64,000 nucleotides of DNA from a virus, in the IMG/VR virus record IMGVR_UViG_3300020420_001018, positions 1 through 64,000 of that record. One strand, 5' to 3'. Below, piece after piece: positions 1 through 64,000 of the stretch (its first letter is position 1; every line of letters begins with the position of its first letter). A program made the position numbers and the translations under genes. The notes under the pieces were generated by a model, which saw nothing but the letters and a program-made list of their open reading frames with translations, had not been told where the DNA came from and made no database searches.

Positions 1-29
1 TATTATTTTTTATCACTGTTTCGGGAACT

Positions 30-629
30 ATGATATTTCCTAAAACTTTAGCCGAAACTAGTGACCAGGTTGAAACAGTTGGGTTCAACAGTACACCAAT
101 TAAAGATAATAAAGATTTTGTTCAGCAAATATTTAGATGTGTAGAAGGTTTGTATTTCAATCATACCAAATATCCTTTAGAAAGACAAGTTCCATTTGAT
201 TTAATTGTGGCAATGGCGGCATATGAATCAGCATGGGGACAATCAAGATTTGCAAAAGAAGGAAATAATTTTTTTGGTATTAGGACATGGGACTTAGAAA
301 AAATACCACACATGAAAGCTAAAGGTAGGCCAGATGCAAATTGGGGAGTAAGGAAATATAAATCTCTTTGTTCGTGTATACAAGATTATATTCAAATATT
401 AAACAATCATCCTGCTTATGAAGAATTTAGATCCGCAAGAGACTGGGAAATTAAGATGTATGGTTACACAAATGCAACAACACTTTCTAGATTTTTAGTT
501 GCATGGAGTGAGTTAGGTGAAGAATACACAGATAGATTAAAACAAATTATTTTATTGATACACAAACAAGGCTACTATCAGGAACTACCAGTTGATATAA
601 GAGGCCAAATCATTTATAAATTCAAGTAA
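30..629 (+). CDS. Glucosaminidase-like cell-wall hydrolase (Bax family), possibly 5' partial
   Basis: Probable endo-beta-N-acetylglucosaminidase-type hydrolase that would cut peptidoglycan during lysis or entry. What is seen: a Bax/FlgJ-like core with AAYESAWGQSRFA around residues 63-75, containing the likely catalytic Glu, followed by GNNFFGIRTW, a signature of the glucosaminidase fold. About 199 residues from the ATG at 30, but the frame is open upstream to the window edge with no stop, so the true start may lie outside. No signal peptide is visible in this part. Family assignment is fairly secure; a role in lysis rather than virion entry is inference. Confidence 0.75.
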   Translation: MIFPKTLAETSDQVETVGFNSTPIKDNKDFVQQIFRCVEGLYFNHTKYPLERQVPFDLIVAMAAYESAWGQSRFAKEGNNFFGIRTWDLEKIPHMKAKGRPDANWGVRKYKSLCSCIQDYIQILNNHPAYEEFRSARDWEIKMYGYTNATTLSRFLVAWSELGEEYTDRLKQIILLIHKQGYYQELPVDIRGQIIYKFK

Positions 630-633
630 ACTC

Positions 634-662
634 TTGCATTTTTATTGTAGATAAGTTATTAT
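634..662 (+). promoter_or_regulatory. Sigma70-type promoter of uvsW, leaderless geometry
   Basis: TTGCAT at 634-639, a 17-nt spacer, TATTAT at 657-662, then only 6 nt before the ATG at 669. The expected +1 falls on the start codon, so the mRNA should have no leader. Confidence 0.6.
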
Positions 663-668
663 AGTGTT

Positions 669-2126
669 ATGTCCAAAGTCGCGAAATTAGTTATTAGAGA
701 TGAAGTTAATGTAAAGTTTGAAGGTCTTGATGTAATAACAAGACGTAAAATTTCAGATAAACTAAAATTTTTCTTGCCTTATGCATATCATCTTCCTGCA
801 TATAAATTAGGTAGATGGGATGGTAATATACGTTTTTGTGATATAGGTGGAAGAACATATTTAAATCTACTAGATAGAATACTTCCAATAATCGAAGAAC
901 AAGATTATGAAATTGACATTGAAGACAACAGAGGTATACATGATTTTAAATTTGAAAAAATTGATGAAAGTTTACACTTTGAAAAAACATGGGGACCGAA
1001 ACATCCACAAGCAGGACAACCAATCGTATTAAGAGATTATCAAGTAGAAACAATCAATAAGTTTTTAGAAAATCCACAATGCTTACAAGAAATTGCCACT
1101 GGTGCTGGTAAAACAATCATCACAGCAACACTTTCGCAGTTGGTTGAACCATATGGAAGATCAATTGTCATTGTTCCTAACAAATCACTTGTTACACAGA
1201 CAGAAGGTGATTACAAAACACTTGGTTTAGATGTAGGTGTATACTATGGTGAACGTAAAGAATTTGACAAGCAACACACAATTTGCACTTGGCAAAGTCT
1301 AAATAATATGCTTAAGAAGACTAAAAAATTTGAAGCAGAAGTAAACATAGGCGACTTTTTACAAGGTGTAGTGTGCGTTATGGTAGATGAGGTACATCAA
1401 GCCAAAGCAGACGTGCTTAAAACACTATTAACAGGCCCATTTGCAACGGTACCAATACGTTGGGGACTTACAGGTACTATACCAAAAGAAGATTATGAAA
1501 TGGCATCATTGCAGGCAAGTCTTGGCGAAGTTATTAATAAACTATCAGCAAGTGAATTACAAGACAAAGGAGTACTTGCTAATTGTCATGTTAATGTTGT
1601 GCAAACACAAGAAACAAATGCTTTTTCAACTTATGCAAGTGAGCAAACTTATTTGGTAACCAATCAAACACGTTTGCAGTTTATTGCCGACTTGGTTGAT
1701 ACAATGAGAGCAGAAGGAAATACTCTTATTCTAGTTGATAGGATTAAAACAGGACAAGCATTAGAAGACATAATTGTTGATTCAGTTTTTATACAAGGCA
1801 GAACTAAACTAGAAGATAGAGAAGAAGAATATGATGAAATTGCTACAGAGCAACACAAAGTCATTATTGCTACATATGGTGTAGCGGCGGTAGGTATTAA
1901 CTTACCAAGAATATTTAATTTGGTATTAATAGAACCAGGTAAATCTTTTGTGAGAGTTATACAATCAATTGGTAGAGGTATAAGAAAAGCAGAAGACAAA
2001 GACCATGTAGAAATATGGGATATAACAAGTGCTTGTAAGTTTTCTAAACGTCATTTAACAACAAGAAAAAAGTTTTACAAAGAAGCAAATTATCCTTTTA
2101 CAATTGAGAAAGTAAACATAGAATGA
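669..2126 (+). CDS. uvsW: UvsW-like DNA/RNA helicase (T4 gpUvsW family)
   Basis: Superfamily 2 helicase that in T4 unwinds branched recombination intermediates and R-loops and helps switch from origin to recombination-dependent replication. Visible: an N-terminal UvsW-type domain (about residues 1-110), Walker A ATGAGKT at 143-149 (Lys148), a DEVH box at 240-243 and motif VI QSIGRGIR at 432-439. At 485 residues it is close to T4 UvsW. The next gene starts on its stop codon (ATGA). A sigma70-like promoter sits directly upstream and implies a leaderless transcript. This is one of the best anchors for calling the window T4-like. Confidence 0.92.
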   Translation: MSKVAKLVIRDEVNVKFEGLDVITRRKISDKLKFFLPYAYHLPAYKLGRWDGNIRFCDIGGRTYLNLLDRILPIIEEQDYEIDIEDNRGIHDFKFEKIDESLHFEKTWGPKHPQAGQPIVLRDYQVETINKFLENPQCLQEIATGAGKTIITATLSQLVEPYGRSIVIVPNKSLVTQTEGDYKTLGLDVGVYYGERKEFDKQHTICTWQSLNNMLKKTKKFEAEVNIGDFLQGVVCVMVDEVHQAKADVLKTLLTGPFATVPIRWGLTGTIPKEDYEMASLQASLGEVINKLSASELQDKGVLANCHVNVVQTQETNAFSTYASEQTYLVTNQTRLQFIADLVDTMRAEGNTLILVDRIKTGQALEDIIVDSVFIQGRTKLEDREEEYDEIATEQHKVIIATYGVAAVGINLPRIFNLVLIEPGKSFVRVIQSIGRGIRKAEDKDHVEIWDITSACKFSKRHLTTRKKFYKEANYPFTIEKVNIE

Positions 2127-2623
2127 ACATATTAACAGTTGATAATAACACGTATAATTTAAACGCAGTACCAAATGAAATTGAAGATTTACAATATTGC
2201 GTATTAGATTGTACAAATCCAAAAGTATTAGATTATTTTTATATTCCACTTATATTTTTAGAATCCTTTAATGCTCCAGCAGTGATTCTTGACATAGGTG
2301 GACAAACAATTGAAATGCCAATGGATTGGAGTATAATGATAGGTGAAAAAGAAATGGGGCAGTGCGAAATGGTTCCACTAACAAGTTTAAATGATAGAGG
2401 ATTTGAAGCATTTGTATATAATCCATTTTCAGGCTATACACATGACTTTAAAGAAGTTAAAATAGTAAATGTGTTTCAAGAAGTAAAATGGTTTTTTCCT
2501 AAACTTAAAAATGGACATATTTTAACAACACCATTAACACAAGGAAGCAAACCGAACTGCATTTATTTTGCAAAAGAACTGAATCAAATTCCTGATCAAA
2601 TACAAGTAGGAGATTTAATATAG
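2123..2623 (+). CDS. Conserved-looking phage protein of unknown function
   Basis: A 166-residue protein, overlapping uvsW by ATGA and the next gene by TAGTG, so probably translationally coupled. I see no catalytic motif, signal peptide or membrane segment. The composition is that of an ordinary soluble globular protein, with hydrophobic beta-strand-like stretches near residues 39-60. Its place between uvsW and a clamp-loader-like gene suggests a replication or late-transcription accessory, but nothing in the sequence proves it. Confidence 0.7.
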   Translation: MNILTVDNNTYNLNAVPNEIEDLQYCVLDCTNPKVLDYFYIPLIFLESFNAPAVILDIGGQTIEMPMDWSIMIGEKEMGQCEMVPLTSLNDRGFEAFVYNPFSGYTHDFKEVKIVNVFQEVKWFFPKLKNGHILTTPLTQGSKPNCIYFAKELNQIPDQIQVGDLI

Positions 2624-3105
2624 TGGCAACAACAACTAAAAAAATAAATCTAAATCAAATGTTGTACAACATTGATATGGCAAATTCAAAGTGGTATAAC
2701 ACACTTGATGAAGAAGAAAAGAAAACATTTTCGCCATACACAGCAATGAGATTTACAAGCAATGTTCAAGGACAAAAAGCATTTAAAGAACACTACATAC
2801 TTTCTGTAAATGAATTCGCAAACAAGCATTTTGGCACAACACAAAAGCATGAAGGTGATTCGGAAATGTTTTGGAAGTTGTTATCACTAGCAGGTATAAA
2901 AAAGAAAATGTTTCATCCATGGGTAAAAGCACCCAAAGGTAAAGGGAAAAAAACTGGTGTAGATAAGCTGTTAGCAGAGTGTTTTCCACATGCTAAAAAT
3001 GATGAAATAGAAGCATTGAAGCAAATTAATGATGTTGATGGGTTTAAAAAGTTAGCACGTCAACAAGGATGGACAGACAAAGAAATAAAAGAAATAGGTA
3101 AGTGA
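2623..3105 (+). CDS. Probable clamp-loader small subunit (gp62-like)
   Basis: 160 residues, GTG start overlapping the previous stop (TAGTG). The pattern PY..R..S near residue 39, followed by VNE..NKHF, then a basic KKKMFHPWVK segment and a C-terminal helical repeat, matches the layout I know for gp62 of T4-like cyanophages (a VNEMNK-like motif followed by a KRF-PW basic segment). In T4, gp62 with gp44 loads the gp45 sliding clamp onto primer ends. gp44 and gp45 are not in this window, so support from neighbours is limited to UvsW and the DnaE-like gene. A profile search would settle it. Confidence 0.5.
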   Translation: MATTTKKINLNQMLYNIDMANSKWYNTLDEEEKKTFSPYTAMRFTSNVQGQKAFKEHYILSVNEFANKHFGTTQKHEGDSEMFWKLLSLAGIKKKMFHPWVKAPKGKGKKTGVDKLLAECFPHAKNDEIEALKQINDVDGFKKLARQQGWTDKEIKEIGK

Positions 3106-3779
3106 TGTTTGAGTGTAAGTATTGTGGAAAAAAATTTACAAAAGAATCAACATTATCAGTACATTTGTGTGAACCAAAAAGACGTTATCAACAACAAGAT
3201 GAACGTTTTGTGCAATTGGCATTTAGGGCATATCAATATTTTTACAAATCAACAATGCCACAAACTCAAAAAGATAGGACATATGATGATTTTGCAAAAA
3301 GCAAATACTACACAGCATTCACAAAATTTGGCAGATATCTGTATGATGTACATGTAGATGATCCTAGCAAGTATATTGATTACTTGTTAAAAAACATGGT
3401 GAAGATTGATAGATGGCATTTAGATTCTGTGTATGAAAAATATATAAAAGAACATTTAAAAAATGAAGCGGCACAAACAGCAGTCGAACGTGCAGTCATT
3501 ATAATGAAACGTTGGGGAATTGACAACGATAAAAATTTCAACGATTGCTTAGAAAACATAACACCAAACAGGGCAGTCCACTTTATTAGATCAGGAAAAC
3601 TATCTCCGTGGGTCTTGTATAATTGTCAAAGTGGTGTTAAACTATTAGAAACATTAAACAACGAACAAGTTGGACTAGTACATGATTACATTGATCCTGA
3701 TTACTGGACAGCTAAATTCCAAATGGCACAACAGGATGTAAAGTTTGTTGAACAAGTGCTAGAAACGGCAGGGTTATAA
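3105..3779 (+). CDS. Zinc-finger phage protein of unknown function
   Basis: 224 residues from ATG 3105, which overlaps the previous stop as TGATG; a GTG just before it is a less likely start. The N terminus carries a single C2H2-type finger: FECKYCGKKF then TLSVHLC, with the two Cys four residues apart and a His/Cys pair about 13 residues later. The remaining 190 residues look helical and rich in aromatic and charged residues, without a recognised enzyme motif. A nucleic-acid-binding regulator or replication accessory is plausible from the finger and the neighbouring genes, but is inference. Confidence 0.7.
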   Translation: MFECKYCGKKFTKESTLSVHLCEPKRRYQQQDERFVQLAFRAYQYFYKSTMPQTQKDRTYDDFAKSKYYTAFTKFGRYLYDVHVDDPSKYIDYLLKNMVKIDRWHLDSVYEKYIKEHLKNEAAQTAVERAVIIMKRWGIDNDKNFNDCLENITPNRAVHFIRSGKLSPWVLYNCQSGVKLLETLNNEQVGLVHDYIDPDYWTAKFQMAQQDVKFVEQVLETAGL

Positions 3780-4264
3780 TGTCAAAGTATAATGAAGGTA
3801 TTCCAGAAATAGTAGCCAAAGTGGCTGATAAAACTGACAACGAAACTGTGAAAGAAAAATGGGAAGAATTGAAAACACTAGTACATCTAGTACATAAAGA
3901 TGAAGTAATGAGACAACGAAAAAAGCTAGATGATTGGAAAAGAGGAATGGATGAAGTAAACAAAAAAATATCTAAATTACAACAATCCTCATATGGAGTT
4001 GGTGTAGAAGATGATGATGACTATACTTTTGATGTTACTTACAATGGTGCAGGTGTTAGTATGGCTGATTATGGAGTAACATCGATGTCAACAACATTTG
4101 ATGATATAGGCGAAGCAGATAATCAAATGGTATTAAACTTTCCAATGACCAAAGAAGAAGAGTATGCCAATGCTGGATATACAGAAGAACATATTAAACA
4201 AATGCAAGATCCAAAACATAATCAATGGGGTATTGCTGGAGAACCTAAAAAATTAAATGACTAA
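3779..4264 (+). CDS. Acidic coiled-coil-type hypothetical protein
   Basis: 161 residues, starting on the last base of the previous stop (TAATG). Residues about 20-75 are strongly helical and charged, consistent with a coiled coil, followed by an acidic patch (EDDDD) and a less ordered C-terminal half containing DPKHNQWG. No enzyme motif is seen. It sits between the zinc-finger protein and the DnaE-like fragment and overlaps the latter by 8 nt, so the block 2123-4841 looks like one operon. Function unknown. Confidence 0.65.
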   Translation: MSKYNEGIPEIVAKVADKTDNETVKEKWEELKTLVHLVHKDEVMRQRKKLDDWKRGMDEVNKKISKLQQSSYGVGVEDDDDYTFDVTYNGAGVSMADYGVTSMSTTFDDIGEADNQMVLNFPMTKEEEYANAGYTEEHIKQMQDPKHNQWGIAGEPKKLND

Positions 4265-4841
4265 TATAGCAAAAACAGATATTGATATTGATGTAAAAGA
4301 TAGAGATGTTTTATTAGAAAAGTTAAAACATATTCCTGCTAGTATCATTAATAAAGGTGAAGTTAAAAAACATAATACAGGTGTTTACTTTACAGATATT
4401 CCTGTGCATCCATTTACAAATACAGCAAACATTGATTACAAAGAAGCTGAAGATAGAGGATATTTTAAACTTGATATATTGAATGTGAGTGTATATGAAA
4501 AAGTTAAAAATGAAAAACACTTACAAGAATTAGTCAATCAAGAACCAGATTGGAGTCTATTGGAACACAAAGAAATAGTAGAACAATTGTTTCATATACA
4601 CAATCATTTTGATATTGTTAATAAACTAAAGCCAAAGTCTGTTGAAGAGTTAGCGGCAGTTTTGGCAATAATACGCCCTGCCAAAAGAAACTTGCTCAAC
4701 TTGAGTTGGCCAGAGATTCATGCTAACGTTTGGGTAAAACCACAGGACGACACATACTACTTTAAGAAGAGTCATGCTATCGGTTATGCTTTAGCCATAT
4801 GTGTACAAATGAATTTAATGTCTAATGGTCAGTCTTTTTAA
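4257..4841 (+). CDS. DNA polymerase III alpha (DnaE)-derived small protein
   Basis: 194 residues resembling pieces of bacterial DnaE: AEDRGYFKLDIL corresponds to the DnaE EaaGLvKFDfLGL segment; LKPKSVEELAAVLAIIRP corresponds to LKPdcFEDiVAlvALYRP; and KKSHAIGYAL corresponds to the later SHSaAYA segment. The PDFDxD catalytic aspartate motif of the palm is absent and the protein is about one sixth of DnaE length, so it cannot be a polymerase. It may bind host replication proteins or primer-template, or have been repurposed. It lies in a replication-flavoured operon and its 3' end overlaps the convergent gene at 4822 by 20 nt. The homology is by eye but matches at three separate blocks in the right order. 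Confidence 0.6.
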   Translation: MTNIAKTDIDIDVKDRDVLLEKLKHIPASIINKGEVKKHNTGVYFTDIPVHPFTNTANIDYKEAEDRGYFKLDILNVSVYEKVKNEKHLQELVNQEPDWSLLEHKEIVEQLFHIHNHFDIVNKLKPKSVEELAAVLAIIRPAKRNLLNLSWPEIHANVWVKPQDDTYYFKKSHAIGYALAICVQMNLMSNGQSF

Positions 4842-5193
4842 CTAATTGTATTTGACGTCTTTTAATTCTTTTTCTTACAATATTATTTAAACTTGTGGTA
4901 GGTCCAAAGATCATTTTAATATCTTTGGTAGTAAAAGTTTTAAGCCAGTTTTGATATACGCTAAATTCTCCAGCTAAGAATATATTAATAGGTATTACTC
5001 TATTAGATTCCCACCACCACATATCACCTAATCTTAGAAAATCTGCTTTCAACTGATCAGTTGCAATATCATCATAGACATATATGCTAGTAACAAAATC
5101 ATCTTGATTTTGTAAAATACCTACATACTCATTTAAACCGTGCTTTACACACGATAAAAAAGGGAACTTATCTGATAATTCGTTATAATCCAT
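4822..5193 (-). CDS. Conserved-type phage hypothetical, only minus-strand gene
   Basis: 123 residues from ATG at 5193; a TTG two codons upstream (5199) is an alternative start. Soluble, no membrane segment, rich in Trp around GDMWWWESNRVIPINIFL, with a basic C terminus (KRIKRRQ). I remember this FPFLSC...WWWESNR type of protein from T4-like cyanophages, where it has no known function. It is the only convincing gene on the minus strand in 64 kb, convergent with and overlapping the preceding gene by 20 nt. Confidence 0.7.
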   Translation of the reverse strand: MDYNELSDKFPFLSCVKHGLNEYVGILQNQDDFVTSIYVYDDIATDQLKADFLRLGDMWWWESNRVIPINIFLAGEFSVYQNWLKTFTTKDIKMIFGPTTSLNNIVRKRIKRRQIQLVKKTDH

Positions 5194-5239
5194 GCTCAAA
5201 ATATTTCTTTATTATATACTCACTAATTCTATTTAGCAA

Positions 5240-5247
5240 CATAAATA
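5240..5247 (+). promoter_or_regulatory. T4-type late promoter motif CATAAATA
   Basis: NATAAATA motif 26 nt upstream of the structural gene at 5273. Such motifs also arise by chance in AT-rich DNA; its position before a virion gene is the support. Confidence 0.45.
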
Positions 5248-5272
5248 TATGTAACTTTAAGGAATTATTAGT

Positions 5273-6112
5273 ATGACAGTAACGGTATATGTATATGACG
5301 ATACTCATACAGTGATAGTAAATACAAGTGCAAATCAAGGTAGTACAACTATGTATGATAAAACTATAAAATTGTATCAAGGTATTGATAACACTGTGAA
5401 GTTTGCGTTGAAAGACAATGACAGAAAAGCAGTTAATTTAACAAGTTTAACTGTAACATTTAACATTGTTGACCCAAATACAAACGAATCAATGCTTTCA
5501 AGACCATTGACAGTAACAAATGCAACAAAAGGTTTAGCACAGCTAAACTTACCAGCATCTGCTATTGATAATATGGCTGGTGCATTTTATAATTATTCAT
5601 TGTATACTACTAATGCATCATCTGAGCAACAGGCGGTGTTTACAGACCTTAATGAAGCAGTAAAAGGCACATTAGAGATAGTTGAAGGCATCGCATCTAA
5701 TCCAAGAGAAACACAACAAATTACTTTTGATTCTGCAAATCCAAATTTTACTAAACAAAACATAGGTAAATCAGCAACAGGAGAAACTTGGTATTATTCA
5801 AGTGCAGTGTCAGGAGCAAGTGAAAGAAATTTAACTTCAGCGAAACACACAATTGCATTATATTCAAATGGATTTGATGGAGATTTTATTGTTGAAGGAT
5901 CAATGGAAAGTACTGCAAATACCACATCACATACCGAATGGTTCCATATTAAATTAGATGGACAAACAAACGATTACGTATCACTTACAAACACTACAAC
6001 AATTGCGTCATATAATTTTACAAGTATGGCAAAATGGATTAGAATAATTTATCTACCAACGACTACTCCAGATGATGTTGGAAAAATTACAAAAGTTTTA
6101 GTAAGGAATTAA
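5273..6112 (+). CDS. Probable virion structural protein (baseplate/fibre-like)
   Basis: 279 residues. The first half (about residues 25-135) has the beta-rich pattern seen in baseplate upper protein-like domains: a short motif KLYQGIDNTVKFALKDND, then alternating strands, and a FTDLNEAVKGTLEIVEG end. The second half is Ser/Thr/Asn-rich and beta-sandwich-like, as in adhesins that decorate particles. A late-promoter-like CATAAATA lies just upstream. It stands alone between the minus-strand gene and a metabolic enzyme, so context adds little. A structural role is inferred from composition and promoter. Confidence 0.6.
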   Translation: MTVTVYVYDDTHTVIVNTSANQGSTTMYDKTIKLYQGIDNTVKFALKDNDRKAVNLTSLTVTFNIVDPNTNESMLSRPLTVTNATKGLAQLNLPASAIDNMAGAFYNYSLYTTNASSEQQAVFTDLNEAVKGTLEIVEGIASNPRETQQITFDSANPNFTKQNIGKSATGETWYYSSAVSGASERNLTSAKHTIALYSNGFDGDFIVEGSMESTANTTSHTEWFHIKLDGQTNDYVSLTNTTTIASYNFTSMAKWIRIIYLPTTTPDDVGKITKVLVRN

Positions 6113-6114
6113 AA

Positions 6115-7266
6115 ATGCCAATCCAGCCAATGGATATTAAAGAAATCAAAACAAAAGGTTTTGAACGTGTAGTTCATGGTTATCATGAACCAAGTAATCT
6201 CAGTATGTACATTGCTATTCACACGTTAAAAAATGGACCAGCATTTGGTGGTATAAGATATTTTAATTATAAAGATAACGAAAGACCTTATCTCGATGTT
6301 CAAAAACTTGCAGAAGCAATGACTGAAAAATGTATGGTTGCAGGAATAAAATTAAGTGGTGGAAAAACAGCGATTCAAAAATCTTATCATAAAGACATAG
6401 GTGCTTTCCAAGTTGAAGAAAAAAGAATTTATCCTTATTTAGGTGAACTTATAAATTATCTTAATGGTGACTACTATGGCGGTCTTGATGTAGGTTTTAA
6501 TTTTGACATGTTGCAAAATTTAAGAAACTATACAGAATTTACAACAACATATTCTGACCCAGACATTGGTAGTTCCTGCACAGCATATGGAGTTTATAAT
6601 GCAATGAAGGCAGGTGTAAAATATAAGTTAGAAAAAGATTCATTAGATGGACTTACAATAGCAATAAAAGGAATAGGTAAAGTAGGTTATCAGTTAGCTA
6701 ATTATGTTTTGGAAGATGGTGCAAAATTAATTGTTGCAGATAAAAGTGATAGTAAAATAGAATTTATAAACGAATTGCAAAAAAATTATCCTTTCAAAAT
6801 TGAAATAACAAGTCATGAAGAAATACATAAAAAAGAAGTTGATGTTTATTCTCCTTGTGCTATGGGAAATGACATTAGAATATCAAGAATTTCAGAAATG
6901 AACTGTAAAATTATATGTGGCGCGGCAAACAATCAATTAGATATTGTTGATCCTGCGATTGCTAAACAACAATTACTTGATCATAAAATATTATATGTTC
7001 CGGATACAATTGCAAATGCTGGTGGAGTTTTTAGGTCAGCTGGTGCAATTTTAAAATCAAGAAATGAACAAGAATCATTTCAATTAATCGAAACCATATA
7101 TGATAGAACTCTTAATATATTAGATACAGCAAGTGAACATAGAGTGTCACCAGCGGATATATGCACGGAGATAGGTCAAGCAATTACAGGAAAGTCAAAT
7201 AGATTTAAAATGGAAGTATCTGGTTTAACTGGTGTAAAGGCCGGAAATAATACTTACAAGATTTAA
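6115..7266 (+). CDS. Leucine/valine/phenylalanine dehydrogenase-like enzyme
   Basis: Glu/Leu/Phe/Val dehydrogenase family: NAD-dependent oxidative deamination of an amino acid to a 2-oxo acid plus ammonia. Seen: substrate-domain motif NGPAFGGIRYF near residue 41, MTEKCMVAGIKLSGGK with two conserved lysines (K72 and K84), and a Rossmann motif GIGKVG followed about 20 residues later by Asp (VAD), which favours NAD over NADP. Length 383 fits leucine dehydrogenases. It starts 3 nt after a structural gene and could be read from the same promoter. As a phage auxiliary gene it may push amino acids into host energy metabolism; exact substrate unknown. Confidence 0.85.
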   Translation: MPIQPMDIKEIKTKGFERVVHGYHEPSNLSMYIAIHTLKNGPAFGGIRYFNYKDNERPYLDVQKLAEAMTEKCMVAGIKLSGGKTAIQKSYHKDIGAFQVEEKRIYPYLGELINYLNGDYYGGLDVGFNFDMLQNLRNYTEFTTTYSDPDIGSSCTAYGVYNAMKAGVKYKLEKDSLDGLTIAIKGIGKVGYQLANYVLEDGAKLIVADKSDSKIEFINELQKNYPFKIEITSHEEIHKKEVDVYSPCAMGNDIRISRISEMNCKIICGAANNQLDIVDPAIAKQQLLDHKILYVPDTIANAGGVFRSAGAILKSRNEQESFQLIETIYDRTLNILDTASEHRVSPADICTEIGQAITGKSNRFKMEVSGLTGVKAGNNTYKI

Positions 7267-7295
7267 TTGACTTTTTGTCAAAAGTGTTATAATAT
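7267..7295 (+). promoter_or_regulatory. Sigma70-type promoter of the primase gene
   Basis: TTGACT at 7267-7272, a 17-nt spacer, TAATAT at 7290-7295 (a TATAAT also occurs at 7288-7293), 7 nt before the ATG at 7303: leaderless or nearly so. Confidence 0.55.
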
Positions 7296-7302
7296 ATAAC
7301 AC

Positions 7303-8292
7303 ATGGAACTTCAGAATACAATTATTACACACATGCCTGGTAAAAGGAAAAAGACTCCTTCTGGATGGACAACAATTAATTGTCCAATGTGTACAACCAA
7401 TGGCCAATCAAGACCAGACACACGTTCAAGAGGTGGATTTAGTTTTAATGATGGAATGGTATATCATTGTTTCAACTGTGGTTTTAGTACAAGTTACAAA
7501 CCTGGTAGAACATTTGGTAAAAAATTAGTTGGTCTATTGCGTGGTATTGGAGTTCCGGATAATGAAATAAGAAGATTACAATTATTGGCAATACGTGAAA
7601 AAGAAAATAATCCACAACAAGAAGAAAAGCCAAAACCAAAAATTAGTTGGAGAGAAATTCAATTACCAAAAGGCTCAAAACCTTTAATAGAAATAATAAA
7701 ACAAGATGAACCATCAGAAGATGCTATATGGGTGTATAAACATATTATTGATAGAGGTTTAGACCATTTTGGTGATTTTTATTGGTGCAATGATACATAT
7801 ATAGATTTGAATAGAAGATTTATTGTGCCATTTTATTACAATGGTAGTATAGTTGGTTATACATCAAGAATAATTGATAACAACAAAGACAAGCCAAAGT
7901 ATTTTACTAATTCACAACCAAATTATATGTACAATATGGATGTGTTAAGTAAGAAAAGAAAATATTTGATAGTGGTAGAAGGTGTGCTTGATGCATTAAG
8001 TATTGATGGATTAGCAGTATTACATAACAAGCTGAATCAAATACAAATTGATTTGATAAAAGAATTTGATGGAGAAATTATTGTGTGTCCAGATAGAGAT
8101 GCCGCTGGATCAACGTTGATTGATCAAGCAGTTGAAAATGGTTGGGCAGTAAGTTTTCCACCTTGGCAAGATCATATCAAAGACTGTGCAGATGCAGTAA
8201 AACACTATGGACAATTGTTCACAGTAAAAAGCATTATAGATAGTCGGGTAAATAATAAAACAAAGATAGAAGTATTAAGAAAAATTGCGTAG
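7303..8292 (+). CDS. DNA primase (T4 gp61-like)
   Basis: Makes RNA primers for lagging-strand synthesis with the gp41-type helicase. An N-terminal zinc ribbon with C27, C30, C56 and C59 (CPMC ... CFNC) resembles the CHC2 primase finger. A TOPRIM domain follows, with the conserved Glu226 in VVEGVLDA and an acidic pair D264/D266 in CPDRDAAG. Length 329 is close to T4 gp61 (342). Its own sigma70-like promoter ends just before the ATG. The helicase partner lies 1.4 kb downstream. Confidence 0.85.
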   Translation: MELQNTIITHMPGKRKKTPSGWTTINCPMCTTNGQSRPDTRSRGGFSFNDGMVYHCFNCGFSTSYKPGRTFGKKLVGLLRGIGVPDNEIRRLQLLAIREKENNPQQEEKPKPKISWREIQLPKGSKPLIEIIKQDEPSEDAIWVYKHIIDRGLDHFGDFYWCNDTYIDLNRRFIVPFYYNGSIVGYTSRIIDNNKDKPKYFTNSQPNYMYNMDVLSKKRKYLIVVEGVLDALSIDGLAVLHNKLNQIQIDLIKEFDGEIIVCPDRDAAGSTLIDQAVENGWAVSFPPWQDHIKDCADAVKHYGQLFTVKSIIDSRVNNKTKIEVLRKIA

Positions 8293-8300
8293 GAGAAAAA

Positions 8301-8906
8301 ATGGCAACTTTAGATAAAGATAATAAGAAAAAGTCAGGCCCAGAAAAAGCACAGCAACCTTTACAACCAGGTATGATGATGTGGGAAGCTGGAATAATGT
8401 ATTTCAGTGACGGATTTGACAGCAACTCAACAAAACCAGTGATACAAGCAATAATTGAAAAAAATTTATTGCCTGATTCATCAAGGCCAAAAGAATTAAC
8501 ATTGGTAATTAATTCACCTGGCGGACAAGTACATTCAGCATTTGCATTAATTGACACAATGAAAGGATCAGCTATACCTGTAAAAACAGTAGGACTTGGT
8601 ATGATTGCATCATGTGGACTATTAACTTTTATGAGTGGTACAAAAGGTCGAAGAGTCATTACACCAAATACATCAATACTATCTCATCAATACAGTTGGG
8701 GTAGTGTAGGTAAAGAACATGAATTATTTGCAAGAGTAAAAGAATTTGAATTAAGTACAGCACGTATGATGGATCATTATAAAAAATGTACTGGTTTGAG
8801 TGAAAAGAAAATTAGAGAAATATTGTTACCTGCTGAAGATGTTTGGTTAAGTGCCAAAGAGGCTGTTAAGTACGGCATTGCAGATAAAATTGTTTCAACA
8901 TATTAA
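8301..8906 (+). CDS. ClpP-like serine peptidase (phage type)
   Basis: 201 residues of the ClpP fold. Catalytic triad visible: S104 in MIASCG, H129 in ILSHQ and D180 in PAEDVWLS, with NSPGGQVHSA before the nucleophile as in ClpP. ClpP-like peptidases of this divergent type are known in T4-like cyanophages. It lacks the classic MNLVPMV N terminus, unlike the second peptidase at 49178. It could assemble with ClpX/ClpA-type ATPases or act in capsid maturation; the window also holds a full ClpX. It starts 8 nt after the primase gene with a good AGGAG site. Confidence 0.85.
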   Translation: MATLDKDNKKKSGPEKAQQPLQPGMMMWEAGIMYFSDGFDSNSTKPVIQAIIEKNLLPDSSRPKELTLVINSPGGQVHSAFALIDTMKGSAIPVKTVGLGMIASCGLLTFMSGTKGRRVITPNTSILSHQYSWGSVGKEHELFARVKEFELSTARMMDHYKKCTGLSEKKIREILLPAEDVWLSAKEAVKYGIADKIVSTY

Positions 8907-8914
8907 AGGATTTT

Positions 8915-9088
8915 ATGAATCAAAAATTACTAATTATTTTTTTATTAGTATTAGGTTTATCAAATGTTTATCTAGCATATCAAATTATAGAGTTACAAGT
9001 TACAGTAACAGAATTGCTTGAAATGGTATATGAAAACAGAACTATATTAGAAATGTTAACATTATTTGGAGTTGGAGTAGACGTATAA
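8915..9088 (+). CDS. Small single-pass membrane protein
   Basis: 57 residues, ATG at 8915 preceded by AAAGGA, ending TAATG on the start of thyX. The N terminus is very hydrophobic (residues 5-22), forming one membrane segment or uncleaved signal, followed by a short amphipathic Glu/Leu-rich helix. It fills the whole gap between the two neighbours with coupled ends, which supports it being a real gene. Function unknown. Confidence 0.6.
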   Translation: MNQKLLIIFLLVLGLSNVYLAYQIIELQVTVTELLEMVYENRTILEMLTLFGVGVDV

Positions 9089-9711
9089 TGGAAGTACAAC
9101 TAATTGATAAAATGGGTGATGATCTAACTGTGGTAAATGCGGCAAGGGTCAGTTACGGAAAAAATAAAACAACCTTTGAGCTTTCAGATGAAAAATTAAT
9201 TAAGTTTTTAGCTAAACACAATCACTGGTCACCATTTGCACATTGTAGTTTACAATTTAGAATTAAAGCACCTGTATTTGTTGCTAGACAGTTAGTAAAG
9301 CATCAAGTAGGTTTAAGTTGGAATGAAATTAGCAGACGGTATGTTGATTATGAACCAGAATTTTACACTCCAGATACTTGGAGAGGAAGGCCATTAGATT
9401 CTAAACAAGGATCAGATGGAGAAGTGTCAGTTGACAACAGCAAATATGATAATATGATGTCTCAGCTAAAACTTTTTTATGAAACATTATTAAATCAGGG
9501 TGTGGCTCCAGAAATGGCTAGAATGGTTTTACCACAAAGTATGATGACAGAATGGTATTGGACAGGAACTTTGTATGCTTTTTCGAGAGTTTGTGAATTA
9601 AGATGTGCCAAAGATACACAAGAAGAAACAAGAAAAATAGCAGATAAAATAGATGGAATATGTGATGAAGAATTTCCATACAGCTGGAAATACTTGCGAA
9701 ATAAGGATTAA
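9088..9711 (+). CDS. thyX: Flavin-dependent thymidylate synthase ThyX
   Basis: Makes dTMP from dUMP using FAD, NADPH and methylenetetrahydrofolate, supplying precursors with the reductase genes downstream. Seen: HNHWSPFAHCSLQF near residue 44 and the ThyX signature region K71-H72-Q73 ... S82-R83-R84-Y85. The canonical RHRX7S is altered to KHQ with one extra residue before the Ser, a variant I associate with phage ThyX proteins. Length 207 is normal. It overlaps the preceding small gene (TAATG). Family assignment is secure. Confidence 0.9.
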   Translation: MEVQLIDKMGDDLTVVNAARVSYGKNKTTFELSDEKLIKFLAKHNHWSPFAHCSLQFRIKAPVFVARQLVKHQVGLSWNEISRRYVDYEPEFYTPDTWRGRPLDSKQGSDGEVSVDNSKYDNMMSQLKLFYETLLNQGVAPEMARMVLPQSMMTEWYWTGTLYAFSRVCELRCAKDTQEETRKIADKIDGICDEEFPYSWKYLRNKD

Positions 9712-9722
9712 TATTGTATAGT
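9694..9722 (+). promoter_or_regulatory. Sigma70-type promoter of the gp41-like helicase gene, leaderless geometry
   Basis: TTGCGA at 9694-9699, a 17-nt spacer, TATAGT at 9717-9722, 7 nt before ATG 9730. Confidence 0.5.
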
Positions 9723-9729
9723 TATTAGT

Positions 9730-11154
9730 ATGAACGATTTAAAAGATTATAATGAAGAATTGCAAAAACTGTTTTTAGAGTTTTGTGCTACAGATCCAGA
9801 ATTATTTGTTAGAGTAAAGAATATTGTTAAAGTAGAATACTTTTCACGTAAGTTAGCCAATGTAGCTAAATTTATGTTAGAACATTCTGAAGAATACAAT
9901 GCACTTCCAACTATAGAACAAGTACAAGCAACCTGCGGAGTTGAACTTAAAAAAGTTGATATAGATGAAAGACATAAAAATTGGTTTTTTGATGAATTTG
10001 AAACTTTTTGTAGACACAAAGCATTAGAACTTGCAATTATCCAATCAGCAGATTTATTAGAAAAAGGTGACTATGGTCAAGTAGAAGATAAAATTAAACA
10101 TGCAGTAAGGATTGGACTTACAAAAGATTTAGGTACAGATTATTTTATTGATCCAAAAGCAAGATTGTTATCACTCAAAGATAATAATGGTACAGTAAGC
10201 ACAGGATGGTCAGCATTGGATCATAAATTGTATGGCGGATTTAATAAAGGTGAATTGAATATATTTGCAGGACAATCAGGTGCAGGTAAAAGTTTATTCT
10301 TACAAAATGTTGCATTGAACTGGGCAAACGTTGGCATGAACGTGATATACTTTACTTTTGAATTGAGTGAAGAATTAAGTTCTATGAGAGTTGACAGTAT
10401 GTCAACAGGAGTAGCATCAAATGAAATATTTAAAAAGATTGATGACATTGATTTAATGGTTAGGATGCAAGGGCAAAAGTCTGGTAAGTTCCAACTAAAG
10501 TATATGAGCAGTGGTGCAACTGTAAATGATTTGCGTAGTTATCTAAAAGAATATGAAGTACAAACAGGTACAAAGCCAGACTGTATTTGTGTTGACTATT
10601 TAGACTTGTTGATGCCAATATCAAAAAGAGTTTCTCCAAGTGATCTGTTTATTAAAGACAAATATGTATCAGAAGAGTTGCGTAATCTAGCAGTAGAACA
10701 GCAAATAGTGTTGGTAACAGCATCGCAGTTGAATAGGGCAAGTGTTGAAGAAACTGAGTTTGATCATTCGCATATTGCTGGTGGATTAAGTAAAATACAA
10801 ACAGCAGATAATGTAATTGGTATTCAAACTAGTAGAGCTATGCGTGAACGCGGAAGATATATGATTCAACTGATGAAAACAAGATCAAGTGGCGGTGTTG
10901 GAACTAAAATTAACTTGGCATTTAATATAGATACCTTAAGAATTACAGACTTAACAGAAGCACAAATGGCTGAGGATGATAGCATGACTACATCAAATAT
11001 GGCAACTAGTATTAAGAAAAGAACTAGTGTAATCACGCCTAAAAAGCCAGAAAATCAAGGTGCACAGGTGGCTGAAAAGGTTGAACAAGTAGCAAATCTG
11101 CGTAGTATATTAAAATCTAAAAGACATCAATATTCAAGTGAAAATGACTTATAG
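9730..11154 (+). CDS. Replicative DNA helicase (T4 gp41/DnaB-like)
   Basis: Hexameric 5'-3' helicase that opens the fork and works with the gp61-type primase. Seen: a helical N-terminal domain (about 1-145), then a RecA-type core with Walker A GQSGAGKS at 181-188 (Lys187), Walker B-like CICVDYLDLL near residue 284, and TASQLNR just after it, typical of DnaB family proteins. 474 residues matches T4 gp41 (475). The C-terminal tail after about residue 420 is low-complexity and likely flexible. A promoter giving a leaderless mRNA sits just upstream. Confidence 0.9.
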   Translation: MNDLKDYNEELQKLFLEFCATDPELFVRVKNIVKVEYFSRKLANVAKFMLEHSEEYNALPTIEQVQATCGVELKKVDIDERHKNWFFDEFETFCRHKALELAIIQSADLLEKGDYGQVEDKIKHAVRIGLTKDLGTDYFIDPKARLLSLKDNNGTVSTGWSALDHKLYGGFNKGELNIFAGQSGAGKSLFLQNVALNWANVGMNVIYFTFELSEELSSMRVDSMSTGVASNEIFKKIDDIDLMVRMQGQKSGKFQLKYMSSGATVNDLRSYLKEYEVQTGTKPDCICVDYLDLLMPISKRVSPSDLFIKDKYVSEELRNLAVEQQIVLVTASQLNRASVEETEFDHSHIAGGLSKIQTADNVIGIQTSRAMRERGRYMIQLMKTRSSGGVGTKINLAFNIDTLRITDLTEAQMAEDDSMTTSNMATSIKKRTSVITPKKPENQGAQVAEKVEQVANLRSILKSKRHQYSSENDL

Positions 11155-11181
11155 TATGAGTATACATAGGCTTCTTTTTAG

Positions 11182-11189
11182 TATAAATA
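11182..11189 (+). promoter_or_regulatory. T4-type late promoter TATAAATA
   Basis: Perfect T4 late-promoter octamer 30 nt upstream of the ATG at 11220, at the start of the virion-type gene block after the helicase gene. Confidence 0.6.
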
Positions 11190-11219
11190 AGTGTATAGGA
11201 AAGTAAAGAGTTGAAACAT

Positions 11220-11483
11220 ATGAAACGACACACTAAATCAATACTAGAAGAGATTTCTCAATCAATACCTCAAAATAATAGAGAGGCATTAATAGAATCT
11301 CGTGCGAGTCATGTGATAACATCTGCTTTAAATTTGATTGATATGCTGTATGAATCTTATGATGAAAACACTGCTGGTGAACTATCTAGACGATTAATCA
11401 ACAGCATTAAAAGTTCAGATCCTGCAAAATTTGAACGTGGCATAAGAAAAGTGAACGGCAACAATGAAACTGACACAAATTAG
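11220..11483 (+). CDS. Small phage hypothetical upstream of the ligase-like protein
   Basis: 87 residues from ATG 11220; a TTG at 11211 extends it by three codons but is less likely. Predominantly helical (SILEEI..., HVITSALNLIDMLYE), soluble and mixed charge. It overlaps the next gene by 20 nt, so the two are probably translationally coupled. A late-promoter octamer 30 nt upstream suggests late expression. Function unknown. Confidence 0.65.
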   Translation: MKRHTKSILEEISQSIPQNNREALIESRASHVITSALNLIDMLYESYDENTAGELSRRLINSIKSSDPAKFERGIRKVNGNNETDTN

Positions 11484-13452
11484 TATTACGGAAAACGTAA
11501 ACACACACTTAACACATTTAGAAGACTTATCTTTGTTTAAAGGTAAAAAAGGTGCAATTGAAGGCATTCGTTTCTTAAAAAACTTATCAACAATAGTAAA
11601 AGGACACACACCTAAAAAATTTAATATTACTACAAAGTGGGATGGCTCTCCGGCAATTGTTTGTGGAAAAGATCCAGCTGATGGTAAATTTTTTGTAGGT
11701 ACTAAAGGAGTATTTGCAAAGTCACCGAAATTAAATAAATCAGCAAAAGACATCGAAACAAATCATGCTGATGTTGGAGATAACGATAAAAGTGAATTAC
11801 GTGGAAAGCTAAACGCAGTATTACAAAATTTATCAAAATTAAATATCCAAAATGTATTACAAGGTGACTTAATGTTTACGCAAGGAGATTTAAAAGAAAG
11901 AGGTTTTGAAAATAAAAAATATTTAACATTTAAACCAAATACAATTACATACGCAGTACCAAGTGATTCTGAACTAGCAAGTAAAATGAGATCAGCAAAA
12001 ATTGGTATTGTTTTTCATACTGCTTATGAAGGCGAAAGTTTAGATAAAATGACAGCATCATTTAAAGTTGATTTATCTAGTTTAAATCAAACTCCAGATG
12101 TTTGGTTTGATGATGCATATATAAAAGATTTTTCAGGTATGGCGACAATGACAGCACAGGAGTCTGAAGCTGTTGAAAATGCAATTGCTGATGCACAAAA
12201 ACATTTAAATTCTACAGGGAACGCTTTTGAATTTTTAGATGGTTCTGATGCCGGCAATGATTTAAAAGTAAATATAGCGGCAAATATGAATGCCAACATA
12301 AAACAGAATTCTATACAACAAGATCCAGAAAAGTTTTTCAATCAGTTTCTTTCTGATTATATTCGTAGGTCAGAAGAAAAAATAGCTTCATTAAAAACAG
12401 GACGTGAAGGACCAGCTGGACAAAGACGTTTAAATGCCCTACAAATTGGCTTGAATTACTTAAATACTAATAAGAGTAATATGATGAACTTTTATGCACT
12501 GTGGCTTAAATTAGGTGCTATAAAAGACGTATTATACAAGAAACTATCAAATATTAAAGCAATTGATAGTTTTGAAGAAGTAGATGGTGAATTAAAAGTA
12601 AGAGATCCTGAAGGATTTGTTGCTATTGATCATATAGGTAATGCAGTAAAGGTAGTAGATAGATTAGATTTTAGTAGGAAAAATTTTATGAAAAGTGAAA
12701 CAATAGAACTAGACTTTGTAAATGATTTAATGACAGAAGCAAGAATGTTTAGATCACGACACGGGTTATCAGATTATTCAGCTCGTGAAATGGCAGATAA
12801 CACTTTTGCACATATAGTTGCATTACAAGTATTAAATAGAGAATTTAAATATTCATCTGTAGCAAGTACCTATGCTGGTAGAACAGCAAGTTACGGAAAC
12901 TTTGATTACTTTAGATCAAATGGCACAGACTTATATGCTATGCTACATTCTTTATTTGGAAAAGGTTCAATTACAAAATTTGCAGATGAAAAAAATAGTG
13001 AAATACTTTTAAAAAGAATGCGTCCAAATATGACACAAATAAAAGGATTTTTAAATCATATTTCGTCATCTGGTGCAAATGGTGACAAAGAAAAAAGAAT
13101 GTTAATGCAGTTGCAATCAATGTTGTTTGTAAATGACAGCAGATTAAGATCAATGAAACGTCTAGCAGGTGATTGGGAAAATTTAACAACTAGAGAAAAA
13201 AGAACATTAGTTTCAAGTTTATATAATTATTTCAGAGCAAATGCACCAAAATCATCTTTGATGTCAGTGTTACAAAAACTATCACGTGAAAGAGATTATG
13301 CTGGCGGTGAAAAAGTTAAAACATCAAAAGCAATGGCAACTGGTGCGGCAATTGCCGGTGCATATTTAGGATATAAATTAGGAAGAGGCAAAGGTCCATC
13401 TTATGCAGATAAGATGAAAGGATTTGATTTGTCTGGTAGGAAGAAAAAATAA
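11464..13452 (+). CDS. Large ligase-like (nucleotidyltransferase-fold) phage protein
   Basis: 662 residues. The N-terminal half has an order of motifs like covalent nucleotidyltransferases (DNA/RNA ligases, capping enzymes): K58-W-D-G-S-P (motif I KxDG), LQGDLMF near residue 137 (motif III-like), PEGFVAID near 385 (motif IV-like) and KVVDRLDFS near 397 (motif V-like). The C-terminal 250 residues are helical and basic and end in a Gly-rich hydrophobic segment (ATGAAIAGAYLGYKLG) that could touch a membrane. T4-like marine phages carry such long proteins annotated only as hypothetical. An enzymatic role is inferred from motifs; a virion-associated role is suggested by the late promoter and neighbours. 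Confidence 0.6.
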   Translation: MKLTQISITENVNTHLTHLEDLSLFKGKKGAIEGIRFLKNLSTIVKGHTPKKFNITTKWDGSPAIVCGKDPADGKFFVGTKGVFAKSPKLNKSAKDIETNHADVGDNDKSELRGKLNAVLQNLSKLNIQNVLQGDLMFTQGDLKERGFENKKYLTFKPNTITYAVPSDSELASKMRSAKIGIVFHTAYEGESLDKMTASFKVDLSSLNQTPDVWFDDAYIKDFSGMATMTAQESEAVENAIADAQKHLNSTGNAFEFLDGSDAGNDLKVNIAANMNANIKQNSIQQDPEKFFNQFLSDYIRRSEEKIASLKTGREGPAGQRRLNALQIGLNYLNTNKSNMMNFYALWLKLGAIKDVLYKKLSNIKAIDSFEEVDGELKVRDPEGFVAIDHIGNAVKVVDRLDFSRKNFMKSETIELDFVNDLMTEARMFRSRHGLSDYSAREMADNTFAHIVALQVLNREFKYSSVASTYAGRTASYGNFDYFRSNGTDLYAMLHSLFGKGSITKFADEKNSEILLKRMRPNMTQIKGFLNHISSSGANGDKEKRMLMQLQSMLFVNDSRLRSMKRLAGDWENLTTREKRTLVSSLYNYFRANAPKSSLMSVLQKLSRERDYAGGEKVKTSKAMATGAAIAGAYLGYKLGRGKGPSYADKMKGFDLSGRKKK

Positions 13453-13856
13453 TGACAGTAAGAATCAACGGAGCGGCTAGAGGTGGTGAATTTATTAGTA
13501 ACAATTTGCAGTTTTACAATTTGTACACCAATATTAATATTGAACAAACTGGCAATTATCAAGATGCTACACAAAAAGATTTTGATTCAATTGTACAAAT
13601 GATTGCTATGTTTTCACAGGTGATCATTTCAAACGATCCTGTCAATGTTGCTGATTTAAATGCCAATGGTGCACCTACGTTAACGGGTGCAGGATATGTA
13701 TTCAAGTTTGCAGTTGAATATCCAGATGTTTTTACTGATAATGGAAACCCAGCCGGGAAACTAATAAGCATAATGGATGGCGTAATACTGAATGGTGGAA
13801 CAATTGCAACTACAGGATCAATTAATTTAGAATTTACACAATCGGAGACATTATAA
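13452..13856 (+). CDS. Probable small virion protein
   Basis: 134 residues, TAATG overlap with the ligase-like gene. Beta-rich, Asn/Gly/Thr-rich composition (RINGAARGGEF, NGGTIATTGSINLEF) with no charged helices, as in small phage structural proteins. No enzymatic motif, signal or membrane segment. It belongs to the virion-type block 11.2-19.2 kb. Confidence 0.6.
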   Translation: MTVRINGAARGGEFISNNLQFYNLYTNINIEQTGNYQDATQKDFDSIVQMIAMFSQVIISNDPVNVADLNANGAPTLTGAGYVFKFAVEYPDVFTDNGNPAGKLISIMDGVILNGGTIATTGSINLEFTQSETL

Positions 13857-13857
13857 A

Positions 13858-14118
13858 ATGGACAATAAACCGCAAAGAGCACCAAAAGATTTAGCAAGTT
13901 TAGAAACACAAAGTTTAGAAACGCATGTTGTTGTTTCTCATGAAAGACACGAAGAAATACAAAAAAGATTTGATAAAATTGATATACGTATGGACAGGAT
14001 GGAAGATCATACAGACAAACAATTTACAAAAATTGAAAGAATTATTATTTGGTCAATGGGTACTTTGTTTATTACATTATTAACTACATTATTCACAATT
14101 GTGTATAGGGCAGGATAA
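13858..14118 (+). CDS. XhlA-like small membrane protein (holin-accessory type)
   Basis: 86 residues: a polar coiled-coil region (about 25-60, heptad-like HEEIQKRFDKIDIRMDRMEDH) followed by one transmembrane segment (about 62-82). This is the architecture of the phage XhlA/hemolysin-associated family, which helps holins. It starts 1 nt after the previous stop. The family call rests on architecture only; a role in lysis is inference. Confidence 0.55.
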   Translation: MDNKPQRAPKDLASLETQSLETHVVVSHERHEEIQKRFDKIDIRMDRMEDHTDKQFTKIERIIIWSMGTLFITLLTTLFTIVYRAG

Positions 14119-14119
14119 A

Positions 14120-14416
14120 ATGATTATTGCTGAATTAGATTACAACGTTGATATACCAGAATCTAGATTGATTTTTGGCCGCAAAGGAAATAAAGTGGTC
14201 AAGAAATATCGTTGTTCGTTTGGCAGGAAAAAAGGCAGAATTGTATCAAATCCTAGTGTTTGTTCTGCACCATTAGATATTAAAAAAAGATTTACGCTTA
14301 AAAAAACTAGAGCAAAAATGGGTCAAAGAATTATTAGAAAAACATTAAGAACTAAAAGATTTAATCCAGCTTCTAGACGTGTAGCGGCTATGAATAAAGC
14401 ATTGAGAAGAAGGTAA
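14120..14416 (+). CDS. Very basic small phage protein
   Basis: 98 residues from ATG 14120, the start closest to the upstream stop (TAAAATG); a longer frame from 14099 would overlap the membrane protein. Strongly basic C-terminal half (KKTRAKMGQRIIRKTLRTKRF ... RRR at the end), suggesting binding to nucleic acid or to the acidic scaffold protein. Within a virion-type block it could be a head-interior protein. No known domain recognised. Confidence 0.6.
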   Translation: MIIAELDYNVDIPESRLIFGRKGNKVVKKYRCSFGRKKGRIVSNPSVCSAPLDIKKRFTLKKTRAKMGQRIIRKTLRTKRFNPASRRVAAMNKALRRR

Positions 14417-14424
14417 ATATTGAC

Positions 14425-14949
14425 ATGAGCTTAAAAGATGATATTATAAATGGCATTGATGATCCTAAAACATTTACTAACCAAGTTAGTAAATTAGTTC
14501 ACATGCCGACTAGTGTTGTTAAATCATTAACAGAGCCACTAGGTCTTAGAGACTATATGAATTTAGCAAAAGCAGTTGATGAAGAAGATCCAGAAAGTGC
14601 AAAAGAAATTTTGATGTCTGGATACGAGCAACTAGATGATGTTGTAAAAAGCATACTTGACGAATATACTAGTAGTACAAGTGTTTCTAGCACAAAATCA
14701 AAAAATGTTCCTTCAGCTGGTAATACAAGTGGAAATACAACTATTGAGCCTAAATCAACACAAGGTACACAACCAACACAAACATCAAAACCAACACAAG
14801 ATACACAAGGATCAGCATCAACTCAAGCAGATAAAATGCAAAAAGATGTTGATAAAGAAATATCAGGGTCAATAAAAAAGTTGCAAAAAGATCCAGAATT
14901 TGCTAAAATAATAAAATTTGCAGATATTGTTGCAAAAAATAAAAAATAA
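14425..14949 (+). CDS. Phage hypothetical with Ser/Thr/Gln-rich linker
   Basis: 174 residues. A helical N-terminal domain (1-80), a low-complexity linker of Thr, Gln, Ser and Pro (about 80-135, repeated TQ and TS motifs), and a Lys-rich helical tail. The layout suggests two binding ends joined by a flexible arm. The gene lies between virion-type genes; the function is not recognised. Confidence 0.6.
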   Translation: MSLKDDIINGIDDPKTFTNQVSKLVHMPTSVVKSLTEPLGLRDYMNLAKAVDEEDPESAKEILMSGYEQLDDVVKSILDEYTSSTSVSSTKSKNVPSAGNTSGNTTIEPKSTQGTQPTQTSKPTQDTQGSASTQADKMQKDVDKEISGSIKKLQKDPEFAKIIKFADIVAKNKK

Positions 14950-14958
14950 TAGTATAAT
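14930..14958 (+). promoter_or_regulatory. Sigma70-type promoter, leaderless geometry
   Basis: TTGCAA at 14930-14935, a 17-nt spacer, TATAAT at 14953-14958, and 6 nt before ATG 14965. It lies across the end of the previous gene. Confidence 0.5.
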
Positions 14959-14964
14959 AAACAA

Positions 14965-15693
14965 ATGTTTAGACAAAAAAGAAAACAAAGATATGAAGTC
15001 GCCGCACATGTTGAACAATTAACTGACGGTATGACAGCACGTGATCTAACAGAGCATCTTAGATTTTGGAAAATTATTACTAAATGGGATCCAGAACCAA
15101 ATGCTAATAAAGATTTTATAATAGCAGTAGAAAGAAGATTAAAAAATCTAACAAAAGAAGAAGGTAAACAAAACAAACAAAAAAATTTAAATGATGCGAA
15201 ATCATTAATTGATAACTTAAATAAACTTGATAGAACAGTTCTTAAAGAAATAGTTGAAGTTGGAATTACAGATCCAAGATTCAAAAAAGCATTAACCACA
15301 CAAAAAACAGATCATGGCGTAAAAGTTGGTGATTATTTAATTAAAATACGCCCTTTTAAGAAAAGATACTTATATGATATACTTAATTTAACTACTTCAG
15401 AAACAGTAGTTAAAGATATTAAGCTGTATGAAATGGCCTTTTGTTTAGTAAATTATATGAATGATGAGTTGTTAAACACTGACCCTAAAATGGTAGAATT
15501 GCATGACATATATAATGATTATGTGAAGTACTCGAACACAGCATCGCACTATAAAATAATGTATTTTGAAGCTAAAAAATCAGGCGAAATAACACGTGAA
15601 GCTAAGAATCAGCTTGAATTTGAAAAAAATAGGGATCTAGCACTTGGATGTAAGGTTAAAATCGTAGATCTGTTTAAAAAAAATACCGAATAA
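14965..15693 (+). CDS. Phage hypothetical, helical and basic
   Basis: 242 residues, predominantly helical, with a very basic N terminus (MFRQKRKQR) and a Lys/Asn-rich middle. No catalytic motif or membrane segment. A sigma70-type promoter ends 6 nt before the ATG, so unlike its virion-type neighbours it may also be expressed early, from a leaderless mRNA. Function unknown. Confidence 0.65.
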   Translation: MFRQKRKQRYEVAAHVEQLTDGMTARDLTEHLRFWKIITKWDPEPNANKDFIIAVERRLKNLTKEEGKQNKQKNLNDAKSLIDNLNKLDRTVLKEIVEVGITDPRFKKALTTQKTDHGVKVGDYLIKIRPFKKRYLYDILNLTTSETVVKDIKLYEMAFCLVNYMNDELLNTDPKMVELHDIYNDYVKYSNTASHYKIMYFEAKKSGEITREAKNQLEFEKNRDLALGCKVKIVDLFKKNTE

Positions 15694-15706
15694 AAATAAA
15701 GAAAAG

Positions 15707-15714
15707 TATAAATA
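15707..15714 (+). promoter_or_regulatory. T4-type late promoter TATAAATA
   Basis: Perfect late octamer 22 nt upstream of the scaffold-like gene at 15737. Confidence 0.6.
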
Positions 15715-15736
15715 AGTTAAGTAAGGTAGAAACATT

Positions 15737-16681
15737 ATGAATATATCAGAGTTTGAAAAACCAGCTAATGAGAAATTAGCAAAGATCAACGAAGCACTTG
15801 ATACCCTATACGGTTTTAGAGTGTACGACACAATTGACATCAAAAAACTATATGATGTTAAAAAAGATCTTAAGACAAAATTAAAAGAGCTTGAAGCTAC
15901 ATTGCCTTTTAATTCACACAATAGCGATCCAAAGTATATGAAGCATGTACTATTAGCAGAAGCTATTGATAACATGATTGAAGCAAAGAAAAAAGATCAT
16001 GACAAAGATGGTGATATTGATTCAGATGATTACATGGCGGCACGTGATAAAGCAATCAAAAAAGCTATGGGCAAAGACAAGGAAAAATCAGAAATGAAAA
16101 AACAGCAACAAGATCCAAGACACAATCAAGAGTCAATCGAAGAAGAACTTACTGATAAACAGAAAAAACTACCACCAGCATTGCAAAAAGCAATTGCTAA
16201 AAAACAAGGTGATAAACCAAAAGACAAAGTTGAAGAAAAAGTAGAATCATTAAAAGCATTACTAGAACAAGAAGTTGAAAAAGCAGAAGTAGTTATTGCG
16301 GCTAAAAGTATTGTTGACGAAATGCAAGACATGATTGAACAACTTGGTAAAATGCAAAATGATGAATTAGGTGCAGTTGTTGATCAAATGTCATATCAAT
16401 ATGGCGCAGACAAGGCGGCATCATTTAATACAGCAGTTGCATCACAATTAGAAACACTACTTGGTTCATTAAAATCAGCCAAAGAAGCAGTTAACAATGA
16501 AGTATTAGTTTTAACTGGCGAAGCACCTGCTCCAAGCGACATGGCTCCAGCAGATTCAGATCTAGGTGACATGGAAGATGACGGTGAAGATTTAGAAGCA
16601 CCAGCAGATGATTTAACTGGTGGCGATGATTCAGCAAGTGGTCCAGAAGAAGAACCATTAGGTAGAGCCAAAAAGGCTTAA
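15737..16681 (+). CDS. Scaffold/prohead-core-like acidic protein with EF-hand-like loop
   Basis: 314 residues, very rich in Lys, Glu and Asp and mostly helical, with a strongly acidic C-terminal tail (about 275-310). Residues about 89-105 contain a Ca-binding-loop pattern DHDKDGDIDSDD followed by YMAARDKAIKKAMG. I recall this motif from prohead core proteins of T4-like marine phages. Such proteins form the inner scaffold of the capsid and are cut by the prohead protease. A perfect late promoter lies upstream. The head genes proper (portal, gp23) are outside the window, so the scaffold role is likely but not proven. Confidence 0.6.
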   Translation: MNISEFEKPANEKLAKINEALDTLYGFRVYDTIDIKKLYDVKKDLKTKLKELEATLPFNSHNSDPKYMKHVLLAEAIDNMIEAKKKDHDKDGDIDSDDYMAARDKAIKKAMGKDKEKSEMKKQQQDPRHNQESIEEELTDKQKKLPPALQKAIAKKQGDKPKDKVEEKVESLKALLEQEVEKAEVVIAAKSIVDEMQDMIEQLGKMQNDELGAVVDQMSYQYGADKAASFNTAVASQLETLLGSLKSAKEAVNNEVLVLTGEAPAPSDMAPADSDLGDMEDDGEDLEAPADDLTGGDDSASGPEEEPLGRAKKA

Positions 16682-16684
16682 CCA

Positions 16685-17014
16685 ATGAAAATCACAGAAG
16701 TCATAGGCGAAGACAAATACATCAACCAATTAGATTCAGATATTAATTCTATCATTATCACAATGATGGCCAACGATATTGATGAAATGAAAATGGATGA
16801 TTTTCAAGAACAATTAAAAGGTTTAGGTTCAGTAGTTGATCCACAAGCATTAAGAACATACTTACTAAAAAATGGAAAAATTAAATCCATAACAGGTGAT
16901 AAAATTATATTAGATACTCCATCAAACAATAAATCATTCAGTAAACAGGATGATACAGCTGACAAAGTATCTAAAATGGCTTCACAGTCGGCCAAATCTA
17001 GCATAGATAATTAA
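16685..17014 (+). CDS. Small phage hypothetical next to the scaffold-like gene
   Basis: 109 residues, acidic N-terminal half and Ser/Lys-rich tail, soluble, no recognised motif. It starts 3 nt after the scaffold-like gene and probably shares its late transcript. A head-related role is inferred only from position. Confidence 0.6.
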   Translation: MKITEVIGEDKYINQLDSDINSIIITMMANDIDEMKMDDFQEQLKGLGSVVDPQALRTYLLKNGKIKSITGDKIILDTPSNNKSFSKQDDTADKVSKMASQSAKSSIDN

Positions 17015-17043
17015 TTGACATTTTTAACTTTACTTGCTATAAT
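17015..17043 (+). promoter_or_regulatory. Strong sigma70 promoter with extended -10
   Basis: Perfect TTGACA (17015-17020), a 17-nt spacer, TGC then TATAAT (17038-17043). The downstream gene at 17064 has a leader with AAGGAG at 17051-17056. Confidence 0.75.
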
Positions 17044-17063
17044 AACGAACAAGGAGTATAGTT

Positions 17064-17228
17064 ATGATAAAGATATTAGACTGGTTATTAGGTACAACTA
17101 ATTCTAAATCACCTGCTAAAATAAAAGCAAAAACTAAAAAAGCTAAAGCTAAAAAGAAAAAAGCAGTAACAAGAAAAAAGAATGTGATAAAGAATTATGT
17201 TGGAAGAAAACCTAGAAGTAAAAAATAA
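17064..17228 (+). CDS. Lysine-rich small basic protein
   Basis: 54 residues. A hydrophobic N terminus (ILDWLLG) is followed by a histone-H1-like tail made almost only of Lys, Ala and Arg (KAKTKKAKAKKKK). Strong promoter and a clear AAGGAG site 7 nt upstream of the ATG, so it is very likely expressed early and abundantly. A DNA- or RNA-coating or host-takeover role is plausible but unproven. It overlaps the nuclease gene by 32 nt. Confidence 0.65.
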   Translation: MIKILDWLLGTTNSKSPAKIKAKTKKAKAKKKKAVTRKKNVIKNYVGRKPRSKK

Positions 17229-17904
17229 ATCGCTATTAGTTGAAAAATTTAAATATAAAGAATTTAAAAGAAAAAATCTTGATGGTCAACGTTACTATGT
17301 AAATGATTCTGGTGATCCAGTACCATCGGTAACTTCCATACTTTCTAAAACTAAAGATATGACGGCTCTAAATGCTTGGAAAAAAAGAGTAGGGGCCGCT
17401 GAAGCACAAAGGATAGTTACTGAGTCAGCAAATTTAGGTACTATCATGCACAAACATCTAGAGTGTTATATTGAAGGAGTAGAACGCCCTAGTGGAACAA
17501 ACCAAGTATACGTACAAGCAAAAAATTTAAGTGAAACTGTAATTGAGCATGGGCTTAAAAACGTGGATGAAGTATGGGGAATTGAAACACATTTAGCATT
17601 TCCAGGACTTTATGGAGGAACAGCAGATTTAATATGTGTTCATGAAGGAGAACCAGCAATTGGTGACTTTAAAACATCACGTAAATTTAAGAAAAAAGAG
17701 TGGATTGAAGATTATTTCATGCAGGCGTCAGCTTACGCACTAGCACATAATGAAGTATATGGCACAAACATTCAAAAAGGCGTTATTTTTATGGTTACGC
17801 ATGACAATGAATACCAGCAATTTGTCGTTGAAGGTAAAGAATTTCAAACATTTACAGATAAGTGGTTAGATAGAGTAGAAACTTATTACAAAATGAATAA
17901 ATAG
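17197..17904 (+). CDS. PD-(D/E)XK nuclease (RecB/Exo-like)
   Basis: 235 residues of the RecB-type nuclease superfamily. Motifs: PSVTSIL near residue 43, GTIMHKHLE near 88 (motif I-type His/Glu), GGTADLICVHEGEPAIGDFKTS with the active-site D and the D-x-K pair, and a later QASAYALA motif that completes the domain. It probably degrades or processes DNA in recombination or host-DNA breakdown. It begins inside the end of the Lys-rich gene and would be co-transcribed from the strong promoter at 17015. Confidence 0.85.
   Translation: MLEENLEVKNKSLLVEKFKYKEFKRKNLDGQRYYVNDSGDPVPSVTSILSKTKDMTALNAWKKRVGAAEAQRIVTESANLGTIMHKHLECYIEGVERPSGTNQVYVQAKNLSETVIEHGLKNVDEVWGIETHLAFPGLYGGTADLICVHEGEPAIGDFKTSRKFKKKEWIEDYFMQASAYALAHNEVYGTNIQKGVIFMVTHDNEYQQFVVEGKEFQTFTDKWLDRVETYYKMNK
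17896..17903 (+). promoter_or_regulatory. T4-type late promoter motif AATAAATA
   Basis: NATAAATA motif 22 nt upstream of the GTG start of the tail-fibre-like gene at 17925. Confidence 0.45.
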
Positions 17905-17924
17905 TATTATATTGGAGTAATCAA

Positions 17925-19214
17925 GTGGCAACAACATATACTAGAATTAAAAATAGACGTGGTTTAAGAGCAGACTTACCTCAACCTTTGGCTGACGGTG
18001 AAATTGGTTTAGCACTAGATACAAGAGAATTGTATATTGGTGTAGGTAACCAAGACAATCTTAACACAGATGTACAAGTAAAAAATGATATATTCAACAT
18101 TAGATCATTTGTTGCTGAAGATTTAGGTGGCAACATAGCTTCTAATGGTATATTAATGTTTAAAGTATCTGGTACACAAACATTTTCCGGTAACGGATCA
18201 ACCAATACTTTTGCACTAGGATCAAATAATGGCTTACCAGCAAACCATCCATTGTCAACACCAACTGCAAGTGATATTGTAGTTACGCAGTTTGTAAATG
18301 GAGTACCTACAATATTAGATCCTACATCGTACACTATTACTTTTAATGCAGGAAATGGTACGTTATCTTTTACTACTCCTACATCAGTTATTCCGCCAAG
18401 CGGTTCAAAAATACTTGTATGTAAATGGACTGAAGCAAGAATAACAGAAGCACTTAGAGCCAGAGCAAGTTGGTCAACTAATTCAGCAGATGCATCTTAC
18501 AGCAAATGGCAATATAATGACGTAAACAACAACCAAGTTTTTGTTGATACAACAACTGGCACAGGATTTGTTGAATATGTAACTGGTGCAGAATATACTG
18601 CATTAACAACAGGTACGTCAGATTGCTTCGATGGAACAGATGGAAAAATTGCTGTTCCAACATCAGTTAATTCTGGTACAACGTATGGAACTTTTTTAGG
18701 TGAAAACTCTGCTATACATAGTCCTGTAAGAGAAGTAGAAATCAATTCAAGTTTAAAAATTGATTTGGACACACCAAGACAAGCACTTAACGTTACAAAA
18801 TATATTAACAAGAAAAGAGGATCATCAGTTGCAAGAGTGGCAAACAATATTGAGATATTTACAGAAGCAAGTTATCCACAATATCAAACTAATCAATATA
18901 TTGGATCGCTACAAACAGCAACATTAACAGCAAGTGGTAATGGAACAATTGTAGAATATTTGACATCAGAATCAAATGTTTATAAAATTGATTATAGTTT
19001 AAAATTAGGATCAAATTTTAGAACAGGTACAATATACATTACTACAGACGGAACAAATACGGTAATAAACGACATGCATGTTGAAACAAATGCAACAGCA
19101 GACATCACTTTCTCAGCGGCTATAAGCAGTTCAAAATTGCAGTTTAAATACGCAAATGCAAATGCTTCTAACGCCAATTTATCATACAAGATAGAACGCT
19201 GGTTACAATCCTAA
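17925..19214 (+). CDS. Tail-fibre or adhesin-like structural protein
   Basis: 429 residues, GTG start with GGAG 8 nt upstream. The N terminus TRIKNRRGLRADLPQPLADGE...LDTRELYIG resembles the attachment domain shared by many phage fibre proteins (the major tropism determinant N-terminal type). The rest is Thr/Asn/Ser/Gly-rich and beta-structured, as in receptor-binding fibres. It is preceded by a late-promoter-like motif and followed by a hairpin. Likely a receptor-binding or whisker-type protein. Confidence 0.75.
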   Translation: MATTYTRIKNRRGLRADLPQPLADGEIGLALDTRELYIGVGNQDNLNTDVQVKNDIFNIRSFVAEDLGGNIASNGILMFKVSGTQTFSGNGSTNTFALGSNNGLPANHPLSTPTASDIVVTQFVNGVPTILDPTSYTITFNAGNGTLSFTTPTSVIPPSGSKILVCKWTEARITEALRARASWSTNSADASYSKWQYNDVNNNQVFVDTTTGTGFVEYVTGAEYTALTTGTSDCFDGTDGKIAVPTSVNSGTTYGTFLGENSAIHSPVREVEINSSLKIDLDTPRQALNVTKYINKKRGSSVARVANNIEIFTEASYPQYQTNQYIGSLQTATLTASGNGTIVEYLTSESNVYKIDYSLKLGSNFRTGTIYITTDGTNTVINDMHVETNATADITFSAAISSSKLQFKYANANASNANLSYKIERWLQS

Positions 19215-19224
19215 CCATAGGTTG

Positions 19225-19245
19225 TTAACAGATTTTTTCTGTTAA
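19225..19245 (+). terminator. Hairpin after the fibre gene (weak terminator candidate)
   Basis: TTAACAG / CTGTTAA 7-bp inverted repeat with a T-rich loop, 10 nt after the fibre stop codon. There is no T tail after the stem, so termination is uncertain. Confidence 0.35.
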
Positions 19246-19259
19246 TGTGAATTTAAGTA

Positions 19260-19289
19260 TTGCTTTTACTGTGTGAGTGACAGTATAAT
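19260..19289 (+). promoter_or_regulatory. Possible promoter upstream of nrdA
   Basis: TTGCTT (19260-19265), an 18-nt spacer, TATAAT (19284-19289); the leader is about 40 nt and has GAGAGA before ATG 19334. Confidence 0.4.
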
Positions 19290-19333
19290 TAATATTATGC
19301 TGAATAATAAGAAGAAGCTATGAGAGAGAAACT

Positions 19334-21676
19334 ATGAACACATCAAAGAGTCAAGAAGAAATTTTTATCATTAAAAGAGACGGTCAACAGGAACCTTTAG
19401 ATATTAACAAGGTACATAAAATGACTGAAGCCGCATGTGATGGTTTGTCAGGAGTATCTTCATCATTAGTTGAAATGAATTCTGGTTTGCAGTTTTCAAA
19501 CGGTATGTCAACACAAGATATTCAAGAAGTACTAATCAAATCAGCAAATGACTTAATCACATTAGATGCACCAAATTATCAATATGTTGCGGCACGTCTT
19601 TTGTTGTTTACAATTAGAAAAGAAGTTTTTGGTAAACACATTGATCATCAATATGAGGTACCATTACAATTTTTAGTTGGTAGAAATATTGAAAAAGGTT
19701 TGTATGATCCTAATATCATGAAATGGTTTAATGATGAAGAATTTAAAACTTTAGATTCTTATATTAAACATGATAGAGATTACAATTTTACATACGCAGG
19801 TTTAAGACAAGTATCTGACAAATATCTAGTTCAAGATAGAAGCTCAGGCAAAGTTTTTGAAACACCACAATACATGTATATGTTGATTGCGGCAACCTTG
19901 TTTCATGATTATCCAAAAGAAATAAGAATGGGTTACATTAAAAGATATTATGATGCGATTTCAAAATTTAAAATTAATATTCCTACTCCTGTAATGGCAG
20001 GTGTGCGTACACCATTAAAACAGTATGCTTCATGTGTACTTGTTGATGTCGATGATACATTAGATTCTATTTTTGCTTCTGACATGGCAATTGGTAGATA
20101 CATTGCACAAAGAGCCGGTATCGGAATCAACGCAGGTAGAATACGTGGTATCAATTCACGTATTAGGGGAGGCGAAGTAGCCCATACTGGTGTTGTTCCA
20201 TTTCTTAAAAAGTTTGAAGCAACAGTAAGATGTTGTACACAAAATGGAGTACGTGGTGGAAGTGCTACTGTCCATTTTCCAATTTGGCATCAAGAGATTG
20301 AAGATATACTTGTATTAAAAAATAACAAAGGTACAGAAGATAATAGAGTACGTAAACTAGATTATTCGATACAGTTATCAAAAATATTTTATGAAAGATT
20401 TATTAAAGGCGGAGATATTACTTTATTTTCACCACATGATGTTCCAGGTTTGTACGAAGCATTTGGTACAGCAAAATTTGACAAGTTATATAAACAATAT
20501 GAAAAAGATACGTCAATTCCTAGAAAAACAATACAAGCTAGAACATTGATTGGAGACATATTAAAAGAACGTGCAGAGACCGGTCGTATATACATAATGA
20601 ATATTGATCATACAAATGAACATAGTTCGTTTATTGATCCTGTACGCATGTCTAACTTATGTCAAGAAATTACATTACCAACTGATCCGTTACAACATAT
20701 TGATGGTAGAGGTGAAATTGCACTATGTATTCTATCAGCAATCAACGTTGGTGTGTTAAAGGATATAAAAGAATTAGAAACATTATGTGATTTAAGTGTT
20801 AGAGGTTTAGAACAAATAATTGATCATCAAAAATATCCAGTGAAAGCGGCAGAACAATCTACAAAAGCAAGACGTTCTCTTGGGATTGGCTACATTGGTT
20901 TAGCACATTATCTTGCAAAAAACAAAGCAAAATATGAAGATAAAGAAGCATGGAAGTTAGTAAATGAATTAACTGAAGCATTTCAGTATTATTTGTTAAA
21001 GGCATCAAATACTATTGCAAAAGAAAAAGGTGCGTGTGATTATTTTAAGAAAACAAAATACTCAAAAGGAATTTTACCAATAGACACATATAAAAAAGAT
21101 GTTGATGGTATTGTACCTAAAAAATTAAATATGGATTGGGAATCACTAAGAAAAGATATTATTGAGCATGGTTTAAGGCACTCAACATTGTCAGCACAGA
21201 TGCCATCAGAATCATCAAGTGTAGTAGGCAATGCAACAAATGGTATTGAGCCTCCAAGAGGTTATTTGTCAATTAAGAAGTCTAAAAAAGGACCATTAAA
21301 GCAAATTGTACCTCAATATGAAACTTATAAAAAATATTACACACTATTGTGGGACATGCCAGGCAATGAAGGATATATCAACATTGTTGCGGCTATGCAA
21401 AAATATTTTGATCAAGCAATTAGTGGAAACTGGAGTTATAATCCATTGCACTATGATAACAATGAAGTGCCAATGAGTGTATTAACTAAAGATTTTTTAA
21501 CAACTTATAAACTTGGTTGGAAAACGTCATATTATCAAAATACATATGATTTTAAAGGTGAAGAGCCAAACATAACTGACCAAGAAAACGTAGCAACTAT
21601 AGATGAAGCATTAGAAGTTGCTGAACAACATCAATCGCAACAAGACGACGAAGCGTGTGATTCATGTGCAATTTAA
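19334..21676 (+). CDS. nrdA: Ribonucleotide reductase class Ia, alpha subunit
   Basis: Reduces ribonucleoside diphosphates to deoxy forms with NrdB. An ATP-cone is present at the N terminus (IKRDGQQEPLDINKV). Active-site set by alignment to E. coli NrdA: C234 and C465 (redox pair), C443 in NLCQEI (thiyl radical) with N441 and E445, a radical-transfer tyrosine pair in TSYYQNT, and the regenerating C-terminal pair C775/C778. All key residues are present, so it should be active. Length 780 is normal. nrdB follows 41 nt later under its own promoter. Confidence 0.95.
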   Translation: MNTSKSQEEIFIIKRDGQQEPLDINKVHKMTEAACDGLSGVSSSLVEMNSGLQFSNGMSTQDIQEVLIKSANDLITLDAPNYQYVAARLLLFTIRKEVFGKHIDHQYEVPLQFLVGRNIEKGLYDPNIMKWFNDEEFKTLDSYIKHDRDYNFTYAGLRQVSDKYLVQDRSSGKVFETPQYMYMLIAATLFHDYPKEIRMGYIKRYYDAISKFKINIPTPVMAGVRTPLKQYASCVLVDVDDTLDSIFASDMAIGRYIAQRAGIGINAGRIRGINSRIRGGEVAHTGVVPFLKKFEATVRCCTQNGVRGGSATVHFPIWHQEIEDILVLKNNKGTEDNRVRKLDYSIQLSKIFYERFIKGGDITLFSPHDVPGLYEAFGTAKFDKLYKQYEKDTSIPRKTIQARTLIGDILKERAETGRIYIMNIDHTNEHSSFIDPVRMSNLCQEITLPTDPLQHIDGRGEIALCILSAINVGVLKDIKELETLCDLSVRGLEQIIDHQKYPVKAAEQSTKARRSLGIGYIGLAHYLAKNKAKYEDKEAWKLVNELTEAFQYYLLKASNTIAKEKGACDYFKKTKYSKGILPIDTYKKDVDGIVPKKLNMDWESLRKDIIEHGLRHSTLSAQMPSESSSVVGNATNGIEPPRGYLSIKKSKKGPLKQIVPQYETYKKYYTLLWDMPGNEGYINIVAAMQKYFDQAISGNWSYNPLHYDNNEVPMSVLTKDFLTTYKLGWKTSYYQNTYDFKGEEPNITDQENVATIDEALEVAEQHQSQQDDEACDSCAI

Positions 21677-21683
21677 ATAAATA

Positions 21684-21711
21684 TTGACAAGGTAGTAAAA
21701 GAGTATATAAT
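21684..21711 (+). promoter_or_regulatory. Sigma70 promoter of nrdB, leaderless geometry
   Basis: Perfect TTGACA (21684-21689), a 16-nt spacer, perfect TATAAT (21706-21711), and 6 nt before ATG 21718. Confidence 0.7.
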
Positions 21712-21717
21712 AGAATT

Positions 21718-22818
21718 ATGGCAAAGACAGTATTTAACAGAAATGAAATAGATTTTACCAAAGAGCCAATGTTTTTTGGGGAAGATCAGAGTGTGCAGAG
21801 ATATGATGTTTTTAAATATCCTGCATTGGACAAACTTAACCAAACTATGCTTGGGTATTTTTGGAGACCTGAAGAAGTAAGTTTGCAAAAAGATAGATCA
21901 GACTATGCAACTTTCAGACCAGAACAAAAGCATATTTTTACTTCAAACTTGAAATATCAAACACTACTTGATTCAGTTCAAGGACGTGGACCGAGTTTGG
22001 CTTTTTTACCTTACGTATCAAATCCAGAATTAGAAGGTTGTATTGTTACTTGGGATTTCTTTGAAACAATCCACTCACGTTCATACACACATATTATGAA
22101 AAATGTGTATCCAGATCCAAGTGAAGTATTTGACACAATCTTAAATGATGAAGAAATTTTAAAAAGAGCTGTATCAGTAACAGAAAATTATGATACATTT
22201 TCTAAAATGGCTGAAGATTATTTTGTAAAAGGCAAAGGCGATATAATTGATGTTAAGAAACAATTGTATCTTGCAATGATAAATGTAAACATCTTAGAAG
22301 GTTTAAGATTCTATGTATCTTTTGCTTGTACTTTTGCATTTGGTGAATTAAAACTTATGGAAGGCTCTGCAAAAATTATTTCACTTATTGCTCGTGATGA
22401 AGCAACACACTTAAATTTGTCAACACAGGTTATTAAGAATTGGCAAAAAAATGATGATGCACAAATGACAAAAGCAATGAAAGGCTTAGACAAGCAAGTA
22501 GTTGAAATGTTCAAGAGCTGTGTTGAAGAAGAAAAAGCATGGGCAAGACACTTATTCAAAGATGGTTCGATTATTGGTTTAAATGAAAAACTATTAGGCG
22601 ACTATGTTGAATGGATTGCAAACAAAAGATTGAAAGCATTAGGATATGATCCTGTGTATGACCAATCTGCTAATGCAAATCCTTTACCGTGGACACAACA
22701 TTGGTTAAACTCAAGTGGACTACAAGTTGCACCACAAGAAACTGAAGTAGAAAGCTACATCATTGGTGGATTAAAACAAGACGTCGATGATAAAACTTTT
22801 GAAAATTTTGAACTATAA
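21718..22818 (+). CDS. nrdB: Ribonucleotide reductase class Ia, beta subunit
   Basis: Carries the diiron-tyrosyl radical that activates NrdA. Ligands are visible: D85 in LLDSVQGRGP, E116 and H119 in WDFFETIHSRSY, radical Tyr123, E194 in NILEGLRFY, and E228/H231 in ARDEATHLN. All are present, so it looks functional. Length 366 is typical. The promoter directly upstream predicts a leaderless mRNA that starts at its ATG. It works with nrdA and thyX in nucleotide supply. Confidence 0.95.
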   Translation: MAKTVFNRNEIDFTKEPMFFGEDQSVQRYDVFKYPALDKLNQTMLGYFWRPEEVSLQKDRSDYATFRPEQKHIFTSNLKYQTLLDSVQGRGPSLAFLPYVSNPELEGCIVTWDFFETIHSRSYTHIMKNVYPDPSEVFDTILNDEEILKRAVSVTENYDTFSKMAEDYFVKGKGDIIDVKKQLYLAMINVNILEGLRFYVSFACTFAFGELKLMEGSAKIISLIARDEATHLNLSTQVIKNWQKNDDAQMTKAMKGLDKQVVEMFKSCVEEEKAWARHLFKDGSIIGLNEKLLGDYVEWIANKRLKALGYDPVYDQSANANPLPWTQHWLNSSGLQVAPQETEVESYIIGGLKQDVDDKTFENFEL

Positions 22819-22832
22819 TAAGAAAGAAAAAA

Positions 22833-23141
22833 ATGTTAAAACAAAAACTAAACAAAGATGACATTGTAGTATTTCGTACTGTTGGTAGTGACGAAGTAGT
22901 TGGTAAATTGATAGAAGAAACAGACACTTCTTACAAAGTATCAAAACCTTTAGCACTAGCAATGACTCAACAAGGTGTTGGAATGACAGCATATATGATT
23001 ATGGCTGATCCAGAAGCAACATTTGAGTTTTTAAAAAGTACGATAATTACAGCAGTTTTGGCTAATAAACAAGCCAAAGATGCTTATACAAAGAGTACAT
23101 CGAATATTGTTACTCCTAGTACACCATCAATAGTTACGTAA
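22833..23141 (+). CDS. LSm/Hfq-like small beta-barrel phage protein
   Basis: 102 residues. The N-terminal 50 residues read as a small five-strand barrel (DDIVVFRTVGSDEVVGKLIEE...YKVSKPLALAM), the pattern I know from Sm-like proteins of T4-like marine phages. The C-terminal part is Ser/Thr-rich and probably disordered. It follows nrdB by 14 nt and precedes the PAAR protein. Whether it binds RNA or belongs to the virion is not visible. Confidence 0.6.
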   Translation: MLKQKLNKDDIVVFRTVGSDEVVGKLIEETDTSYKVSKPLALAMTQQGVGMTAYMIMADPEATFEFLKSTIITAVLANKQAKDAYTKSTSNIVTPSTPSIVT

Positions 23142-23147
23142 TAAATA
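23140..23147 (+). promoter_or_regulatory. T4-type late promoter motif AATAAATA
   Basis: NATAAATA motif 22 nt upstream of the PAAR protein gene at 23169, followed by an AGGAGA ribosome site. Confidence 0.5.
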
Positions 23148-23168
23148 CTATTATAATAGGAGAACAAA

Positions 23169-23459
23169 ATGCCACACGTAGCAAGAGTCGGAGATGCAGA
23201 TACGAATCACTCACCATGTGCACCAGGATCGTGTGCAACAGGGTCGCCAAATGTTTTGGCAAACAACATACCGGTTCACAGAGTAGGAGATAATAATACT
23301 CCTCATGGATTTATACTTTGTGTTCCTCATGTAACATCACTTGCAAGTGGTTCTCCTAATGTGTATGTAAATAATCAACCAGTTGGAAGAATTGGTGACG
23401 CTTACAGTTGTGGAATAAAAGTAAATGCTGGATCACCAAACGTGATAGCAAATAGTTAG
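23169..23459 (+). CDS. PAAR-domain spike-tip protein (gp5.4-like)
   Basis: 96 residues with repeated PAAR-type motifs: GSPNVLANNIPVHRVGDNN, GSPNVYVNNQPVGRIGD, AGSPNVIANS, plus His and Cys residues that would bind the metal at the tip. In T4 such a protein (gp5.4) caps the gp5 needle that pierces the host envelope. Full length for the family. A late promoter motif lies upstream and a larger partner gene starts 9 nt downstream. Confidence 0.9.
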   Translation: MPHVARVGDADTNHSPCAPGSCATGSPNVLANNIPVHRVGDNNTPHGFILCVPHVTSLASGSPNVYVNNQPVGRIGDAYSCGIKVNAGSPNVIANS

Positions 23460-23467
23460 GAACAAAA

Positions 23468-24388
23468 ATGGCACAAACAATATTACCAGGTGAAGATCAA
23501 GGACTATTTAAAGATTTTAACGGATCAGCGATTAGTCAAAGTTTAGGTCCTATTGCAAAAGAAAGTTTACAAAGCGGATTGTTTGATGTAAAAGATGGAA
23601 AAGATCTTTGGGGCAATGATATAAAAACAATGGCCGCATTTAAAAATCCACACACAGAAAATATTTCTAAAATAAGATCAAATTTATATAATGGTAATAG
23701 CAACGGTTGGGTTGGATTAAATGGTATGCCTGCAGGTTGGGATGATCCAAATTATTCTACTAGAGCAACTGTAAATGGAAGCATACTTGGCTCAGGTCAA
23801 ACAGCAAGAAAATTAACTGACGCAGAAGTTCTTGAATTACAAAAAGTTAATGGAGTATTAAACGATTTTAACAGACACACAAATATACAAAGTGGAGTAG
23901 ATCAAACAGATTATGGAAATGCTAATCCATTTTCATTTATGGGAGTATCGGGTGGTCCGTCATTTAGTTTACCAACAGGTCATCTTCCAAAACCAATCGG
24001 ACAAATGCTATCAATTGGACAAGGAATTAATGCACTTAATACATCATTAGGAGCCGCGGCCGCAGTAGGTACAGGTCCTTGTGCTTTCATTGATGATATA
24101 TTTGGTGCTTTATCAAAAGGTGCAGGAGTATTAAATCAAATACTAGGATTCATAGGTCAAGCACTTGGCCTACTAAATCTTATTTCAGGCGTGATTGGAT
24201 ATGTTGTACAACTAGCACAAATGATTTTAGCAGACTTGGCAAATTTAGCCAATGCAATTACAAGAATAACTAATGCCGCGATTGCTGGATTACTAGATGG
24301 ATTAATGAGCGATCCTTGTATGAAGCATTTAATTATGGCAGGTATTGCCGGATTTGGTTTATTACAGACCATAAAGAAATTTACATAA
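23468..24388 (+). CDS. Structural protein co-transcribed with the PAAR protein
   Basis: 306 residues. The first two thirds are Asn/Gly/Ser-rich and globular; the last third (about 195-300) is rich in Ala, Leu and Ile with almost no charges (LNLISGVIGYVVQLAQMILADLANLANAITRI), forming long hydrophobic helices that could insert in the host membrane or in the baseplate core. Its place 9 nt after the PAAR spike-tip gene suggests a baseplate or injected pilot-type protein. This is inference from context. Confidence 0.65.
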   Translation: MAQTILPGEDQGLFKDFNGSAISQSLGPIAKESLQSGLFDVKDGKDLWGNDIKTMAAFKNPHTENISKIRSNLYNGNSNGWVGLNGMPAGWDDPNYSTRATVNGSILGSGQTARKLTDAEVLELQKVNGVLNDFNRHTNIQSGVDQTDYGNANPFSFMGVSGGPSFSLPTGHLPKPIGQMLSIGQGINALNTSLGAAAAVGTGPCAFIDDIFGALSKGAGVLNQILGFIGQALGLLNLISGVIGYVVQLAQMILADLANLANAITRITNAAIAGLLDGLMSDPCMKHLIMAGIAGFGLLQTIKKFT

Positions 24389-24389
24389 G

Positions 24390-24935
24390 ATGATGAATAC
24401 AATTGTACTTTGTGCTATACCTCAAGAAGTCGAAGGACTACACTACACTGACGTATTTTTTACAGGAGTTGGTAAAATTAATGCGGCGGCAACCACGGAA
24501 CAAATTATAAAAGATTATAAACCAAAAGTAATTATTAATTATGGTACAGCAGGTTCACTTAAATCTAATGTAAGCGGACTAGTAAAAGTCACAGGTTTTG
24601 TTGATCGAGATATGGATGCAAGACCTTTGAATTTTAAACTTGGTCAAACGCCATATGAAAAAGATATCATGTTAGGCACAGCAGAAGTTGTTTGTGGAAC
24701 CGGTGACACTTTTGCTACAGAAAAACCAAAAATAGATTGTGATATTGTTGACATGGAGGCATACGCCATAGCAAAAATTTGTAAAAAACATAAAGTTGAT
24801 TTTTTATGTTACAAGTATATTTCTGACTCAGCTGATAGCAATGCATCAGATGATTGGGCAAAAAATGTTGCCAAAGGTTGTAAACTATTTAGAGAAGAAA
24901 TACTAGATAATCTTTCACAACCATTGTTAGCATAA
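24390..24935 (+). CDS. 5'-methylthioadenosine/S-adenosylhomocysteine nucleosidase-like protein
   Basis: 181 residues of the PNP/UDP-phosphorylase fold: MNTIVLCAIPQEVE start, GVGKINAAATTE near residue 27, NYGTAGS near 49, VDMEAYAIAK with the conserved Met-Glu, and SDSAD with the catalytic Asp. Enzymes of this family release adenine from MTA, SAH and also 5'-deoxyadenosine, the by-product of radical SAM enzymes. It is about 50 residues shorter than E. coli MTAN, mainly at the N terminus. Two ATGs are adjacent (24390, 24393). It links well with the five radical SAM genes in the window. Confidence 0.8.
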   Translation: MMNTIVLCAIPQEVEGLHYTDVFFTGVGKINAAATTEQIIKDYKPKVIINYGTAGSLKSNVSGLVKVTGFVDRDMDARPLNFKLGQTPYEKDIMLGTAEVVCGTGDTFATEKPKIDCDIVDMEAYAIAKICKKHKVDFLCYKYISDSADSNASDDWAKNVAKGCKLFREEILDNLSQPLLA

Positions 24936-24946
24936 GTAACACATAC

Positions 24947-25036
24947 GGAGAGGTGGCTGAGCGGTTGAAAGCACCGGTCTTGAAAACCGGCAAAGGGGCA
25001 ACTCTTTCGTGAGTTCGAATCTCACCCTCTCCGCCA
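24947..25036 (+). tRNA. tRNA-Ser (UGA)
   Basis: 90-nt class II tRNA with encoded CCA. Acceptor GGAGAGG/CCTCTCC, anticodon stem CCGGT/ACCGG with loop CTTGAAA giving anticodon TGA, long variable arm, and GTTCGAATC T arm. It sits in the gap between the nucleosidase and ferredoxin genes. Confidence 0.95.
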
Positions 25037-25054
25037 GAATAAAAGTATATAATA

Positions 25055-25083
25055 TTGACTTTTTTAATTAATTGTAGTACTAT
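25055..25083 (+). promoter_or_regulatory. Sigma70-type promoter of the ferredoxin gene, leaderless geometry
   Basis: TTGACT (25055-25060), a 17-nt spacer, TACTAT (25078-25083), and 6 nt before ATG 25090. Confidence 0.5.
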
Positions 25084-25089
25084 ATCATT

Positions 25090-25455
25090 ATGACATACAT
25101 AGTAAAAGATGAATGTATAAAATGTAAACATACAGACTGTGTAGAGGTCTGTCCTGTAGATTGTTTTTATGAAGGAGAAAATTTTTTAGCAATTAATCCA
25201 GAAGAATGTATCGATTGTGGAGTATGCGAACCAGAGTGTCCAGTTGATGCAATTGTGGCAGATTCAGACCCAAATATAGCTAAGAATGAATTAGACTATT
25301 GGATTCATATAAATACTGAGTACAGTAAAAAATGGCCAAATATAACAAAGAAAAAAGATGCGTTACCAGAAGCAGAAGAATATAGTCCAGCTAATATGCC
25401 AGACCAAAAATCTAAAAGAGATCTTCTTTCTGAAAACCCTGGAACTGGAGATTAA
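25090..25455 (+). CDS. fdxA: 7Fe/8Fe-type ferredoxin (FdxA-like)
   Basis: 121 residues. The N terminus matches bacterial Fdx[18 protein letters not shown] and [16 protein letters not shown], giving ligands for a [3Fe-4S] or [4Fe-4S] cluster and a second [4Fe-4S] cluster. The C-terminal extension with [16 protein letters not shown] is also typical of FdxA. It could supply electrons to the radical SAM enzymes or to cluster assembly. It has its own promoter with leaderless geometry. Full length and probably functional. Confidence 0.9.
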
Positions 25456-25458
25456 TAA

Positions 25459-26319
25459 ATGAGCAAAAAAGATAAAACACAATTAAATAAACCTTTAAGT
25501 CAAAACATGAATGAAAGAATTGATGTTGACATGGAGGCATTAAGAAAACAACATGTGATGGTTGCAACACCTTGTTATGGTGGTATGGTCGGCGAACCAT
25601 ATTTAAAAGCAATGACGGGATTGTCAATTCTTTTTAAACACTACGGATTAAATTTTACATTAGCAACTTTGTCAAATGAGAGTCTTGTAACAAGGGCACG
25701 TAATACACTTACTGCAATGTTCTTACAAAATCCAACATACACTCATATGATGTTTATTGATGCAGACATTGGGTTTATACCACAAGATGTTATAAAACTA
25801 TTGCATAGGGATCAAGATATTGTTACTGGTGCATATCCTAAAAAATCAATAAACTGGCCAGCAGTCCATGGAGTAGCAATGGAACAAAAACCAACTGACC
25901 CATATGAACTGGCAAAATTTCAAGCATCTTATGTTTTAAATATTAAACGTGATCATATGGATTCTAAAGAAATTCCATTAGTAAAAGGATTGATTCCTGT
26001 GTTAGATGCTGGTACTGGATTTATGATGATTAAACGTGAAGTTATAGATAAAATGACTAAAGAATATCCTGAAACAAGATATACAAACGATCTTAATACT
26101 GCACCAGAATTAAATCCATATTTTTATGCACTATTTGATACAATGATTGATCCTGAAACAAATAGATATCTGTCAGAAGATTACACATTTTGTAGACGTT
26201 GGCAAAAAATGGGCGGAGAAATTTGGATGGATCCATCTGTAAATTTAGATCATTATGGTTCATATCCTTTCCAAGGAAATATTGCAGAACAATTTACTTT
26301 GGTCAAAAAAGAAGATTGA
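25459..26319 (+). CDS. GT-A type glycosyltransferase-like protein
   Basis: 286 residues. Motifs of a nucleotide-sugar transferase fold: VMVATPCYGG at the start of the domain, TRARNTLTAMFL, MFIDADIGF (DxD-type metal motif near residue 100), an acceptor region DAGTGFMMIKREV, and a late SEDYTFCRRWQKMGGEIW motif supplying the base. Phages use such enzymes to modify host surface sugars, virion proteins or DNA; the target is not visible. It starts 3 nt after the ferredoxin gene. Confidence 0.8.
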   Translation: MSKKDKTQLNKPLSQNMNERIDVDMEALRKQHVMVATPCYGGMVGEPYLKAMTGLSILFKHYGLNFTLATLSNESLVTRARNTLTAMFLQNPTYTHMMFIDADIGFIPQDVIKLLHRDQDIVTGAYPKKSINWPAVHGVAMEQKPTDPYELAKFQASYVLNIKRDHMDSKEIPLVKGLIPVLDAGTGFMMIKREVIDKMTKEYPETRYTNDLNTAPELNPYFYALFDTMIDPETNRYLSEDYTFCRRWQKMGGEIWMDPSVNLDHYGSYPFQGNIAEQFTLVKKED

Positions 26320-26344
26320 TTAAAATAAATTTTTATGCTACAAT
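26316..26344 (+). promoter_or_regulatory. Sigma70-type promoter with extended -10, leaderless geometry
   Basis: TTGATT (26316-26321), a 17-nt spacer ending in TGC, TACAAT (26339-26344), and 5 nt before ATG 26350. Confidence 0.5.
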
Positions 26345-26349
26345 AAATC

Positions 26350-26841
26350 ATGTCATTAGTAAACATTCTTCGCCAATGGTTTAGCACTGCTCCAGATACA
26401 ACAGAGCCAATGTCTACTGGTGATCAAATACTTTATGACAGCTTTAATCATTTACAAAATTTTGTTGAATATTACATAGCACAAATTTATACAGGGTCAT
26501 CGGATCAAACTTTTAAAAGTAGAGAAAAAGGTTTAGAAGGTATCGAGTGGCTTCATTCACAAAAAGATAAAGATCCGGTTTATCAATCTGCATTAAATGA
26601 AATTAAAATATTATATAACTGGTGGGTTGATTTAAGGGTACAAAGATCTGACGCATGGAAAGACATTGATACAACCTATGGTCAGTTCAAAGAAGAATGG
26701 CTACAAACAACAGAACAAGAAAACAGCGAATTTAAAGAATTTATGGACAAGTGTAGACATGCAGAAAAACTGCAAAAACTATACAATACAGAGGACACTA
26801 AAATGTTATTGAGGCTTATTCAGATAAGAAATTATCTATAA
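26350..26841 (+). CDS. Helical phage hypothetical
   Basis: 163 residues, soluble, rich in Trp, Gln, Glu and Lys and almost entirely helical. No enzyme motif. I recall similar Trp-rich proteins in T4-like marine phages with no assigned role. The promoter just upstream should give a leaderless mRNA. Function unknown. Confidence 0.65.
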   Translation: MSLVNILRQWFSTAPDTTEPMSTGDQILYDSFNHLQNFVEYYIAQIYTGSSDQTFKSREKGLEGIEWLHSQKDKDPVYQSALNEIKILYNWWVDLRVQRSDAWKDIDTTYGQFKEEWLQTTEQENSEFKEFMDKCRHAEKLQKLYNTEDTKMLLRLIQIRNYL

Positions 26842-26843
26842 GT

Positions 26844-26851
26844 GATAAATA
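26844..26851 (+). promoter_or_regulatory. T4-type late promoter motif GATAAATA
   Basis: NATAAATA motif 17 nt upstream of ATG 26869. This argues against the earlier GTG start at 26842, which would overlap it. Confidence 0.35.
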
Positions 26852-26868
26852 AAAAGACAGGATACATT

Positions 26869-27063
26869 ATGGCAGAAAATAAAAACAAAAAAACTTTCAA
26901 GTTATCAAATCAACAAGTAGTAGATGCATTTGCACAATATCTATATGATATTGGAGAATTAGGCAATGGTGAATCCACTGGTGAGTTAGTATACGAACTA
27001 TCTGAAAACAATGGTGCAACAGTAGTGTTAACTATTAAAGAAGATAACGAGGACAAGGAATAA
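26869..27063 (+). CDS. Small acidic hypothetical protein
   Basis: 64 residues from ATG 26869 (CAGGA upstream). Soluble: a helix (QQVVDAFAQYLYDIGEL) followed by two strands and an acidic end (EDNEDKE). It forms a run of small genes with 27067 and 27258. Function unknown. Confidence 0.6.
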   Translation: MAENKNKKTFKLSNQQVVDAFAQYLYDIGELGNGESTGELVYELSENNGATVVLTIKEDNEDKE

Positions 27064-27066
27064 TAA

Positions 27067-27252
27067 ATGTCTAGTAGTAGTGAATTAGAAAGATTAAAAC
27101 TGCAACACAACAAACTACATACCGCTATCGAAAAAATGTTAAATGACAATCAATCAGATGAAAACAAATTATCTGTAATGAAAAAACACCAACTTTGGTT
27201 AAAAGATAAAATATCAAATATCGAAACAACAAAAGAACTCCAAAACACATAA
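27067..27252 (+). CDS. YdcH/DUF465-like small coiled-coil protein
   Basis: 61 residues forming two short helices: LERLKLQHNKLHTAIEKM and VMKKHQLWLKDKIS. The spacing and the LKxxxLxLKDxI pattern resemble the YdcH (DUF465) family of small bacterial proteins of unknown role. It starts 3 nt after its neighbour and is probably co-translated. Confidence 0.6.
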   Translation: MSSSSELERLKLQHNKLHTAIEKMLNDNQSDENKLSVMKKHQLWLKDKISNIETTKELQNT

Positions 27253-27257
27253 TAAAA

Positions 27258-27959
27258 ATGTTTATTCCTGATTACTTAGGTAATGATGCCTGGCAACTTC
27301 CAATGATCAATAGAGATCATTTTAAAATCAAACCAATATTAGAATCTGATGAACAATTAGGCTATTTTCCTTGGATTGAATTAGACATCAAATACAGTTA
27401 CGAAACTTGGTTAAAAGAAATAAAGCTAGTTGGTGATTCATTTGTTGAATTTGAAAGTGAATATGGTAAAGGTTGGAAATATGTTTCTATGTATGAAGAT
27501 GATAAATGGAATGACAGATTATTAAATGGGTGTCCAGCAACAACAACTTGGTTTAAAAATATTTTCTCAGAAAAAATAAATGCAACAAAAATACATAATA
27601 TAAAAGTTATGTGTTTGGAACCAAAAGGATATAGTGAACTGCAACATGGTAATCATTTTGGCCAAATTAATTTTGTTCTTAATCAACCCATAGGATGTAA
27701 AACAGTGATGTTTTATCCTAATCCCATGGACAAGACAAAACTTAAAGATAGTGATTACATAGGTATTGTACCTTTTAGAGAAGGATCAGTTATCCAATTG
27801 AACAATGAAAATTATAATATGGCAAGGAACAATAGTGAAGAAAATAGATACCATATCATAGTAAATGCAGATACAGAAATTAACGACAAAGTAAAAATGT
27901 TATATGACGAAAGCATAAAACATACAACAACAAATATTAAGAAAGATGCACAATTATAA
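27258..27959 (+). CDS. Aspartyl/asparaginyl hydroxylase-like fold protein, active site degenerate
   Basis: 233 residues. The second half follows the double-stranded beta-helix pattern of Asp/Asn beta-hydroxylases: MCLEPKGYSELQHGN..., NFVLNQPIGCKTVMFY, EGSVIQLNNENYNMARNNSEENRYHIIV. The first metal His is there in QHGN but the partner Asp is not, and the later His of the usual H...N.S..R.H block is replaced by Met/Ala, while NNSEENRYH is kept. So it may bind a substrate without normal iron catalysis. Target unknown; no signal peptide. Confidence 0.55.
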   Translation: MFIPDYLGNDAWQLPMINRDHFKIKPILESDEQLGYFPWIELDIKYSYETWLKEIKLVGDSFVEFESEYGKGWKYVSMYEDDKWNDRLLNGCPATTTWFKNIFSEKINATKIHNIKVMCLEPKGYSELQHGNHFGQINFVLNQPIGCKTVMFYPNPMDKTKLKDSDYIGIVPFREGSVIQLNNENYNMARNNSEENRYHIIVNADTEINDKVKMLYDESIKHTTTNIKKDAQL

Positions 27960-28065
27960 AATTTGGCCAATGTCAAAAATAATGGTTGACGAATATGGTA
28001 CATTACTATATAATGAGTGGAGTAAAGAGATTATTAAATCAGTGTTAAAAGCTGATTACTTATAG
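27946..28065 (+). CDS. Possible 39-residue ORF
   Basis: ATG at 27946 inside the end of the previous gene, 39 codons, with Trp and several charged residues. No clear ribosome site, and a good promoter (27986-28014) lies inside it, so it may be only intergenic DNA. Kept as a low-confidence candidate because it fills most of the gap. Confidence 0.25.
   Translation: MHNYKIWPMSKIMVDEYGTLLYNEWSKEIIKSVLKADYL
27986..28014 (+). promoter_or_regulatory. Sigma70-type promoter upstream of the smr-csp-uL11 genes
   Basis: TTGACG (27986-27991), a 17-nt spacer, TATAAT (28009-28014). Expected start about 28021, giving a leader of about 75 nt before the Smr gene. Confidence 0.55.
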
Positions 28066-28070
28066 GAAAC

Positions 28071-28078
28071 TATAAATA
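28071..28078 (+). promoter_or_regulatory. T4-type late promoter TATAAATA
   Basis: Perfect late octamer 19 nt upstream of ATG 28098. With the sigma70-type site at 27986 it suggests early plus late expression. Confidence 0.5.
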
Positions 28079-28097
28079 ATAATAGTATATAATGATT

Positions 28098-28331
28098 ATG
28101 GCTAGTTTAGACTTACACGGTTATTATGTACAAGATGCTTGGAGGGAGTTTGTAAAATTTGTCCACGAGAACAAGCATCAAGGTCTTAAGTATGTTACTG
28201 TTATTACAGGACAAGGTAAGATCAAAGAAGAATTTGAGCTATGGGTAGAAGCAAACGATAGCTTAAAACACTGTGAGTTACTGCCTAGTAATGGTGCTTA
28301 CAGAGTATACTATAATAAGGAGTACAGATGA
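28098..28331 (+). CDS. Smr (small MutS-related) domain protein
   Basis: 77 residues from ATG 28098 (an ATG at 28092 is also in frame). LDLHGYYVQDAW at the N terminus and YVTVITGQGKIKEE in the middle are the two hallmark motifs of Smr domains (LDLHG and GxGxH-type, here GQGKI). Smr domains nick DNA or cleave RNA, for example on stalled ribosomes. It is a stand-alone minimal Smr domain. It overlaps the cold-shock gene by 4 nt, placing it in a translation-themed operon (csp, uL11). Confidence 0.75.
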   Translation: MASLDLHGYYVQDAWREFVKFVHENKHQGLKYVTVITGQGKIKEEFELWVEANDSLKHCELLPSNGAYRVYYNKEYR

Positions 28332-28579
28332 GTACAGGTAAATTAAAATGGTACAACGCTTCAAAAGGTTTCGGTTTCATAGTGCCTGATGAAGGTGGCA
28401 ATGACGTTTTTGTTCATGTTTCAGCATTTAAAGATGCAGGAATCACAAAAGTAGATCAAGGCCAAGCAATGGAATATGTTGTTGCTGAGCACAACGGAAA
28501 ACCTGTTGCAACTCAGTTAAAATTGACTGAAGCAACTGCTGAAGAAAAACCTGCTGAATCAAATACTGAATCAGCATAA
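28328..28579 (+). CDS. Cold-shock domain protein (CspA-like)
   Basis: 83 residues: GKLKWYNASKGFGFIVPDEGGNDVFVHVSAF is the canonical CSD start with RNP1 (KGFGFI) and RNP2 (VFVHVS). A short Glu-rich tail of about 15 residues follows. Acts as an RNA/ssDNA chaperone that melts structures and may favour phage mRNA translation. It lies between the smr and uL11 genes, with a 4-nt overlap upstream. Confidence 0.93.
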   Translation: MSTGKLKWYNASKGFGFIVPDEGGNDVFVHVSAFKDAGITKVDQGQAMEYVVAEHNGKPVATQLKLTEATAEEKPAESNTESA

Positions 28580-28599
28580 TATATAACCTTAGGAGGTTC

Positions 28600-29022
28600 A
28601 TGGCAAAAGAAGTAACTGGTACTCTGAAATTAATTATAGAGGCAGGTCAGGCTAAACCTGCTCCACCGGTTGGACCAGCTCTTGGTCAACGTGGTATACA
28701 AATTATGGACTTTTGTAAAAAGTTCAACGATAAAACAAAAGGTATGGAAGGTCCCATACCTTGTCTTATAACAGTTTACAAAGATAAAAGTTTTACGTTC
28801 ATACTTAAAAAACCACCTGTTACATATTACATATTAAAAGCAGTTGGTTTAAAGAAAGGTGGAAGAACACCTGGACGTAACGTGATCAAGTATATTACTA
28901 AAGAGCAAATTAGAAAAATTGCTGAAGAAAAAATGGAAGATATGAATGCTTTTACAGTGGAACAAGCAATGGAGCAAGTGGAAGGGTCATGTCGCTCTAT
29001 GAGTATATCAGTAAAAAAGTAG
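28600..29022 (+). CDS. rplK: Ribosomal protein uL11
   Basis: 140 residues, complete: KLIIEAGQAKPAPPVGPALGQRG at the N terminus, FILKKPPVTYYILKA in the linker region and GSCRSMSISV at the end match bacterial L11, which sits at the GTPase-associated centre with L10/L12. A strong AGGAGG site precedes the ATG. Phage-borne ribosomal proteins are known, bS21 most often; a full uL11 is unusual. It might replace host L11 or act as a decoy. The gene is last in the smr-csp-rplK unit. Confidence 0.95.
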   Translation: MAKEVTGTLKLIIEAGQAKPAPPVGPALGQRGIQIMDFCKKFNDKTKGMEGPIPCLITVYKDKSFTFILKKPPVTYYILKAVGLKKGGRTPGRNVIKYITKEQIRKIAEEKMEDMNAFTVEQAMEQVEGSCRSMSISVKK

Positions 29023-29061
29023 TTATATAAAAATAGCATATCTGGTTTGCATTAAAAATAC

Positions 29062-29091
29062 TTGAAAATTCAATTTTTCACACTATATAAT
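29062..29091 (+). promoter_or_regulatory. Sigma70-type promoter of the tiny-gene nest
   Basis: TTGAAA (29062-29067), an 18-nt spacer, TATAAT (29086-29091), about 55 nt upstream of the ORF at 29147. Confidence 0.5.
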
Positions 29092-29092
29092 A

Positions 29093-29100
29093 TATAAATA
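29093..29100 (+). promoter_or_regulatory. T4-type late promoter TATAAATA
   Basis: Perfect octamer directly after the -10 box at 29086, so the same spot could serve early and late transcription. Confidence 0.45.
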
Positions 29101-29146
29101 TGATTGGTAGTTAGCTACCCATTCACAGATTTTTAGGAGAAATTAA

Positions 29147-29323
29147 ATGAGACAAATAATAAATTTGCTCAAGTCTTTGACAGAAAGCCTTGGCAAACAA
29201 ACTATAGATCAGTTCCAAATAAACACCAACGATCCTTTGTGGTGTTTAGCAAAAACTGAATACAGTCATGATCCTGTGTATGCTTATAGATGTTTAAAGA
29301 GAGGAGTAAATCCGCATGTTTAG
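29147..29323 (+). CDS. Small hypothetical protein
   Basis: 58 residues with an AGGAGA site at 29134-29139. A helical N terminus (IINLLKSLTESLGKQTIDQF) is followed by a Cys/Tyr-containing C-terminal half (WCLAKTEYSHDPVYAYRCLKRG). It overlaps the next tiny gene by 8 nt. Not recognised. Confidence 0.55.
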   Translation: MRQIINLLKSLTESLGKQTIDQFQINTNDPLWCLAKTEYSHDPVYAYRCLKRGVNPHV

Positions 29324-29486
29324 TAAAATTTTAAATTTTATGTTTGCTCCCAGAAAGTCTTTTGAAGAAAAATATTTAGAGCAATCAGCAGATCATTACG
29401 ATCTTGAAAGACGCCAAAGAGAGTTAGATAAAAGACAATTCAATGGCGGTAACTTTCGTACATTGTATAACAGATTTTTTATCTAA
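29316..29486 (+). CDS. DUF3563/DUF1127-like small protein
   Basis: 56 residues. The core YLEQSADHYDLERRQRELD matches the signature of small proteobacterial proteins of the DUF3563/DUF1127 type (a YL.....D..DLERR.R.LD pattern). In bacteria some DUF1127 proteins influence RNA turnover or stress response; for this phage copy nothing is known. It overlaps the previous gene and is followed by a terminator at 29493. It looks host-derived. Confidence 0.6.
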   Translation: MFSKILNFMFAPRKSFEEKYLEQSADHYDLERRQRELDKRQFNGGNFRTLYNRFFI

Positions 29487-29492
29487 AAAAGA

Positions 29493-29515
29493 AGCCTATA
29501 AAAGGCTATTTTTTG
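29493..29515 (+). terminator. Rho-independent terminator
   Basis: AGCCT / AGGCT stem with a 5-nt ATAAA loop, preceded by an A-run and followed by a run of T. Ends the tiny-gene unit. Confidence 0.7.
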
Positions 29516-29612
29516 ACCAAAAAATATAAGTACATTTGGTAGTAAGCCCAACGCCTCAGATTACATCAAAAGACGGTAAGCCGATCCCTTAATAATAACT
29601 TGGAGACAGTCT

Positions 29613-29816
29613 ATGGAAAAAATATTTAGATCCATGGGCGACGGGATCTTAATGCTCAATGCTGTGTTTAGTAAACAGCAAAGGTCACTCAAAGAGCCAG
29701 CCGACCAGTCGGATCAGGTGAAAAACTTTAAAAGATGGTTATCCTACGAGCCATCAAAACACTACTTTAAGGGTAAACAATCCCAAATAACAAAGGATTG
29801 TGACCCACATAAGTAA
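29613..29816 (+). CDS. Small hypothetical protein
   Basis: 67 residues, TTGGAG site 8 nt before the ATG. Basic, soluble, helical N terminus (IFRSMGDGILMLNAVFS) and a Lys/Ser/Gln-rich tail. Similar in size and composition to the preceding tiny genes. Its 97-nt upstream region (29516-29612) has no obvious promoter and may be structured. Not recognised. Confidence 0.5.
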   Translation: MEKIFRSMGDGILMLNAVFSKQQRSLKEPADQSDQVKNFKRWLSYEPSKHYFKGKQSQITKDCDPHK

Positions 29817-29821
29817 TCTTC

Positions 29822-29850
29822 TTGACAAGATGCGTTGTTTAGTATATTAT
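29822..29850 (+). promoter_or_regulatory. Sigma70 promoter of queD within a palindrome
   Basis: Perfect TTGACA (29822-29827), a 17-nt spacer, TATTAT (29845-29850). The -10 box is enclosed by a 9-bp inverted repeat at 29830-29838 and 29862-29870. Confidence 0.65.
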
Positions 29851-29870
29851 ATAGATATGCTACAACGCAT
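29830..29870. repeat. 9-bp inverted repeat around the queD promoter (operator candidate)
   Basis: ATGCGTTGT at 29830-29838 and its exact reverse complement ACAACGCAT at 29862-29870, 23 nt apart, enclosing the -10 box. It could be a repressor operator or, on the RNA, contribute to leader structure. Confidence 0.5.
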
Positions 29871-29877
29871 TTTGCAT

Positions 29878-29920
29878 TTGAGGACTCAACGTCAACCCTC
29901 ATTAAAAACTCTGCCGTTAG
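29878..29920 (+). promoter_or_regulatory. Candidate preQ1-I-like riboswitch in the queD leader
   Basis: Hairpin TGAGG (29879-29883) / CCTCA (29897-29901) with a 13-nt C/A-rich loop, followed by TTAAAAACT, resembles the compact preQ1-I layout (GAGG ... CCCUC ... AAAAACU). A pseudoknot AACG (29888-29891) with CGTT (29915-29918) is possible but farther downstream than usual. The gene below is queD, a queuosine-pathway enzyme, which fits. Confidence 0.4.
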
Positions 29921-29935
29921 AAACAGGAGATAAAA

Positions 29936-30385
29936 ATGAGCAAATATTATAGTACAAAAACATATGGACACAATATTGGGTTGGCCTGTGTATTCAGACA
30001 GCCTAACGCAGATCATTCACATTGTCATTTATTACATGGTTATAGTTTACAGTTTAAATTTACTTTTGGCTGTGATAAACTAGATAATAAAAATTGGGCA
30101 GTTGATTTTGGTGGGCTAAAGCCTTTGAAAAAATGGTTAGAAGATCACTTTGATCATAAGACAGCATTGGATATAAATGATCCACATCTTGAAAAATTTA
30201 GAGAGTTAGAAGAACTAGATCTAGTAGACATTGTAACTTTTGATGGTGTAGGCGCAGAGAAATTTGCCGAACATGCCTTTAACTTTGCAGATAAACTTAT
30301 TAGAGAAAAAACAGATAATCGTTGTTACGTTGTATCAGTAGAGTGTGCAGAACATGGTGCCAATTCAGCAATATATGAAGCATAA
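29936..30385 (+). CDS. queD: 6-carboxytetrahydropterin synthase-like protein (QueD/PTPS family)
   Basis: 149 residues. QueD makes 6-carboxytetrahydropterin on the route to 7-deazaguanines (queuosine; in phages also DNA modification). Seen: C30 followed by HLLHGYSLQF, DFGGLK, FDHKTALDINDP, and a C-terminal VECAEHGANSAIYEA matching the family's catalytic Glu region. The usual HGH zinc motif reads HGY, so one zinc ligand is altered. Promoter, palindrome and riboswitch-like leader lie upstream. No QueC, QueE or FolE partner is in the window. Confidence 0.8.
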   Translation: MSKYYSTKTYGHNIGLACVFRQPNADHSHCHLLHGYSLQFKFTFGCDKLDNKNWAVDFGGLKPLKKWLEDHFDHKTALDINDPHLEKFRELEELDLVDIVTFDGVGAEKFAEHAFNFADKLIREKTDNRCYVVSVECAEHGANSAIYEA

Positions 30386-31044
30386 TGAAAACACACAAAG
30401 TTATCTTAGGTACACCAAGAAGTGGGTCTAGCTTTATAACCAGGTGGTATTCAAATGAATATCCAGATTACACAGCATTATCGGAAGACAAAGGATTTGA
30501 GCATTTTGAACCAGATCATCCAGGCTGGCCTGCATTAGGTGACCAAGAAGGAATCGATAAGGAAACAAAATTAAGAATTCAAAAACTTGAAGATAAAACT
30601 ATTTGGAAAATGCACCCTGGCCCGGATATGAGTAATCATATCTTTGAGTACATATCTAAAATGCCAATAATTCTTGTAAAAAGAAAAGACTTATTAGGAC
30701 AATTTATAAGTTATGGTGTTGGATGGACTACAAACAAGTGGGTTAATTTTGATTCAGAATCAAAATCAAAGAATGGATTAAAAGAAAGTTTTCACTATGA
30801 AAAAAAATGGTTCGATGATATGGTTTTTAGATTAAAAGATTTAGAAGAAAAACAAAGTAAATTAAATATTGAAAAACTAATATGGTTCGAAGATATTCCA
30901 AATTATAAAGTTAATGGAAAGTTGTCTGTGAGACAAAACGATTTTCCAAATGAACAAAAGTTAAAATGGTTAATTAACTCAAATGAATTTATGAATTGGT
31001 TTTTAAAATTTAATGATTCATTTAAAATAAAGGAGACAATATGA
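30385..31044 (+). CDS. Sulfotransferase-like protein
   Basis: 219 residues. The N-terminal VILGTPRSGSSFITRWYS is the PAPS 5'-phosphosulfate-binding loop (PRSGSS), and VKRKDLLGQFISYGVG near residue 93 matches the 3'-phosphate-binding motif (R/K...S). These enzymes move sulfate from PAPS to sugars or other acceptors; the acceptor is not predictable. It starts on the last base of the queD stop codon and overlaps the cupin gene, so the three form one operon. Confidence 0.75.
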   Translation: MKTHKVILGTPRSGSSFITRWYSNEYPDYTALSEDKGFEHFEPDHPGWPALGDQEGIDKETKLRIQKLEDKTIWKMHPGPDMSNHIFEYISKMPIILVKRKDLLGQFISYGVGWTTNKWVNFDSESKSKNGLKESFHYEKKWFDDMVFRLKDLEEKQSKLNIEKLIWFEDIPNYKVNGKLSVRQNDFPNEQKLKWLINSNEFMNWFLKFNDSFKIKETI

Positions 31045-31382
31045 AAAATAATGTTTTTACAGATTATAATATTGTTGGTGAAACCACAGATACAAATGAT
31101 GATTATTCAGTAGTCGAAACTAATGAATTAGAAACGTTATCAGTTGGCGGCATAAAAATTCAACCTGGTAAAAAATCATTCAGTCATTCACATCCAAATA
31201 ATGATGAAATATATTATATTCATTCAGGAAAAGGAACAATGACAATTGGAGAAAATACTTTTGAAATTTCTTCAGGAAGTGTTATTCTATATGATGGAAA
31301 AGAAGATCATTATATAACCAATACAGGTGAAACTGAAATGTATCTCACTATGGTATTCAATAACAAAGCAAAAAATGCCTAA
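31041..31382 (+). CDS. Cupin-fold protein
   Basis: 113 residues forming a single cupin_2 domain: KSFSHSHPNNDEIYYIHSGKGTMTIG holds the metal motif (H..H....E......G) and GSVILYDGKEDHYITNTG the second motif with His. Probably binds a metal and a small molecule; could be an isomerase, dioxygenase or sensor. ATGA overlap with the sulfotransferase. Confidence 0.8.
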   Translation: MKNNVFTDYNIVGETTDTNDDYSVVETNELETLSVGGIKIQPGKKSFSHSHPNNDEIYYIHSGKGTMTIGENTFEISSGSVILYDGKEDHYITNTGETEMYLTMVFNNKAKNA

Positions 31383-31389
31383 ATTTTTA

Positions 31390-31397
31390 CATAAATA
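31390..31397 (+). promoter_or_regulatory. T4-type late promoter motif CATAAATA
   Basis: NATAAATA motif 8 nt upstream of ATG 31406. Confidence 0.35.
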
Positions 31398-31405
31398 ATA
31401 TTATT

Positions 31406-32779
31406 ATGTTTATGGCGTTATTAACATTATTGACTGCCTTAAGTATTTCGGCAGTTGCGATATACTATTCCATATTAGGTTTAGCGGCTATTTTTGCAGG
31501 TGCGGCAATACCAATCATGGTTATGGGGTCAGTACTAGAAGTTGGAAAACTTGTTACAGCTTCATGGCTATATCAAAACTGGAAAGTAGCACCGAGATTC
31601 ATAAAGGCGTATCTATCAATTGCAGTAGTAGTATTGATGTTTATTACGTCAATGGGTATCTTTGGTTTCTTATCCAAGGCACACGTTGAGCAAACCTCAT
31701 TAGGTACAATCGGTCAAGAAAAACTATCAACCATTAATGAAAAATTATTGCGTTCTGAAAATAGAATAGAACGTTGGTCAACTGACATTGATAGACTTAT
31801 GAAGGGCGAAGATGTTAGGGTCGATATTTTAATTGATAAAGAATTAGTAGAATTAGACAAACTGTATGCACGTATTGATAATGAAAAACAAGCATTAAGA
31901 GATCAAGCAGACAAGGATATTGAACTACAAAACAACAGATTAAAACAAGCACAAGAACGTAAAGAGGCCGACATAGCCGCGGCACAAGAACGTTTTAAAG
32001 GTGCATTTAGTAAAAAAGGTTTAGATGAAGCAATAGCAAAAGCAACAGCAAACGAACTTGCTGTGGCGTCAGCGGCACAAAGAATTATAGTTGAAATACA
32101 AAACAAATTAAAAGAAGATCTTGCTAGTGTCGATGCCAAGTATGCCGAACAAATTGCAAGTATTGAAGAAATAATTCAAGATTACAAGAATCAAGCAAAT
32201 ACAAAAACAGGTGATATTGAAGGTAAAATAATTGCACTAGAAGATCAAATTGAAGCAGAACAAGATAAAATTGATCAAGTAAACGAAGATAAGATTGTGT
32301 TAATGAGTAAACAAGCACAATTAGAAGTTGAAGTTGGTCCATTAAAATATATTGCAGAATTTGTATATGGTCAAGAAGCCGATCAAAACTTGTTAGAAGC
32401 GGCAGTACGTTGGGTAATTATTATTATTATAATTGTGTTTGACCCACTTGCAGTATTACTTTTAATTGCGGCCAATATGTCATTTATTAGACGTTTCGGA
32501 AGAGGATTTGAAAAACAATATGATCCAGCTCTAGTAAAGAAGTATGCACAAGGTGACATACAACAATCAAACGATAAAGAAATGGATGACCTAAAAAAAA
32601 GACATGAAGTTGAGTTAGATGAATTTCGTGAAAAACTTTCACAAGCAGAACAAGAACTACAAGAGCAATTAGAATATCAGGAACAACAAGCAAAAGAAAA
32701 ACCAGATAAAATGGTAATCAATATCGATGAATCGATAAACGTTAAATCCGATGATGACGTTAAGAAAAAAAAAGACTGA
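31406..32779 (+). CDS. Coiled-coil membrane protein
   Basis: 457 residues. Two to three N-terminal transmembrane segments (about 3-45 and 70-92), a very long charged coiled coil (about 100-320), another membrane segment rich in Ile (VRWVIIIIIIVFDPLAVLLLIAAN, about 330-355), then a second coiled coil and a Lys/Asp tail. Such spanning proteins with large coiled coils occur in T4-like marine phages without known role. The gene ends in an A9 run (32765-32773) just before the stop, which permits a -1 shift into the next frame. Confidence 0.75.
   Translation: MFMALLTLLTALSISAVAIYYSILGLAAIFAGAAIPIMVMGSVLEVGKLVTASWLYQNWKVAPRFIKAYLSIAVVVLMFITSMGIFGFLSKAHVEQTSLGTIGQEKLSTINEKLLRSENRIERWSTDIDRLMKGEDVRVDILIDKELVELDKLYARIDNEKQALRDQADKDIELQNNRLKQAQERKEADIAAAQERFKGAFSKKGLDEAIAKATANELAVASAAQRIIVEIQNKLKEDLASVDAKYAEQIASIEEIIQDYKNQANTKTGDIEGKIIALEDQIEAEQDKIDQVNEDKIVLMSKQAQLEVEVGPLKYIAEFVYGQEADQNLLEAAVRWVIIIIIIVFDPLAVLLLIAANMSFIRRFGRGFEKQYDPALVKKYAQGDIQQSNDKEMDDLKKRHEVELDEFREKLSQAEQELQEQLEYQEQQAKEKPDKMVINIDESINVKSDDDVKKKKD
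32765..32773 (+). other. A9 slippery run, candidate -1 frameshift site
   Basis: Nine A residues at the last codons of the membrane-protein gene. A -1 shift here would bypass the TGA at 32777-32779 and read an open frame of 89 more codons to 33042. Confidence 0.4.
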
Positions 32780-32853
32780 CCGCTAACGATCACGTTCAAC
32801 TAAAGGTTGAAGAAATAGAAATTACTCCAGTAAAAAAAGATAATAGGCCAGAA

Positions 32854-33042
32854 GTGCAAATGAAGTTCCGAGAAGATCTAAATGTGAACATCAAAGAATT
32901 TAAAAAAGAGATTGACATTGAGCAAAATCGTGTTATTATAAATAAAACAATGAAAGCCGATAGTTTAAAAAGATCAAAAGATAAACCAACATCAGTTGGT
33001 TGGTTAAAACCATATGTCGGTAAAATAGATAAGAAGGATTAG
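32854..33042 (+). CDS. Short ORF, or C-terminal extension of the upstream membrane protein
   Basis: 62 residues from GTG 32854 (ATG at 32860), basic and helical (FREDLNVNIKEFKKEIDIE). Weak ribosome site. The frame is open upstream without an ATG to the A9 run at 32765, so this may be the tail of the coiled-coil membrane protein reached by -1 frameshifting, or by a homopolymer error in the assembly. It ends 1 nt before the ClpX start. Confidence 0.5.
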   Translation: MQMKFREDLNVNIKEFKKEIDIEQNRVIINKTMKADSLKRSKDKPTSVGWLKPYVGKIDKKD

Positions 33043-34302
33043 ATGGTAAAGAAAAAAGGTGAATCTTATGATTGTTCTTTTTGTGGAAAAGAACGTGCAA
33101 AAGTTAAAAAATTAATAGCAGGTCCTAAAGTTTATATTTGTAACGAATGTGTTGATTTATGTTATTCAATCTTAGAAGAAAATGATATCAATCAAAAAAA
33201 AGAAGGACAAAAATCAAAAGCATTAAAAACAATTATACCAGATGAATTAAAAATGCATTTAGACGAGCATGTAATTGGTCAAGAACAAGCAAAAAAAGTT
33301 TTATCAGTTGCTGTATATAATCACTATAAAAGATTAAACAATCCCACAGTGGATGGCGTTGAATTAGAAAAATCAAATGTGTTGTTAGTTGGGCCAAGTG
33401 GTTGCGGTAAAACATTGTTAGCTCAAAAGATCGCAGATTATTTAGATGTGCCTTTTGCACAGGCTGATGCGACTACATTAACAGAATCAGGTTATGTAGG
33501 TGATGATGTTGAAAATATTATTTTAAGATTATTACAAAGTTGTGATTTTGATGTCGAACGTGCTGAAAAAGGAATAGTTTACATTGACGAGGTAGATAAA
33601 AAATCACGCAAGTCAGAAAACACTTCAATTACAAGAGACGTTTCAGGAGAAGGTGTACAACAAGCATTGTTAAAATTACTTGAAGGTACAACTGTTAGAG
33701 TTCCACCTCAAGGAGGAAGAAAACATCCACAACAGGAAATGATTGAAGTTGATACTACAAACATTTTATTTGTTTGTGGCGGAGCATTTGTTGGTTTAGA
33801 TGATATTGTAAAACGTAGATTAAATGTTAATACGTCAATGGGATTTATGTCAAATTTTGAATCGCAAGAAGAAATAGATCAGATATTAACGAAAGTACAG
33901 CCTGATGATGTTGTTAAGTTTGGTCTTATACCAGAAATGGTAGGTAGACTGCCTGTAGTAGTCTCGTGTCATAGTTTAACGCACACAGACCTTAAACACG
34001 TATTAACCAAGCCAAAAAATGCAGTTTTAAAACAGTTTGAAAAAATGTTTAAATTAGATGGTGTTGAATTAGAATTTACAAATGAAGCAATAGATGTTGT
34101 AGCCAAACAGGCTCTTGAAAAAGATATTGGTGCAAGAGGATTACGTTCTGTTCTTGAAAGAATTTTGTTAGAACTACAATATGAATTGCCTTTGTTAAAA
34201 CAACAAGATGTTGAAAAAATTGTAATCAACGATGCAGTAATTCTAAAAGATAAATCTCCATTACTAATTTACAAAACAGTAGATAAGAAAAACGGAGCAT
34301 AG
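33043..34302 (+). CDS. clpX: ATP-dependent protease ATPase subunit ClpX
   Basis: 419 residues, full-length ClpX: zinc-binding domain with C11, C14, C33 and C36, Walker A GPSGCGKT at 117-124 (Lys123), pore loop GYVG, Walker B with D182-E183 (YIDEVDK), the RKH loop GGRKHPQQ, and an MGF loop in the place of the IGF/LGF tripeptide that docks on ClpP. It unfolds tagged proteins and feeds them to ClpP. Two ClpP-type peptidases (8301, 49178) and ClpS (43019) are in the same window. A complete ClpX in a phage is rare. The IF-3 start overlaps its stop (TAGTG). Confidence 0.96.
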
Positions 34303-34856
34303 TGAAAAAACCTTTTCGCCATAGGAATCAACAACCAAATGTGCTATTAAATTCAGCCATTACATTTCCGAAAGTTAGGCTTATTGATCCTAACGGGTCA
34401 TTCATTGGTATAGTTGATAGCAAAACAGCACTTGTAAAAGCTAAAGAAAGTTCTTTAGATCTTATTTGTACCACAGTCAAAGCAGATCCTCCTGTGTGTC
34501 GTATTATGGATTTCGGAAAATGGAACTATGAAAGACAAAAGAAAGAAAAACAAAAGAAAAAATTAGAAAGACAAAATAGAGTAGAGCTTCGTGAATTACA
34601 ATTCAGGCCAAATATTGATGTGCATGATCTTAATGTTAAACTTAAAAAAGCACAAGAATTTATTGACGATGGAGATAAAGTCAAGATTGTAATGAAGTTG
34701 CGTGGTAGAGAAATTCCAAACGGAAGAATGTTTATCGATCAAATAAACATGATGGTAAAGAAAATACAAAATAGTAAATTTGATTCAATACCGAAACAGG
34801 CCGGAAATAGAATTTTAGCAGTTATTTGTAAAGACAATGATGCAAAAAAGAGTTGA
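34302..34856 (+). CDS. infC: Translation initiation factor IF-3
   Basis: 184 residues, GTG start overlapping the clpX stop. The N domain has VRLIDPNGSFIGIVDSKTAL and ADPPVCRIMDFGKWNYE; a basic linker (KKEKQKKKLERQ) leads to a C domain with RPNIDVHDLNVKLKKAQEF and KVKIVMKLRGRE. All are standard IF-3 features; IF-3 checks the start codon and splits 70S ribosomes. A phage IF-3 could retune start-codon choice; the window has many leaderless-type starts, which IF-3 normally disfavours in E. coli. Confidence 0.95.
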   Translation: MKKPFRHRNQQPNVLLNSAITFPKVRLIDPNGSFIGIVDSKTALVKAKESSLDLICTTVKADPPVCRIMDFGKWNYERQKKEKQKKKLERQNRVELRELQFRPNIDVHDLNVKLKKAQEFIDDGDKVKIVMKLRGREIPNGRMFIDQINMMVKKIQNSKFDSIPKQAGNRILAVICKDNDAKKS

Positions 34857-34880
34857 CAAATTATATAAATATGTTAATAT
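34853..34880 (+). promoter_or_regulatory. Promoter region of the bS21 gene
   Basis: Perfect TTGACA (34853-34858), a 16-nt spacer, TAATAT (34875-34880), about 9 nt before ATG 34890. Confidence 0.45.
34864..34871 (+). promoter_or_regulatory. T4-type late promoter TATAAATA
   Basis: Perfect octamer inside the spacer of the sigma70-type promoter of the bS21 gene. Confidence 0.4.
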
Positions 34881-34889
34881 AGTGTTATT

Positions 34890-35234
34890 ATGAAATCAGG
34901 AAAACCAAGACAAAAATACGATACTAAATCATTTGATATAGAATACAACGTCAATAATAAAAGAGAACGTAAACCACGTCCTCCGAAATTACCAGGCATG
35001 GCAGTAACAGTAGTTGACAACAATGTCGAACGTGCAATGCGTAAACTTAAAAAGATGTTGCTTAAAGAAGGAGTCATGCAAGAACTTCGAGACAGGCGTT
35101 ACTATATGAAACCGTCGTTTATAAAACGTGAAGATAAAAAACGTGCAATCCGAAGAGCGGCAAAATTACGTAGAGAACGTGAAATTGAAGAATTCGGTGG
35201 CGGAGTACCTAAGAAAAAAACTAGAAGAAGATAA
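34890..35234 (+). CDS. rpsU: Ribosomal protein bS21, extended
   Basis: 114 residues. The core from about residue 38 is bS21: VTVVDNNVERAMRKLKKMLLKEGVMQELRDRRYYMKPS, then basic KKRAIRRAAKLRRERE. The usual length is 60-75; here there is a 37-residue basic, Pro-rich N-terminal extension (RKPRPPKLPG) and a longer tail. bS21 sits beside the anti-Shine-Dalgarno end of 16S rRNA and affects initiation. Phage bS21 is documented in marine phages. It has overlapping sigma70-type and late promoters. Confidence 0.92.
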   Translation: MKSGKPRQKYDTKSFDIEYNVNNKRERKPRPPKLPGMAVTVVDNNVERAMRKLKKMLLKEGVMQELRDRRYYMKPSFIKREDKKRAIRRAAKLRREREIEEFGGGVPKKKTRRR

Positions 35235-35237
35235 TCC

Positions 35238-35963
35238 ATGTTACAGAATGAAATTTCAGATTGGATTAAAGACTATGCAAAATCTAATAATCGAAAAACA
35301 TTAGTTGTAGGAATTTCAGGTGGGATCGATTCGGCAGTAGTTAGTACTTTGTGTGCTATGACCAAAATGCCTACTATCGCAGTTTCCATGCCAATTAATC
35401 AAATAGAAGATCAACATGATTTAAGTATAGATCATGGCAATTGGTTAGAAAGTAAATTTAAAAATGTTAAACATGAAGTAATTGACTTAGATGGAGTTTA
35501 TGAAAAGTTTTGGTTAAAAACATTTAATGACTATGGCAGTGAACATGCATTTGCAAATACAAAATCAAGATTAAGAATGGTTACACTACATCAAATATCA
35601 GGTGACAGACAAGGTATAGTTGTAGGCACAGGTAATAAAGTAGAAGATTTTGGTGTAGGTTTTTATACCAAATATGGAGATGGAGGAGTAGACATCTCCC
35701 CAATAGCTGATTTAATGAAATCAGAAGTATGGCAACTAGGAAAAGATCTAGGAGTTATGCAAGAAATTATTGATGCTCCACCAACAGATGGTTTATGGGA
35801 AGATGGTAGAACAGACCAAGATCAATTAGGCGGTCTTACATATGATCAAATGGAAGAAGCTATGGTCAAAGGAGAGGCTAGTGAATATTACGATAAATAT
35901 CAAAGTATAAGGAAGCCAAACCTACACAAGATGGATCCAATCCCAGTTTTCAAAAAAAAGTAG
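35238..35963 (+). CDS. nadE: NH3-dependent NAD+ synthetase
   Basis: 241 residues. Catalyses the ATP-dependent amidation of nicotinate adenine dinucleotide to NAD+. Seen: the pyrophosphatase P-loop SGGIDSA at 27-33, GTGNKVEDFGVGFYTKYGDGGVDISPIADLMKSEV, and PTDGLWEDGRTDQDQLG, all conserved in NadE. No glutaminase domain, so it uses ammonia directly. The leucine-dehydrogenase-like enzyme at 6115 releases ammonia and uses NAD, a possible functional link. It starts 3 nt after the bS21 gene. Confidence 0.93.
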   Translation: MLQNEISDWIKDYAKSNNRKTLVVGISGGIDSAVVSTLCAMTKMPTIAVSMPINQIEDQHDLSIDHGNWLESKFKNVKHEVIDLDGVYEKFWLKTFNDYGSEHAFANTKSRLRMVTLHQISGDRQGIVVGTGNKVEDFGVGFYTKYGDGGVDISPIADLMKSEVWQLGKDLGVMQEIIDAPPTDGLWEDGRTDQDQLGGLTYDQMEEAMVKGEASEYYDKYQSIRKPNLHKMDPIPVFKKK

Positions 35964-35992
35964 TTAGGCTTACTTTTTGATAGGTAAAATGT

Positions 35993-37357
35993 ATGACTAA
36001 CTCGAATGACGAACAGCAAAAATATTCAGTAGATAAAATAAACGAATTATCTAAAAAACTTAACCGTAATTTAGATACGGATACTTTTTGTATTCAACCT
36101 TTTATGCATCTTAGCACAACACCAAATGGTCAAATACGTTTGTGTTGTAGGTCTCAAAAAATTGCAGATGCGTCTGATACTACATTTAAAGATGTTTGGT
36201 ATAGTGATCATATGAATGAAATAAGAAAGAATATGATTGATGGTGATAAGAAAAAATTACCAGAATGTGTAAACTGCTGGTCAATGGAAAGCAAAGGTAT
36301 AATGAGTTTACGTCAAGGGCAAAACATTACGAGAATAGATAGATATTCAAAAAATGTAAGATCTTGGTTAGATTACTCAGAAGGAAATCAAGAAACATTT
36401 CCGTTTACAATTCCTGTATTAGAATTAAAACCTTCAAACTTATGTAATTTTAAATGTAGAATGTGCTGGCCTAAAGACTCAACACCATGGATGGCAGATT
36501 GGGATAGTGTAAAAGAATTTTATCCAGAAGGAGATAGAGGTCCAGTTGAAAATGATATTAAACGTTTCAATATGAATAAAAGTCCATTGATTAATTTATT
36601 TGAACAACAAAAAAACTTTATTGATGAGTTTAAAGAACTTGCTCCATCGCTAGATGAAGTAGAATTTGCAGGTGGAGAACCTTTATTAGATCCTTTGGTA
36701 TTTAAAACTTTAAAAATATTAGGTGAACAAGAAAATGTTAAAACTGAAAATATTGTTTTAAAGTATAGTACAAATCTCAGTAAGTTAAATTTTAGTAAAA
36801 AAATGGATATTATTGAATTATGGAAAAAATTTAAAAGTATAAAACTTACTATTAGTATAGATGGGGATCCAGAAAGAAACAAATACATACGTCATGGTGC
36901 AGATAGTTGGCTATTAAAAGAAAATTTAGCAATAGTAAGAAAAGAATTAGGAAACAAAGTAGAAGTAAAAGCAACAACAACAGTACAAGCATTAAATACT
37001 CCATATTTGGCAGAAACAGGACAATGGATAGTAAGAGAATTAAATTGTAATTGGCATACTTCAAGATTGCAATGGCCTAAGCACTTGCATTCTAACGTAT
37101 TACCTGTTAATATACTAGAAGAAAGTATAAAAAAAATAAAAAAAGTAAATGTAAATTTATTAAAAGATACAATGGATAGTGAAATAGAAAAATATAGGTT
37201 AGAAACGCAGTTCAATAATGTAGTTCACTGGTTAACAAGTTGTATGAATGATAACAAACACAAAAAATATTATAATGATTTTGTTAACTTTAATAAAGTT
37301 TTAGATAAAAATAGGGGAATGGCAATAGAAGATTATTGTCCGTTAGTATTAAAATGA
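35993..37357 (+). CDS. Radical SAM protein with N-terminal SPASM/twitch-like cluster motif (1 of 5)
   Basis: 454 residues. Radical SAM core with C151, C155 and C158 (CX3CX2C, CNFKCRMC), which binds the [4Fe-4S] that cleaves AdoMet, and EFAGGEPLL (GGE motif). Before the core there is an auxiliary-cluster-type set: CIQPFMHLSTTPNGQIRLCC and then CVNC. In most SPASM proteins these lie after the core, so the domain order looks permuted. Probably modifies a peptide, sugar or small molecule; substrate unknown. The AdoMet-decarboxylase-like gene overlaps its end (ATGA). Paralogues at 51632, 52731, 55820 and 57105. Confidence 0.88.
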   Translation: MTNSNDEQQKYSVDKINELSKKLNRNLDTDTFCIQPFMHLSTTPNGQIRLCCRSQKIADASDTTFKDVWYSDHMNEIRKNMIDGDKKKLPECVNCWSMESKGIMSLRQGQNITRIDRYSKNVRSWLDYSEGNQETFPFTIPVLELKPSNLCNFKCRMCWPKDSTPWMADWDSVKEFYPEGDRGPVENDIKRFNMNKSPLINLFEQQKNFIDEFKELAPSLDEVEFAGGEPLLDPLVFKTLKILGEQENVKTENIVLKYSTNLSKLNFSKKMDIIELWKKFKSIKLTISIDGDPERNKYIRHGADSWLLKENLAIVRKELGNKVEVKATTTVQALNTPYLAETGQWIVRELNCNWHTSRLQWPKHLHSNVLPVNILEESIKKIKKVNVNLLKDTMDSEIEKYRLETQFNNVVHWLTSCMNDNKHKKYYNDFVNFNKVLDKNRGMAIEDYCPLVLK

Positions 37358-37734
37358 CAGTAGAGCATAAACATCTAATAGTTAGAGCCGAAGTTAACAA
37401 GCCACCAACTAATCAAAAATGGGCTCACACATGGTTAACAGATTTAGTAGCAAAAATTGGTATGCAAATATGCCAAGGACCAATTACAACTTATTTAGAT
37501 ATGCCTGGTAACAGAGGATTAACTGGTTTAGTAATTATAGAAACTTCACACATAGCATTACATTGTTGGGATGAAACTGATCCTGGACTACTACAATTAG
37601 ATGTGTACACTTGTGGAAGTTTACCAACAGAAATAATATTTGAAGAAATTAAACAATTTGATCCTGTTAAAGTTGAATATAAGTATCTCAACAGAGAACG
37701 TGGATTAACAGAAATTAATATTAAGGGTGATTAG
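37354..37734 (+). CDS. S-adenosylmethionine decarboxylase-like protein (SpeD family)
   Basis: 126 residues from the ATG at 37354, which overlaps the radical SAM stop. The self-cleaving region reads IETSHIALHCWDE, matching bacterial SpeD ESHISIHTWPE; S65 would become the pyruvoyl group, H70 and C87 (DVYTCG) are the other active residues. The Glu before the Ser is Thr here, so processing may differ. Product would be decarboxylated AdoMet for polyamines. Its stop codon lies inside the following tRNA-Val gene. Family call good, activity uncertain. Confidence 0.8.
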   Translation: MTVEHKHLIVRAEVNKPPTNQKWAHTWLTDLVAKIGMQICQGPITTYLDMPGNRGLTGLVIIETSHIALHCWDETDPGLLQLDVYTCGSLPTEIIFEEIKQFDPVKVEYKYLNRERGLTEINIKGD

Positions 37735-37800
37735 CTCAGTTGGTAGAGCACCTCGTTTACACCGAGGGGGTCGTTGGTTCGAGTCCAGCATTACCCACCA
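37725..37800 (+). tRNA. tRNA-Val (UAC)
   Basis: 76 nt with encoded CCA. Acceptor GGGTGAT/ATTACCC, anticodon stem CCTCG/CGAGG, anticodon TAC. The U8-A9-G10 of the tRNA is the stop codon of the speD-like gene. Confidence 0.95.
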
Positions 37801-37804
37801 TTAC

Positions 37805-37880
<76 letters not shown>

Positions 37881-37901
37881 ATAGTAAGGATAAGTAAGAG
37901 T

Positions 37902-39350
37902 ATGCCAGAAGTAAAAGATAGAAAAAAAATTGAAGATAAACTAGCCAAAGAATACAGTGCTGGCTTTGTTACCGATGTGGAAAGCGAAACATTCGAGCCA
38001 GGCCTTAACGAAGAAATAGTTACAAGACTTTCAAAAATAAAAAATGAACCACAATGGTTATTAGACTACAGATTAAAAGCATATCGACGTTGGACAGAAA
38101 TGAAAGAACCAGATTGGTCGACACTTGAAATTGATCCTATTGATTATCAATCGATAAGTTATTACTCTAAACCAAAGCCAAAGTTAAAGTCCATGGATGA
38201 AGTTGATCCTGAAGTACTTGCAACATTTGAAAAGTTAGGTATTCCCACGTCAGAACGGGCGGCATTGGCAGGAGTGGCAGTAGATGCCGTGTTTGATTCT
38301 GTATCTGTAGCAACAACATATCATAAAGAATTATTAGAAAAAGGAATTATATTTTGTTCTTTTGGAGAAGCAGTACAAAAGTATCCTGATCTTGTTAAAA
38401 AATATTTAGGTACAGTTATTCCAAGAACAGATAATTATTTTGCTACACTTAATTCAGCAGTATTTTCAGATGGCACATTTTGTTACATTCCTAAGAACAC
38501 AAGATGTCCAATGGAACTATCAACATATTTTAGAATAAATGCTTCAAATACAGGACAGTTTGAAAGAACACTAATTGTTGCTGATGAAGGAAGTTATGTA
38601 AGTTATTTAGAAGGTTGCACAGCACCAATGCGTGATGAAAACCAATTACATGCGGCTAATGTAGAATTAGTTGCTATGAAAGATGCAGAAATAAAATATT
38701 CAACAATACAGAATTGGTATCCGGGAGATCCAGAAACAGGCAAAGGTGGTATCTATAACTTTGTGACCAAGAGAGGATTATGCAAAGGTGAAAATTCTCG
38801 CATAACCTGGACTCAATTTGAAACAGGAAGTAGATTGACATGGAAGTATCCATCTTGTATACTAAAAGGAGACAATTCAATTGGAGAATTTTATTCAGTA
38901 GCACTAACTAATGGATATCAACAAGCTGACACAGGTACTAAAATGATACATCTTGGGAAGAACACTAAAAGCACAATTATATCAAAAGGAATTTCAGCAG
39001 GCAAATCTACTAATACATATAGAGGTTTAGTGCAAGTTGGTAAACGTGCCACAGGTGCTAAAAACTTTACTGCTTGTGATTCGTTAATGATGGGAGATCA
39101 ATGTTCTGCTATAACTATTCCTTATATAGATAGTAAAACAAGAAAAAGTACTTGTAATCACGAAGCAACAACATCTAAGATAGATGAAGATCAATTATTT
39201 TATTGTAGGCAAAGAGGATTAAGTGAAGAAGATGCAACTAACTTATTAGTATCAGGATTTTGTAAAGAAGTATTCCAAAAACTTCCTATGGAGTTTGCTG
39301 TTGAAGCCAACAAATTGTTAGAAGTTAGTATGGAAGGTTCTGTAGGATAA
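37902..39350 (+). CDS. sufB: Fe-S cluster assembly protein SufB
   Basis: 482 residues, full-length Suf[16 protein letters not shown] at the N terminus, [21 protein letters not shown] and [26 protein letters not shown] in the beta-helix, and a C-terminal [25 protein letters not shown]. SufB is the scaffold on which Fe-S clusters are built, working with SufC and SufD. It follows the tRNA pair by 21 nt and overlaps the SufD-like gene (TAATG). SufC and the cysteine desulfurase SufS are not in the window, so host partners or genes elsewhere are needed. Confidence 0.95.
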
Positions 39351-39925
39351 TGGAAATAAAAAATACTCACACGGAAACTATAAATTTAGAAAAAGATTCA
39401 GTTTTGAATTATACTTTGAAACCAAATTCATCTGCTAGATTGTTTTTTCATGATCGTGCTGGTGTTGATGTAAAGATTAATATAGATTTAGAAGAAAACG
39501 CTTCTTGTGAAATGTATGGCTTGTTCCATAATGAAGGAAGAGATCCAAAAGTCGTTACAAAAGTAACACATAAAGGTAAGAAGTCAAAATGTGATCAAGA
39601 TTTTAGATTTGTAAACAAAGACTGTGAAAGTTCTTTTGAGGGAAAAATTACCATTCCAAAAGGTGTAACAGGATGTGAAAGTCATATGTTAAATAAAAAT
39701 TTATTATTAGATGATGATTCTTTTGCATTCTCAAAACCAGAACTAGATATCAAAAATGATGATACAATATGTTCACATGGTGCAACAACAGGTCCTCTAG
39801 ATCAAGAGCAAGTGTTTTATCTTAGAAGCAGAGGTATACCTGAATCAGAAGCCATTGAGATTTTGATTGAAGCATTTTATCAAGATATCAAGAATAGAAT
39901 GGGAGAACCTATAATGGGGGTGTAG
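39350..39925 (+). CDS. Short SufD-like protein
   Basis: 191 residues, about half the length of SufD. The C-terminal part KNDDTICSHGATTGPLDQEQVFYLRSRGIPESEA is the SufD/SufB terminal signature, preceded by a reduced beta-helix. The N-terminal SufD domain is missing. It overlaps sufB by 1 nt, so the pair is likely made together as a SufB-SufD heterodimer. Its TAG stop is the U8-A9-G10 of tRNA-Asp. Confidence 0.85.
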   Translation: MEIKNTHTETINLEKDSVLNYTLKPNSSARLFFHDRAGVDVKINIDLEENASCEMYGLFHNEGRDPKVVTKVTHKGKKSKCDQDFRFVNKDCESSFEGKITIPKGVTGCESHMLNKNLLLDDDSFAFSKPELDIKNDDTICSHGATTGPLDQEQVFYLRSRGIPESEAIEILIEAFYQDIKNRMGEPIMGV

Positions 39926-39992
39926 CTCAGTTGGTTAGAGCGTCCGCCTGTCACGCGGAAGGCCGAGGGTTCGAGTCCCTTCACTCCCGCCA
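39916..39992 (+). tRNA. tRNA-Asp (GUC)
   Basis: 77 nt with encoded CCA. Acceptor GGGGGTG/CACTCCC (one G-T pair), anticodon stem TCCGC/GCGGA, anticodon GTC. Overlaps the end of the SufD-like gene by 10 nt. Confidence 0.95.
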
Positions 39993-40003
39993 GAAAAAAT
40001 AAA

Positions 40004-40279
40004 ATGTTATTATGGATATCGAGAATTATACAAACAATAGATTTCAACTACATAGGCAATTGGAGTGGTTCTAAGATGAATTTACCTCAATGGGAGTCAA
40101 GATGGAGAAAGTGTTTTGCCTGGTATCCGGTTAAATTAGATGACGGAGACGTAATTTTTTTAAAAAATTATTGGGTGAATGAATCATATATGCAAAATCC
40201 ATATAATGGTGCAAAAGGATATATGGTAAAAACAAGAATATCAGAAAACGATCGTGTATTAAACAAATTAAGAAAGTAG
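40004..40279 (+). CDS. Small Trp-rich hypothetical protein
   Basis: 91 residues, starting 11 nt after tRNA-Asp. Many Trp, Tyr and basic residues (WSGSKMNLPQWESRWRKCFAWYPVKL), soluble. Nothing recognised. It may be read through from the sufBD-tRNA transcript. Confidence 0.55.
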   Translation: MLLWISRIIQTIDFNYIGNWSGSKMNLPQWESRWRKCFAWYPVKLDDGDVIFLKNYWVNESYMQNPYNGAKGYMVKTRISENDRVLNKLRK

Positions 40280-40283
40280 TAAA

Positions 40284-40532
40284 ATGATTGATTTAGAAAA
40301 TTTAGATCTGCGTACATTACAAAAAGAGGCCGCTCGTGCTTTGGCAACACATATTGATAGTACAAATAACGGATTGTCTGAAATTAACAAAAAATGTCAT
40401 CACAACTCTACTATATTCTACATAGAAGTAATTAAAAAGTATGCAGAAACTTATGGAGATTTACCTAGCAAAGCTGGACCTGGCCAAAAAATTGAACTTT
40501 TTTCTGAAAAAATTGAAAAAAAATCCTCTTAG
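40284..40532 (+). CDS. Small hypothetical protein
   Basis: 82 residues starting 4 nt after its neighbour. A helical N terminus (LRTLQKEAARALATHIDS), two His and one Cys in the centre (KKCHHNST) that might bind metal, and a Lys-rich tail. Not recognised. Confidence 0.55.
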   Translation: MIDLENLDLRTLQKEAARALATHIDSTNNGLSEINKKCHHNSTIFYIEVIKKYAETYGDLPSKAGPGQKIELFSEKIEKKSS

Positions 40533-40536
40533 GCTC

Positions 40537-40566
40537 TTGACTTTTTAAAAATAGTGCATATATTAT
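40537..40566 (+). promoter_or_regulatory. Sigma70-type promoter of hsp20
   Basis: TTGACT (40537-40542), an 18-nt spacer, TATTAT (40561-40566), with a leader of about 85 nt. Confidence 0.45.
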
Positions 40567-40584
40567 ACATATACAGTAAAACTG

Positions 40585-40592
40585 TATAAATA
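40585..40592 (+). promoter_or_regulatory. T4-type late promoter TATAAATA
   Basis: Perfect octamer in the hsp20 upstream region, about 64 nt before the ATG, so hsp20 could be expressed late as well. Confidence 0.45.
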
Positions 40593-40596
40593 CTAG

Positions 40597-40623
40597 TGTA
40601 GATTGCTTTAGATAGGATCTACA
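40597..40623 (+). other. Hairpin in the hsp20 leader (RNA-thermometer candidate)
   Basis: TGTAGAT (40597-40603) / ATCTACA (40617-40623), 7 bp with a 13-nt loop. A TTGCT at 40634-40638 lies just before the AGGAGGAG ribosome site, as in ROSE-type heat-shock leaders. Suggestive only. Confidence 0.3.
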
Positions 40624-40655
40624 TTAAAACAACTTGCTTAAAAGGAGGAGTTAAC

Positions 40656-41096
40656 ATGACAAGAAATCTATCTATTTTTAATCAGTTACGTCCTGTAACT
40701 ATTGGGTTTGATGACGTTTTCAATCATTTTGAAAGTATGTTTGATGGTGACGTTTTCACAGCACCCACAGTAAATTATCCACCTTACAATATTGTAAGAA
40801 CTGGTGACAATACCTACGATATTGAAGTCGCACTTGCTGGTTTTAGCAAAAAAGACATCAATGTTGAGTATGCTGAAAATATACTTACTATTAAATCTGT
40901 AAAATCAGATGAAAGTAAAGAGTCAAAAGATGGAGTTATCCACAAAGGAATCTCAAAAAGACAATTTACAAAGTCATTTACAATTGCAGATGATGTAGAA
41001 GTAAAAGGTGCTGAACTAAAAGATGGTTTGCTTCGTGTATCTATGGAAAGAATTATTCCAGAGAGCAAAAGGCCAAAAACTATTCAAATTAAGTAA
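40656..41096 (+). CDS. Small heat-shock protein Hsp20
   Basis: 146 residues with a complete alpha-crystallin domain: PPYNIVRTGDNTYDIEVALAGFSKKDINVEY, ISKRQFTKSFTIADDVEVKGAELKDGLLRV, and the C-terminal I-x-I-type tail TIQIK. The N-terminal 40 residues match IbpA/HspA-type proteins (TVGFD-like TIGFDDVFNHFE). It holds unfolding proteins for refolding, and is known in marine T4-like phages. Its own promoter, a structured leader and a downstream terminator show it is a separate unit. Confidence 0.94.
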   Translation: MTRNLSIFNQLRPVTIGFDDVFNHFESMFDGDVFTAPTVNYPPYNIVRTGDNTYDIEVALAGFSKKDINVEYAENILTIKSVKSDESKESKDGVIHKGISKRQFTKSFTIADDVEVKGAELKDGLLRVSMERIIPESKRPKTIQIK

Positions 41097-41123
41097 CCTT
41101 AATTAACATAATACATTATGCGG

Positions 41124-41154
41124 AACCCCGGTAATACGAAACAATGCCGGGGTT
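41124..41154 (+). terminator. Rho-independent terminator after hsp20
   Basis: AACCCCGG / CCGGGGTT, 8-bp perfect GC-rich stem with a 15-nt loop, followed by TTCTCTT. One of the few GC-rich stems in this AT-rich DNA. Confidence 0.75.
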
Positions 41155-41166
41155 TCTCTTGAAGAC

Positions 41167-41174
41167 GATAAATA
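41167..41174 (+). promoter_or_regulatory. T4-type late promoter motif GATAAATA
   Basis: NATAAATA motif 27 nt upstream of the first gene of the MotA/ExbB-like operon. Confidence 0.4.
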
Positions 41175-41201
41175 ACTATATATTATTAGGGAAATAAGAA
41201 C

Positions 41202-41768
41202 ATGGCAATATTATCATTAAAAAAACACAGCATCTTCCTAAAGTGGTGGTGGTTCTTTACATTAATTGTAGCACTCACTGTAGTATTAATTGGATTCAAT
41301 GTACACGAAGACTTATGGTTAAAAGACAAAACAAAATTATCTTTTTTCATTCTTTTTATTTTTTATGCAATGACTTTACATTGCGGTTATGAAAGTTGGA
41401 AGTTAAGTCAACTTGCAAACGGTGACATAGAAAAATTAGAAAATTTAGACACAAGGCATGAGCCAGGTTGGTTTGCATCTGATGTATTACTTACACTTGG
41501 ATTAATTGGAACAGTGGCAGGGTTTATTTTAATGTTAGCAGGAGCATTCACAGGAATTAATATTGCTAACGTATCGTCAGTACAACAAGCATTGGCAAGT
41601 ATGGCGGTAGGTATGTCAACAGCATTGTACACGACACTTACAGGTTTGATAACAAGTACAATTTTGAAAGTTCAATATTTTAGATTGGACCAAGACTTGG
41701 AACGTTACAGAACACTACAAGCAGAAAAACTAGTTGAGAGAGTAGTAACAGAGCAGAAAGGCAACTAA
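41202..41768 (+). CDS. MotA/TolQ/ExbB-like proton-channel protein
   Basis: 188 residues with four hydrophobic segments (about 14-34, 45-64, 90-117, 128-155). The block LLTLGLIGTVAGFILMLAGAF ... ALASMAVGMSTALYTTLTGLI is the signature of the MotA/TolQ/ExbB family, whose pentamers conduct protons to drive a partner. The partner is the next gene. First of a tight operon (1-4 nt gaps) running through ClpS and SbmA. Its role in a phage is not known to me; ideas are envelope destabilisation, blocking host Tol/Exb/Mot or Zorya-like machines, or driving lysis. Confidence 0.82.
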   Translation: MAILSLKKHSIFLKWWWFFTLIVALTVVLIGFNVHEDLWLKDKTKLSFFILFIFYAMTLHCGYESWKLSQLANGDIEKLENLDTRHEPGWFASDVLLTLGLIGTVAGFILMLAGAFTGINIANVSSVQQALASMAVGMSTALYTTLTGLITSTILKVQYFRLDQDLERYRTLQAEKLVERVVTEQKGN

Positions 41769-41769
41769 C

Positions 41770-42441
41770 ATGGCAACGACACGTCATCGAAGTTACGGAT
41801 CACAAGTTGCGTTTATTGATTTGTTGTTTAATACACTCGTTGGGTTTGTATTTCTATTCATAATGGCATTTATATTAATCAATCCAATAGCAAAAAAATC
41901 AAACGTAGAAATAGTTGCAGAATATATTGTAAAAATAACATGGCCAACTGATTCTCCGGACGATATTGATTTATGGATGAGAGATCCACTAGGTAATTAC
42001 GTAGGATTCAAATCAAAAGATGTTGGATTAATGAGTTTGAATAGAGATGATTTAGGTACGTCAAATGATACAGTGTATGATCCTAAAGGAAAACCAATTA
42101 AAGTTTTTAGAAATGAAGAAATGGTTACTATCAGAGGAATAGTACCAGGAGAGTATATAGTAAACGTTCATTATTACAATAAGAAAATAGCAGTAGAAAA
42201 TAATGGTGAAAAAAATTATGTACCAATGCCAATTCAAGTACAAATTGAAAAGATAAATCCATACAATGTTGTATTTGCAAGAGAAGTATTTTTAGATCGT
42301 AAAGGTCACGAAGTAACAGTTACAAGATTTACAGTAAATGAAGATGGCTCAGTCACAGATTTTAATACCTTGTCCTATGGAATAGTTGGTAGAGTAGAAA
42401 ACACTTCTACATCAGGGCAATGGGTACCAGGAGGTTTATAG
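41770..42441 (+). CDS. MotB/TolR/ExbD-like protein
   Basis: 223 residues. A short cytoplasmic N terminus and one transmembrane segment with D17 in FIDLLFNTLVGFVFLFIMAF, matching the essential proton-carrying Asp of MotB, TolR and ExbD. The rest (about 40-223) is a periplasmic beta-rich domain (DPLGNYVGFKSKDVG, PGEYIVNVHYYN, VTVTRFTVNEDGSVTDF) that is not the OmpA-like peptidoglycan-binding domain of MotB and differs from the short ExbD domain. So the stator pair drives an unusual periplasmic module. Confidence 0.8.
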   Translation: MATTRHRSYGSQVAFIDLLFNTLVGFVFLFIMAFILINPIAKKSNVEIVAEYIVKITWPTDSPDDIDLWMRDPLGNYVGFKSKDVGLMSLNRDDLGTSNDTVYDPKGKPIKVFRNEEMVTIRGIVPGEYIVNVHYYNKKIAVENNGEKNYVPMPIQVQIEKINPYNVVFAREVFLDRKGHEVTVTRFTVNEDGSVTDFNTLSYGIVGRVENTSTSGQWVPGGL

Positions 42442-42442
42442 A

Positions 42443-43015
42443 ATGATACAAGGTCACGTATTTTTAGTTTTGTTATTAATGATGATTGGTGCCACAGTAT
42501 TATGGATCTTCATAGCATCAGCTAACACAAGATGGTTTCTAAAAGCTACACTGACAACATTAATGTTGTTTTCAATATTAAGTGCTTGGATAGGATTAAA
42601 AACAATGTATGGATATCCATATCATGCTTGGCCAGACAATGAAAAATATATTATGGTTGGGTCATATGTTGAAGAACCTGAAATAAAACAACCAGATTCT
42701 GGAGCAATATATCTTTGGTTAATCGACAACAATAGGAATATAACTGGAAAATCTTGGATAGATATTATATCAGGTGTAATTAATGGTAGACAACCTCGCG
42801 TTTATGTTATACAATATACAAGAGATATGCATGAAGAAATTGACAAGCTAGAAAAAATGAGACAAGGTAAGCCAATGCCAATTAGTTTGATTAAAAAAGA
42901 AGAGGCAGAAGAAAAAATGGAATCACATCTTGGCAACGACACAGAACGTAGGCAAGAATATATTCCATACATAATGCCAGATGCAGTAGTATTAGAAAAA
43001 AATCAACAAGGATAA
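42443..43015 (+). CDS. Third membrane protein of the ExbBD/MotAB-like operon
   Basis: 190 residues. Two N-terminal membrane segments (about 5-24 and 34-54) and a soluble domain (about 60-190) with KYIMVGSYVEEPEI, IYLWLIDNNRNITGKSW and RVYVIQYTRDMHEE; Glu/Lys-rich C-terminal part. I do not recognise the family. One-nt spacing to the ExbD-like gene and 3 nt to clpS indicate a shared mRNA and probably a shared complex. Confidence 0.7.
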   Translation: MIQGHVFLVLLLMMIGATVLWIFIASANTRWFLKATLTTLMLFSILSAWIGLKTMYGYPYHAWPDNEKYIMVGSYVEEPEIKQPDSGAIYLWLIDNNRNITGKSWIDIISGVINGRQPRVYVIQYTRDMHEEIDKLEKMRQGKPMPISLIKKEEAEEKMESHLGNDTERRQEYIPYIMPDAVVLEKNQQG

Positions 43016-43018
43016 AAA

Positions 43019-43330
43019 ATGACAGAACAAGGTAACGCAAACGTACAAGCTTCAACAAGCACACAAACTACATTAAATGAGCCAGGACAATACCATGTGT
43101 ACTTGTTAAATGATGATTATACACCTATGGATTTTGTTACTGAAATTCTTAAAACAATTTTTAGAAAATCACCACAAGATGCTGAAGCTGTTATGCTAAA
43201 AATACATGAAGAAGGTAAAGGTATAGCAGGAACATACGCACATGAAATTGCAGAACAAAAAGCAATTGAAACAACAGCACAAGCAAGGGCACAAGGCCAT
43301 CCTTTAAATTGTACCATCGAGAAAGCCTAA
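43019..43330 (+). CDS. clpS: ClpS adaptor
   Basis: 103 residues: HVYLLNDDYTPMDFVTEIL, FRKSPQDAEAVMLKIHEEGKGIAGTYAHEIAEQKAIET, and GHPLNCTIE are all canonical ClpS. ClpS brings N-degron substrates to ClpA/ClpP. The N-terminal 22 residues are a low-complexity Gln/Thr/Ser extension, the part of ClpS known to act on the ATPase. No ClpA is in the window, so it would act on host ClpA or serve a decoy role. Confidence 0.94.
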   Translation: MTEQGNANVQASTSTQTTLNEPGQYHVYLLNDDYTPMDFVTEILKTIFRKSPQDAEAVMLKIHEEGKGIAGTYAHEIAEQKAIETTAQARAQGHPLNCTIEKA

Positions 43331-43333
43331 TAA

Positions 43334-44299
43334 ATGTTTAGATTTTTTACAACCAGAAAGTGGTTACTGTGGGCTTGGCTCGGTTCAGCAGTAATTTTAT
43401 CATCACTTTGGGTACAAGTTAAAATTGACGTAAAAATTAATGAATGGTTTGGTGTATTTTATGACATGATTCAGAAAGCACTTGCTACTCCTAACGCAAT
43501 CACACTACAAGAATATTTCCAAAGTTTATTATCTTTTATTACATTAGCAGGTATATACATTGCGTTGTATGTTGCAATTAGTTTTTTTACTGCACACTTT
43601 CTTTTTAGATGGAGAACTGCAATGGTAGAATGGTATCATTCTGTTTATGATAAAGCAAGAAAAATTGAAGGTGCATCACAAAGGGTCCAAGAAGATACGA
43701 TTAAGTTTACAAGGATTATGGAAGGATTAGGTACAAGTTTTATCGAGTCAGTCATGGTACTCGTACAGTTTGTTCCTATACTACTTGGTTTAAGTATTGG
43801 TATACCAATTTTCTTTTTTGGAGAATGGCAATATGGCTTAATTACTGGTGCATTAGTTTGGACACTTGGTGGTACATTGTTTTTGATTGGGCTAGGCTGG
43901 ATATTAAGACTAGTTGGAGTTGAATATGACTTACAGAAAAAAGAAGCCGCATATAGAAAAATTCTTGTTATTGCAGAAGATGATGGAAATGTAAGACCAA
44001 AAACGATTGACGAGCTGTTTGCTGATGTTAGATCAATACATTTTTTAAGTTATATACGTTATCTATATTTTAATGTAGGACGTATGGCATATTTACAAGC
44101 AAACGTTTTAAGTGCCTATGTATTTTTAGCACCAGCTATTGTGGCAGGTGTCGTAACACTTGGAGTCATGCAACAAATAATTAGAGCATTTGGTCGTGTA
44201 GAAGGATCAATGCAGTATCTTTTAAAAGCATGGCCAACAATTATTGAATTGGCCAGTGTTTACAAACGTCTAAGAGAATTTGAATCTAAGCTAAAATAA
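43334..44299 (+). CDS. SbmA/BacA-type peptide transporter
   Basis: 321 residues, multi-pass inner-membrane protein: NEWFGVFYDMIQKALATPN near residue 36, FRWRTAMVEWYHSVYD near 93, EGASQRVQEDTIKFTRIMEGLG, FGEWQYGLITGALVWTLGG and a C-terminal AWPTIIELASVYKRLREFE are all typical of SbmA/BacA. These use the proton gradient to import peptides such as proline-rich antimicrobials and microcins. It is about 85 residues shorter than E. coli SbmA. Its place right after the ExbBD-like genes and clpS suggests one operon. A phage-encoded peptide importer is unusual. Confidence 0.9.
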   Translation: MFRFFTTRKWLLWAWLGSAVILSSLWVQVKIDVKINEWFGVFYDMIQKALATPNAITLQEYFQSLLSFITLAGIYIALYVAISFFTAHFLFRWRTAMVEWYHSVYDKARKIEGASQRVQEDTIKFTRIMEGLGTSFIESVMVLVQFVPILLGLSIGIPIFFFGEWQYGLITGALVWTLGGTLFLIGLGWILRLVGVEYDLQKKEAAYRKILVIAEDDGNVRPKTIDELFADVRSIHFLSYIRYLYFNVGRMAYLQANVLSAYVFLAPAIVAGVVTLGVMQQIIRAFGRVEGSMQYLLKAWPTIIELASVYKRLREFESKLK

Positions 44300-44303
44300 C
44301 AGC

Positions 44304-44331
44304 TTGACAAAATTACAAAAACAACTATAAT
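44304..44331 (+). promoter_or_regulatory. Sigma70 promoter of the Fe-S / cytochrome operon
   Basis: Perfect TTGACA (44304-44309), a 16-nt spacer, perfect TATAAT (44326-44331), with 12 nt to ATG 44344, so a leader of only about 6 nt. Confidence 0.65.
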
Positions 44332-44343
44332 ACAGTAATAAAT

Positions 44344-44916
44344 ATGAGTGAAATGATTATACAAACAGAACCAACACCAAATCCGAACGCATTAAAGTTC
44401 TTGCCTAATGTGGAAGTTAGAGGAAATAAAACACCATTGTTTTACAAAAAAGATCCTCAAAACAATCCAGAAGCAGATGCTCCTGTGGCATACGCATTGT
44501 TTAAGATAAATGGAATCCAAGATGTATTTTTTGGATCTGATTTTATTACCATAGGTAAAGAAGATACAGTTGAATGGGAATCAATTAAATCAGATATCGT
44601 AGAAACTATCAGATATCATAGTCAAGGACCATTTGTAATTGAAGCAGTAAAACCTGCGTGTGATGAAATTAATTCAGATGCAGGAACTGACAAAATTACT
44701 AAAAAGGTTAAACAATTATTAGATGAAAGAGTAAGACCTGCTGTTGCAATGGATGGTGGAGATATAATCTTTCATGATTTCAAGGATGGAACAGTATATT
44801 TAGAAATGTATGGTGCGTGTTCAGGTTGTCCAAGTTCAACTGCTACTTTAAAAATGGGTATTGAGAATATGCTAAAACATTACATACCTGAGGTACATAC
44901 TGTTGAAGCAGTATAA
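44344..44916 (+). CDS. Nfu-type Fe-S cluster carrier
   Basis: 190 residues. The N-terminal Nfu_N domain reads QTEPTPNPNALKFLPN and GIQDVFFGSDFITIGK; the C-terminal NifU domain has ERVRPAVAMDGGDIIFHDFKDGTVYLEMYGACSGCPSS with cluster ligands C159 and C162. This is the alphaproteobacterial/mitochondrial NFU1 type, which passes [4Fe-4S] clusters to client proteins. Strong promoter upstream; the next gene, endonuclease III, is itself a [4Fe-4S] protein and overlaps it (TAATG). Confidence 0.94.
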   Translation: MSEMIIQTEPTPNPNALKFLPNVEVRGNKTPLFYKKDPQNNPEADAPVAYALFKINGIQDVFFGSDFITIGKEDTVEWESIKSDIVETIRYHSQGPFVIEAVKPACDEINSDAGTDKITKKVKQLLDERVRPAVAMDGGDIIFHDFKDGTVYLEMYGACSGCPSSTATLKMGIENMLKHYIPEVHTVEAV

Positions 44917-45596
44917 TGAAAACAAATCAAGATATTGATTTCATCTATAAAAAATTAAGCAATTACTGGCCGAAATATTCTAGCAGGAAACCAGATGCTA
45001 AAATTCACAGGAAAGCATACATGAGTTTAATTGGAGTTATGCTATCAGCACAAAGTCAAGATGCAAGAACAGCCGTTGCCTGTGATCAATTATTTGCATT
45101 AGCAAAGACTCCACAAGACATGATAAAACTTACACAAGAACAAATCATAGAAGCAATTAAACCAGCAGGATTATATAATGCTAAATCAAAAAATATTCTT
45201 GCAACTAGTAAGAAACTATTAGAGGAGTACGATGGTCGTGTTCCTAACACCCCAAAAGAATTAATGAAGTTACCAGGTGTTGGTAAGAAGTCATCTGATA
45301 TTGTGATGCGTTTTGTTTTTAATGAACCATACATAGCAGTTGATACTCACGTTTTTAGATTATTATGGAGATTAGGATGGACTGACACATTAGATGAAGG
45401 TAAATCTAGTCACATAGTAAATGATACTACACCTGATAAGTACAAGTATGCCGCTCATATGCAGTTGATTACTCATGCTAAAAAAGTATGTAAAAGTAAA
45501 AAACCAAAGTGCGACATTTGTGTAATAGATCAAGTTTGTGAAAAAAGAAACATAGATGTTCCTAAATCAAAACTTCGATTAGTAGTTAATAAATAA
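44916..45596 (+). CDS. nth: Endonuclease III
   Basis: 226 residues, DNA glycosylase/AP lyase for oxidised pyrimidines. The helix-hairpin-helix LPGVGKKSSDIV holds catalytic K125, VDTHVFRL holds D143, and the [4Fe-4S] loop has C192, C199, C202 and C208 (C-X6-C-X2-C-X5-C). Everything needed is present. Sits between the Nfu carrier and cytochrome b. It could protect phage DNA from oxidative damage or help degrade host DNA. I call it host-derived because the sequence is so standard. Confidence 0.95.
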   Translation: MKTNQDIDFIYKKLSNYWPKYSSRKPDAKIHRKAYMSLIGVMLSAQSQDARTAVACDQLFALAKTPQDMIKLTQEQIIEAIKPAGLYNAKSKNILATSKKLLEEYDGRVPNTPKELMKLPGVGKKSSDIVMRFVFNEPYIAVDTHVFRLLWRLGWTDTLDEGKSSHIVNDTTPDKYKYAAHMQLITHAKKVCKSKKPKCDICVIDQVCEKRNIDVPKSKLRLVVNK

Positions 45597-45617
45597 CCAA
45601 TAACAATAGAAAAGATT

Positions 45618-46907
45618 ATGAGTGAAGAAAAAAATTATAAACCAGTAAAAACAAATAAAGTAGGTGGATCACCATTTAAAGGAGTACTTGGATGGATTGA
45701 TAATCGATTACCTATTTTTCGTATGTTTAAATATGAATATCTTGATTTCCAAGTTCCAAGAAGTTTAAATTACTTCTGGAGTTTTGGTGGAATATTAATG
45801 GTATGTTTAATACTTTTAATTATAACAGGTTTAACTTTAGGTATGCATTACAAACCAGATGCCGTTAAAGCATTTGACTCAGTTGAGCATATTATGAGAG
45901 ATGTAAATTATGGATGGTTGATGAGATACATGCACATGAATCTTGCGTCATTCTTTTTTATAGCAGTTTACCTACATATATTTAGAGCCATGTATTTTGG
46001 TTCTTACAAAGAGCCACGGCAAGTTATGTGGCTTATTGGTATTGTAATATTTTTCTTAATGGTAGCAACTGCATTTTTAGGTTACACTTTGCCATGGGGA
46101 CAAATGAGTCTATGGGGTGCTACTGTTATTACAAGTTTGTTTACAGCCATACCTTTCTTTGGTGAAAGTATAGTACAATGGTTATGGGGTGGATTTGGTG
46201 TCGATGATCCAACTATCAATAGATTCTATGTACTACACTGGTTACTAGCATTTGTTATTTTAGGTATAGTGATACTTCATGTTATTGCATTACACATTGT
46301 AGGATCAAATAATCCTTCAGGTATTGAACCAAAAGATACTCGAGACACAGTTTCTTTTTACCCATATACAACTGCTAAAGACATAGTTGGCATGATTGCA
46401 TTTGCCACAATTTTTGCAGTTATGTTATTTTGGTTACCAAATGCACTTGGTCATCCAGACAATTACATCAAAGCAGATCCATTAGTAACGCCAGCACACA
46501 TTGTACCTGAATGGTATTTTTTACCTTTCTACGCAATACTAAGAGCGATACCAGATAAACTTGGTGGAGTTATTGCAATGGTAAGTGCCATTGCCGTATT
46601 AGGATTGCTTCCTTGGTTGGATAGGAGCAAAGTAAGAAGTTGTGTATTTAGACCCTTACATAGACAATGGTTTATAATTTTTGTTTTTGATTTCTTTTTA
46701 TTAATGTGGGTAGGTGCTATGCCGGCTGAAGGTATTTACATCACACTTGGTCAAATTGGAACTGGATATTGGTTTGCATATTTCTTTATAATTGTACCAT
46801 TAAACAGTGTACTGGAAAAACCCCAACCAATGCCAAATTCTATTCATGAATACATACAATGGAAGAAAGAAGGAAAACTAGGATCAGTCTTTCCTTGGAT
46901 GAAATAA
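45618..46907 (+). CDS. Cytochrome b of the bc1 complex
   Basis: 429 residues, complete: eight or so membrane helices, haem ligands H106 and H120 in YMHMN...YLHIF and H207 and H221 in VLHWLL...LHVIALH (both pairs 14 apart), [22 protein letters not shown] of the Qo site, and PEWY at 297-300. This is the quinol-oxidising subunit of respiratory complex III. The Rieske protein and cytochrome c1 that normally accompany it are not in the window. A whole cytochrome b gene in phage context is exceptional; it might replace or compete with the host subunit and redirect electron flow. Confidence 0.93.
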
Positions 46908-47009
46908 ATGAAAACATTTAAAAAGTTATTCTATCGTTGGCTACAACATTATGCTTTTATTGAAATAAGTTTAATTGCAATATTGTTGTTAGTTTGGAGA
47001 CTAGCATGA
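46908..47009 (+). CDS. 33-residue single-pass membrane peptide after cytochrome b
   Basis: ATG directly follows the cytochrome b stop codon (TAAATG). Basic N terminus (MKTFKKLFYRWLQHY) then one hydrophobic helix of about 16 residues (IEISLIAILLLVW). Ends on the start of the SufT-like gene (ATGA). Exact fit between two coupled genes supports it being translated. It could be a small accessory subunit of the b-type complex or an insertion helper; this is inference. Confidence 0.55.
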   Translation: MKTFKKLFYRWLQHYAFIEISLIAILLLVWRLA

Positions 47010-47362
47010 ATCAATATAAATCTTGGAATCATGATGGAAAAGAAGTCAGAGATAATTTAGATATAAAAGAAGAAATAATTAACAATCTTAAAAAATGTTT
47101 TGATCCAGAAATTTCGGTCAACATTTATGATCTTGGATTAATTTATAATATCGATCTAACAGAATTACCAAAAGCATCAATAACACATACACTAACATCA
47201 GCATTTTGTCCAGCGGCAGATCAAATTGTGGCCGATATAAAAAATGCGGCCGAATCAGTAGATGGGGTTGATTCCTGTTTTATTGAAACCACATTTGATC
47301 CTCCTTTTGGACCAGAAATGATGTCAGAAGAGGCAAAATTAGCTCTTGGCATTTTTGAATAA
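47006..47362 (+). CDS. SufT/MIP18 (DUF59) family Fe-S protein
   Basis: 118 residues from ATG 47006, which overlaps the small peptide's stop. KKCFDPEISVNIYDLGLIYNIDL and HTLTSAFCPAADQIVADI are the DUF59 signature (DPE...DLGL and the conserved Cys). Members such as SufT, PaaD and human MIP18 help mature [4Fe-4S] proteins. With SufB, the SufD-like protein and Nfu it completes a maturation set. The last residues GIFE fall just before a promoter. Confidence 0.9.
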   Translation: MNQYKSWNHDGKEVRDNLDIKEEIINNLKKCFDPEISVNIYDLGLIYNIDLTELPKASITHTLTSAFCPAADQIVADIKNAAESVDGVDSCFIETTFDPPFGPEMMSEEAKLALGIFE

Positions 47363-47374
47363 ATAGTGTATAAT
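47346..47374 (+). promoter_or_regulatory. Sigma70-type promoter
   Basis: TTGGCA (47346-47351), a 17-nt spacer, TATAAT (47369-47374), overlapping the end of the SufT-like gene. The leader to ATG 47449 is about 68 nt. Confidence 0.55.
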
Positions 47375-47380
47375 AAGACA

Positions 47381-47448
47381 TTGGCGTAAGCACTTTAAAG
47401 GTTTACAAGTCCGGTGTAGTAAGCAGAGTATTACATAGGAGAAAAACA
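47381..47448 (+). other. 68-nt leader, possibly structured
   Basis: The stretch between the promoter and the ATG contains GTAAGC, GTTTAC and GTAGTAAGC words and a TAGGAGA ribosome site. Its GC content is higher than neighbouring gaps. No known riboswitch was recognised. Confidence 0.25.
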
Positions 47449-47667
47449 ATGGCAGGACTATACAATAGAGAGAACATGATAGAAGCAATTAAAGAACATG
47501 CACGTGGACACATTGCTAAACATTCAATGAACGTTGAAGTGTATCTTTCAAATTCAGCAGGTGTTGGCGAACATCCAGACATCTTAGAAGCAGTAGAAAA
47601 AGAACTTGAAATTATTGCAAAGTATCATGATCAAATAGAAGTGTTAGAAAAATATTTTAAGACTTAA
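47449..47667 (+). CDS. Small phage hypothetical
   Basis: 72 residues, clear AGGAGA site. Helical and soluble: MIEAIKEHARGHIAKHSMNVEVYL and ILEAVEKELEIIAKYHDQIEVLEKYF. I recall similar short proteins in T4-like marine phages, function unknown. Its own promoter and leader suggest separate control; an aldehyde dehydrogenase follows 3 nt after it. Confidence 0.65.
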   Translation: MAGLYNRENMIEAIKEHARGHIAKHSMNVEVYLSNSAGVGEHPDILEAVEKELEIIAKYHDQIEVLEKYFKT

Positions 47668-47670
47668 TTT

Positions 47671-49167
47671 ATGAATGTAAAAAATATATTAGAAGATATA
47701 GGTGTAGATAAAAACTTATACACAGTACCAAATGGTGAATCAGTGGTATCCCCAATTGATGCCACTGAGATTGCTACAGTAAAATTTAATACTAGACAAG
47801 AGTACGAAGCAAAAGTACTTAATGTTAAACAAGCACAAATAGATTGGCGAACAATACCTGCACCACAACGTGGTGAAGTAATTAGATTGTTTGGAGAAGA
47901 ACTTCGTAATTATAAAGAACATCTTGGAAAATTAGTTACTATTGAAAATGGTAAAATTTATCAAGAAGGATTAGGTGAAGTTCAAGAAATGATTGACATC
48001 TGTGATTTTGCAGTTGGGTTATCAAGGCAGTTATATGGATTAACAATGCCTAGTGAAAGACCTGGACACCGTATGCAAGAAATGTGGAATCCATTAGGAG
48101 TAGTTGGTGTTGTTTCAGCATTTAATTTTCCTGTGGCAGTATGGAGTTGGAACTTTGCTATAGCAACAGTTTGTGGTAATACAACAATTTGGAAACCATC
48201 TCCTAAAACACCTTTAGTATCTTATGCTTGTGAGGCAATATTTAAAAAGGCAGTAGAACGTTCTGGTATACCACAGGCACAAAATATATTAGAAGTTGTA
48301 GTAGGTGCCAATGAACATGCAGAATGGTTAGCAGATGATAAACATATTAATCTTGTAAGTTTAACAGGTTCAACTGCAATGGGCCAAGCATTAGGAAAAA
48401 GAGTTACAGAAAGATTTGGTCGAGTGTTAATGGAACTTGGTGGTAATAATGCAATGATAGTTACTCCAAATGCAGATATGAAGTTAGCAATCAGAGCCAT
48501 ATTGTTTAGTGCTGTAGGTACAGCAGGACAAAGATGCACAACATTACGTAGAGTTATTGTGCATAGTTCATTACATGAACAATTAGTAAGAATGCTTAAA
48601 AAATATTATGCTAAAATTACAGTTGGTGATCCTTTAGATCCAAATGTTTTAGTAGGTCCACTTGTAAGTGAACAGGCATATGAAAATATGAAAGACACTA
48701 TGTCACAGTGTGAACAACAAGGAATTGGAACAGTAACAGGTGGAACAAGATTAGAACGTGATGGAGTATATGTAACACCAGCAATAGTTGAATTATCTAA
48801 AGCAGAAGAAATTACAAAAACAGAAACATTTGCACCTTTGCTTTACATCATGCCTTATGATGAACTAGCAGAAGCAATAGCAATTAATAATAATGTTCCA
48901 CAAGGTTTAAGCAGTTGTATCTTTACAAAAGATTTACAAGAAGCTGAATTGTTTATTGGAGCAAATGGTTCTGATTGTGGTATTGTAAATGTTAATATTG
49001 GTCCTAGTGGGGCTGAAATTGGCGGCGCCTTTGGTGGTGAAAAACACACAGGCGGTGGAAGAGAAAGTGGTTCAGATGCATGGAAACAATACATGCGTAG
49101 AAGCACGGTAACTGTAAACTACTCAACAGACTTGCCATTGGCACAAGGAGTTGAATTTAATGTCTAA
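47671..49167 (+). CDS. Aldehyde dehydrogenase, ALDH7-like
   Basis: 498 residues. NAD(P)-dependent oxidation of an aldehyde to the acid. Active residues are visible: N154 (AFNFPVAVW), K175 (WKPSPKTPL), E255 (LMELGGNN) and C289 (AGQRCTT). [29 protein letters not shown] is characteristic of the ALDH7/alpha-aminoadipic semialdehyde group, involved in lysine catabolism and stress protection. Complete and probably active. With the leucine-dehydrogenase-like enzyme and NAD synthetase it suggests amino acid breakdown or redox control during infection. Confidence 0.92.
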
Positions 49168-49177
49168 GGAGATGAAT

Positions 49178-49759
49178 ATGAATCTAGTACCAATGGTTGT
49201 TGAACAATCGTCAAGAGGTGAAAGAAGTTATGATATTTTTTCACGTTTATTAAAAGAAAGAATTATTTTTATAACTGGTCCAATTACTGACGCAACGTCA
49301 AGTTTAGTGTGTGCCCAGTTATTGTTTTTAGAATCTGAATCTAAAGACAAAGATATTTACATGTATATTAATTCGCCAGGCGGATCGGTAACAGCAGGTT
49401 TGGCAATGTATGACACTATGCAATATGTTAAGCCAGATATTTCAACAGTAAGTATTGGTTTATCAGCAAGTGCAGGATCGTTGTTGCTAATGGCAGGTAC
49501 AGCCGGTAAACGAATATCATTACCAAATTCAAAAATCATGATACACCAACCGTCAGCAGGTTTTCAAGGACAAGCAACTGATATTGAAATTCATGCAAAA
49601 GATATTTTAGATACAAAGAAAAGATTGAATGATTTGTATGTAAAACATTGTGGTAAAGATCTTAAAACAGTTGAAGACGCAATGGAACGTGATAATTACA
49701 TGAATCCAGATCAAGCATTAGAATTTGGCCTAATAGATAAAATTGTTGAAAGCAGGTAG
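49178..49759 (+). CDS. clpP: ATP-dependent Clp protease proteolytic subunit ClpP
   Basis: 193 residues from ATG 49178, chosen because AAGGAG at 49166-49171 is 6 nt upstream and [19 protein letters not shown] is the standard ClpP start; earlier in-frame starts exist at 49151 and 49160. Catalytic triad S98 (GLSASAGS), H123 (MIHQPS), D172 (ERDNYM). Close to bacterial ClpP, unlike the divergent peptidase at 8301. Likely partner of the phage or host ClpX. The next gene starts on its stop (TAGTG). Confidence 0.95.
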
Positions 49760-49959
49760 TGTACAGATTAGTTGGATATGAAGACCAACATAAGCACGAA
49801 AAGTTTTCTCAAGATAAAACAATTGTAAGGACATATATTCCTAATCATGCAGATGACATTGTTGCTGTAACTGACGAACAGTATGTTGTTTTAAAATTAA
49901 GATATCCAGATATTGAAACATTAGGCTTTTATTCATTTCCTCTTGATTATTTTGACTAA
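49759..49959 (+). CDS. Small hypothetical protein
   Basis: 66 residues, GTG start overlapping the clpP stop. Mixed alpha/beta, rich in Asp and Tyr, ends FPLDYFD. Not recognised; probably translated together with clpP. Confidence 0.55.
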   Translation: MYRLVGYEDQHKHEKFSQDKTIVRTYIPNHADDIVAVTDEQYVVLKLRYPDIETLGFYSFPLDYFD

Positions 49960-49971
49960 AACAAGTATAAT
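49943..49971 (+). promoter_or_regulatory. Sigma70-type promoter of the biosynthetic island, leaderless geometry
   Basis: TTGATT (49943-49948), a 17-nt spacer, TATAAT (49966-49971), and 6 nt before ATG 49978. Confidence 0.55.
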
Positions 49972-49977
49972 AAACAC

Positions 49978-50715
49978 ATGGCATTAGATATATTTCATTT
50001 GAGTTATAAAGAACCCTATGCTGATAAAACATGGGAGTCACTGAAAAGTAAGTTTCCTTATGCTCGAAGAGTACAAGGAGTAAAAGGAATATTTGAAGCA
50101 CACAAACGTTGTGCAGAATTGGCTTATACAAAAAGTTTTTATGTAGTTGACGCAGACGCTGAACTTGAAGAAAGTTTCGATTTTACATTTAAGCCTAACA
50201 AATGGGATGAGCATTGTGTTCATGTTTGGAGATGTAAAAATCCCATAAATGATCTAGTGTATGGATATGGCGGAGTTAAATTATTTCCAACTCAAGCATT
50301 GCGTGATGCTGAAGATTGGCGTATTGATTTTACAACATCAGTTGCAAATAAAGAAGGAAAAAAAGGTGCTTTTAAAGCCATGCCAACGATAAGTAATATT
50401 ACAGCATTTAATACAGATCCATTTAATACTTTTAAATCTGCATTTAGAGAATGCACAAAATTAGCAAGTAAAGTTATTGATAAACAAAAAGATGCTGAAA
50501 CAGAACAACGCCTAAATATATGGTGTAGTGTTGGCAGTGATAGAGGCTTTGGAGAATATGCAATAGCTGGAGCAATTGCTGGTAGAGAATACGGTGAAGC
50601 AAATAAAAACAACATGGAGGCATTAAGCAAGATAAATGACTTTGGATGGCTCGAACAACAGTTCAATAAAATCCAAATCTCGTCTAGAAACGCACGAACT
50701 ATTGGACAGATTTGA
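49978..50715 (+). CDS. Glycosyltransferase-like protein (GT-A type)
   Basis: 245 residues. AHKRCAELAYTKSFYVVDADAELEE near residue 40 contains a DxD-like DADAE motif, with YGYGGVKLFPTQALRDAEDW later, as in nucleotide-sugar binding folds of phage proteins. Acceptor unknown. It opens the island 49978-58316 and its transcript should be leaderless. The methyltransferase-like gene overlaps it by 80 nt in another frame, a long overlap. Confidence 0.65.
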   Translation: MALDIFHLSYKEPYADKTWESLKSKFPYARRVQGVKGIFEAHKRCAELAYTKSFYVVDADAELEESFDFTFKPNKWDEHCVHVWRCKNPINDLVYGYGGVKLFPTQALRDAEDWRIDFTTSVANKEGKKGAFKAMPTISNITAFNTDPFNTFKSAFRECTKLASKVIDKQKDAETEQRLNIWCSVGSDRGFGEYAIAGAIAGREYGEANKNNMEALSKINDFGWLEQQFNKIQISSRNARTIGQI

Positions 50716-51631
50716 ATTATTATATGACAATGTAGATGAACTAAAAGATCTTAGAAGAGCAGTTATTGATGAAGATCTTTCTAGTGTTTTTAGATTGATA
50801 GGTACGAATACAAAATCAAGAAAAGTATTCAACGAACTTCGTAAAGCAGTTTTAGAAAAAAATATACATGCTATTTTTAGAGTAATACAAGCAATAGATG
50901 ATAGTGAAAACATAGATTTAATTCGTAACTCAGTTATAAACAAAGGTGACGATATTGAAGTTTTAAGAAAAACTTTATCTTTGTTTATCAAAAGTGAAAC
51001 GTTAGACACACTAGTAAAAACTTTAAGAACATTTCCTGAAAGTGCTATAAAAGATGCATTTGCTAGAGGACAATTACATAGCAAAAAATGGCTAGTATCA
51101 GAAGTTGAAAATATTGGTATGCATTTAGGTACTGTATTTTTATGTGCCGGCTGGTATGGAACATTAGCCACGATGCTTTTTGAATCTAAAAAAATACATT
51201 TAGATAAAATAAGAAGTTTTGATATAGATGAATCATGTTGGAAAATTGCTGAATCAATTAACAAACCTTGGGTAATGGATGAATGGAAATTTAAAGCAAC
51301 TACTCAAGACATACATAAAATTAATTTTAATGAACATACATACAAAACTTTAAGATCAAATGGAACAGAAAGAGAATTATTTGATAAACCAAATACTATT
51401 ATAAACACATCATGTGAACATATCGAAAATTGGAGCGACTGGTGGGATAGTATTCCTAAAGGCAAATTATGCATTTTGCAATCAAATGATTATAAAGAAT
51501 TGCCAGAACATATTAACTGTGTTAATGATGTTGAACATTTTAAGTCAATTGCTCCTATGACAACTTATTTGTATGGAGGTGAATTAATTCTTGGTAAGTA
51601 TACAAGATATATGTTGATAGGAATCAAGTAA
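50636..51631 (+). CDS. Methyltransferase-like protein with helical N-terminal domain
   Basis: 331 residues. Residues 1-145 are charged helices with no recognised domain. From about 155 there is a class I AdoMet-type pattern: MHLGTVFLCAGWYGTLATMLF (strand 1 and glycine loop, here AGWYG), FDIDESCWKIAESIN (acidic end of strand 2), and INTSCEHIENWSDWW in the place of strand 4. It may methylate a sugar or peptide made by the neighbours. Strong binding motifs are weaker than usual, so activity is uncertain. Confidence 0.65.
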   Translation: MTLDGSNNSSIKSKSRLETHELLDRFELLYDNVDELKDLRRAVIDEDLSSVFRLIGTNTKSRKVFNELRKAVLEKNIHAIFRVIQAIDDSENIDLIRNSVINKGDDIEVLRKTLSLFIKSETLDTLVKTLRTFPESAIKDAFARGQLHSKKWLVSEVENIGMHLGTVFLCAGWYGTLATMLFESKKIHLDKIRSFDIDESCWKIAESINKPWVMDEWKFKATTQDIHKINFNEHTYKTLRSNGTERELFDKPNTIINTSCEHIENWSDWWDSIPKGKLCILQSNDYKELPEHINCVNDVEHFKSIAPMTTYLYGGELILGKYTRYMLIGIK

Positions 51632-52729
51632 ATGTATTCATACCATGACATTAAAACAGTTCACTTAGAAATTACAGCCAAGTGCCAAGCGGCTTGTTTG
51701 CAGTGTGATCGTAATATCAACGGCGGCGATTTAAATCCAAATATAAATTTAGACGAACTTTCACTAGAAGATTGTAAAAAGATATTTCAACCTGAATTTG
51801 TAAAACAACTTGACAGTTTGTTTATGTGTGGAAATTTAGGTGACCCAGTAATAGCAAAAGATTCATTAGAAGTAATGGATTATCTACGTAGTCAAAATCC
51901 AAACATATGGTTAAGCATGAATACGAATGCGGGTGCTAAGAAGCCAGAATGGTGGACAGAACTTGCAAAAGTAATAGGTCGCAAAGGTCATGTGATTTTT
52001 AGCTTTGACGGATTAAAAGATACTAATCATTTATATAGACAAAATGTTAATTGGGATATATGTATGGATTCAGCTCAAGCATTTATTGATGCTGGTGGTA
52101 GAGCAAGATGGGATTATTTAATTTTTGGACACAATCAACATCAAGTAGAAGAAGCAGAAGCATTGTCAAAACGTATGGGATTTGAAAAATTTATGAGTAA
52201 AAAAACTGGTAGATTTTTTAGTAATGTAAAAGCACAAGGTAAAGAAGAGCACCAAGGTGTAAATCGTAAAGGACAAGAAACACAAAAACTTACAAAACCA
52301 GATGAAAAGTATATAAACACAGCTCTTAAAAAAGTAGACCCATTGGTAGAAAAATATGGTTCTATGAATAACTATTATGATCAAGCACACATTAATTGCA
52401 AAGTATTAAAAGACATGAACATATATGTAAGTGCTTCTGGTCATTTAATGCCTTGCTGTTGGGTAGCAGGACAAATGTACAAGTGGTGGGAAAAGCCAGG
52501 TCAAAATCAAATTTGGAGATTTATAGAAAATGCTGGAGGAATAGATGAACTGTCAGTATTACAACATGGATTTAAAAAAGTATTAGAAGGTGAATTTTTT
52601 AATAACATAAAATCAAGTTGGAAAAAACAGTCTTGCAATGGCGGAGATGGAAAATTAAAAGTTTGTTCAGTTAAATGTGGAACAGAATTTGATCCTTTTG
52701 GTGCACAGTTTGAGGAGGTAAATACTTAA
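51632..52729 (+). CDS. Radical SAM/SPASM protein (2 of 5)
   Basis: 365 residues. The radical SAM core starts right at the N terminus with C18, C22 and C25 (AKCQAACLQC), and GNLGDP replaces the usual GGEP. The C-terminal half carries a classic SPASM-like set: INCKVLKDMNIYVSASGHLMPCCWVAG and then CNGGDGKLKVCSVKC. So, unlike the other four, its auxiliary cluster domain is after the core. Substrate unknown. It starts at the base after the methyltransferase-like stop. Confidence 0.88.
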   Translation: MYSYHDIKTVHLEITAKCQAACLQCDRNINGGDLNPNINLDELSLEDCKKIFQPEFVKQLDSLFMCGNLGDPVIAKDSLEVMDYLRSQNPNIWLSMNTNAGAKKPEWWTELAKVIGRKGHVIFSFDGLKDTNHLYRQNVNWDICMDSAQAFIDAGGRARWDYLIFGHNQHQVEEAEALSKRMGFEKFMSKKTGRFFSNVKAQGKEEHQGVNRKGQETQKLTKPDEKYINTALKKVDPLVEKYGSMNNYYDQAHINCKVLKDMNIYVSASGHLMPCCWVAGQMYKWWEKPGQNQIWRFIENAGGIDELSVLQHGFKKVLEGEFFNNIKSSWKKQSCNGGDGKLKVCSVKCGTEFDPFGAQFEEVNT

Positions 52730-52730
52730 A

Positions 52731-54197
52731 ATGACTAATAAATTACCATCAAAAACATTTTGTGCTTTACCTTGGATGCACCTTTCAACAAGACCAGACG
52801 GAAATATGAGAGTGTGTTGTACTGCCAATGCATCATCAGTTGGAGCAACCAACGATAAAAAACATGGCGGGCAGGTAGGTGTACTAAAAACTGAAAGTGG
52901 TGCTCCAGCCAATTTAAATAATTCAAATCTAATGGAAGCATGGAACAATGATTATATGAAGAATGTTCGTAAGCAGATGCTTAAAGGTGAAATGCCAGCA
53001 TCATGTTTAAAATGTTACAAAGAAGAAGCGGCCGGACATTTAAGTAAGCGTCAATGGGAGACTGATAAATGGACAAGTATATATTCAGTAGATGAAATTG
53101 TAGGTGAAACAAAAGAAGATGGTTCTATTCCACCTAAAATTAGATATTTAGATTTACGTATGGGATCCAAATGTAATCTAAAATGTATTATGTGTTCACC
53201 CCATGATTCATCATTGTGGGTAAAAGATTGGCTAGACGTATATCCTACTATTGAAAACAAAGATTTAAAACAAACAATGGGTTGGGACAATAAAGGTAAA
53301 ATGCATGGTGCAAATTATAACTGGCATAAAGACAATCCAAAGTTTTGGGATCAGTTATATGAACAGATACCTCATATGTATCAGTTGTATTTTGCAGGTG
53401 GTGAGTCCACCATTATTGAAGAACACTATACACTATTAGAAGAAGTTATTAAACGTGGGTATGCTAAACAGATTGAAGTAAGATATAATTCAAATGGTTT
53501 AGAAATGCCACCAAGATTATTTGAACTATGGAGTCATTTTAAAAAAGTAATATTTCATTATTCGGTAGATTCAATTGGTGAGATGAACGATTATATACGT
53601 TATCCTTCAAAATGGGATCACACAGTTAAACAATTTCATTTACTAGATAATACAGGAGACAACGTTGAAGTTACTGTGGCATGTGCTGTACAAGCCTTAA
53701 ACATTTATTACGTACCGGATTTTATTAAATGGAAGTTACAACAAAATTTTAAAAAAATTAATATATGGCCGTTTGGTGCAGGAATGATAAACTATCATTT
53801 TGTATATTGGCCAGGACATTTAAATGTAAAAATATTTCCACAATGGTTTAAAGATAAAGTAAAACAAAAATATGAAGAATTTTATCCTTGGTTAGAAGAA
53901 AATTGGGAAATGTCAGGAGCACCATCCAAGGAAAAATTTATGAATGCAAATTATGGTATTAAAAGATTGCAGGGTATGGTTAAGTTTATGATGAGTGAAG
54001 ACTGGTCACAACGTATGCCTCAATTTAGAGAATACATAACAAAATTTGACAAACAACGAAATACTAACTTTGCTGAAGTTTTTCCTGAAATGGCTGATTT
54101 ATTAGATGAGTCAAAAGACGCTATAGTTAAAGCAGATGCAAGTGAAAGTATTGATGAGAAATTAGAAAAAGAACTTGCAGATGGCGGAACAATCTAA
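52731..54197 (+). CDS. Radical SAM protein with N-terminal SPASM/twitch-like motif (3 of 5)
   Basis: 488 residues. The N-terminal cluster motif CALPWMHLSTRPDGNMRVCC and CLKCYKEEAAG is followed by the core motif C148, C152, C155 (CNLKCIMC) and FAGGESTI. Same layout as the proteins at 35993 and 57105. A long C-terminal helical region ends in a charged tail that overlaps the next gene. Together with its paralogues it may act in sequence on one product. Confidence 0.88.
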   Translation: MTNKLPSKTFCALPWMHLSTRPDGNMRVCCTANASSVGATNDKKHGGQVGVLKTESGAPANLNNSNLMEAWNNDYMKNVRKQMLKGEMPASCLKCYKEEAAGHLSKRQWETDKWTSIYSVDEIVGETKEDGSIPPKIRYLDLRMGSKCNLKCIMCSPHDSSLWVKDWLDVYPTIENKDLKQTMGWDNKGKMHGANYNWHKDNPKFWDQLYEQIPHMYQLYFAGGESTIIEEHYTLLEEVIKRGYAKQIEVRYNSNGLEMPPRLFELWSHFKKVIFHYSVDSIGEMNDYIRYPSKWDHTVKQFHLLDNTGDNVEVTVACAVQALNIYYVPDFIKWKLQQNFKKINIWPFGAGMINYHFVYWPGHLNVKIFPQWFKDKVKQKYEEFYPWLEENWEMSGAPSKEKFMNANYGIKRLQGMVKFMMSEDWSQRMPQFREYITKFDKQRNTNFAEVFPEMADLLDESKDAIVKADASESIDEKLEKELADGGTI

Positions 54198-54738
54198 ATT
54201 AGAAAAAAAATGGCAAGACATGAAAGATCATGTTACAAAGCCACGACCAGAACTTGACGGCATGGCTATTTGCCCATTTGCAAAAATGGGATTTAAACGT
54301 AACGAAATCGATGTAGTTTGGACAAAGGGTGACTTGTTTGAACAAGCTAATTCAAAGATGAAAAAATATCCAAAAGGAAAACAATTAGTAATGCTAATGG
54401 CAGATCCAAAAGATTATACATTAGAACAACTTGAACAATGGGAAAATGATAATCAAAAAAACGCAGTGGAAAAAGATTTATACATTTACACGTCTTACAA
54501 ATCAGAAGATAAGCAAAAATCAGTTGGCACTGAAAATGGTCCAGTAGCTGGTTTAGGATCAGGAAATAAAGGGTTAGCAATTATACAATTACAAGTATTG
54601 AGTGATTTAAATGAAAAATCAGAATGGGTACATCAAAACACAAAGTATTATGATAAATGGAATAAAAAATATTATGATGGAATTGTTAAAAGAAGATATC
54701 GTGATAGTGATTATGACAGTAAGGAGTTTGAAAAATAA
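54181..54738 (+). CDS. Hypothetical protein, DUF1415-like hint
   Basis: 185 residues from ATG 54181 (a TTG at 54175 precedes it). MAICPFAKMGFKRNEIDVVW near residue 20 resembles the CPFA motif of the DUF1415 family; the rest is helical and Lys-rich. No catalytic motif is evident. It sits between a radical SAM gene and the amidinotransferase, overlapping both, so it should belong to the same pathway or complex. Confidence 0.6.
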   Translation: MAEQSKLEKKWQDMKDHVTKPRPELDGMAICPFAKMGFKRNEIDVVWTKGDLFEQANSKMKKYPKGKQLVMLMADPKDYTLEQLEQWENDNQKNAVEKDLYIYTSYKSEDKQKSVGTENGPVAGLGSGNKGLAIIQLQVLSDLNEKSEWVHQNTKYYDKWNKKYYDGIVKRRYRDSDYDSKEFEK

Positions 54739-55820
54739 TGGTTAATAATTATAGTGAATTTTTTAGTGATAAACCTTTGGTGCAAACATATTCAGAGTTT
54801 CAACCTTTAGAAGAAGTTATTGTTGGAACACCATATAGTCCTGACACGTTTGATCACAGCGATAAGTTTAGCCAAGAAGCTAAAGATTTATTAAAAAGAG
54901 TATTAACAGAAACAGCAGAAGATTTAGAAGTACTTGTTGATATTTTAAATAAAGAAAACGTGATTGTGCAAAGACCAAAGCCATTACACAATCCTTTACA
55001 AAAATATACAGTAGGGCAATTTGAAATAGAATATATAAATCAACCTTTACAACCAAGAGACTTAATTGGTTTCTTTGGTAATAAAATTATAGAAGCATAT
55101 ACAAAAGATACTTCAAGGTACTTAGAAACTTTATGTTCCAGAGATATATTAAAAGAATATTTCATGTATGGATCAGAATGGATATCTATGCCTCAGCCAC
55201 AATTGAATCAAAAAACATATCATGATTATTATCGAAATGGTGAAGTATTGTTTCATTCTGCAAATTTAATTAAATGTGGAAAAGATATATTTCATTCACA
55301 ATCTTATCAAAAAGATCCTACAAAAGGCAAAGGTACAGAGCAAGGACTTGCATGGTACAAACAACAACTACCTGAATTTAAATTTAATGAAGTTCCAGTA
55401 GGTGGGCATGTCGACGGAAAAATTGCATTAATCAAGCCTGGCTTGTTATTAACATGGAAGCCAGAATGGTTACCAGAAAAATTAAAGTCGTGGGATTGTA
55501 TTGTTGCCAAGTCTGGTACAAAATTTCCAGAAGATTTTAAAACAACACGTAAGCAAAGATTTTACAAAGATTACATTGAACGTTGGTTATCACATTGGAT
55601 TGGTTATGTAGATGAAACTGTATTTGATGTTAATGTATTAAGTATATCTGAAGATAAAGTTATTTGCACCGGAACAGATAAAGAAGTATTTGCACAGTTA
55701 GAAAAACATGGAGTTACTCCAATCTATTGGAAATTTAGGCATCAATATTTTTGGGATGGTGGAGTACATTGTTTAACATCAGATGTAAGGCGTAAAGGAA
55801 AACAGGAAAATTATTTTTAA
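54738..55820 (+). CDS. Amidinotransferase-family enzyme
   Basis: 360 residues of the glycine amidinotransferase/arginine-deiminase fold. Visible: QPLEEVIVGTP near residue 22, QPLQPRDLIGFFGN (family PRD), catalytic H224 in VGGHVDGKIALI and nucleophile C345 in GGVHCLTSDVRR. Such enzymes move an amidino group from arginine to an amine, as in creatine and many natural-product pathways, or hydrolyse guanidines. Amid radical SAM genes it points to a small-molecule or peptide product. Overlaps neighbours on both sides by 1 nt. Confidence 0.85.
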   Translation: MVNNYSEFFSDKPLVQTYSEFQPLEEVIVGTPYSPDTFDHSDKFSQEAKDLLKRVLTETAEDLEVLVDILNKENVIVQRPKPLHNPLQKYTVGQFEIEYINQPLQPRDLIGFFGNKIIEAYTKDTSRYLETLCSRDILKEYFMYGSEWISMPQPQLNQKTYHDYYRNGEVLFHSANLIKCGKDIFHSQSYQKDPTKGKGTEQGLAWYKQQLPEFKFNEVPVGGHVDGKIALIKPGLLLTWKPEWLPEKLKSWDCIVAKSGTKFPEDFKTTRKQRFYKDYIERWLSHWIGYVDETVFDVNVLSISEDKVICTGTDKEVFAQLEKHGVTPIYWKFRHQYFWDGGVHCLTSDVRRKGKQENYF

Positions 55821-57118
55821 TGATTAATAATGAGTATTTTGATAGAGATTGGGATTGGCATAAAACAATTAATAAAAAATGTTTAGCGCCATGGCATAGT
55901 CTTACGATTGATTGGACTGGCAATGTTTATGCTGATGCAGTTGCAACTGAACCGTATGGCAATCTATATGAAAATACTTTATCAGAAATGTGGCGTTTAG
56001 ATAAAGCAGTTAGTTTAAGAAATAGTTGGAATAATGATAAATTTGATAATCCAATATGTAAAAAGTGTTTTAAAAAAGAAGAAACAAGTGGCAGTTCTAG
56101 ACGACAGTATTTTTACAGTAATTTTGAACCAGATCAAATTAAACAAGCAACGTACAAAGTAAATTCTCAACCAGACATTTGGTATTTAGAAATCAATCCA
56201 TCAAACAAATGCAATTTAAAATGTAGAATGTGTTCTGGTTTAATTTCAAGCACTTGGATAAAAGATGAAATACAGTTAAAACAAAAATTTCCAAATTGGA
56301 TGCCAGATAGAGAAATAGGTCAATATCAAAAATTAGAATTTGATATTATTAAAAATTTATTAGATAAAAAGGAGCATTTTAAAAATTTACAATTTTTAAA
56401 AATTACAGGCGGTGAGCCTTTAATGGAAGAACAAAATTATCAAATAATGGAACAATTTATTAAATGGGATATTGCCAAAGATGTTATACTTGATGTCAAT
56501 ACAAATGGTACAGTGTTTAACGATAGATTGCACGATATTGCAAAAAATTTTAAAATGGTTAAACTACATATTAGTATTGAAGGCACCGGAGATTTATATC
56601 AATACATCAGAGGCGGTGATAACTTTACGATTCAACAACTAGAAAGCAATATTAGAAATTTTAATAAGCTACAAAACACAATGATAATTTATACTGTGAC
56701 AATACAAGCATATAATATTTTTGATATTGCAAATATATGGAAATGGTATTTAAAAATAAGAAAGCCAACAAATGAAATATATTTTAAAAACGTAGTTGTA
56801 AATCCAAGGTATTTAAGTTTCCATGTCTTACCTAATAGTATTAAACAAAAAGCAGTAGAAATGCTATTGCAAGAAAAGTTGCCATTAGATGATTGGTGGC
56901 AATATAGCAAACACGAAAAAGCACAAGGTAGTATTGGTTTTAAAAATATAATTGAAGGACTTAAAAATGATAATTACTATAGTAAAGAGGAAAGAAATAA
57001 GTTTTTAAAAGAGTTTGTGCAATTTACAAATGATCTAGATAATATTAGAAACACTAGTATAAAAGAAATTGTACCAGAGCTAAAAGAACTATTTGAAAAA
57101 AAGTATGAAACAGTCTAA
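55820..57118 (+). CDS. Radical SAM protein with altered N-terminal motif (4 of 5)
   Basis: 432 residues. Core C131, C135, C138 (CNLKCRMC) with KITGGEPLM. The N-terminal motif starts CLAPWHSLTIDWTGNVYADA, so the CC pair found in the paralogues is missing, though CKKCFKKEETSG follows. The auxiliary cluster may be incomplete or bound differently. Overlaps the next paralogue by 14 nt. Confidence 0.87.
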   Translation: MINNEYFDRDWDWHKTINKKCLAPWHSLTIDWTGNVYADAVATEPYGNLYENTLSEMWRLDKAVSLRNSWNNDKFDNPICKKCFKKEETSGSSRRQYFYSNFEPDQIKQATYKVNSQPDIWYLEINPSNKCNLKCRMCSGLISSTWIKDEIQLKQKFPNWMPDREIGQYQKLEFDIIKNLLDKKEHFKNLQFLKITGGEPLMEEQNYQIMEQFIKWDIAKDVILDVNTNGTVFNDRLHDIAKNFKMVKLHISIEGTGDLYQYIRGGDNFTIQQLESNIRNFNKLQNTMIIYTVTIQAYNIFDIANIWKWYLKIRKPTNEIYFKNVVVNPRYLSFHVLPNSIKQKAVEMLLQEKLPLDDWWQYSKHEKAQGSIGFKNIIEGLKNDNYYSKEERNKFLKEFVQFTNDLDNIRNTSIKEIVPELKELFEKKYETV

Positions 57119-58316
57119 TACATTTTGTATATTACCATGGATGCATGTTGCTACAAATTCAAGCGGTAATTATCGTGTATGCTGTAATTCAACTCCTGGC
57201 GAAAACTTTATTACAGATGAATCAGGAACTCCTTACAAAATTTATAAAAATTCTCCAGATGAAATTTGGAATACAAAAGTATATAAAGATTTACGTAAGG
57301 ATTTACTAAATGGTAAAAAGCCAAAAATGTGTGTAAGATGTTGGAGAGAAGAAGCAACTGGTATAAAATCTGCACGTGAAGGATTCAATGAATCTTACAA
57401 AGATCACATTGAAGAAGCAATAACAAGTACTAAAGAAGATGGGTCAGCACCAGTAAAAGGTGTTTATGTTGATTTACGTTTAGGCAATTTATGTAATTTA
57501 AAATGTAGAATGTGTAATCCATGGGCATCAAATCAATGGGTAGAAGAATGGAATACAAAAACGTCATATGATGGATCAACAATTGATCAACAAGAACGTG
57601 ATAGATTAACACATATGAATTGGCCAACCAATGAAAAGACTTGGGAAAATTTAATGCCGATCATTGATACAGTAGAAGAAATATACTTAACAGGAGGAGA
57701 ACCAACTCTTGCACTCGAACAGTATAAGCTATTTGATCGTTGTATTGAATTAAACAAAGCAAAAGATATCATTTTAAAATACAACACAAATTTAACTAAC
57801 ATTCCGCCCAAAATGATTGACTATTGGAAACACTTTAAAAAAATTAAAATAAATGCTTCTATTGATGGTTACGATCAGCTTAACAGATATATTAGATATC
57901 CAACTAATTGGAAATCAGTAAACAAAAATTTATCAGCATTTGCTGAAATGGAAAAACAAGGCAAGATGAGAGTACAGGTTCATTCTACAGTACAAATATA
58001 CAACGTACTAGATTTAAATGAATTGTTTGAATATACCATGCAATTTGGATATTTTCCATATCTAAACATACTTGATCATCCTGATTATTTAAATGTTAGG
58101 GTGTTACCACAAAATTTAAAACAAGAAGCGGCGAAACGTTTACAACCTTGGATTAAACAAGATAAAGTTGAAGGACTTATAAATTACATGATGGCAGAAG
58201 ATTGGACAAAACATACAGATAAGTTTGTCGAATACACGACAGAGATAGATAAATCAAGAAACCAATCATTAGAAAAAGTTGCGCCTTCATTAAAAGAAGT
58301 TCTTGACAATATATAG
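57105..58316 (+). CDS. Radical SAM protein with N-terminal SPASM/twitch-like motif (5 of 5)
   Basis: 403 residues from ATG 57105 (TTG 57093 is an upstream alternative). CILPWMHVATNSSGNYRVCC and CVRCWREEATG, then the core C130, C134, C137 (CNLKCRMC) and YLTGGEPTL. Same architecture as the protein at 52731. It is the last gene of the island; a promoter for a different unit lies at its end. Confidence 0.88.
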   Translation: MKQSNTFCILPWMHVATNSSGNYRVCCNSTPGENFITDESGTPYKIYKNSPDEIWNTKVYKDLRKDLLNGKKPKMCVRCWREEATGIKSAREGFNESYKDHIEEAITSTKEDGSAPVKGVYVDLRLGNLCNLKCRMCNPWASNQWVEEWNTKTSYDGSTIDQQERDRLTHMNWPTNEKTWENLMPIIDTVEEIYLTGGEPTLALEQYKLFDRCIELNKAKDIILKYNTNLTNIPPKMIDYWKHFKKIKINASIDGYDQLNRYIRYPTNWKSVNKNLSAFAEMEKQGKMRVQVHSTVQIYNVLDLNELFEYTMQFGYFPYLNILDHPDYLNVRVLPQNLKQEAAKRLQPWIKQDKVEGLINYMMAEDWTKHTDKFVEYTTEIDKSRNQSLEKVAPSLKEVLDNI

Positions 58317-58330
58317 TATCATGCTATTAT
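58303..58330 (+). promoter_or_regulatory. Sigma70-type promoter with extended -10
   Basis: Perfect TTGACA (58303-58308), a 16-nt spacer ending in TGC, TATTAT (58325-58330), with a leader of about 33 nt to ATG 58370. Confidence 0.6.
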
Positions 58331-58369
58331 AGTGTACGAATTAACAAATTAACAAGAAGAGAGGTTACT

Positions 58370-58588
58370 ATGGTAAAATACTTTTTTAAACACCTATTAA
58401 CGGCACTAATGTTTGTATTCTCAATTGTAGCATTTGCATGGATTGGAATAGAAGCAGGACAGCTGATTGGCCAAGCAATGGGCGATGAAAAATACGGATT
58501 TATTATATGGATAGCATTTACTGTAACACTTGGAGTATTGTATTATGCTTACAGTCAAGCCAAGATGGACGTAAAGTATAATAAGTAA
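58370..58588 (+). CDS. Small two-pass membrane protein
   Basis: 72 residues: two hydrophobic segments (about 9-29 and 43-61) joined by a short polar loop (QAMGDEKYG). GAGAGG ribosome site. It has its own promoter and is followed directly by tRNA-Glu. Not recognised; a holin-like role is possible but unsupported. Confidence 0.6.
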   Translation: MVKYFFKHLLTALMFVFSIVAFAWIGIEAGQLIGQAMGDEKYGFIIWIAFTVTLGVLYYAYSQAKMDVKYNK

Positions 58589-58597
58589 TATGGATTT

Positions 58598-58673
58598 GTT
58601 CCCTTCGTCTAGCGGTCTAGGACAACGCCCTTTCACGGCGTAAACACGGGTTCGAGTCCCGTAGGGAACGCCA
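58598..58673 (+). tRNA. tRNA-Glu (UUC)
   Basis: 76 nt with encoded CCA. Acceptor GTTCCCT/AGGGAAC, anticodon stem ACGCC/GGCGT, loop CTTTCAC giving anticodon TTC. Five nt before the oxygenase gene. Confidence 0.95.
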
Positions 58674-58678
58674 ACATT

Positions 58679-59914
58679 ATGTTTGATTATATAAATGAAA
58701 AAATAAAAAATGCAAAACAACTTGATGTTCTAAAAGATCATGTTGACGCCTATGATCTTGAAAATCTTTTTACAATAGATCATTATAATAAAATATCAAA
58801 CGATATTGAAATTTTTAAAACAAAATTTACTAGCAATGAATATCCTATAGACGGACAAGATCCATCTATAGTTACTTTTGAAAATATTAGAAAGCAAGAT
58901 AAGTTTTATGAAAACTTATGGCAACATGTTAACAATGATATTTTTAAAAAACTTTTATTAGATAAGTTTAACTATGATAGTAAAATTTTAAAAAATGCAA
59001 AAGTTAATATTACTTTTCACACAGAATATCCACATCAAATAGATAATGCACATTCGGATCAGAAAGATAGTTTATCAACAATAACATTACAACTTTATTT
59101 GCCAACCAATAATTCTTTATCACAGTACGGAACTTGTTTCGTAAAAGATGAAAAGCAAATACACAAAACAGACTTTACTCCAAATAGTGGATACATGATG
59201 ATATCTAATAATAATTCTTGGCACAAACCTGTATTGGGAGTTGAAAGAAACTCGTTGCTGATAAGATTAACAATCAATTTAGATTATGAAAAAACAAAAA
59301 CTATTTACAATTATGATTCTAAAAATGAAATATGTCATGCAGTTTGGAACAAAGACATGTTAATGAAAAAGCAAACTGATTGGATGATGGCGATGACTCT
59401 ACAAAATTTATTAGAACATGATTTTAAAAATATCGCAGTAACAACTCATCCTTTTAAAAATAATTTAAAGTTTTTAAAAGAATTAAAACAAAAAGGATTT
59501 AAAAAAGTCTTAGTATTTTTTGGAGGATTTGTTTGGCACAATACAGCTATATCAGATTACATAAAACATTTGAAAACAGAAAATATAATAAGTGGTTGGT
59601 CAAACAATGGAAAAGAATTGGCCAGACAATGTTTTATGATAAATCTTAACAAGATAGATCAAATACAAGAGTCATTTGCAAAAGATAAGTTCTTTTCTGA
59701 ATGCATTAATAACTATACAGACATCGGTGATCAAGTAAGAAATAATAGATCTTACTATCATCCAGAAATACCAGAAAAAGATTCAGTGACTGGGTGGATA
59801 ACAAATAGCTATCAAATACAAGATAAAGAACTATATGACAAAATCAAGTATTTTGAGCCATATAAAAACAATCATAAAACATTGAAAAAACTAGCTGAAT
59901 CTATATTAAGTTAG
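58679..59914 (+). CDS. 2-oxoglutarate/Fe(II) oxygenase-like protein
   Basis: 411 residues. The N-terminal half has the double-stranded beta-helix iron site: H125-x-D127 in NAHSDQKD, second H182 in NSWHKPVLG, and an Arg (ERNSLLIRL) for 2-oxoglutarate. The C-terminal half (about 215-411) is a separate unrecognised domain with VLVFFGGFVWHNTAIS. Probably hydroxylates a protein, sugar or small product; it lies downstream of the radical SAM island and might tailor the same product, but it is separated from it by a promoter and a tRNA. Confidence 0.75.
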   Translation: MFDYINEKIKNAKQLDVLKDHVDAYDLENLFTIDHYNKISNDIEIFKTKFTSNEYPIDGQDPSIVTFENIRKQDKFYENLWQHVNNDIFKKLLLDKFNYDSKILKNAKVNITFHTEYPHQIDNAHSDQKDSLSTITLQLYLPTNNSLSQYGTCFVKDEKQIHKTDFTPNSGYMMISNNNSWHKPVLGVERNSLLIRLTINLDYEKTKTIYNYDSKNEICHAVWNKDMLMKKQTDWMMAMTLQNLLEHDFKNIAVTTHPFKNNLKFLKELKQKGFKKVLVFFGGFVWHNTAISDYIKHLKTENIISGWSNNGKELARQCFMINLNKIDQIQESFAKDKFFSECINNYTDIGDQVRNNRSYYHPEIPEKDSVTGWITNSYQIQDKELYDKIKYFEPYKNNHKTLKKLAESILS

Positions 59915-59926
59915 TACTTTATATTA

Positions 59927-59956
59927 TCTGCTATTATTTTAAATAATATTAGCAGA
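59927..59956. repeat. Inverted repeat after the oxygenase gene
   Basis: TCTGCTA (59927-59933) / TAGCAGA (59950-59956) with further AT pairing inside. No T-run follows on the + strand, so it is not a classic terminator, though it may end or protect the transcript. Confidence 0.4.
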
Positions 59957-60028
59957 AAAAGGCAGTTCTAGTTCCAAGAAAATTCCTAAACCATTGATTT
60001 TACTACATTTTTTTACCTATTTTTCTGG

Positions 60029-60056
60029 TTGACAGATCAGTATTCTATGTTATATT
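60029..60056 (+). promoter_or_regulatory. Sigma70-type promoter of the 60-63 kb operon
   Basis: Perfect TTGACA (60029-60034), a 16-nt spacer, TATATT (60051-60056), then a leader with ACAGGAG before ATG 60088. Confidence 0.5.
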
Positions 60057-60087
60057 TAATATAATAAACAGAAACAGGAGTACGCAG

Positions 60088-60273
60088 ATGTCGTCGAAAG
60101 TAATATTTAAAAATGTGTCAATACAAAAAGACGCAAAACTATATAAAGCAGTGAAACTAGTTAACATACTAGATCCTGAATCTTTTGATGATCTTTATAC
60201 TGTTCAAGACCTTAAACCTATCCTTAATAAATTAGGGTCTAAAAGAATAACATGGGAGATCATTAATGAGTAA
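60088..60273 (+). CDS. Small hypothetical protein
   Basis: 61 residues, CAGGAG site. Basic first strand (SKVIFKNVSIQKDAKLYKAVKLVNI) and a helical end; soluble. It starts the operon that leads to the DNA ligase. Not recognised. Confidence 0.6.
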   Translation: MSSKVIFKNVSIQKDAKLYKAVKLVNILDPESFDDLYTVQDLKPILNKLGSKRITWEIINE

Positions 60274-60940
60274 AGTTGAAGTAAAATTTGACACTAAAGT
60301 TGCATTAGCAGTAGCAAGTGCAATCTACACTAAACATGGTTACATAAAAACTACTGAAGCTGATTATAGTGAAAGAAAATCTAACAAATCAAGAGTGTTG
60401 GAAGAATTAGCTAAAGAAAAACCAAAGTTCGCTAAAAAAGATCTAAAATTAGCAGAAGAAATTATTGAGCACTATCAAGGTTTGCTTCTTTTTAGATTGG
60501 GCGATCAGCAAAACAATTTTCAAGAAGCAGTTTTATCATGTATTGCTCGTGACACGGTCAAAGCTAGAGACATAGGTATACTTGCATCATTACCACATAC
60601 TTTCAAAACAACTTTGGATAAAGAAGCTAGAAAGCACAAAGAAGAACAAATGGCTTCTAAAAGCAGTTTTGTTGGTAATGTTAAAAAACGTAATGTGTTT
60701 GATGTCATGGTTGAAATGGTAAAACCTTTACCACACAAAGGTTTATACATTGTAAGTTTTATGCAAGGTAGTGACATACTAAAACATTTTACTCCAAGCA
60801 ATCCAGAAGATGACGGGATTGTTGTTGGTGCCAATATGCAAATTAGTGCATACGTTAAAGATCATCAAATCAACAAATACAATGGTGGTAAAGAAACTAT
60901 TGTTAATAGAATAAAAGTTCTAAGAATAGGAGACAAATAA
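60266..60940 (+). CDS. Replication-region protein, possible OB-fold C terminus
   Basis: 224 residues. Charged helical N-terminal half (about 1-120). The C-terminal part GANMQISAYVKDHQINKYNGGKETIVNRIKVLRIG looks like the last strands of an OB fold (the K.H..y.G..eT.lNR.kv pattern of nucleic-acid-binding proteins). Located in the ligase operon, so a single-strand-binding or repair accessory role is reasonable but unproven. Confidence 0.6.
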   Translation: MSKVEVKFDTKVALAVASAIYTKHGYIKTTEADYSERKSNKSRVLEELAKEKPKFAKKDLKLAEEIIEHYQGLLLFRLGDQQNNFQEAVLSCIARDTVKARDIGILASLPHTFKTTLDKEARKHKEEQMASKSSFVGNVKKRNVFDVMVEMVKPLPHKGLYIVSFMQGSDILKHFTPSNPEDDGIVVGANMQISAYVKDHQINKYNGGKETIVNRIKVLRIGDK

Positions 60941-61188
60941 TGGCTTTTGAAAGAATGGCAACAGATCAAGTAAAGTATGATGTAGCAGTTGAACATCAAG
61001 AAAAAATTGAACCTTGGTTTTCAAATGGTACTATGTGGTGTGATTACATTAATGAAGATGTAGCACAAACAATTTTAGAATCTTTACAATCGTTTACAGG
61101 TTATAAAGTTGTTAAGAGTTTGCTAAAGGCAACTGAAACTGAACCATGGGATCAATGGGCATTTGATATTACAGGAGATAAAGCATAA
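60940..61188 (+). CDS. Small acidic hypothetical protein
   Basis: 82 residues, overlapping both neighbours by 1 nt (TAATG). Rich in Trp, Glu and Asp (KIEPWFSNGTMWCDYINED). No recognised motif. Expressed within the ligase operon. Confidence 0.6.
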   Translation: MAFERMATDQVKYDVAVEHQEKIEPWFSNGTMWCDYINEDVAQTILESLQSFTGYKVVKSLLKATETEPWDQWAFDITGDKA

Positions 61189-61550
61189 TGATTGAAATTA
61201 TAGTAGGAAGTATCATATACACAGCAACACTTATTGGTTGTTATGATGGCGATACTTGTAAAGTTAGATTTGAAGATAGTCCTGAAATATTAGCAGAACA
61301 AACTTTTAGATTCGATGGATTTGATACTCCGGAACTAAGAGGCAAATGCCAAGAAGAAAAAGACCTTGCCAAGTTGGCAAAGCAAGAAACTCTTAGTTAT
61401 ATGGAAAACGTAGGAGTAGTATATGCAACTGGCGAACGTGGCAAGTATGGAAGACTGTTGGTTACAGTTCCAGAACTTCAAGAATCATTAATTGCTAAAG
61501 GTTTAGCAAAACCATATGATGGTGGAAAAAGACAAGGATGGTGCGAGTAA
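61188..61550 (+). CDS. Thermonuclease-like (SNase) protein
   Basis: 120 residues of the staphylococcal-nuclease OB fold: CYDGDTCKVRF with the Ca-binding Asp pair, FRFDGFDTPELRGKC with the catalytic Arg region, TGERGKYGRLLV with the second Arg, and LIAKGLAKPYDGG. The N terminus is short and hydrophobic and may be an uncleaved signal. It could degrade DNA or RNA in the cell or periplasm. Coupled to both neighbours by TAATG overlaps. Confidence 0.88.
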   Translation: MIEIIVGSIIYTATLIGCYDGDTCKVRFEDSPEILAEQTFRFDGFDTPELRGKCQEEKDLAKLAKQETLSYMENVGVVYATGERGKYGRLLVTVPELQESLIAKGLAKPYDGGKRQGWCE

Positions 61551-61801
61551 TGGCTGAATGGATATTAACAATTTGGTTTACAATTATTCCAACTGATACT
61601 ATGGAAGTAAAACAATTTTCATTTAGTCAATCTTTTGATAATGTAGAACAATGTATGATACAAGAAGAAAAATTTAATTCGATAAACATAACATTACCTG
61701 GAGTTGAATTTCATACTGAAGCAACGTGTGATCCGGATCCAGATTATTGTACAGATGATGGATGTCCTAATTACATGACACCATTAGAAGATGTAAGCTA
61801 A
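61550..61801 (+). CDS. Small Cys-containing protein, possible signal peptide
   Basis: 83 residues from ATG 61550, which overlaps the nuclease stop; an upstream ATG (61538) is possible. The hydrophobic N terminus (AEWILTIWFTIIP) could be a signal or anchor, followed by an acidic domain with Cys residues (QCM, TCDPDPDYCTDDGCP) that could pair in the periplasm. Not recognised. Confidence 0.55.
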   Translation: MAEWILTIWFTIIPTDTMEVKQFSFSQSFDNVEQCMIQEEKFNSINITLPGVEFHTEATCDPDPDYCTDDGCPNYMTPLEDVS

Positions 61802-61802
61802 A

Positions 61803-62018
61803 ATGAATAAAAAATACAAACCAAGATATTATACACCACAAGAGATTGATTTTAAAGGTCATCCATTTGTTGGTGTTGAGTGGCCAGTCACAGGATCAAC
61901 GGGCAACGCCTATGGAGTTGAAATGACTGATCAAGGTTTTGTATGTTCATGTATTGGTTTCGCACATCATGGTAAATGTAAACATAGCAGAGAGGTAGCA
62001 GAAAAAATATGTCAATAA
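61803..62018 (+). CDS. SWIM-type zinc-finger-like small protein
   Basis: 71 residues. VCSCIGFAHHGKCKHSREVAEKI matches the SWIM pattern CxC...CxH that binds zinc and DNA or proteins. The N-terminal half (PFVGVEWPVTGSTGNAYGVEM) is a small beta unit. It overlaps the ligase gene by 10 nt, suggesting a helper in DNA repair or ligation. Confidence 0.75.
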   Translation: MNKKYKPRYYTPQEIDFKGHPFVGVEWPVTGSTGNAYGVEMTDQGFVCSCIGFAHHGKCKHSREVAEKICQ

Positions 62019-63337
62019 CAACACAATATCCAATCATAGAAGAACTTGAATCTAATAATTCAAGATTGTTTAAAGAAGAAGTAATTAAGAGAGAAGCAGA
62101 ACAAGACAACATTGATTTCTTCGAAGGTTGTAAACTAGCACTTGATCCTATGGTGTCATTTGGTGTTAAGCAAGTTCCTGAAAGAAGTGACATCGATGGA
62201 CAAGGTCTTTCTTGGGGAGAGTTCTGTGATCTTACTGATCAATTGATGAAACGTGAACTTACTGGTCATGCGGCCAGAGATGCTATTGCTGAAGCAATGT
62301 TACAATCACATGATGCAGAATGGAACAAGTGGTATAGACGTATTCTTATTAAAGATCTACGTTGTGGTGTTAGTGAAAAGACGATCAACAATGTTGTTAA
62401 AAAAGTAAACAAAGATTATACCATACCAGTTTTTAAATGCATGTTGGCACACGATTCTGCTAACCATGAAAAGAAATTAGTAGGTGAAAAACTATTAGAT
62501 TACAAATTAGATGGTGTGAGAGTACTTGCCATATATGATGCTGATTCAGATTCGGTTACAATGTATTCAAGAAATGGTAAGCAGTTTATTAACTTTGGTC
62601 ATATTGAAAAAGAAATAGTTGATACAATTGCAAGTAAGTTTACAGAGTCGATGGTGTTGGACGGCGAGATGGTATCAAGTTCTTTTCAAGCACTAATGAA
62701 ACAAGTACACAGAAAAGACAATGTAGAAGCAACAGATGCCAAGTTTGCATTGTTTGATGTGCTAACATTGAAAGAATTCAAAGAAGGTGTATCACAAAAG
62801 GGTTGTTGGGATAGACACAACCAACTTAAAGAAATACTTGCAGATGCAAAAGAAGATAGTAATATGTTTGTGGTAGATAAAGTAGAATGTAATTTTGATA
62901 CTGAAGAAGGACAAAAAACATTTAAAGAATATAATGCAATGGCAATTGAAAAAGGTTTTGAAGGTATAATGATCAAAGATAGAAATGCACCATACGAAAG
63001 CAAAAGAAGTCATTTCATGTTGAAAGCAAAACCTTTTATAGAAGTTTCATTAGAAGTGGTTGACACAGAAGAAGGCACAGGTAGGAACGCAGGTAAACTT
63101 GGTGCTCTCATTTGTGAAGGTACAGATGATGGAAAGTTTATTAGAGTCAATGTTGGCAGTGGACTGACTGATGATAATAGAGATGAATTTTGGGCCGATA
63201 AGGATAAACTTATTGGACAGATAGTAGAAGTTAGAGCAGATGCTATAACTAAAAATCAAGACGCAGACAACGAGTGGAGTTTGCGATTTCCTAGATTTTT
63301 AAGATTTAGAGGTTTTGAAAAAGGAGAAAAGATATGA
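62009..63337 (+). CDS. ATP-dependent DNA ligase (T4 gp30-like)
   Basis: 442 residues. Motif I LLDYKLDGVR with the adenylated Lys at about residue 170, VLDGEMVSSS (motif III), FEGIMIKDRNAPYESKRSHFMLKAKP (motifs IV and V), and a C-terminal OB domain (GLTDDNRDEFW ... RFLRFRGFE). Seals nicks between Okazaki fragments using ATP. Length is close to T4 gp30 (487). The next gene overlaps its stop (ATGA). Confidence 0.93.
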   Translation: MSITTQYPIIEELESNNSRLFKEEVIKREAEQDNIDFFEGCKLALDPMVSFGVKQVPERSDIDGQGLSWGEFCDLTDQLMKRELTGHAARDAIAEAMLQSHDAEWNKWYRRILIKDLRCGVSEKTINNVVKKVNKDYTIPVFKCMLAHDSANHEKKLVGEKLLDYKLDGVRVLAIYDADSDSVTMYSRNGKQFINFGHIEKEIVDTIASKFTESMVLDGEMVSSSFQALMKQVHRKDNVEATDAKFALFDVLTLKEFKEGVSQKGCWDRHNQLKEILADAKEDSNMFVVDKVECNFDTEEGQKTFKEYNAMAIEKGFEGIMIKDRNAPYESKRSHFMLKAKPFIEVSLEVVDTEEGTGRNAGKLGALICEGTDDGKFIRVNVGSGLTDDNRDEFWADKDKLIGQIVEVRADAITKNQDADNEWSLRFPRFLRFRGFEKGEKI

Positions 63338-63714
63338 GACAATTTATAGTTGATTGTTGGAACGGAGTTATGAACTTTCAGCATAACCCATTGAGACATA
63401 TTCCAGATTTACAAGTTCGTCATATGGTGATGCAAATACTTGCATTTGTATGGTCAGGTGTATTTGCCATATATATTGCAAACAGCATTACGGCATTTGG
63501 TATAAGTGCCTTTGCCCATATGGCATTACTTGCCGCAGTTGTATTGACTGTAGGGTCATTTAGAGTTGCTGAAAAATCACCAGAAACATTTAATTTTTTA
63601 AAAGGATATCATAGTTATGGTAGAGGTCGTAATTATGTGATAATGCGAGATGAAAAAGGCAATCCGTATAAGCAAAATCTACCACCAAATGATCCAGGAG
63701 GAGAACATGAATAA
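63334..63714 (+). CDS. Membrane protein of unknown function
   Basis: 126 residues: soluble N terminus (about 1-32), two transmembrane segments (about 35-53 and 58-77), then a polar tail ending with Pro/Asn/Gly-rich GNPYKQNLPPNDPGG. Starts at the ligase stop and overlaps the PsiE-like gene. Not recognised. Confidence 0.6.
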   Translation: MRQFIVDCWNGVMNFQHNPLRHIPDLQVRHMVMQILAFVWSGVFAIYIANSITAFGISAFAHMALLAAVVLTVGSFRVAEKSPETFNFLKGYHSYGRGRNYVIMRDEKGNPYKQNLPPNDPGGEHE

Positions 63715-64000
63715 TAAAATAAAATCACAAGCAACCAACACTATCGTTACAATAGAAAAAGGTTTGCTAGGTTTGATTGCAATACTAACAGTGATTGCGA
63801 CAGCACAAGAATTAGTAGATATTGTAAATGCTAGAAAAGTTGATTTAGCAGATCTATTATTGCTATTCATTTATACAGAGGTGTTGGGAATGATTGGTGT
63901 GTTCTATGCAAGTAATAGGATACCAATTACGTTGCCTTTGTTTATTGCTATGACGGCCATAGCACGTTTGATAATATTACAAGGTAAGGAAATGGATCCA
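63707..64000 (+). CDS. PsiE-like membrane protein (3' truncated by the window)
   Basis: 98 codons are visible before the window ends. Three hydrophobic segments and the pattern LLLLFIYTEVLGMIGVFYAS followed by PITLPLFIAMTAIARLIILQG resemble the phosphate-starvation-inducible PsiE family. AGGAGG just upstream. Marine phages carry phosphate-stress genes, so this may help infection under low phosphate, but PsiE's own role is unclear. Confidence 0.7.
   Translation, partial: MNNKIKSQATNTIVTIEKGLLGLIAILTVIATAQELVDIVNARKVDLADLLLLFIYTEVLGMIGVFYASNRIPITLPLFIAMTAIARLIILQGKEMDP

Follow-up and report, generated by a model that had tools for sequence, protein, structure and literature searches.

We analysed a 64,000-nt stretch of viral DNA, positions 1-64,000 of the IMG/VR virus contig IMGVR_UViG_3300020420_001018 (the window), and confirmed three plus-strand open reading frames at 41202-43015, each one base from the next and the set flanked by hsp20 and clpS. 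We refer to these genes as A, B, and C, or the trio (Table 1); their immediate neighbors are hsp20, clpS, and sbmA. Genes for Suf and Clp proteins, cytochrome b, and IF3 had raised the suspicion of bacterial-chromosome contamination, which was ruled out because the record is viral and holds many T4-like genes, including helicases and ribonucleotide reductase. Between 28600 and 49759, the window carries an unusual load of host-like genes for a T4-like phage: L11, ClpX, IF3, SufB, SufD, Hsp20, ClpS, SbmA/BacA, Nfu, endonuclease III, cytochrome b, a SufT-like Fe-S assembly protein, aldehyde dehydrogenase, and ClpP. A cluster of several radical-SAM-like proteins, recognized by eye from CNLxCxMC motifs, is encoded at 35993-37357 and 51632-58316, and a glucosaminidase-family peptidoglycan hydrolase encoded at 30-629 is a possible endolysin of this phage.

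Table 1. Features at the trio locus, in window coordinates
Feature	Position	Strand	Basis
Terminator-like hairpin (AACCCCGG...CCGGGGTT, then TCTCTT)	41124..41160	+	Sequence; between hsp20 and the trio
T4-type late promoter-like box ACGATAAATAACT	41165..41177	+	ATAAATA at 41168; gene A starts 34 bases downstream
Gene A, MotA/TolQ/ExbB family, four helices, 188 aa	41202..41768	+	PF01618, PDB profile matches, conservation
Gene B, MotB/ExbD-like partner, 223 aa	41770..42441	+	D17, AlphaFold2 model, DUF2135 profile match
Gene C, third protein, two helices, 190 aa	42443..43015	+	AlphaFold2 model, loop charge, lysozyme fusions in relatives

The window A protein matched the Pfam family PF01618 (MotA_ExbB) with 28.2 bits against a gathering threshold of 22.9 (E 1.7e-6). 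The A proteins of phages N3_19 and I1_18 also scored above gathering, those of RL38J1 and of Azospirillum fell slightly under it, and 16-3 p038 had no PF01618 match, yet was profile-related to the window A family. When A-family profiles were compared with the PDB, the matches were mainly to MotA, ZorA, TolQ, and ExbB; the top NCBIfam and PADLOC matches of window A were ZorA models. Residues G100, G103, T104, G107, T145, and G148 are invariant in all 77 A proteins compared, and T104 and T145 align with threonines in two motifs of a MotA, GMIGT and ITTLYG.

The B protein was modeled by AlphaFold2 (mean pLDDT 86) as one helix at residues 10-37 followed by a beta-sandwich at 51-199. D17 is invariant in 82 of 82 relatives and, in every one of them, is the sole charge within the membrane helix (residues 15-37 are otherwise uncharged). 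Profile-profile comparison of the outer domain with DUF2135 sequences, the assignment of which was checked, gave a probability of 98.8 and an E value of 1.3e-16; B itself missed the PF09906 (DUF2135) cut-off, with a best single-member E of 0.043. An OmpA-like peptidoglycan-binding domain, as in MotB, was looked for and found no Pfam match, ExbD/TolR was matched neither in Pfam or NCBIfam nor among the listed fold matches, and no family in Pfam, NCBIfam, PHROGs, or PADLOC rose above cut-off. Sequence searches of the PDB with B returned nothing meaningful, and the fold search returned only 2qng (E 3e-5, TM 0.41/0.52) and weak DUF4425 matches. By profile comparison, the predicted beta-sandwich is a distant relative of DUF2135 and not a peptidoglycan anchor. 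Acidic residues D65, D67, D93, D94, D100, and E117 are invariant in this domain; that they bind a metal would be a guess.

For C, AlphaFold2 (mean pLDDT 76) predicted a small alpha/beta domain in addition to helices at 2-25 and 31-55. The loop that joins these helices carries a strong positive charge, with 118 Lys or Arg against 14 Asp or Glu residues summed over 81 relatives, and because of this charge pattern, together with the model, we infer that the C-terminal domain lies in the periplasm. No family was found for C in Pfam, NCBIfam, PHROGs, or PADLOC, PDB sequence searches gave nothing meaningful, and the fold search gave no significant match.

Motors of the stator class drive flagella, transport at the outer membrane, envelope maintenance, and one defense system. 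In Vibrio, T158 and T186 of PomA and D24 of PomB are needed for ion flow (PMC6677748), and T104 and T145 of A and D17 of B match these positions. It is highly probable from such residue and profile matches that the A and B proteins together make up a stator of the MotA/TolQ/ExbB type, driven by ions, whose predicted ion path would comprise D17 of B and the threonines of A. The preliminary description of this locus had proposed a four-helix MotA/ExbB-like protein, a partner with a key Asp in its single helix and a beta-rich outer domain, and a two-helix third membrane protein, and had seen neither an OmpA-like nor a TonB-like partner. Our results agree on each count, with no such partner found near the window trio, and the Asp whose loss in homologs was to speak against a stator pair has been kept throughout.

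The description had also suggested a search for the trio in other phages, which proved productive. Cultured phages with a B relative account for 27 records, all from Rhizobium or Sinorhizobium phages, where these proteins are annotated as hypothetical or by bare gene numbers. Eight of these regions were inspected, and each has an A-like gene upstream of B and a C-like gene downstream, sometimes with small open reading frames in between. Three scans with family alignments found 305, 111, and 416 viral contigs encoding a B relative, and the best 80 contigs of each were kept. Among the 82 loci analyzed, A precedes B in 77 and C follows B in 80; nearly all trios are tightly packed on one strand, and several of the exceptions are contig edges. 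Profile comparison linked the A and C proteins of rhizobial phages and Azospirillum to the window family. Because it is conserved over hundreds of contigs, the trio is more than a chance arrangement, and the one-off phage version implied at the outset has given way to a widespread set that is also cellular.

The surroundings of the trio vary. Its next commonest neighbor is a ClpP-like gene (27 of 82 loci), and a PHROG scan of 118 neighbor proteins revealed no functional partner common to the loci. The T4-like Rhizobium phages have the trio amid replication genes, with a late sigma factor nearby. A gene for an FTR1-family iron permease is found near the trio in close relatives (L002, 8626-9276; L003, 4996-5646), and one for a trypsin-like protease lies just upstream of it in L008 (4277-5176), L014 (3132-3842), L013 (3655-4302), and L152, and lies downstream in L007 (6460-7566). 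A survey of Bacteroidota yielded a single full-length match, the fragment behind L007, and was set aside; the weak remaining matches are short and mostly within long proteins, and those that were checked carry a DUF2135 domain.

The trio also occurs in cells. A megaplasmid of Azospirillum brasilense (NZ_CP059450.1) carries it in full twice, 24 kb apart (L096 and L119, at 723 kb and 748 kb), adjoining yajQ and purU (gene names assigned by eye, the record being unannotated), and the B gene was found in seven such records. Since Azospirillum carries the trio as ordinary genes, it is probably an envelope machine of Alphaproteobacteria that the phages have adapted or have in common with them. These cellular copies point to upkeep of the envelope as the original function, with phages making use of it afterward, and their position beside yajQ and purU argues against a purely lytic origin.

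Upstream of gene A, the window has a hairpin similar to those ahead of the trio in L016, L017, and L026, followed by the T4-type late box. T4-type late promoters carry this motif and are expected just before genes. ATAAATA occurs 19 times on the gene-bearing plus strand of the window and never on the minus strand, mostly 15-60 bases ahead of a gene start, and so makes a clean T4-type late promoter map. In the nearest relatives (L016-L019 and L026), GATAAATA is found at -33 to -53. Late-type boxes also precede nonlysis genes, such as nrdB and cytochrome b. Because T4-like Rhizobium phages lack the T4-type box ahead of A, we argue for a presumptive late timing of the trio in the window group only.

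The connection to lysis comes from relatives of the window trio. In nine dereplicated contigs (L035, L036, L050, L054, L057, L078, L088, L201, and L202; also in L052 and L062), the reading frame of C carries on without a break into a GH24 phage lysozyme; for L057, whose contig ends within the C gene, the lysozyme is known only from a translated match at the fusion position. The three fusions tested covered the whole GH24 profile (Pfam E 1e-47 to 1e-50). On a quick tree of B, the fusions form one group with a support of 98 that encloses two unfused members, and possibly they go back to one event. They are not one assembly error, because they come from several independent samples. In the sister clade of the window and its close kin (L021-L025), genes for a GH108 endolysin and for Rz-like and Rz1-like spanins lie directly upstream of the trio. 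An M15 peptidase gene lies less than 0.9 kb from the trio in a third clade (L033, L074, L219), and L059 has a GH24 lysozyme gene one gene downstream of C. Several rhizobial siphophages have a same-strand GH24 lysozyme gene 2-6 kb upstream of the trio; ∼18 kb separate the trio from the lysozyme gene of phage N3_19. All lysis genes detected near the trio share its strand, and at least 19 of 119 dereplicated loci have one within 3.5 kb, a count from six queries with no background rate alongside. The window trio itself has no adjoining peptidoglycan hydrolase, the sole recognized one being the glucosaminidase ∼40 kb away. A link to endolysin or spanin genes, by fusion or by gene order, was seen in the relatives and is absent in the window itself.

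We read the trio as an ion-driven envelope machine of late infection, with lysis its most likely setting, and put a probability of about 0.5 on this reading. That it acts late and on the envelope is likely; of the single explanations, lysis is the best, because the C-lysozyme fusion is otherwise hard to account for. In the proposed mechanism, C would join the stator as a constant third subunit, anchored by its two helices, and the A-B-C complex would draw on the gradient of protons or sodium ions for its action on the cell envelope. Late in infection, the complex may deliver, position, or gate a peptidoglycan-degrading enzyme, or loosen the envelope for it, a role we propose because of the lysozyme fusions, the lysis-cassette neighbors, and the late promoter. 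Driving lysis was among the functions first suggested for this locus; it gains from the fusions, from the endolysin/Rz/Rz1 neighborhood in the sister clade, and from the late promoter, and it loses from the lack of a hydrolase next to the window trio. The placement in the replication region of some phages, the distant lysozymes of others, and the cellular copies near yajQ/purU also count against lysis, as do the low count of 19 in 119 loci, the confinement of the fusion to one group, and the late-type boxes ahead of nonlysis genes.

Some of these same observations would fit a stator that guards the envelope, keeping the outer membrane and cell wall intact or blocking superinfection as a substitute for Tol-Pal, with the nearby hydrolases incidental. 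The Azospirillum trios resemble housekeeping genes, T4-like Rhizobium phages keep theirs in the replication region, and the trypsin-like protease encoded just upstream in rhizobial siphophages and L152 is a possible partner in envelope quality control. A guard predicts neither the fusion of C to lysozyme nor a position behind endolysin, Rz, and Rz1, and we hold it to be unlikely, although it is the strongest of the alternatives. A gradient-gated lysis clock, in which A and B would serve as sensors of the membrane gradient, keeping C and its hydrolase inactive until a holin collapses that gradient, without mechanical work, draws on the same data as the preferred lytic machine. SAR endolysins are a precedent, being membrane-tethered lysozymes that are freed by depolarization; C, however, has two helices and not one releasable helix, and a clock of this kind seems improbable.

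We give a similarly low weight to nutrient import, by which the trio, as an auxiliary Ton-like energizer, would help the infected cell to take up iron, peptides, or other solutes. Of 82 loci, 9 have an SbmA/BacA transporter gene next to the trio and 6 have an FTR1 iron permease gene, the window clade has Fe-S assembly genes, and the single ExbB of Lentisphaerae phages is interpreted along such lines, as serving polysaccharide transport (PMC11361711). Transporter and iron neighbors are limited to some clades, however, whereas the trio is everywhere; moreover, a TonB-like protein is missing, and a fusion with lysozyme would not be expected. Most doubtful of all is an anti-defense decoy that poisons the host's ZorAB or another host stator, a possibility raised in the preliminary description. 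The A protein does score against ZorA models, as membership in the superfamily common to both predicts, but it matches TolQ, ExbB, and MotA too. Zorya defense needs both the long cytoplasmic extension of ZorA and the peptidoglycan-binding domain of ZorB (PMC11890865), whereas A, at 188 aa, has no long cytoplasmic tail, B has no peptidoglycan-binding domain, and the trio is phage-borne. ZorC/ZorD or ZorE effector genes are absent among the immediate window neighbors, cellular trios exist, and conservation extends to the complete ion path, although a decoy could do without it; the idea of jamming ZorAB is unsupported.

A conserved three-gene stator in hundreds of unrelated phages, its genes annotated as hypothetical where the phage has been cultured, would extend these motors by a branch that viruses carry and that has a new third subunit. 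A role of the trio in lysis would change the accepted view, with its three parts, of how Gram-negative hosts are opened by phages. More tentatively, an ion motor may join holin, endolysin, and spanin as an additional type of lysis component in many phages of Alphaproteobacteria and their marine relatives; as such, it would turn the gradient into envelope breakage or controlled delivery of lysozyme. The cultured Rhizobium phages that carry the trio make these proposals directly testable.

Set beside known systems, the trio resembles the single Lentisphaerae phage ExbB in being a phage-encoded member of the superfamily, and the part of that account accessible to us describes no trio (PMC11361711). 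With the 5:2 ion-driven stators (MotA/TolQ/ExbB with MotB/TolR/ExbD), it shares a four-helix A protein with GxxGTxxG and TTxxG motifs and, in a gene adjoining A, a single-helix B protein with a lone Asp. It differs from them in the DUF2135-like beta-sandwich of B, which takes the place of an OmpA-like or TolR/ExbD domain, in the constant two-helix C protein, and in having been met mostly in phages in this analysis. Like the third components TolA and TonB, C is a third membrane protein that probably reaches into the periplasm, and some C proteins have Gly/Lys-rich stretches ahead of a short conserved C-terminal motif; unlike them, C has two helices, matches no TonB/TolA domain, and is fused to lysozyme in one group. 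We know of no stator-type motor in any described phage lysis cassette, and none was found in the literature searched, nor was a description of the trio. In several clades, the trio lies within, or is fused to, genes of the kind that make up the lysis cassettes of Gram-negative phages, with their endolysins, Rz/Rz1 spanins, and SAR endolysins.
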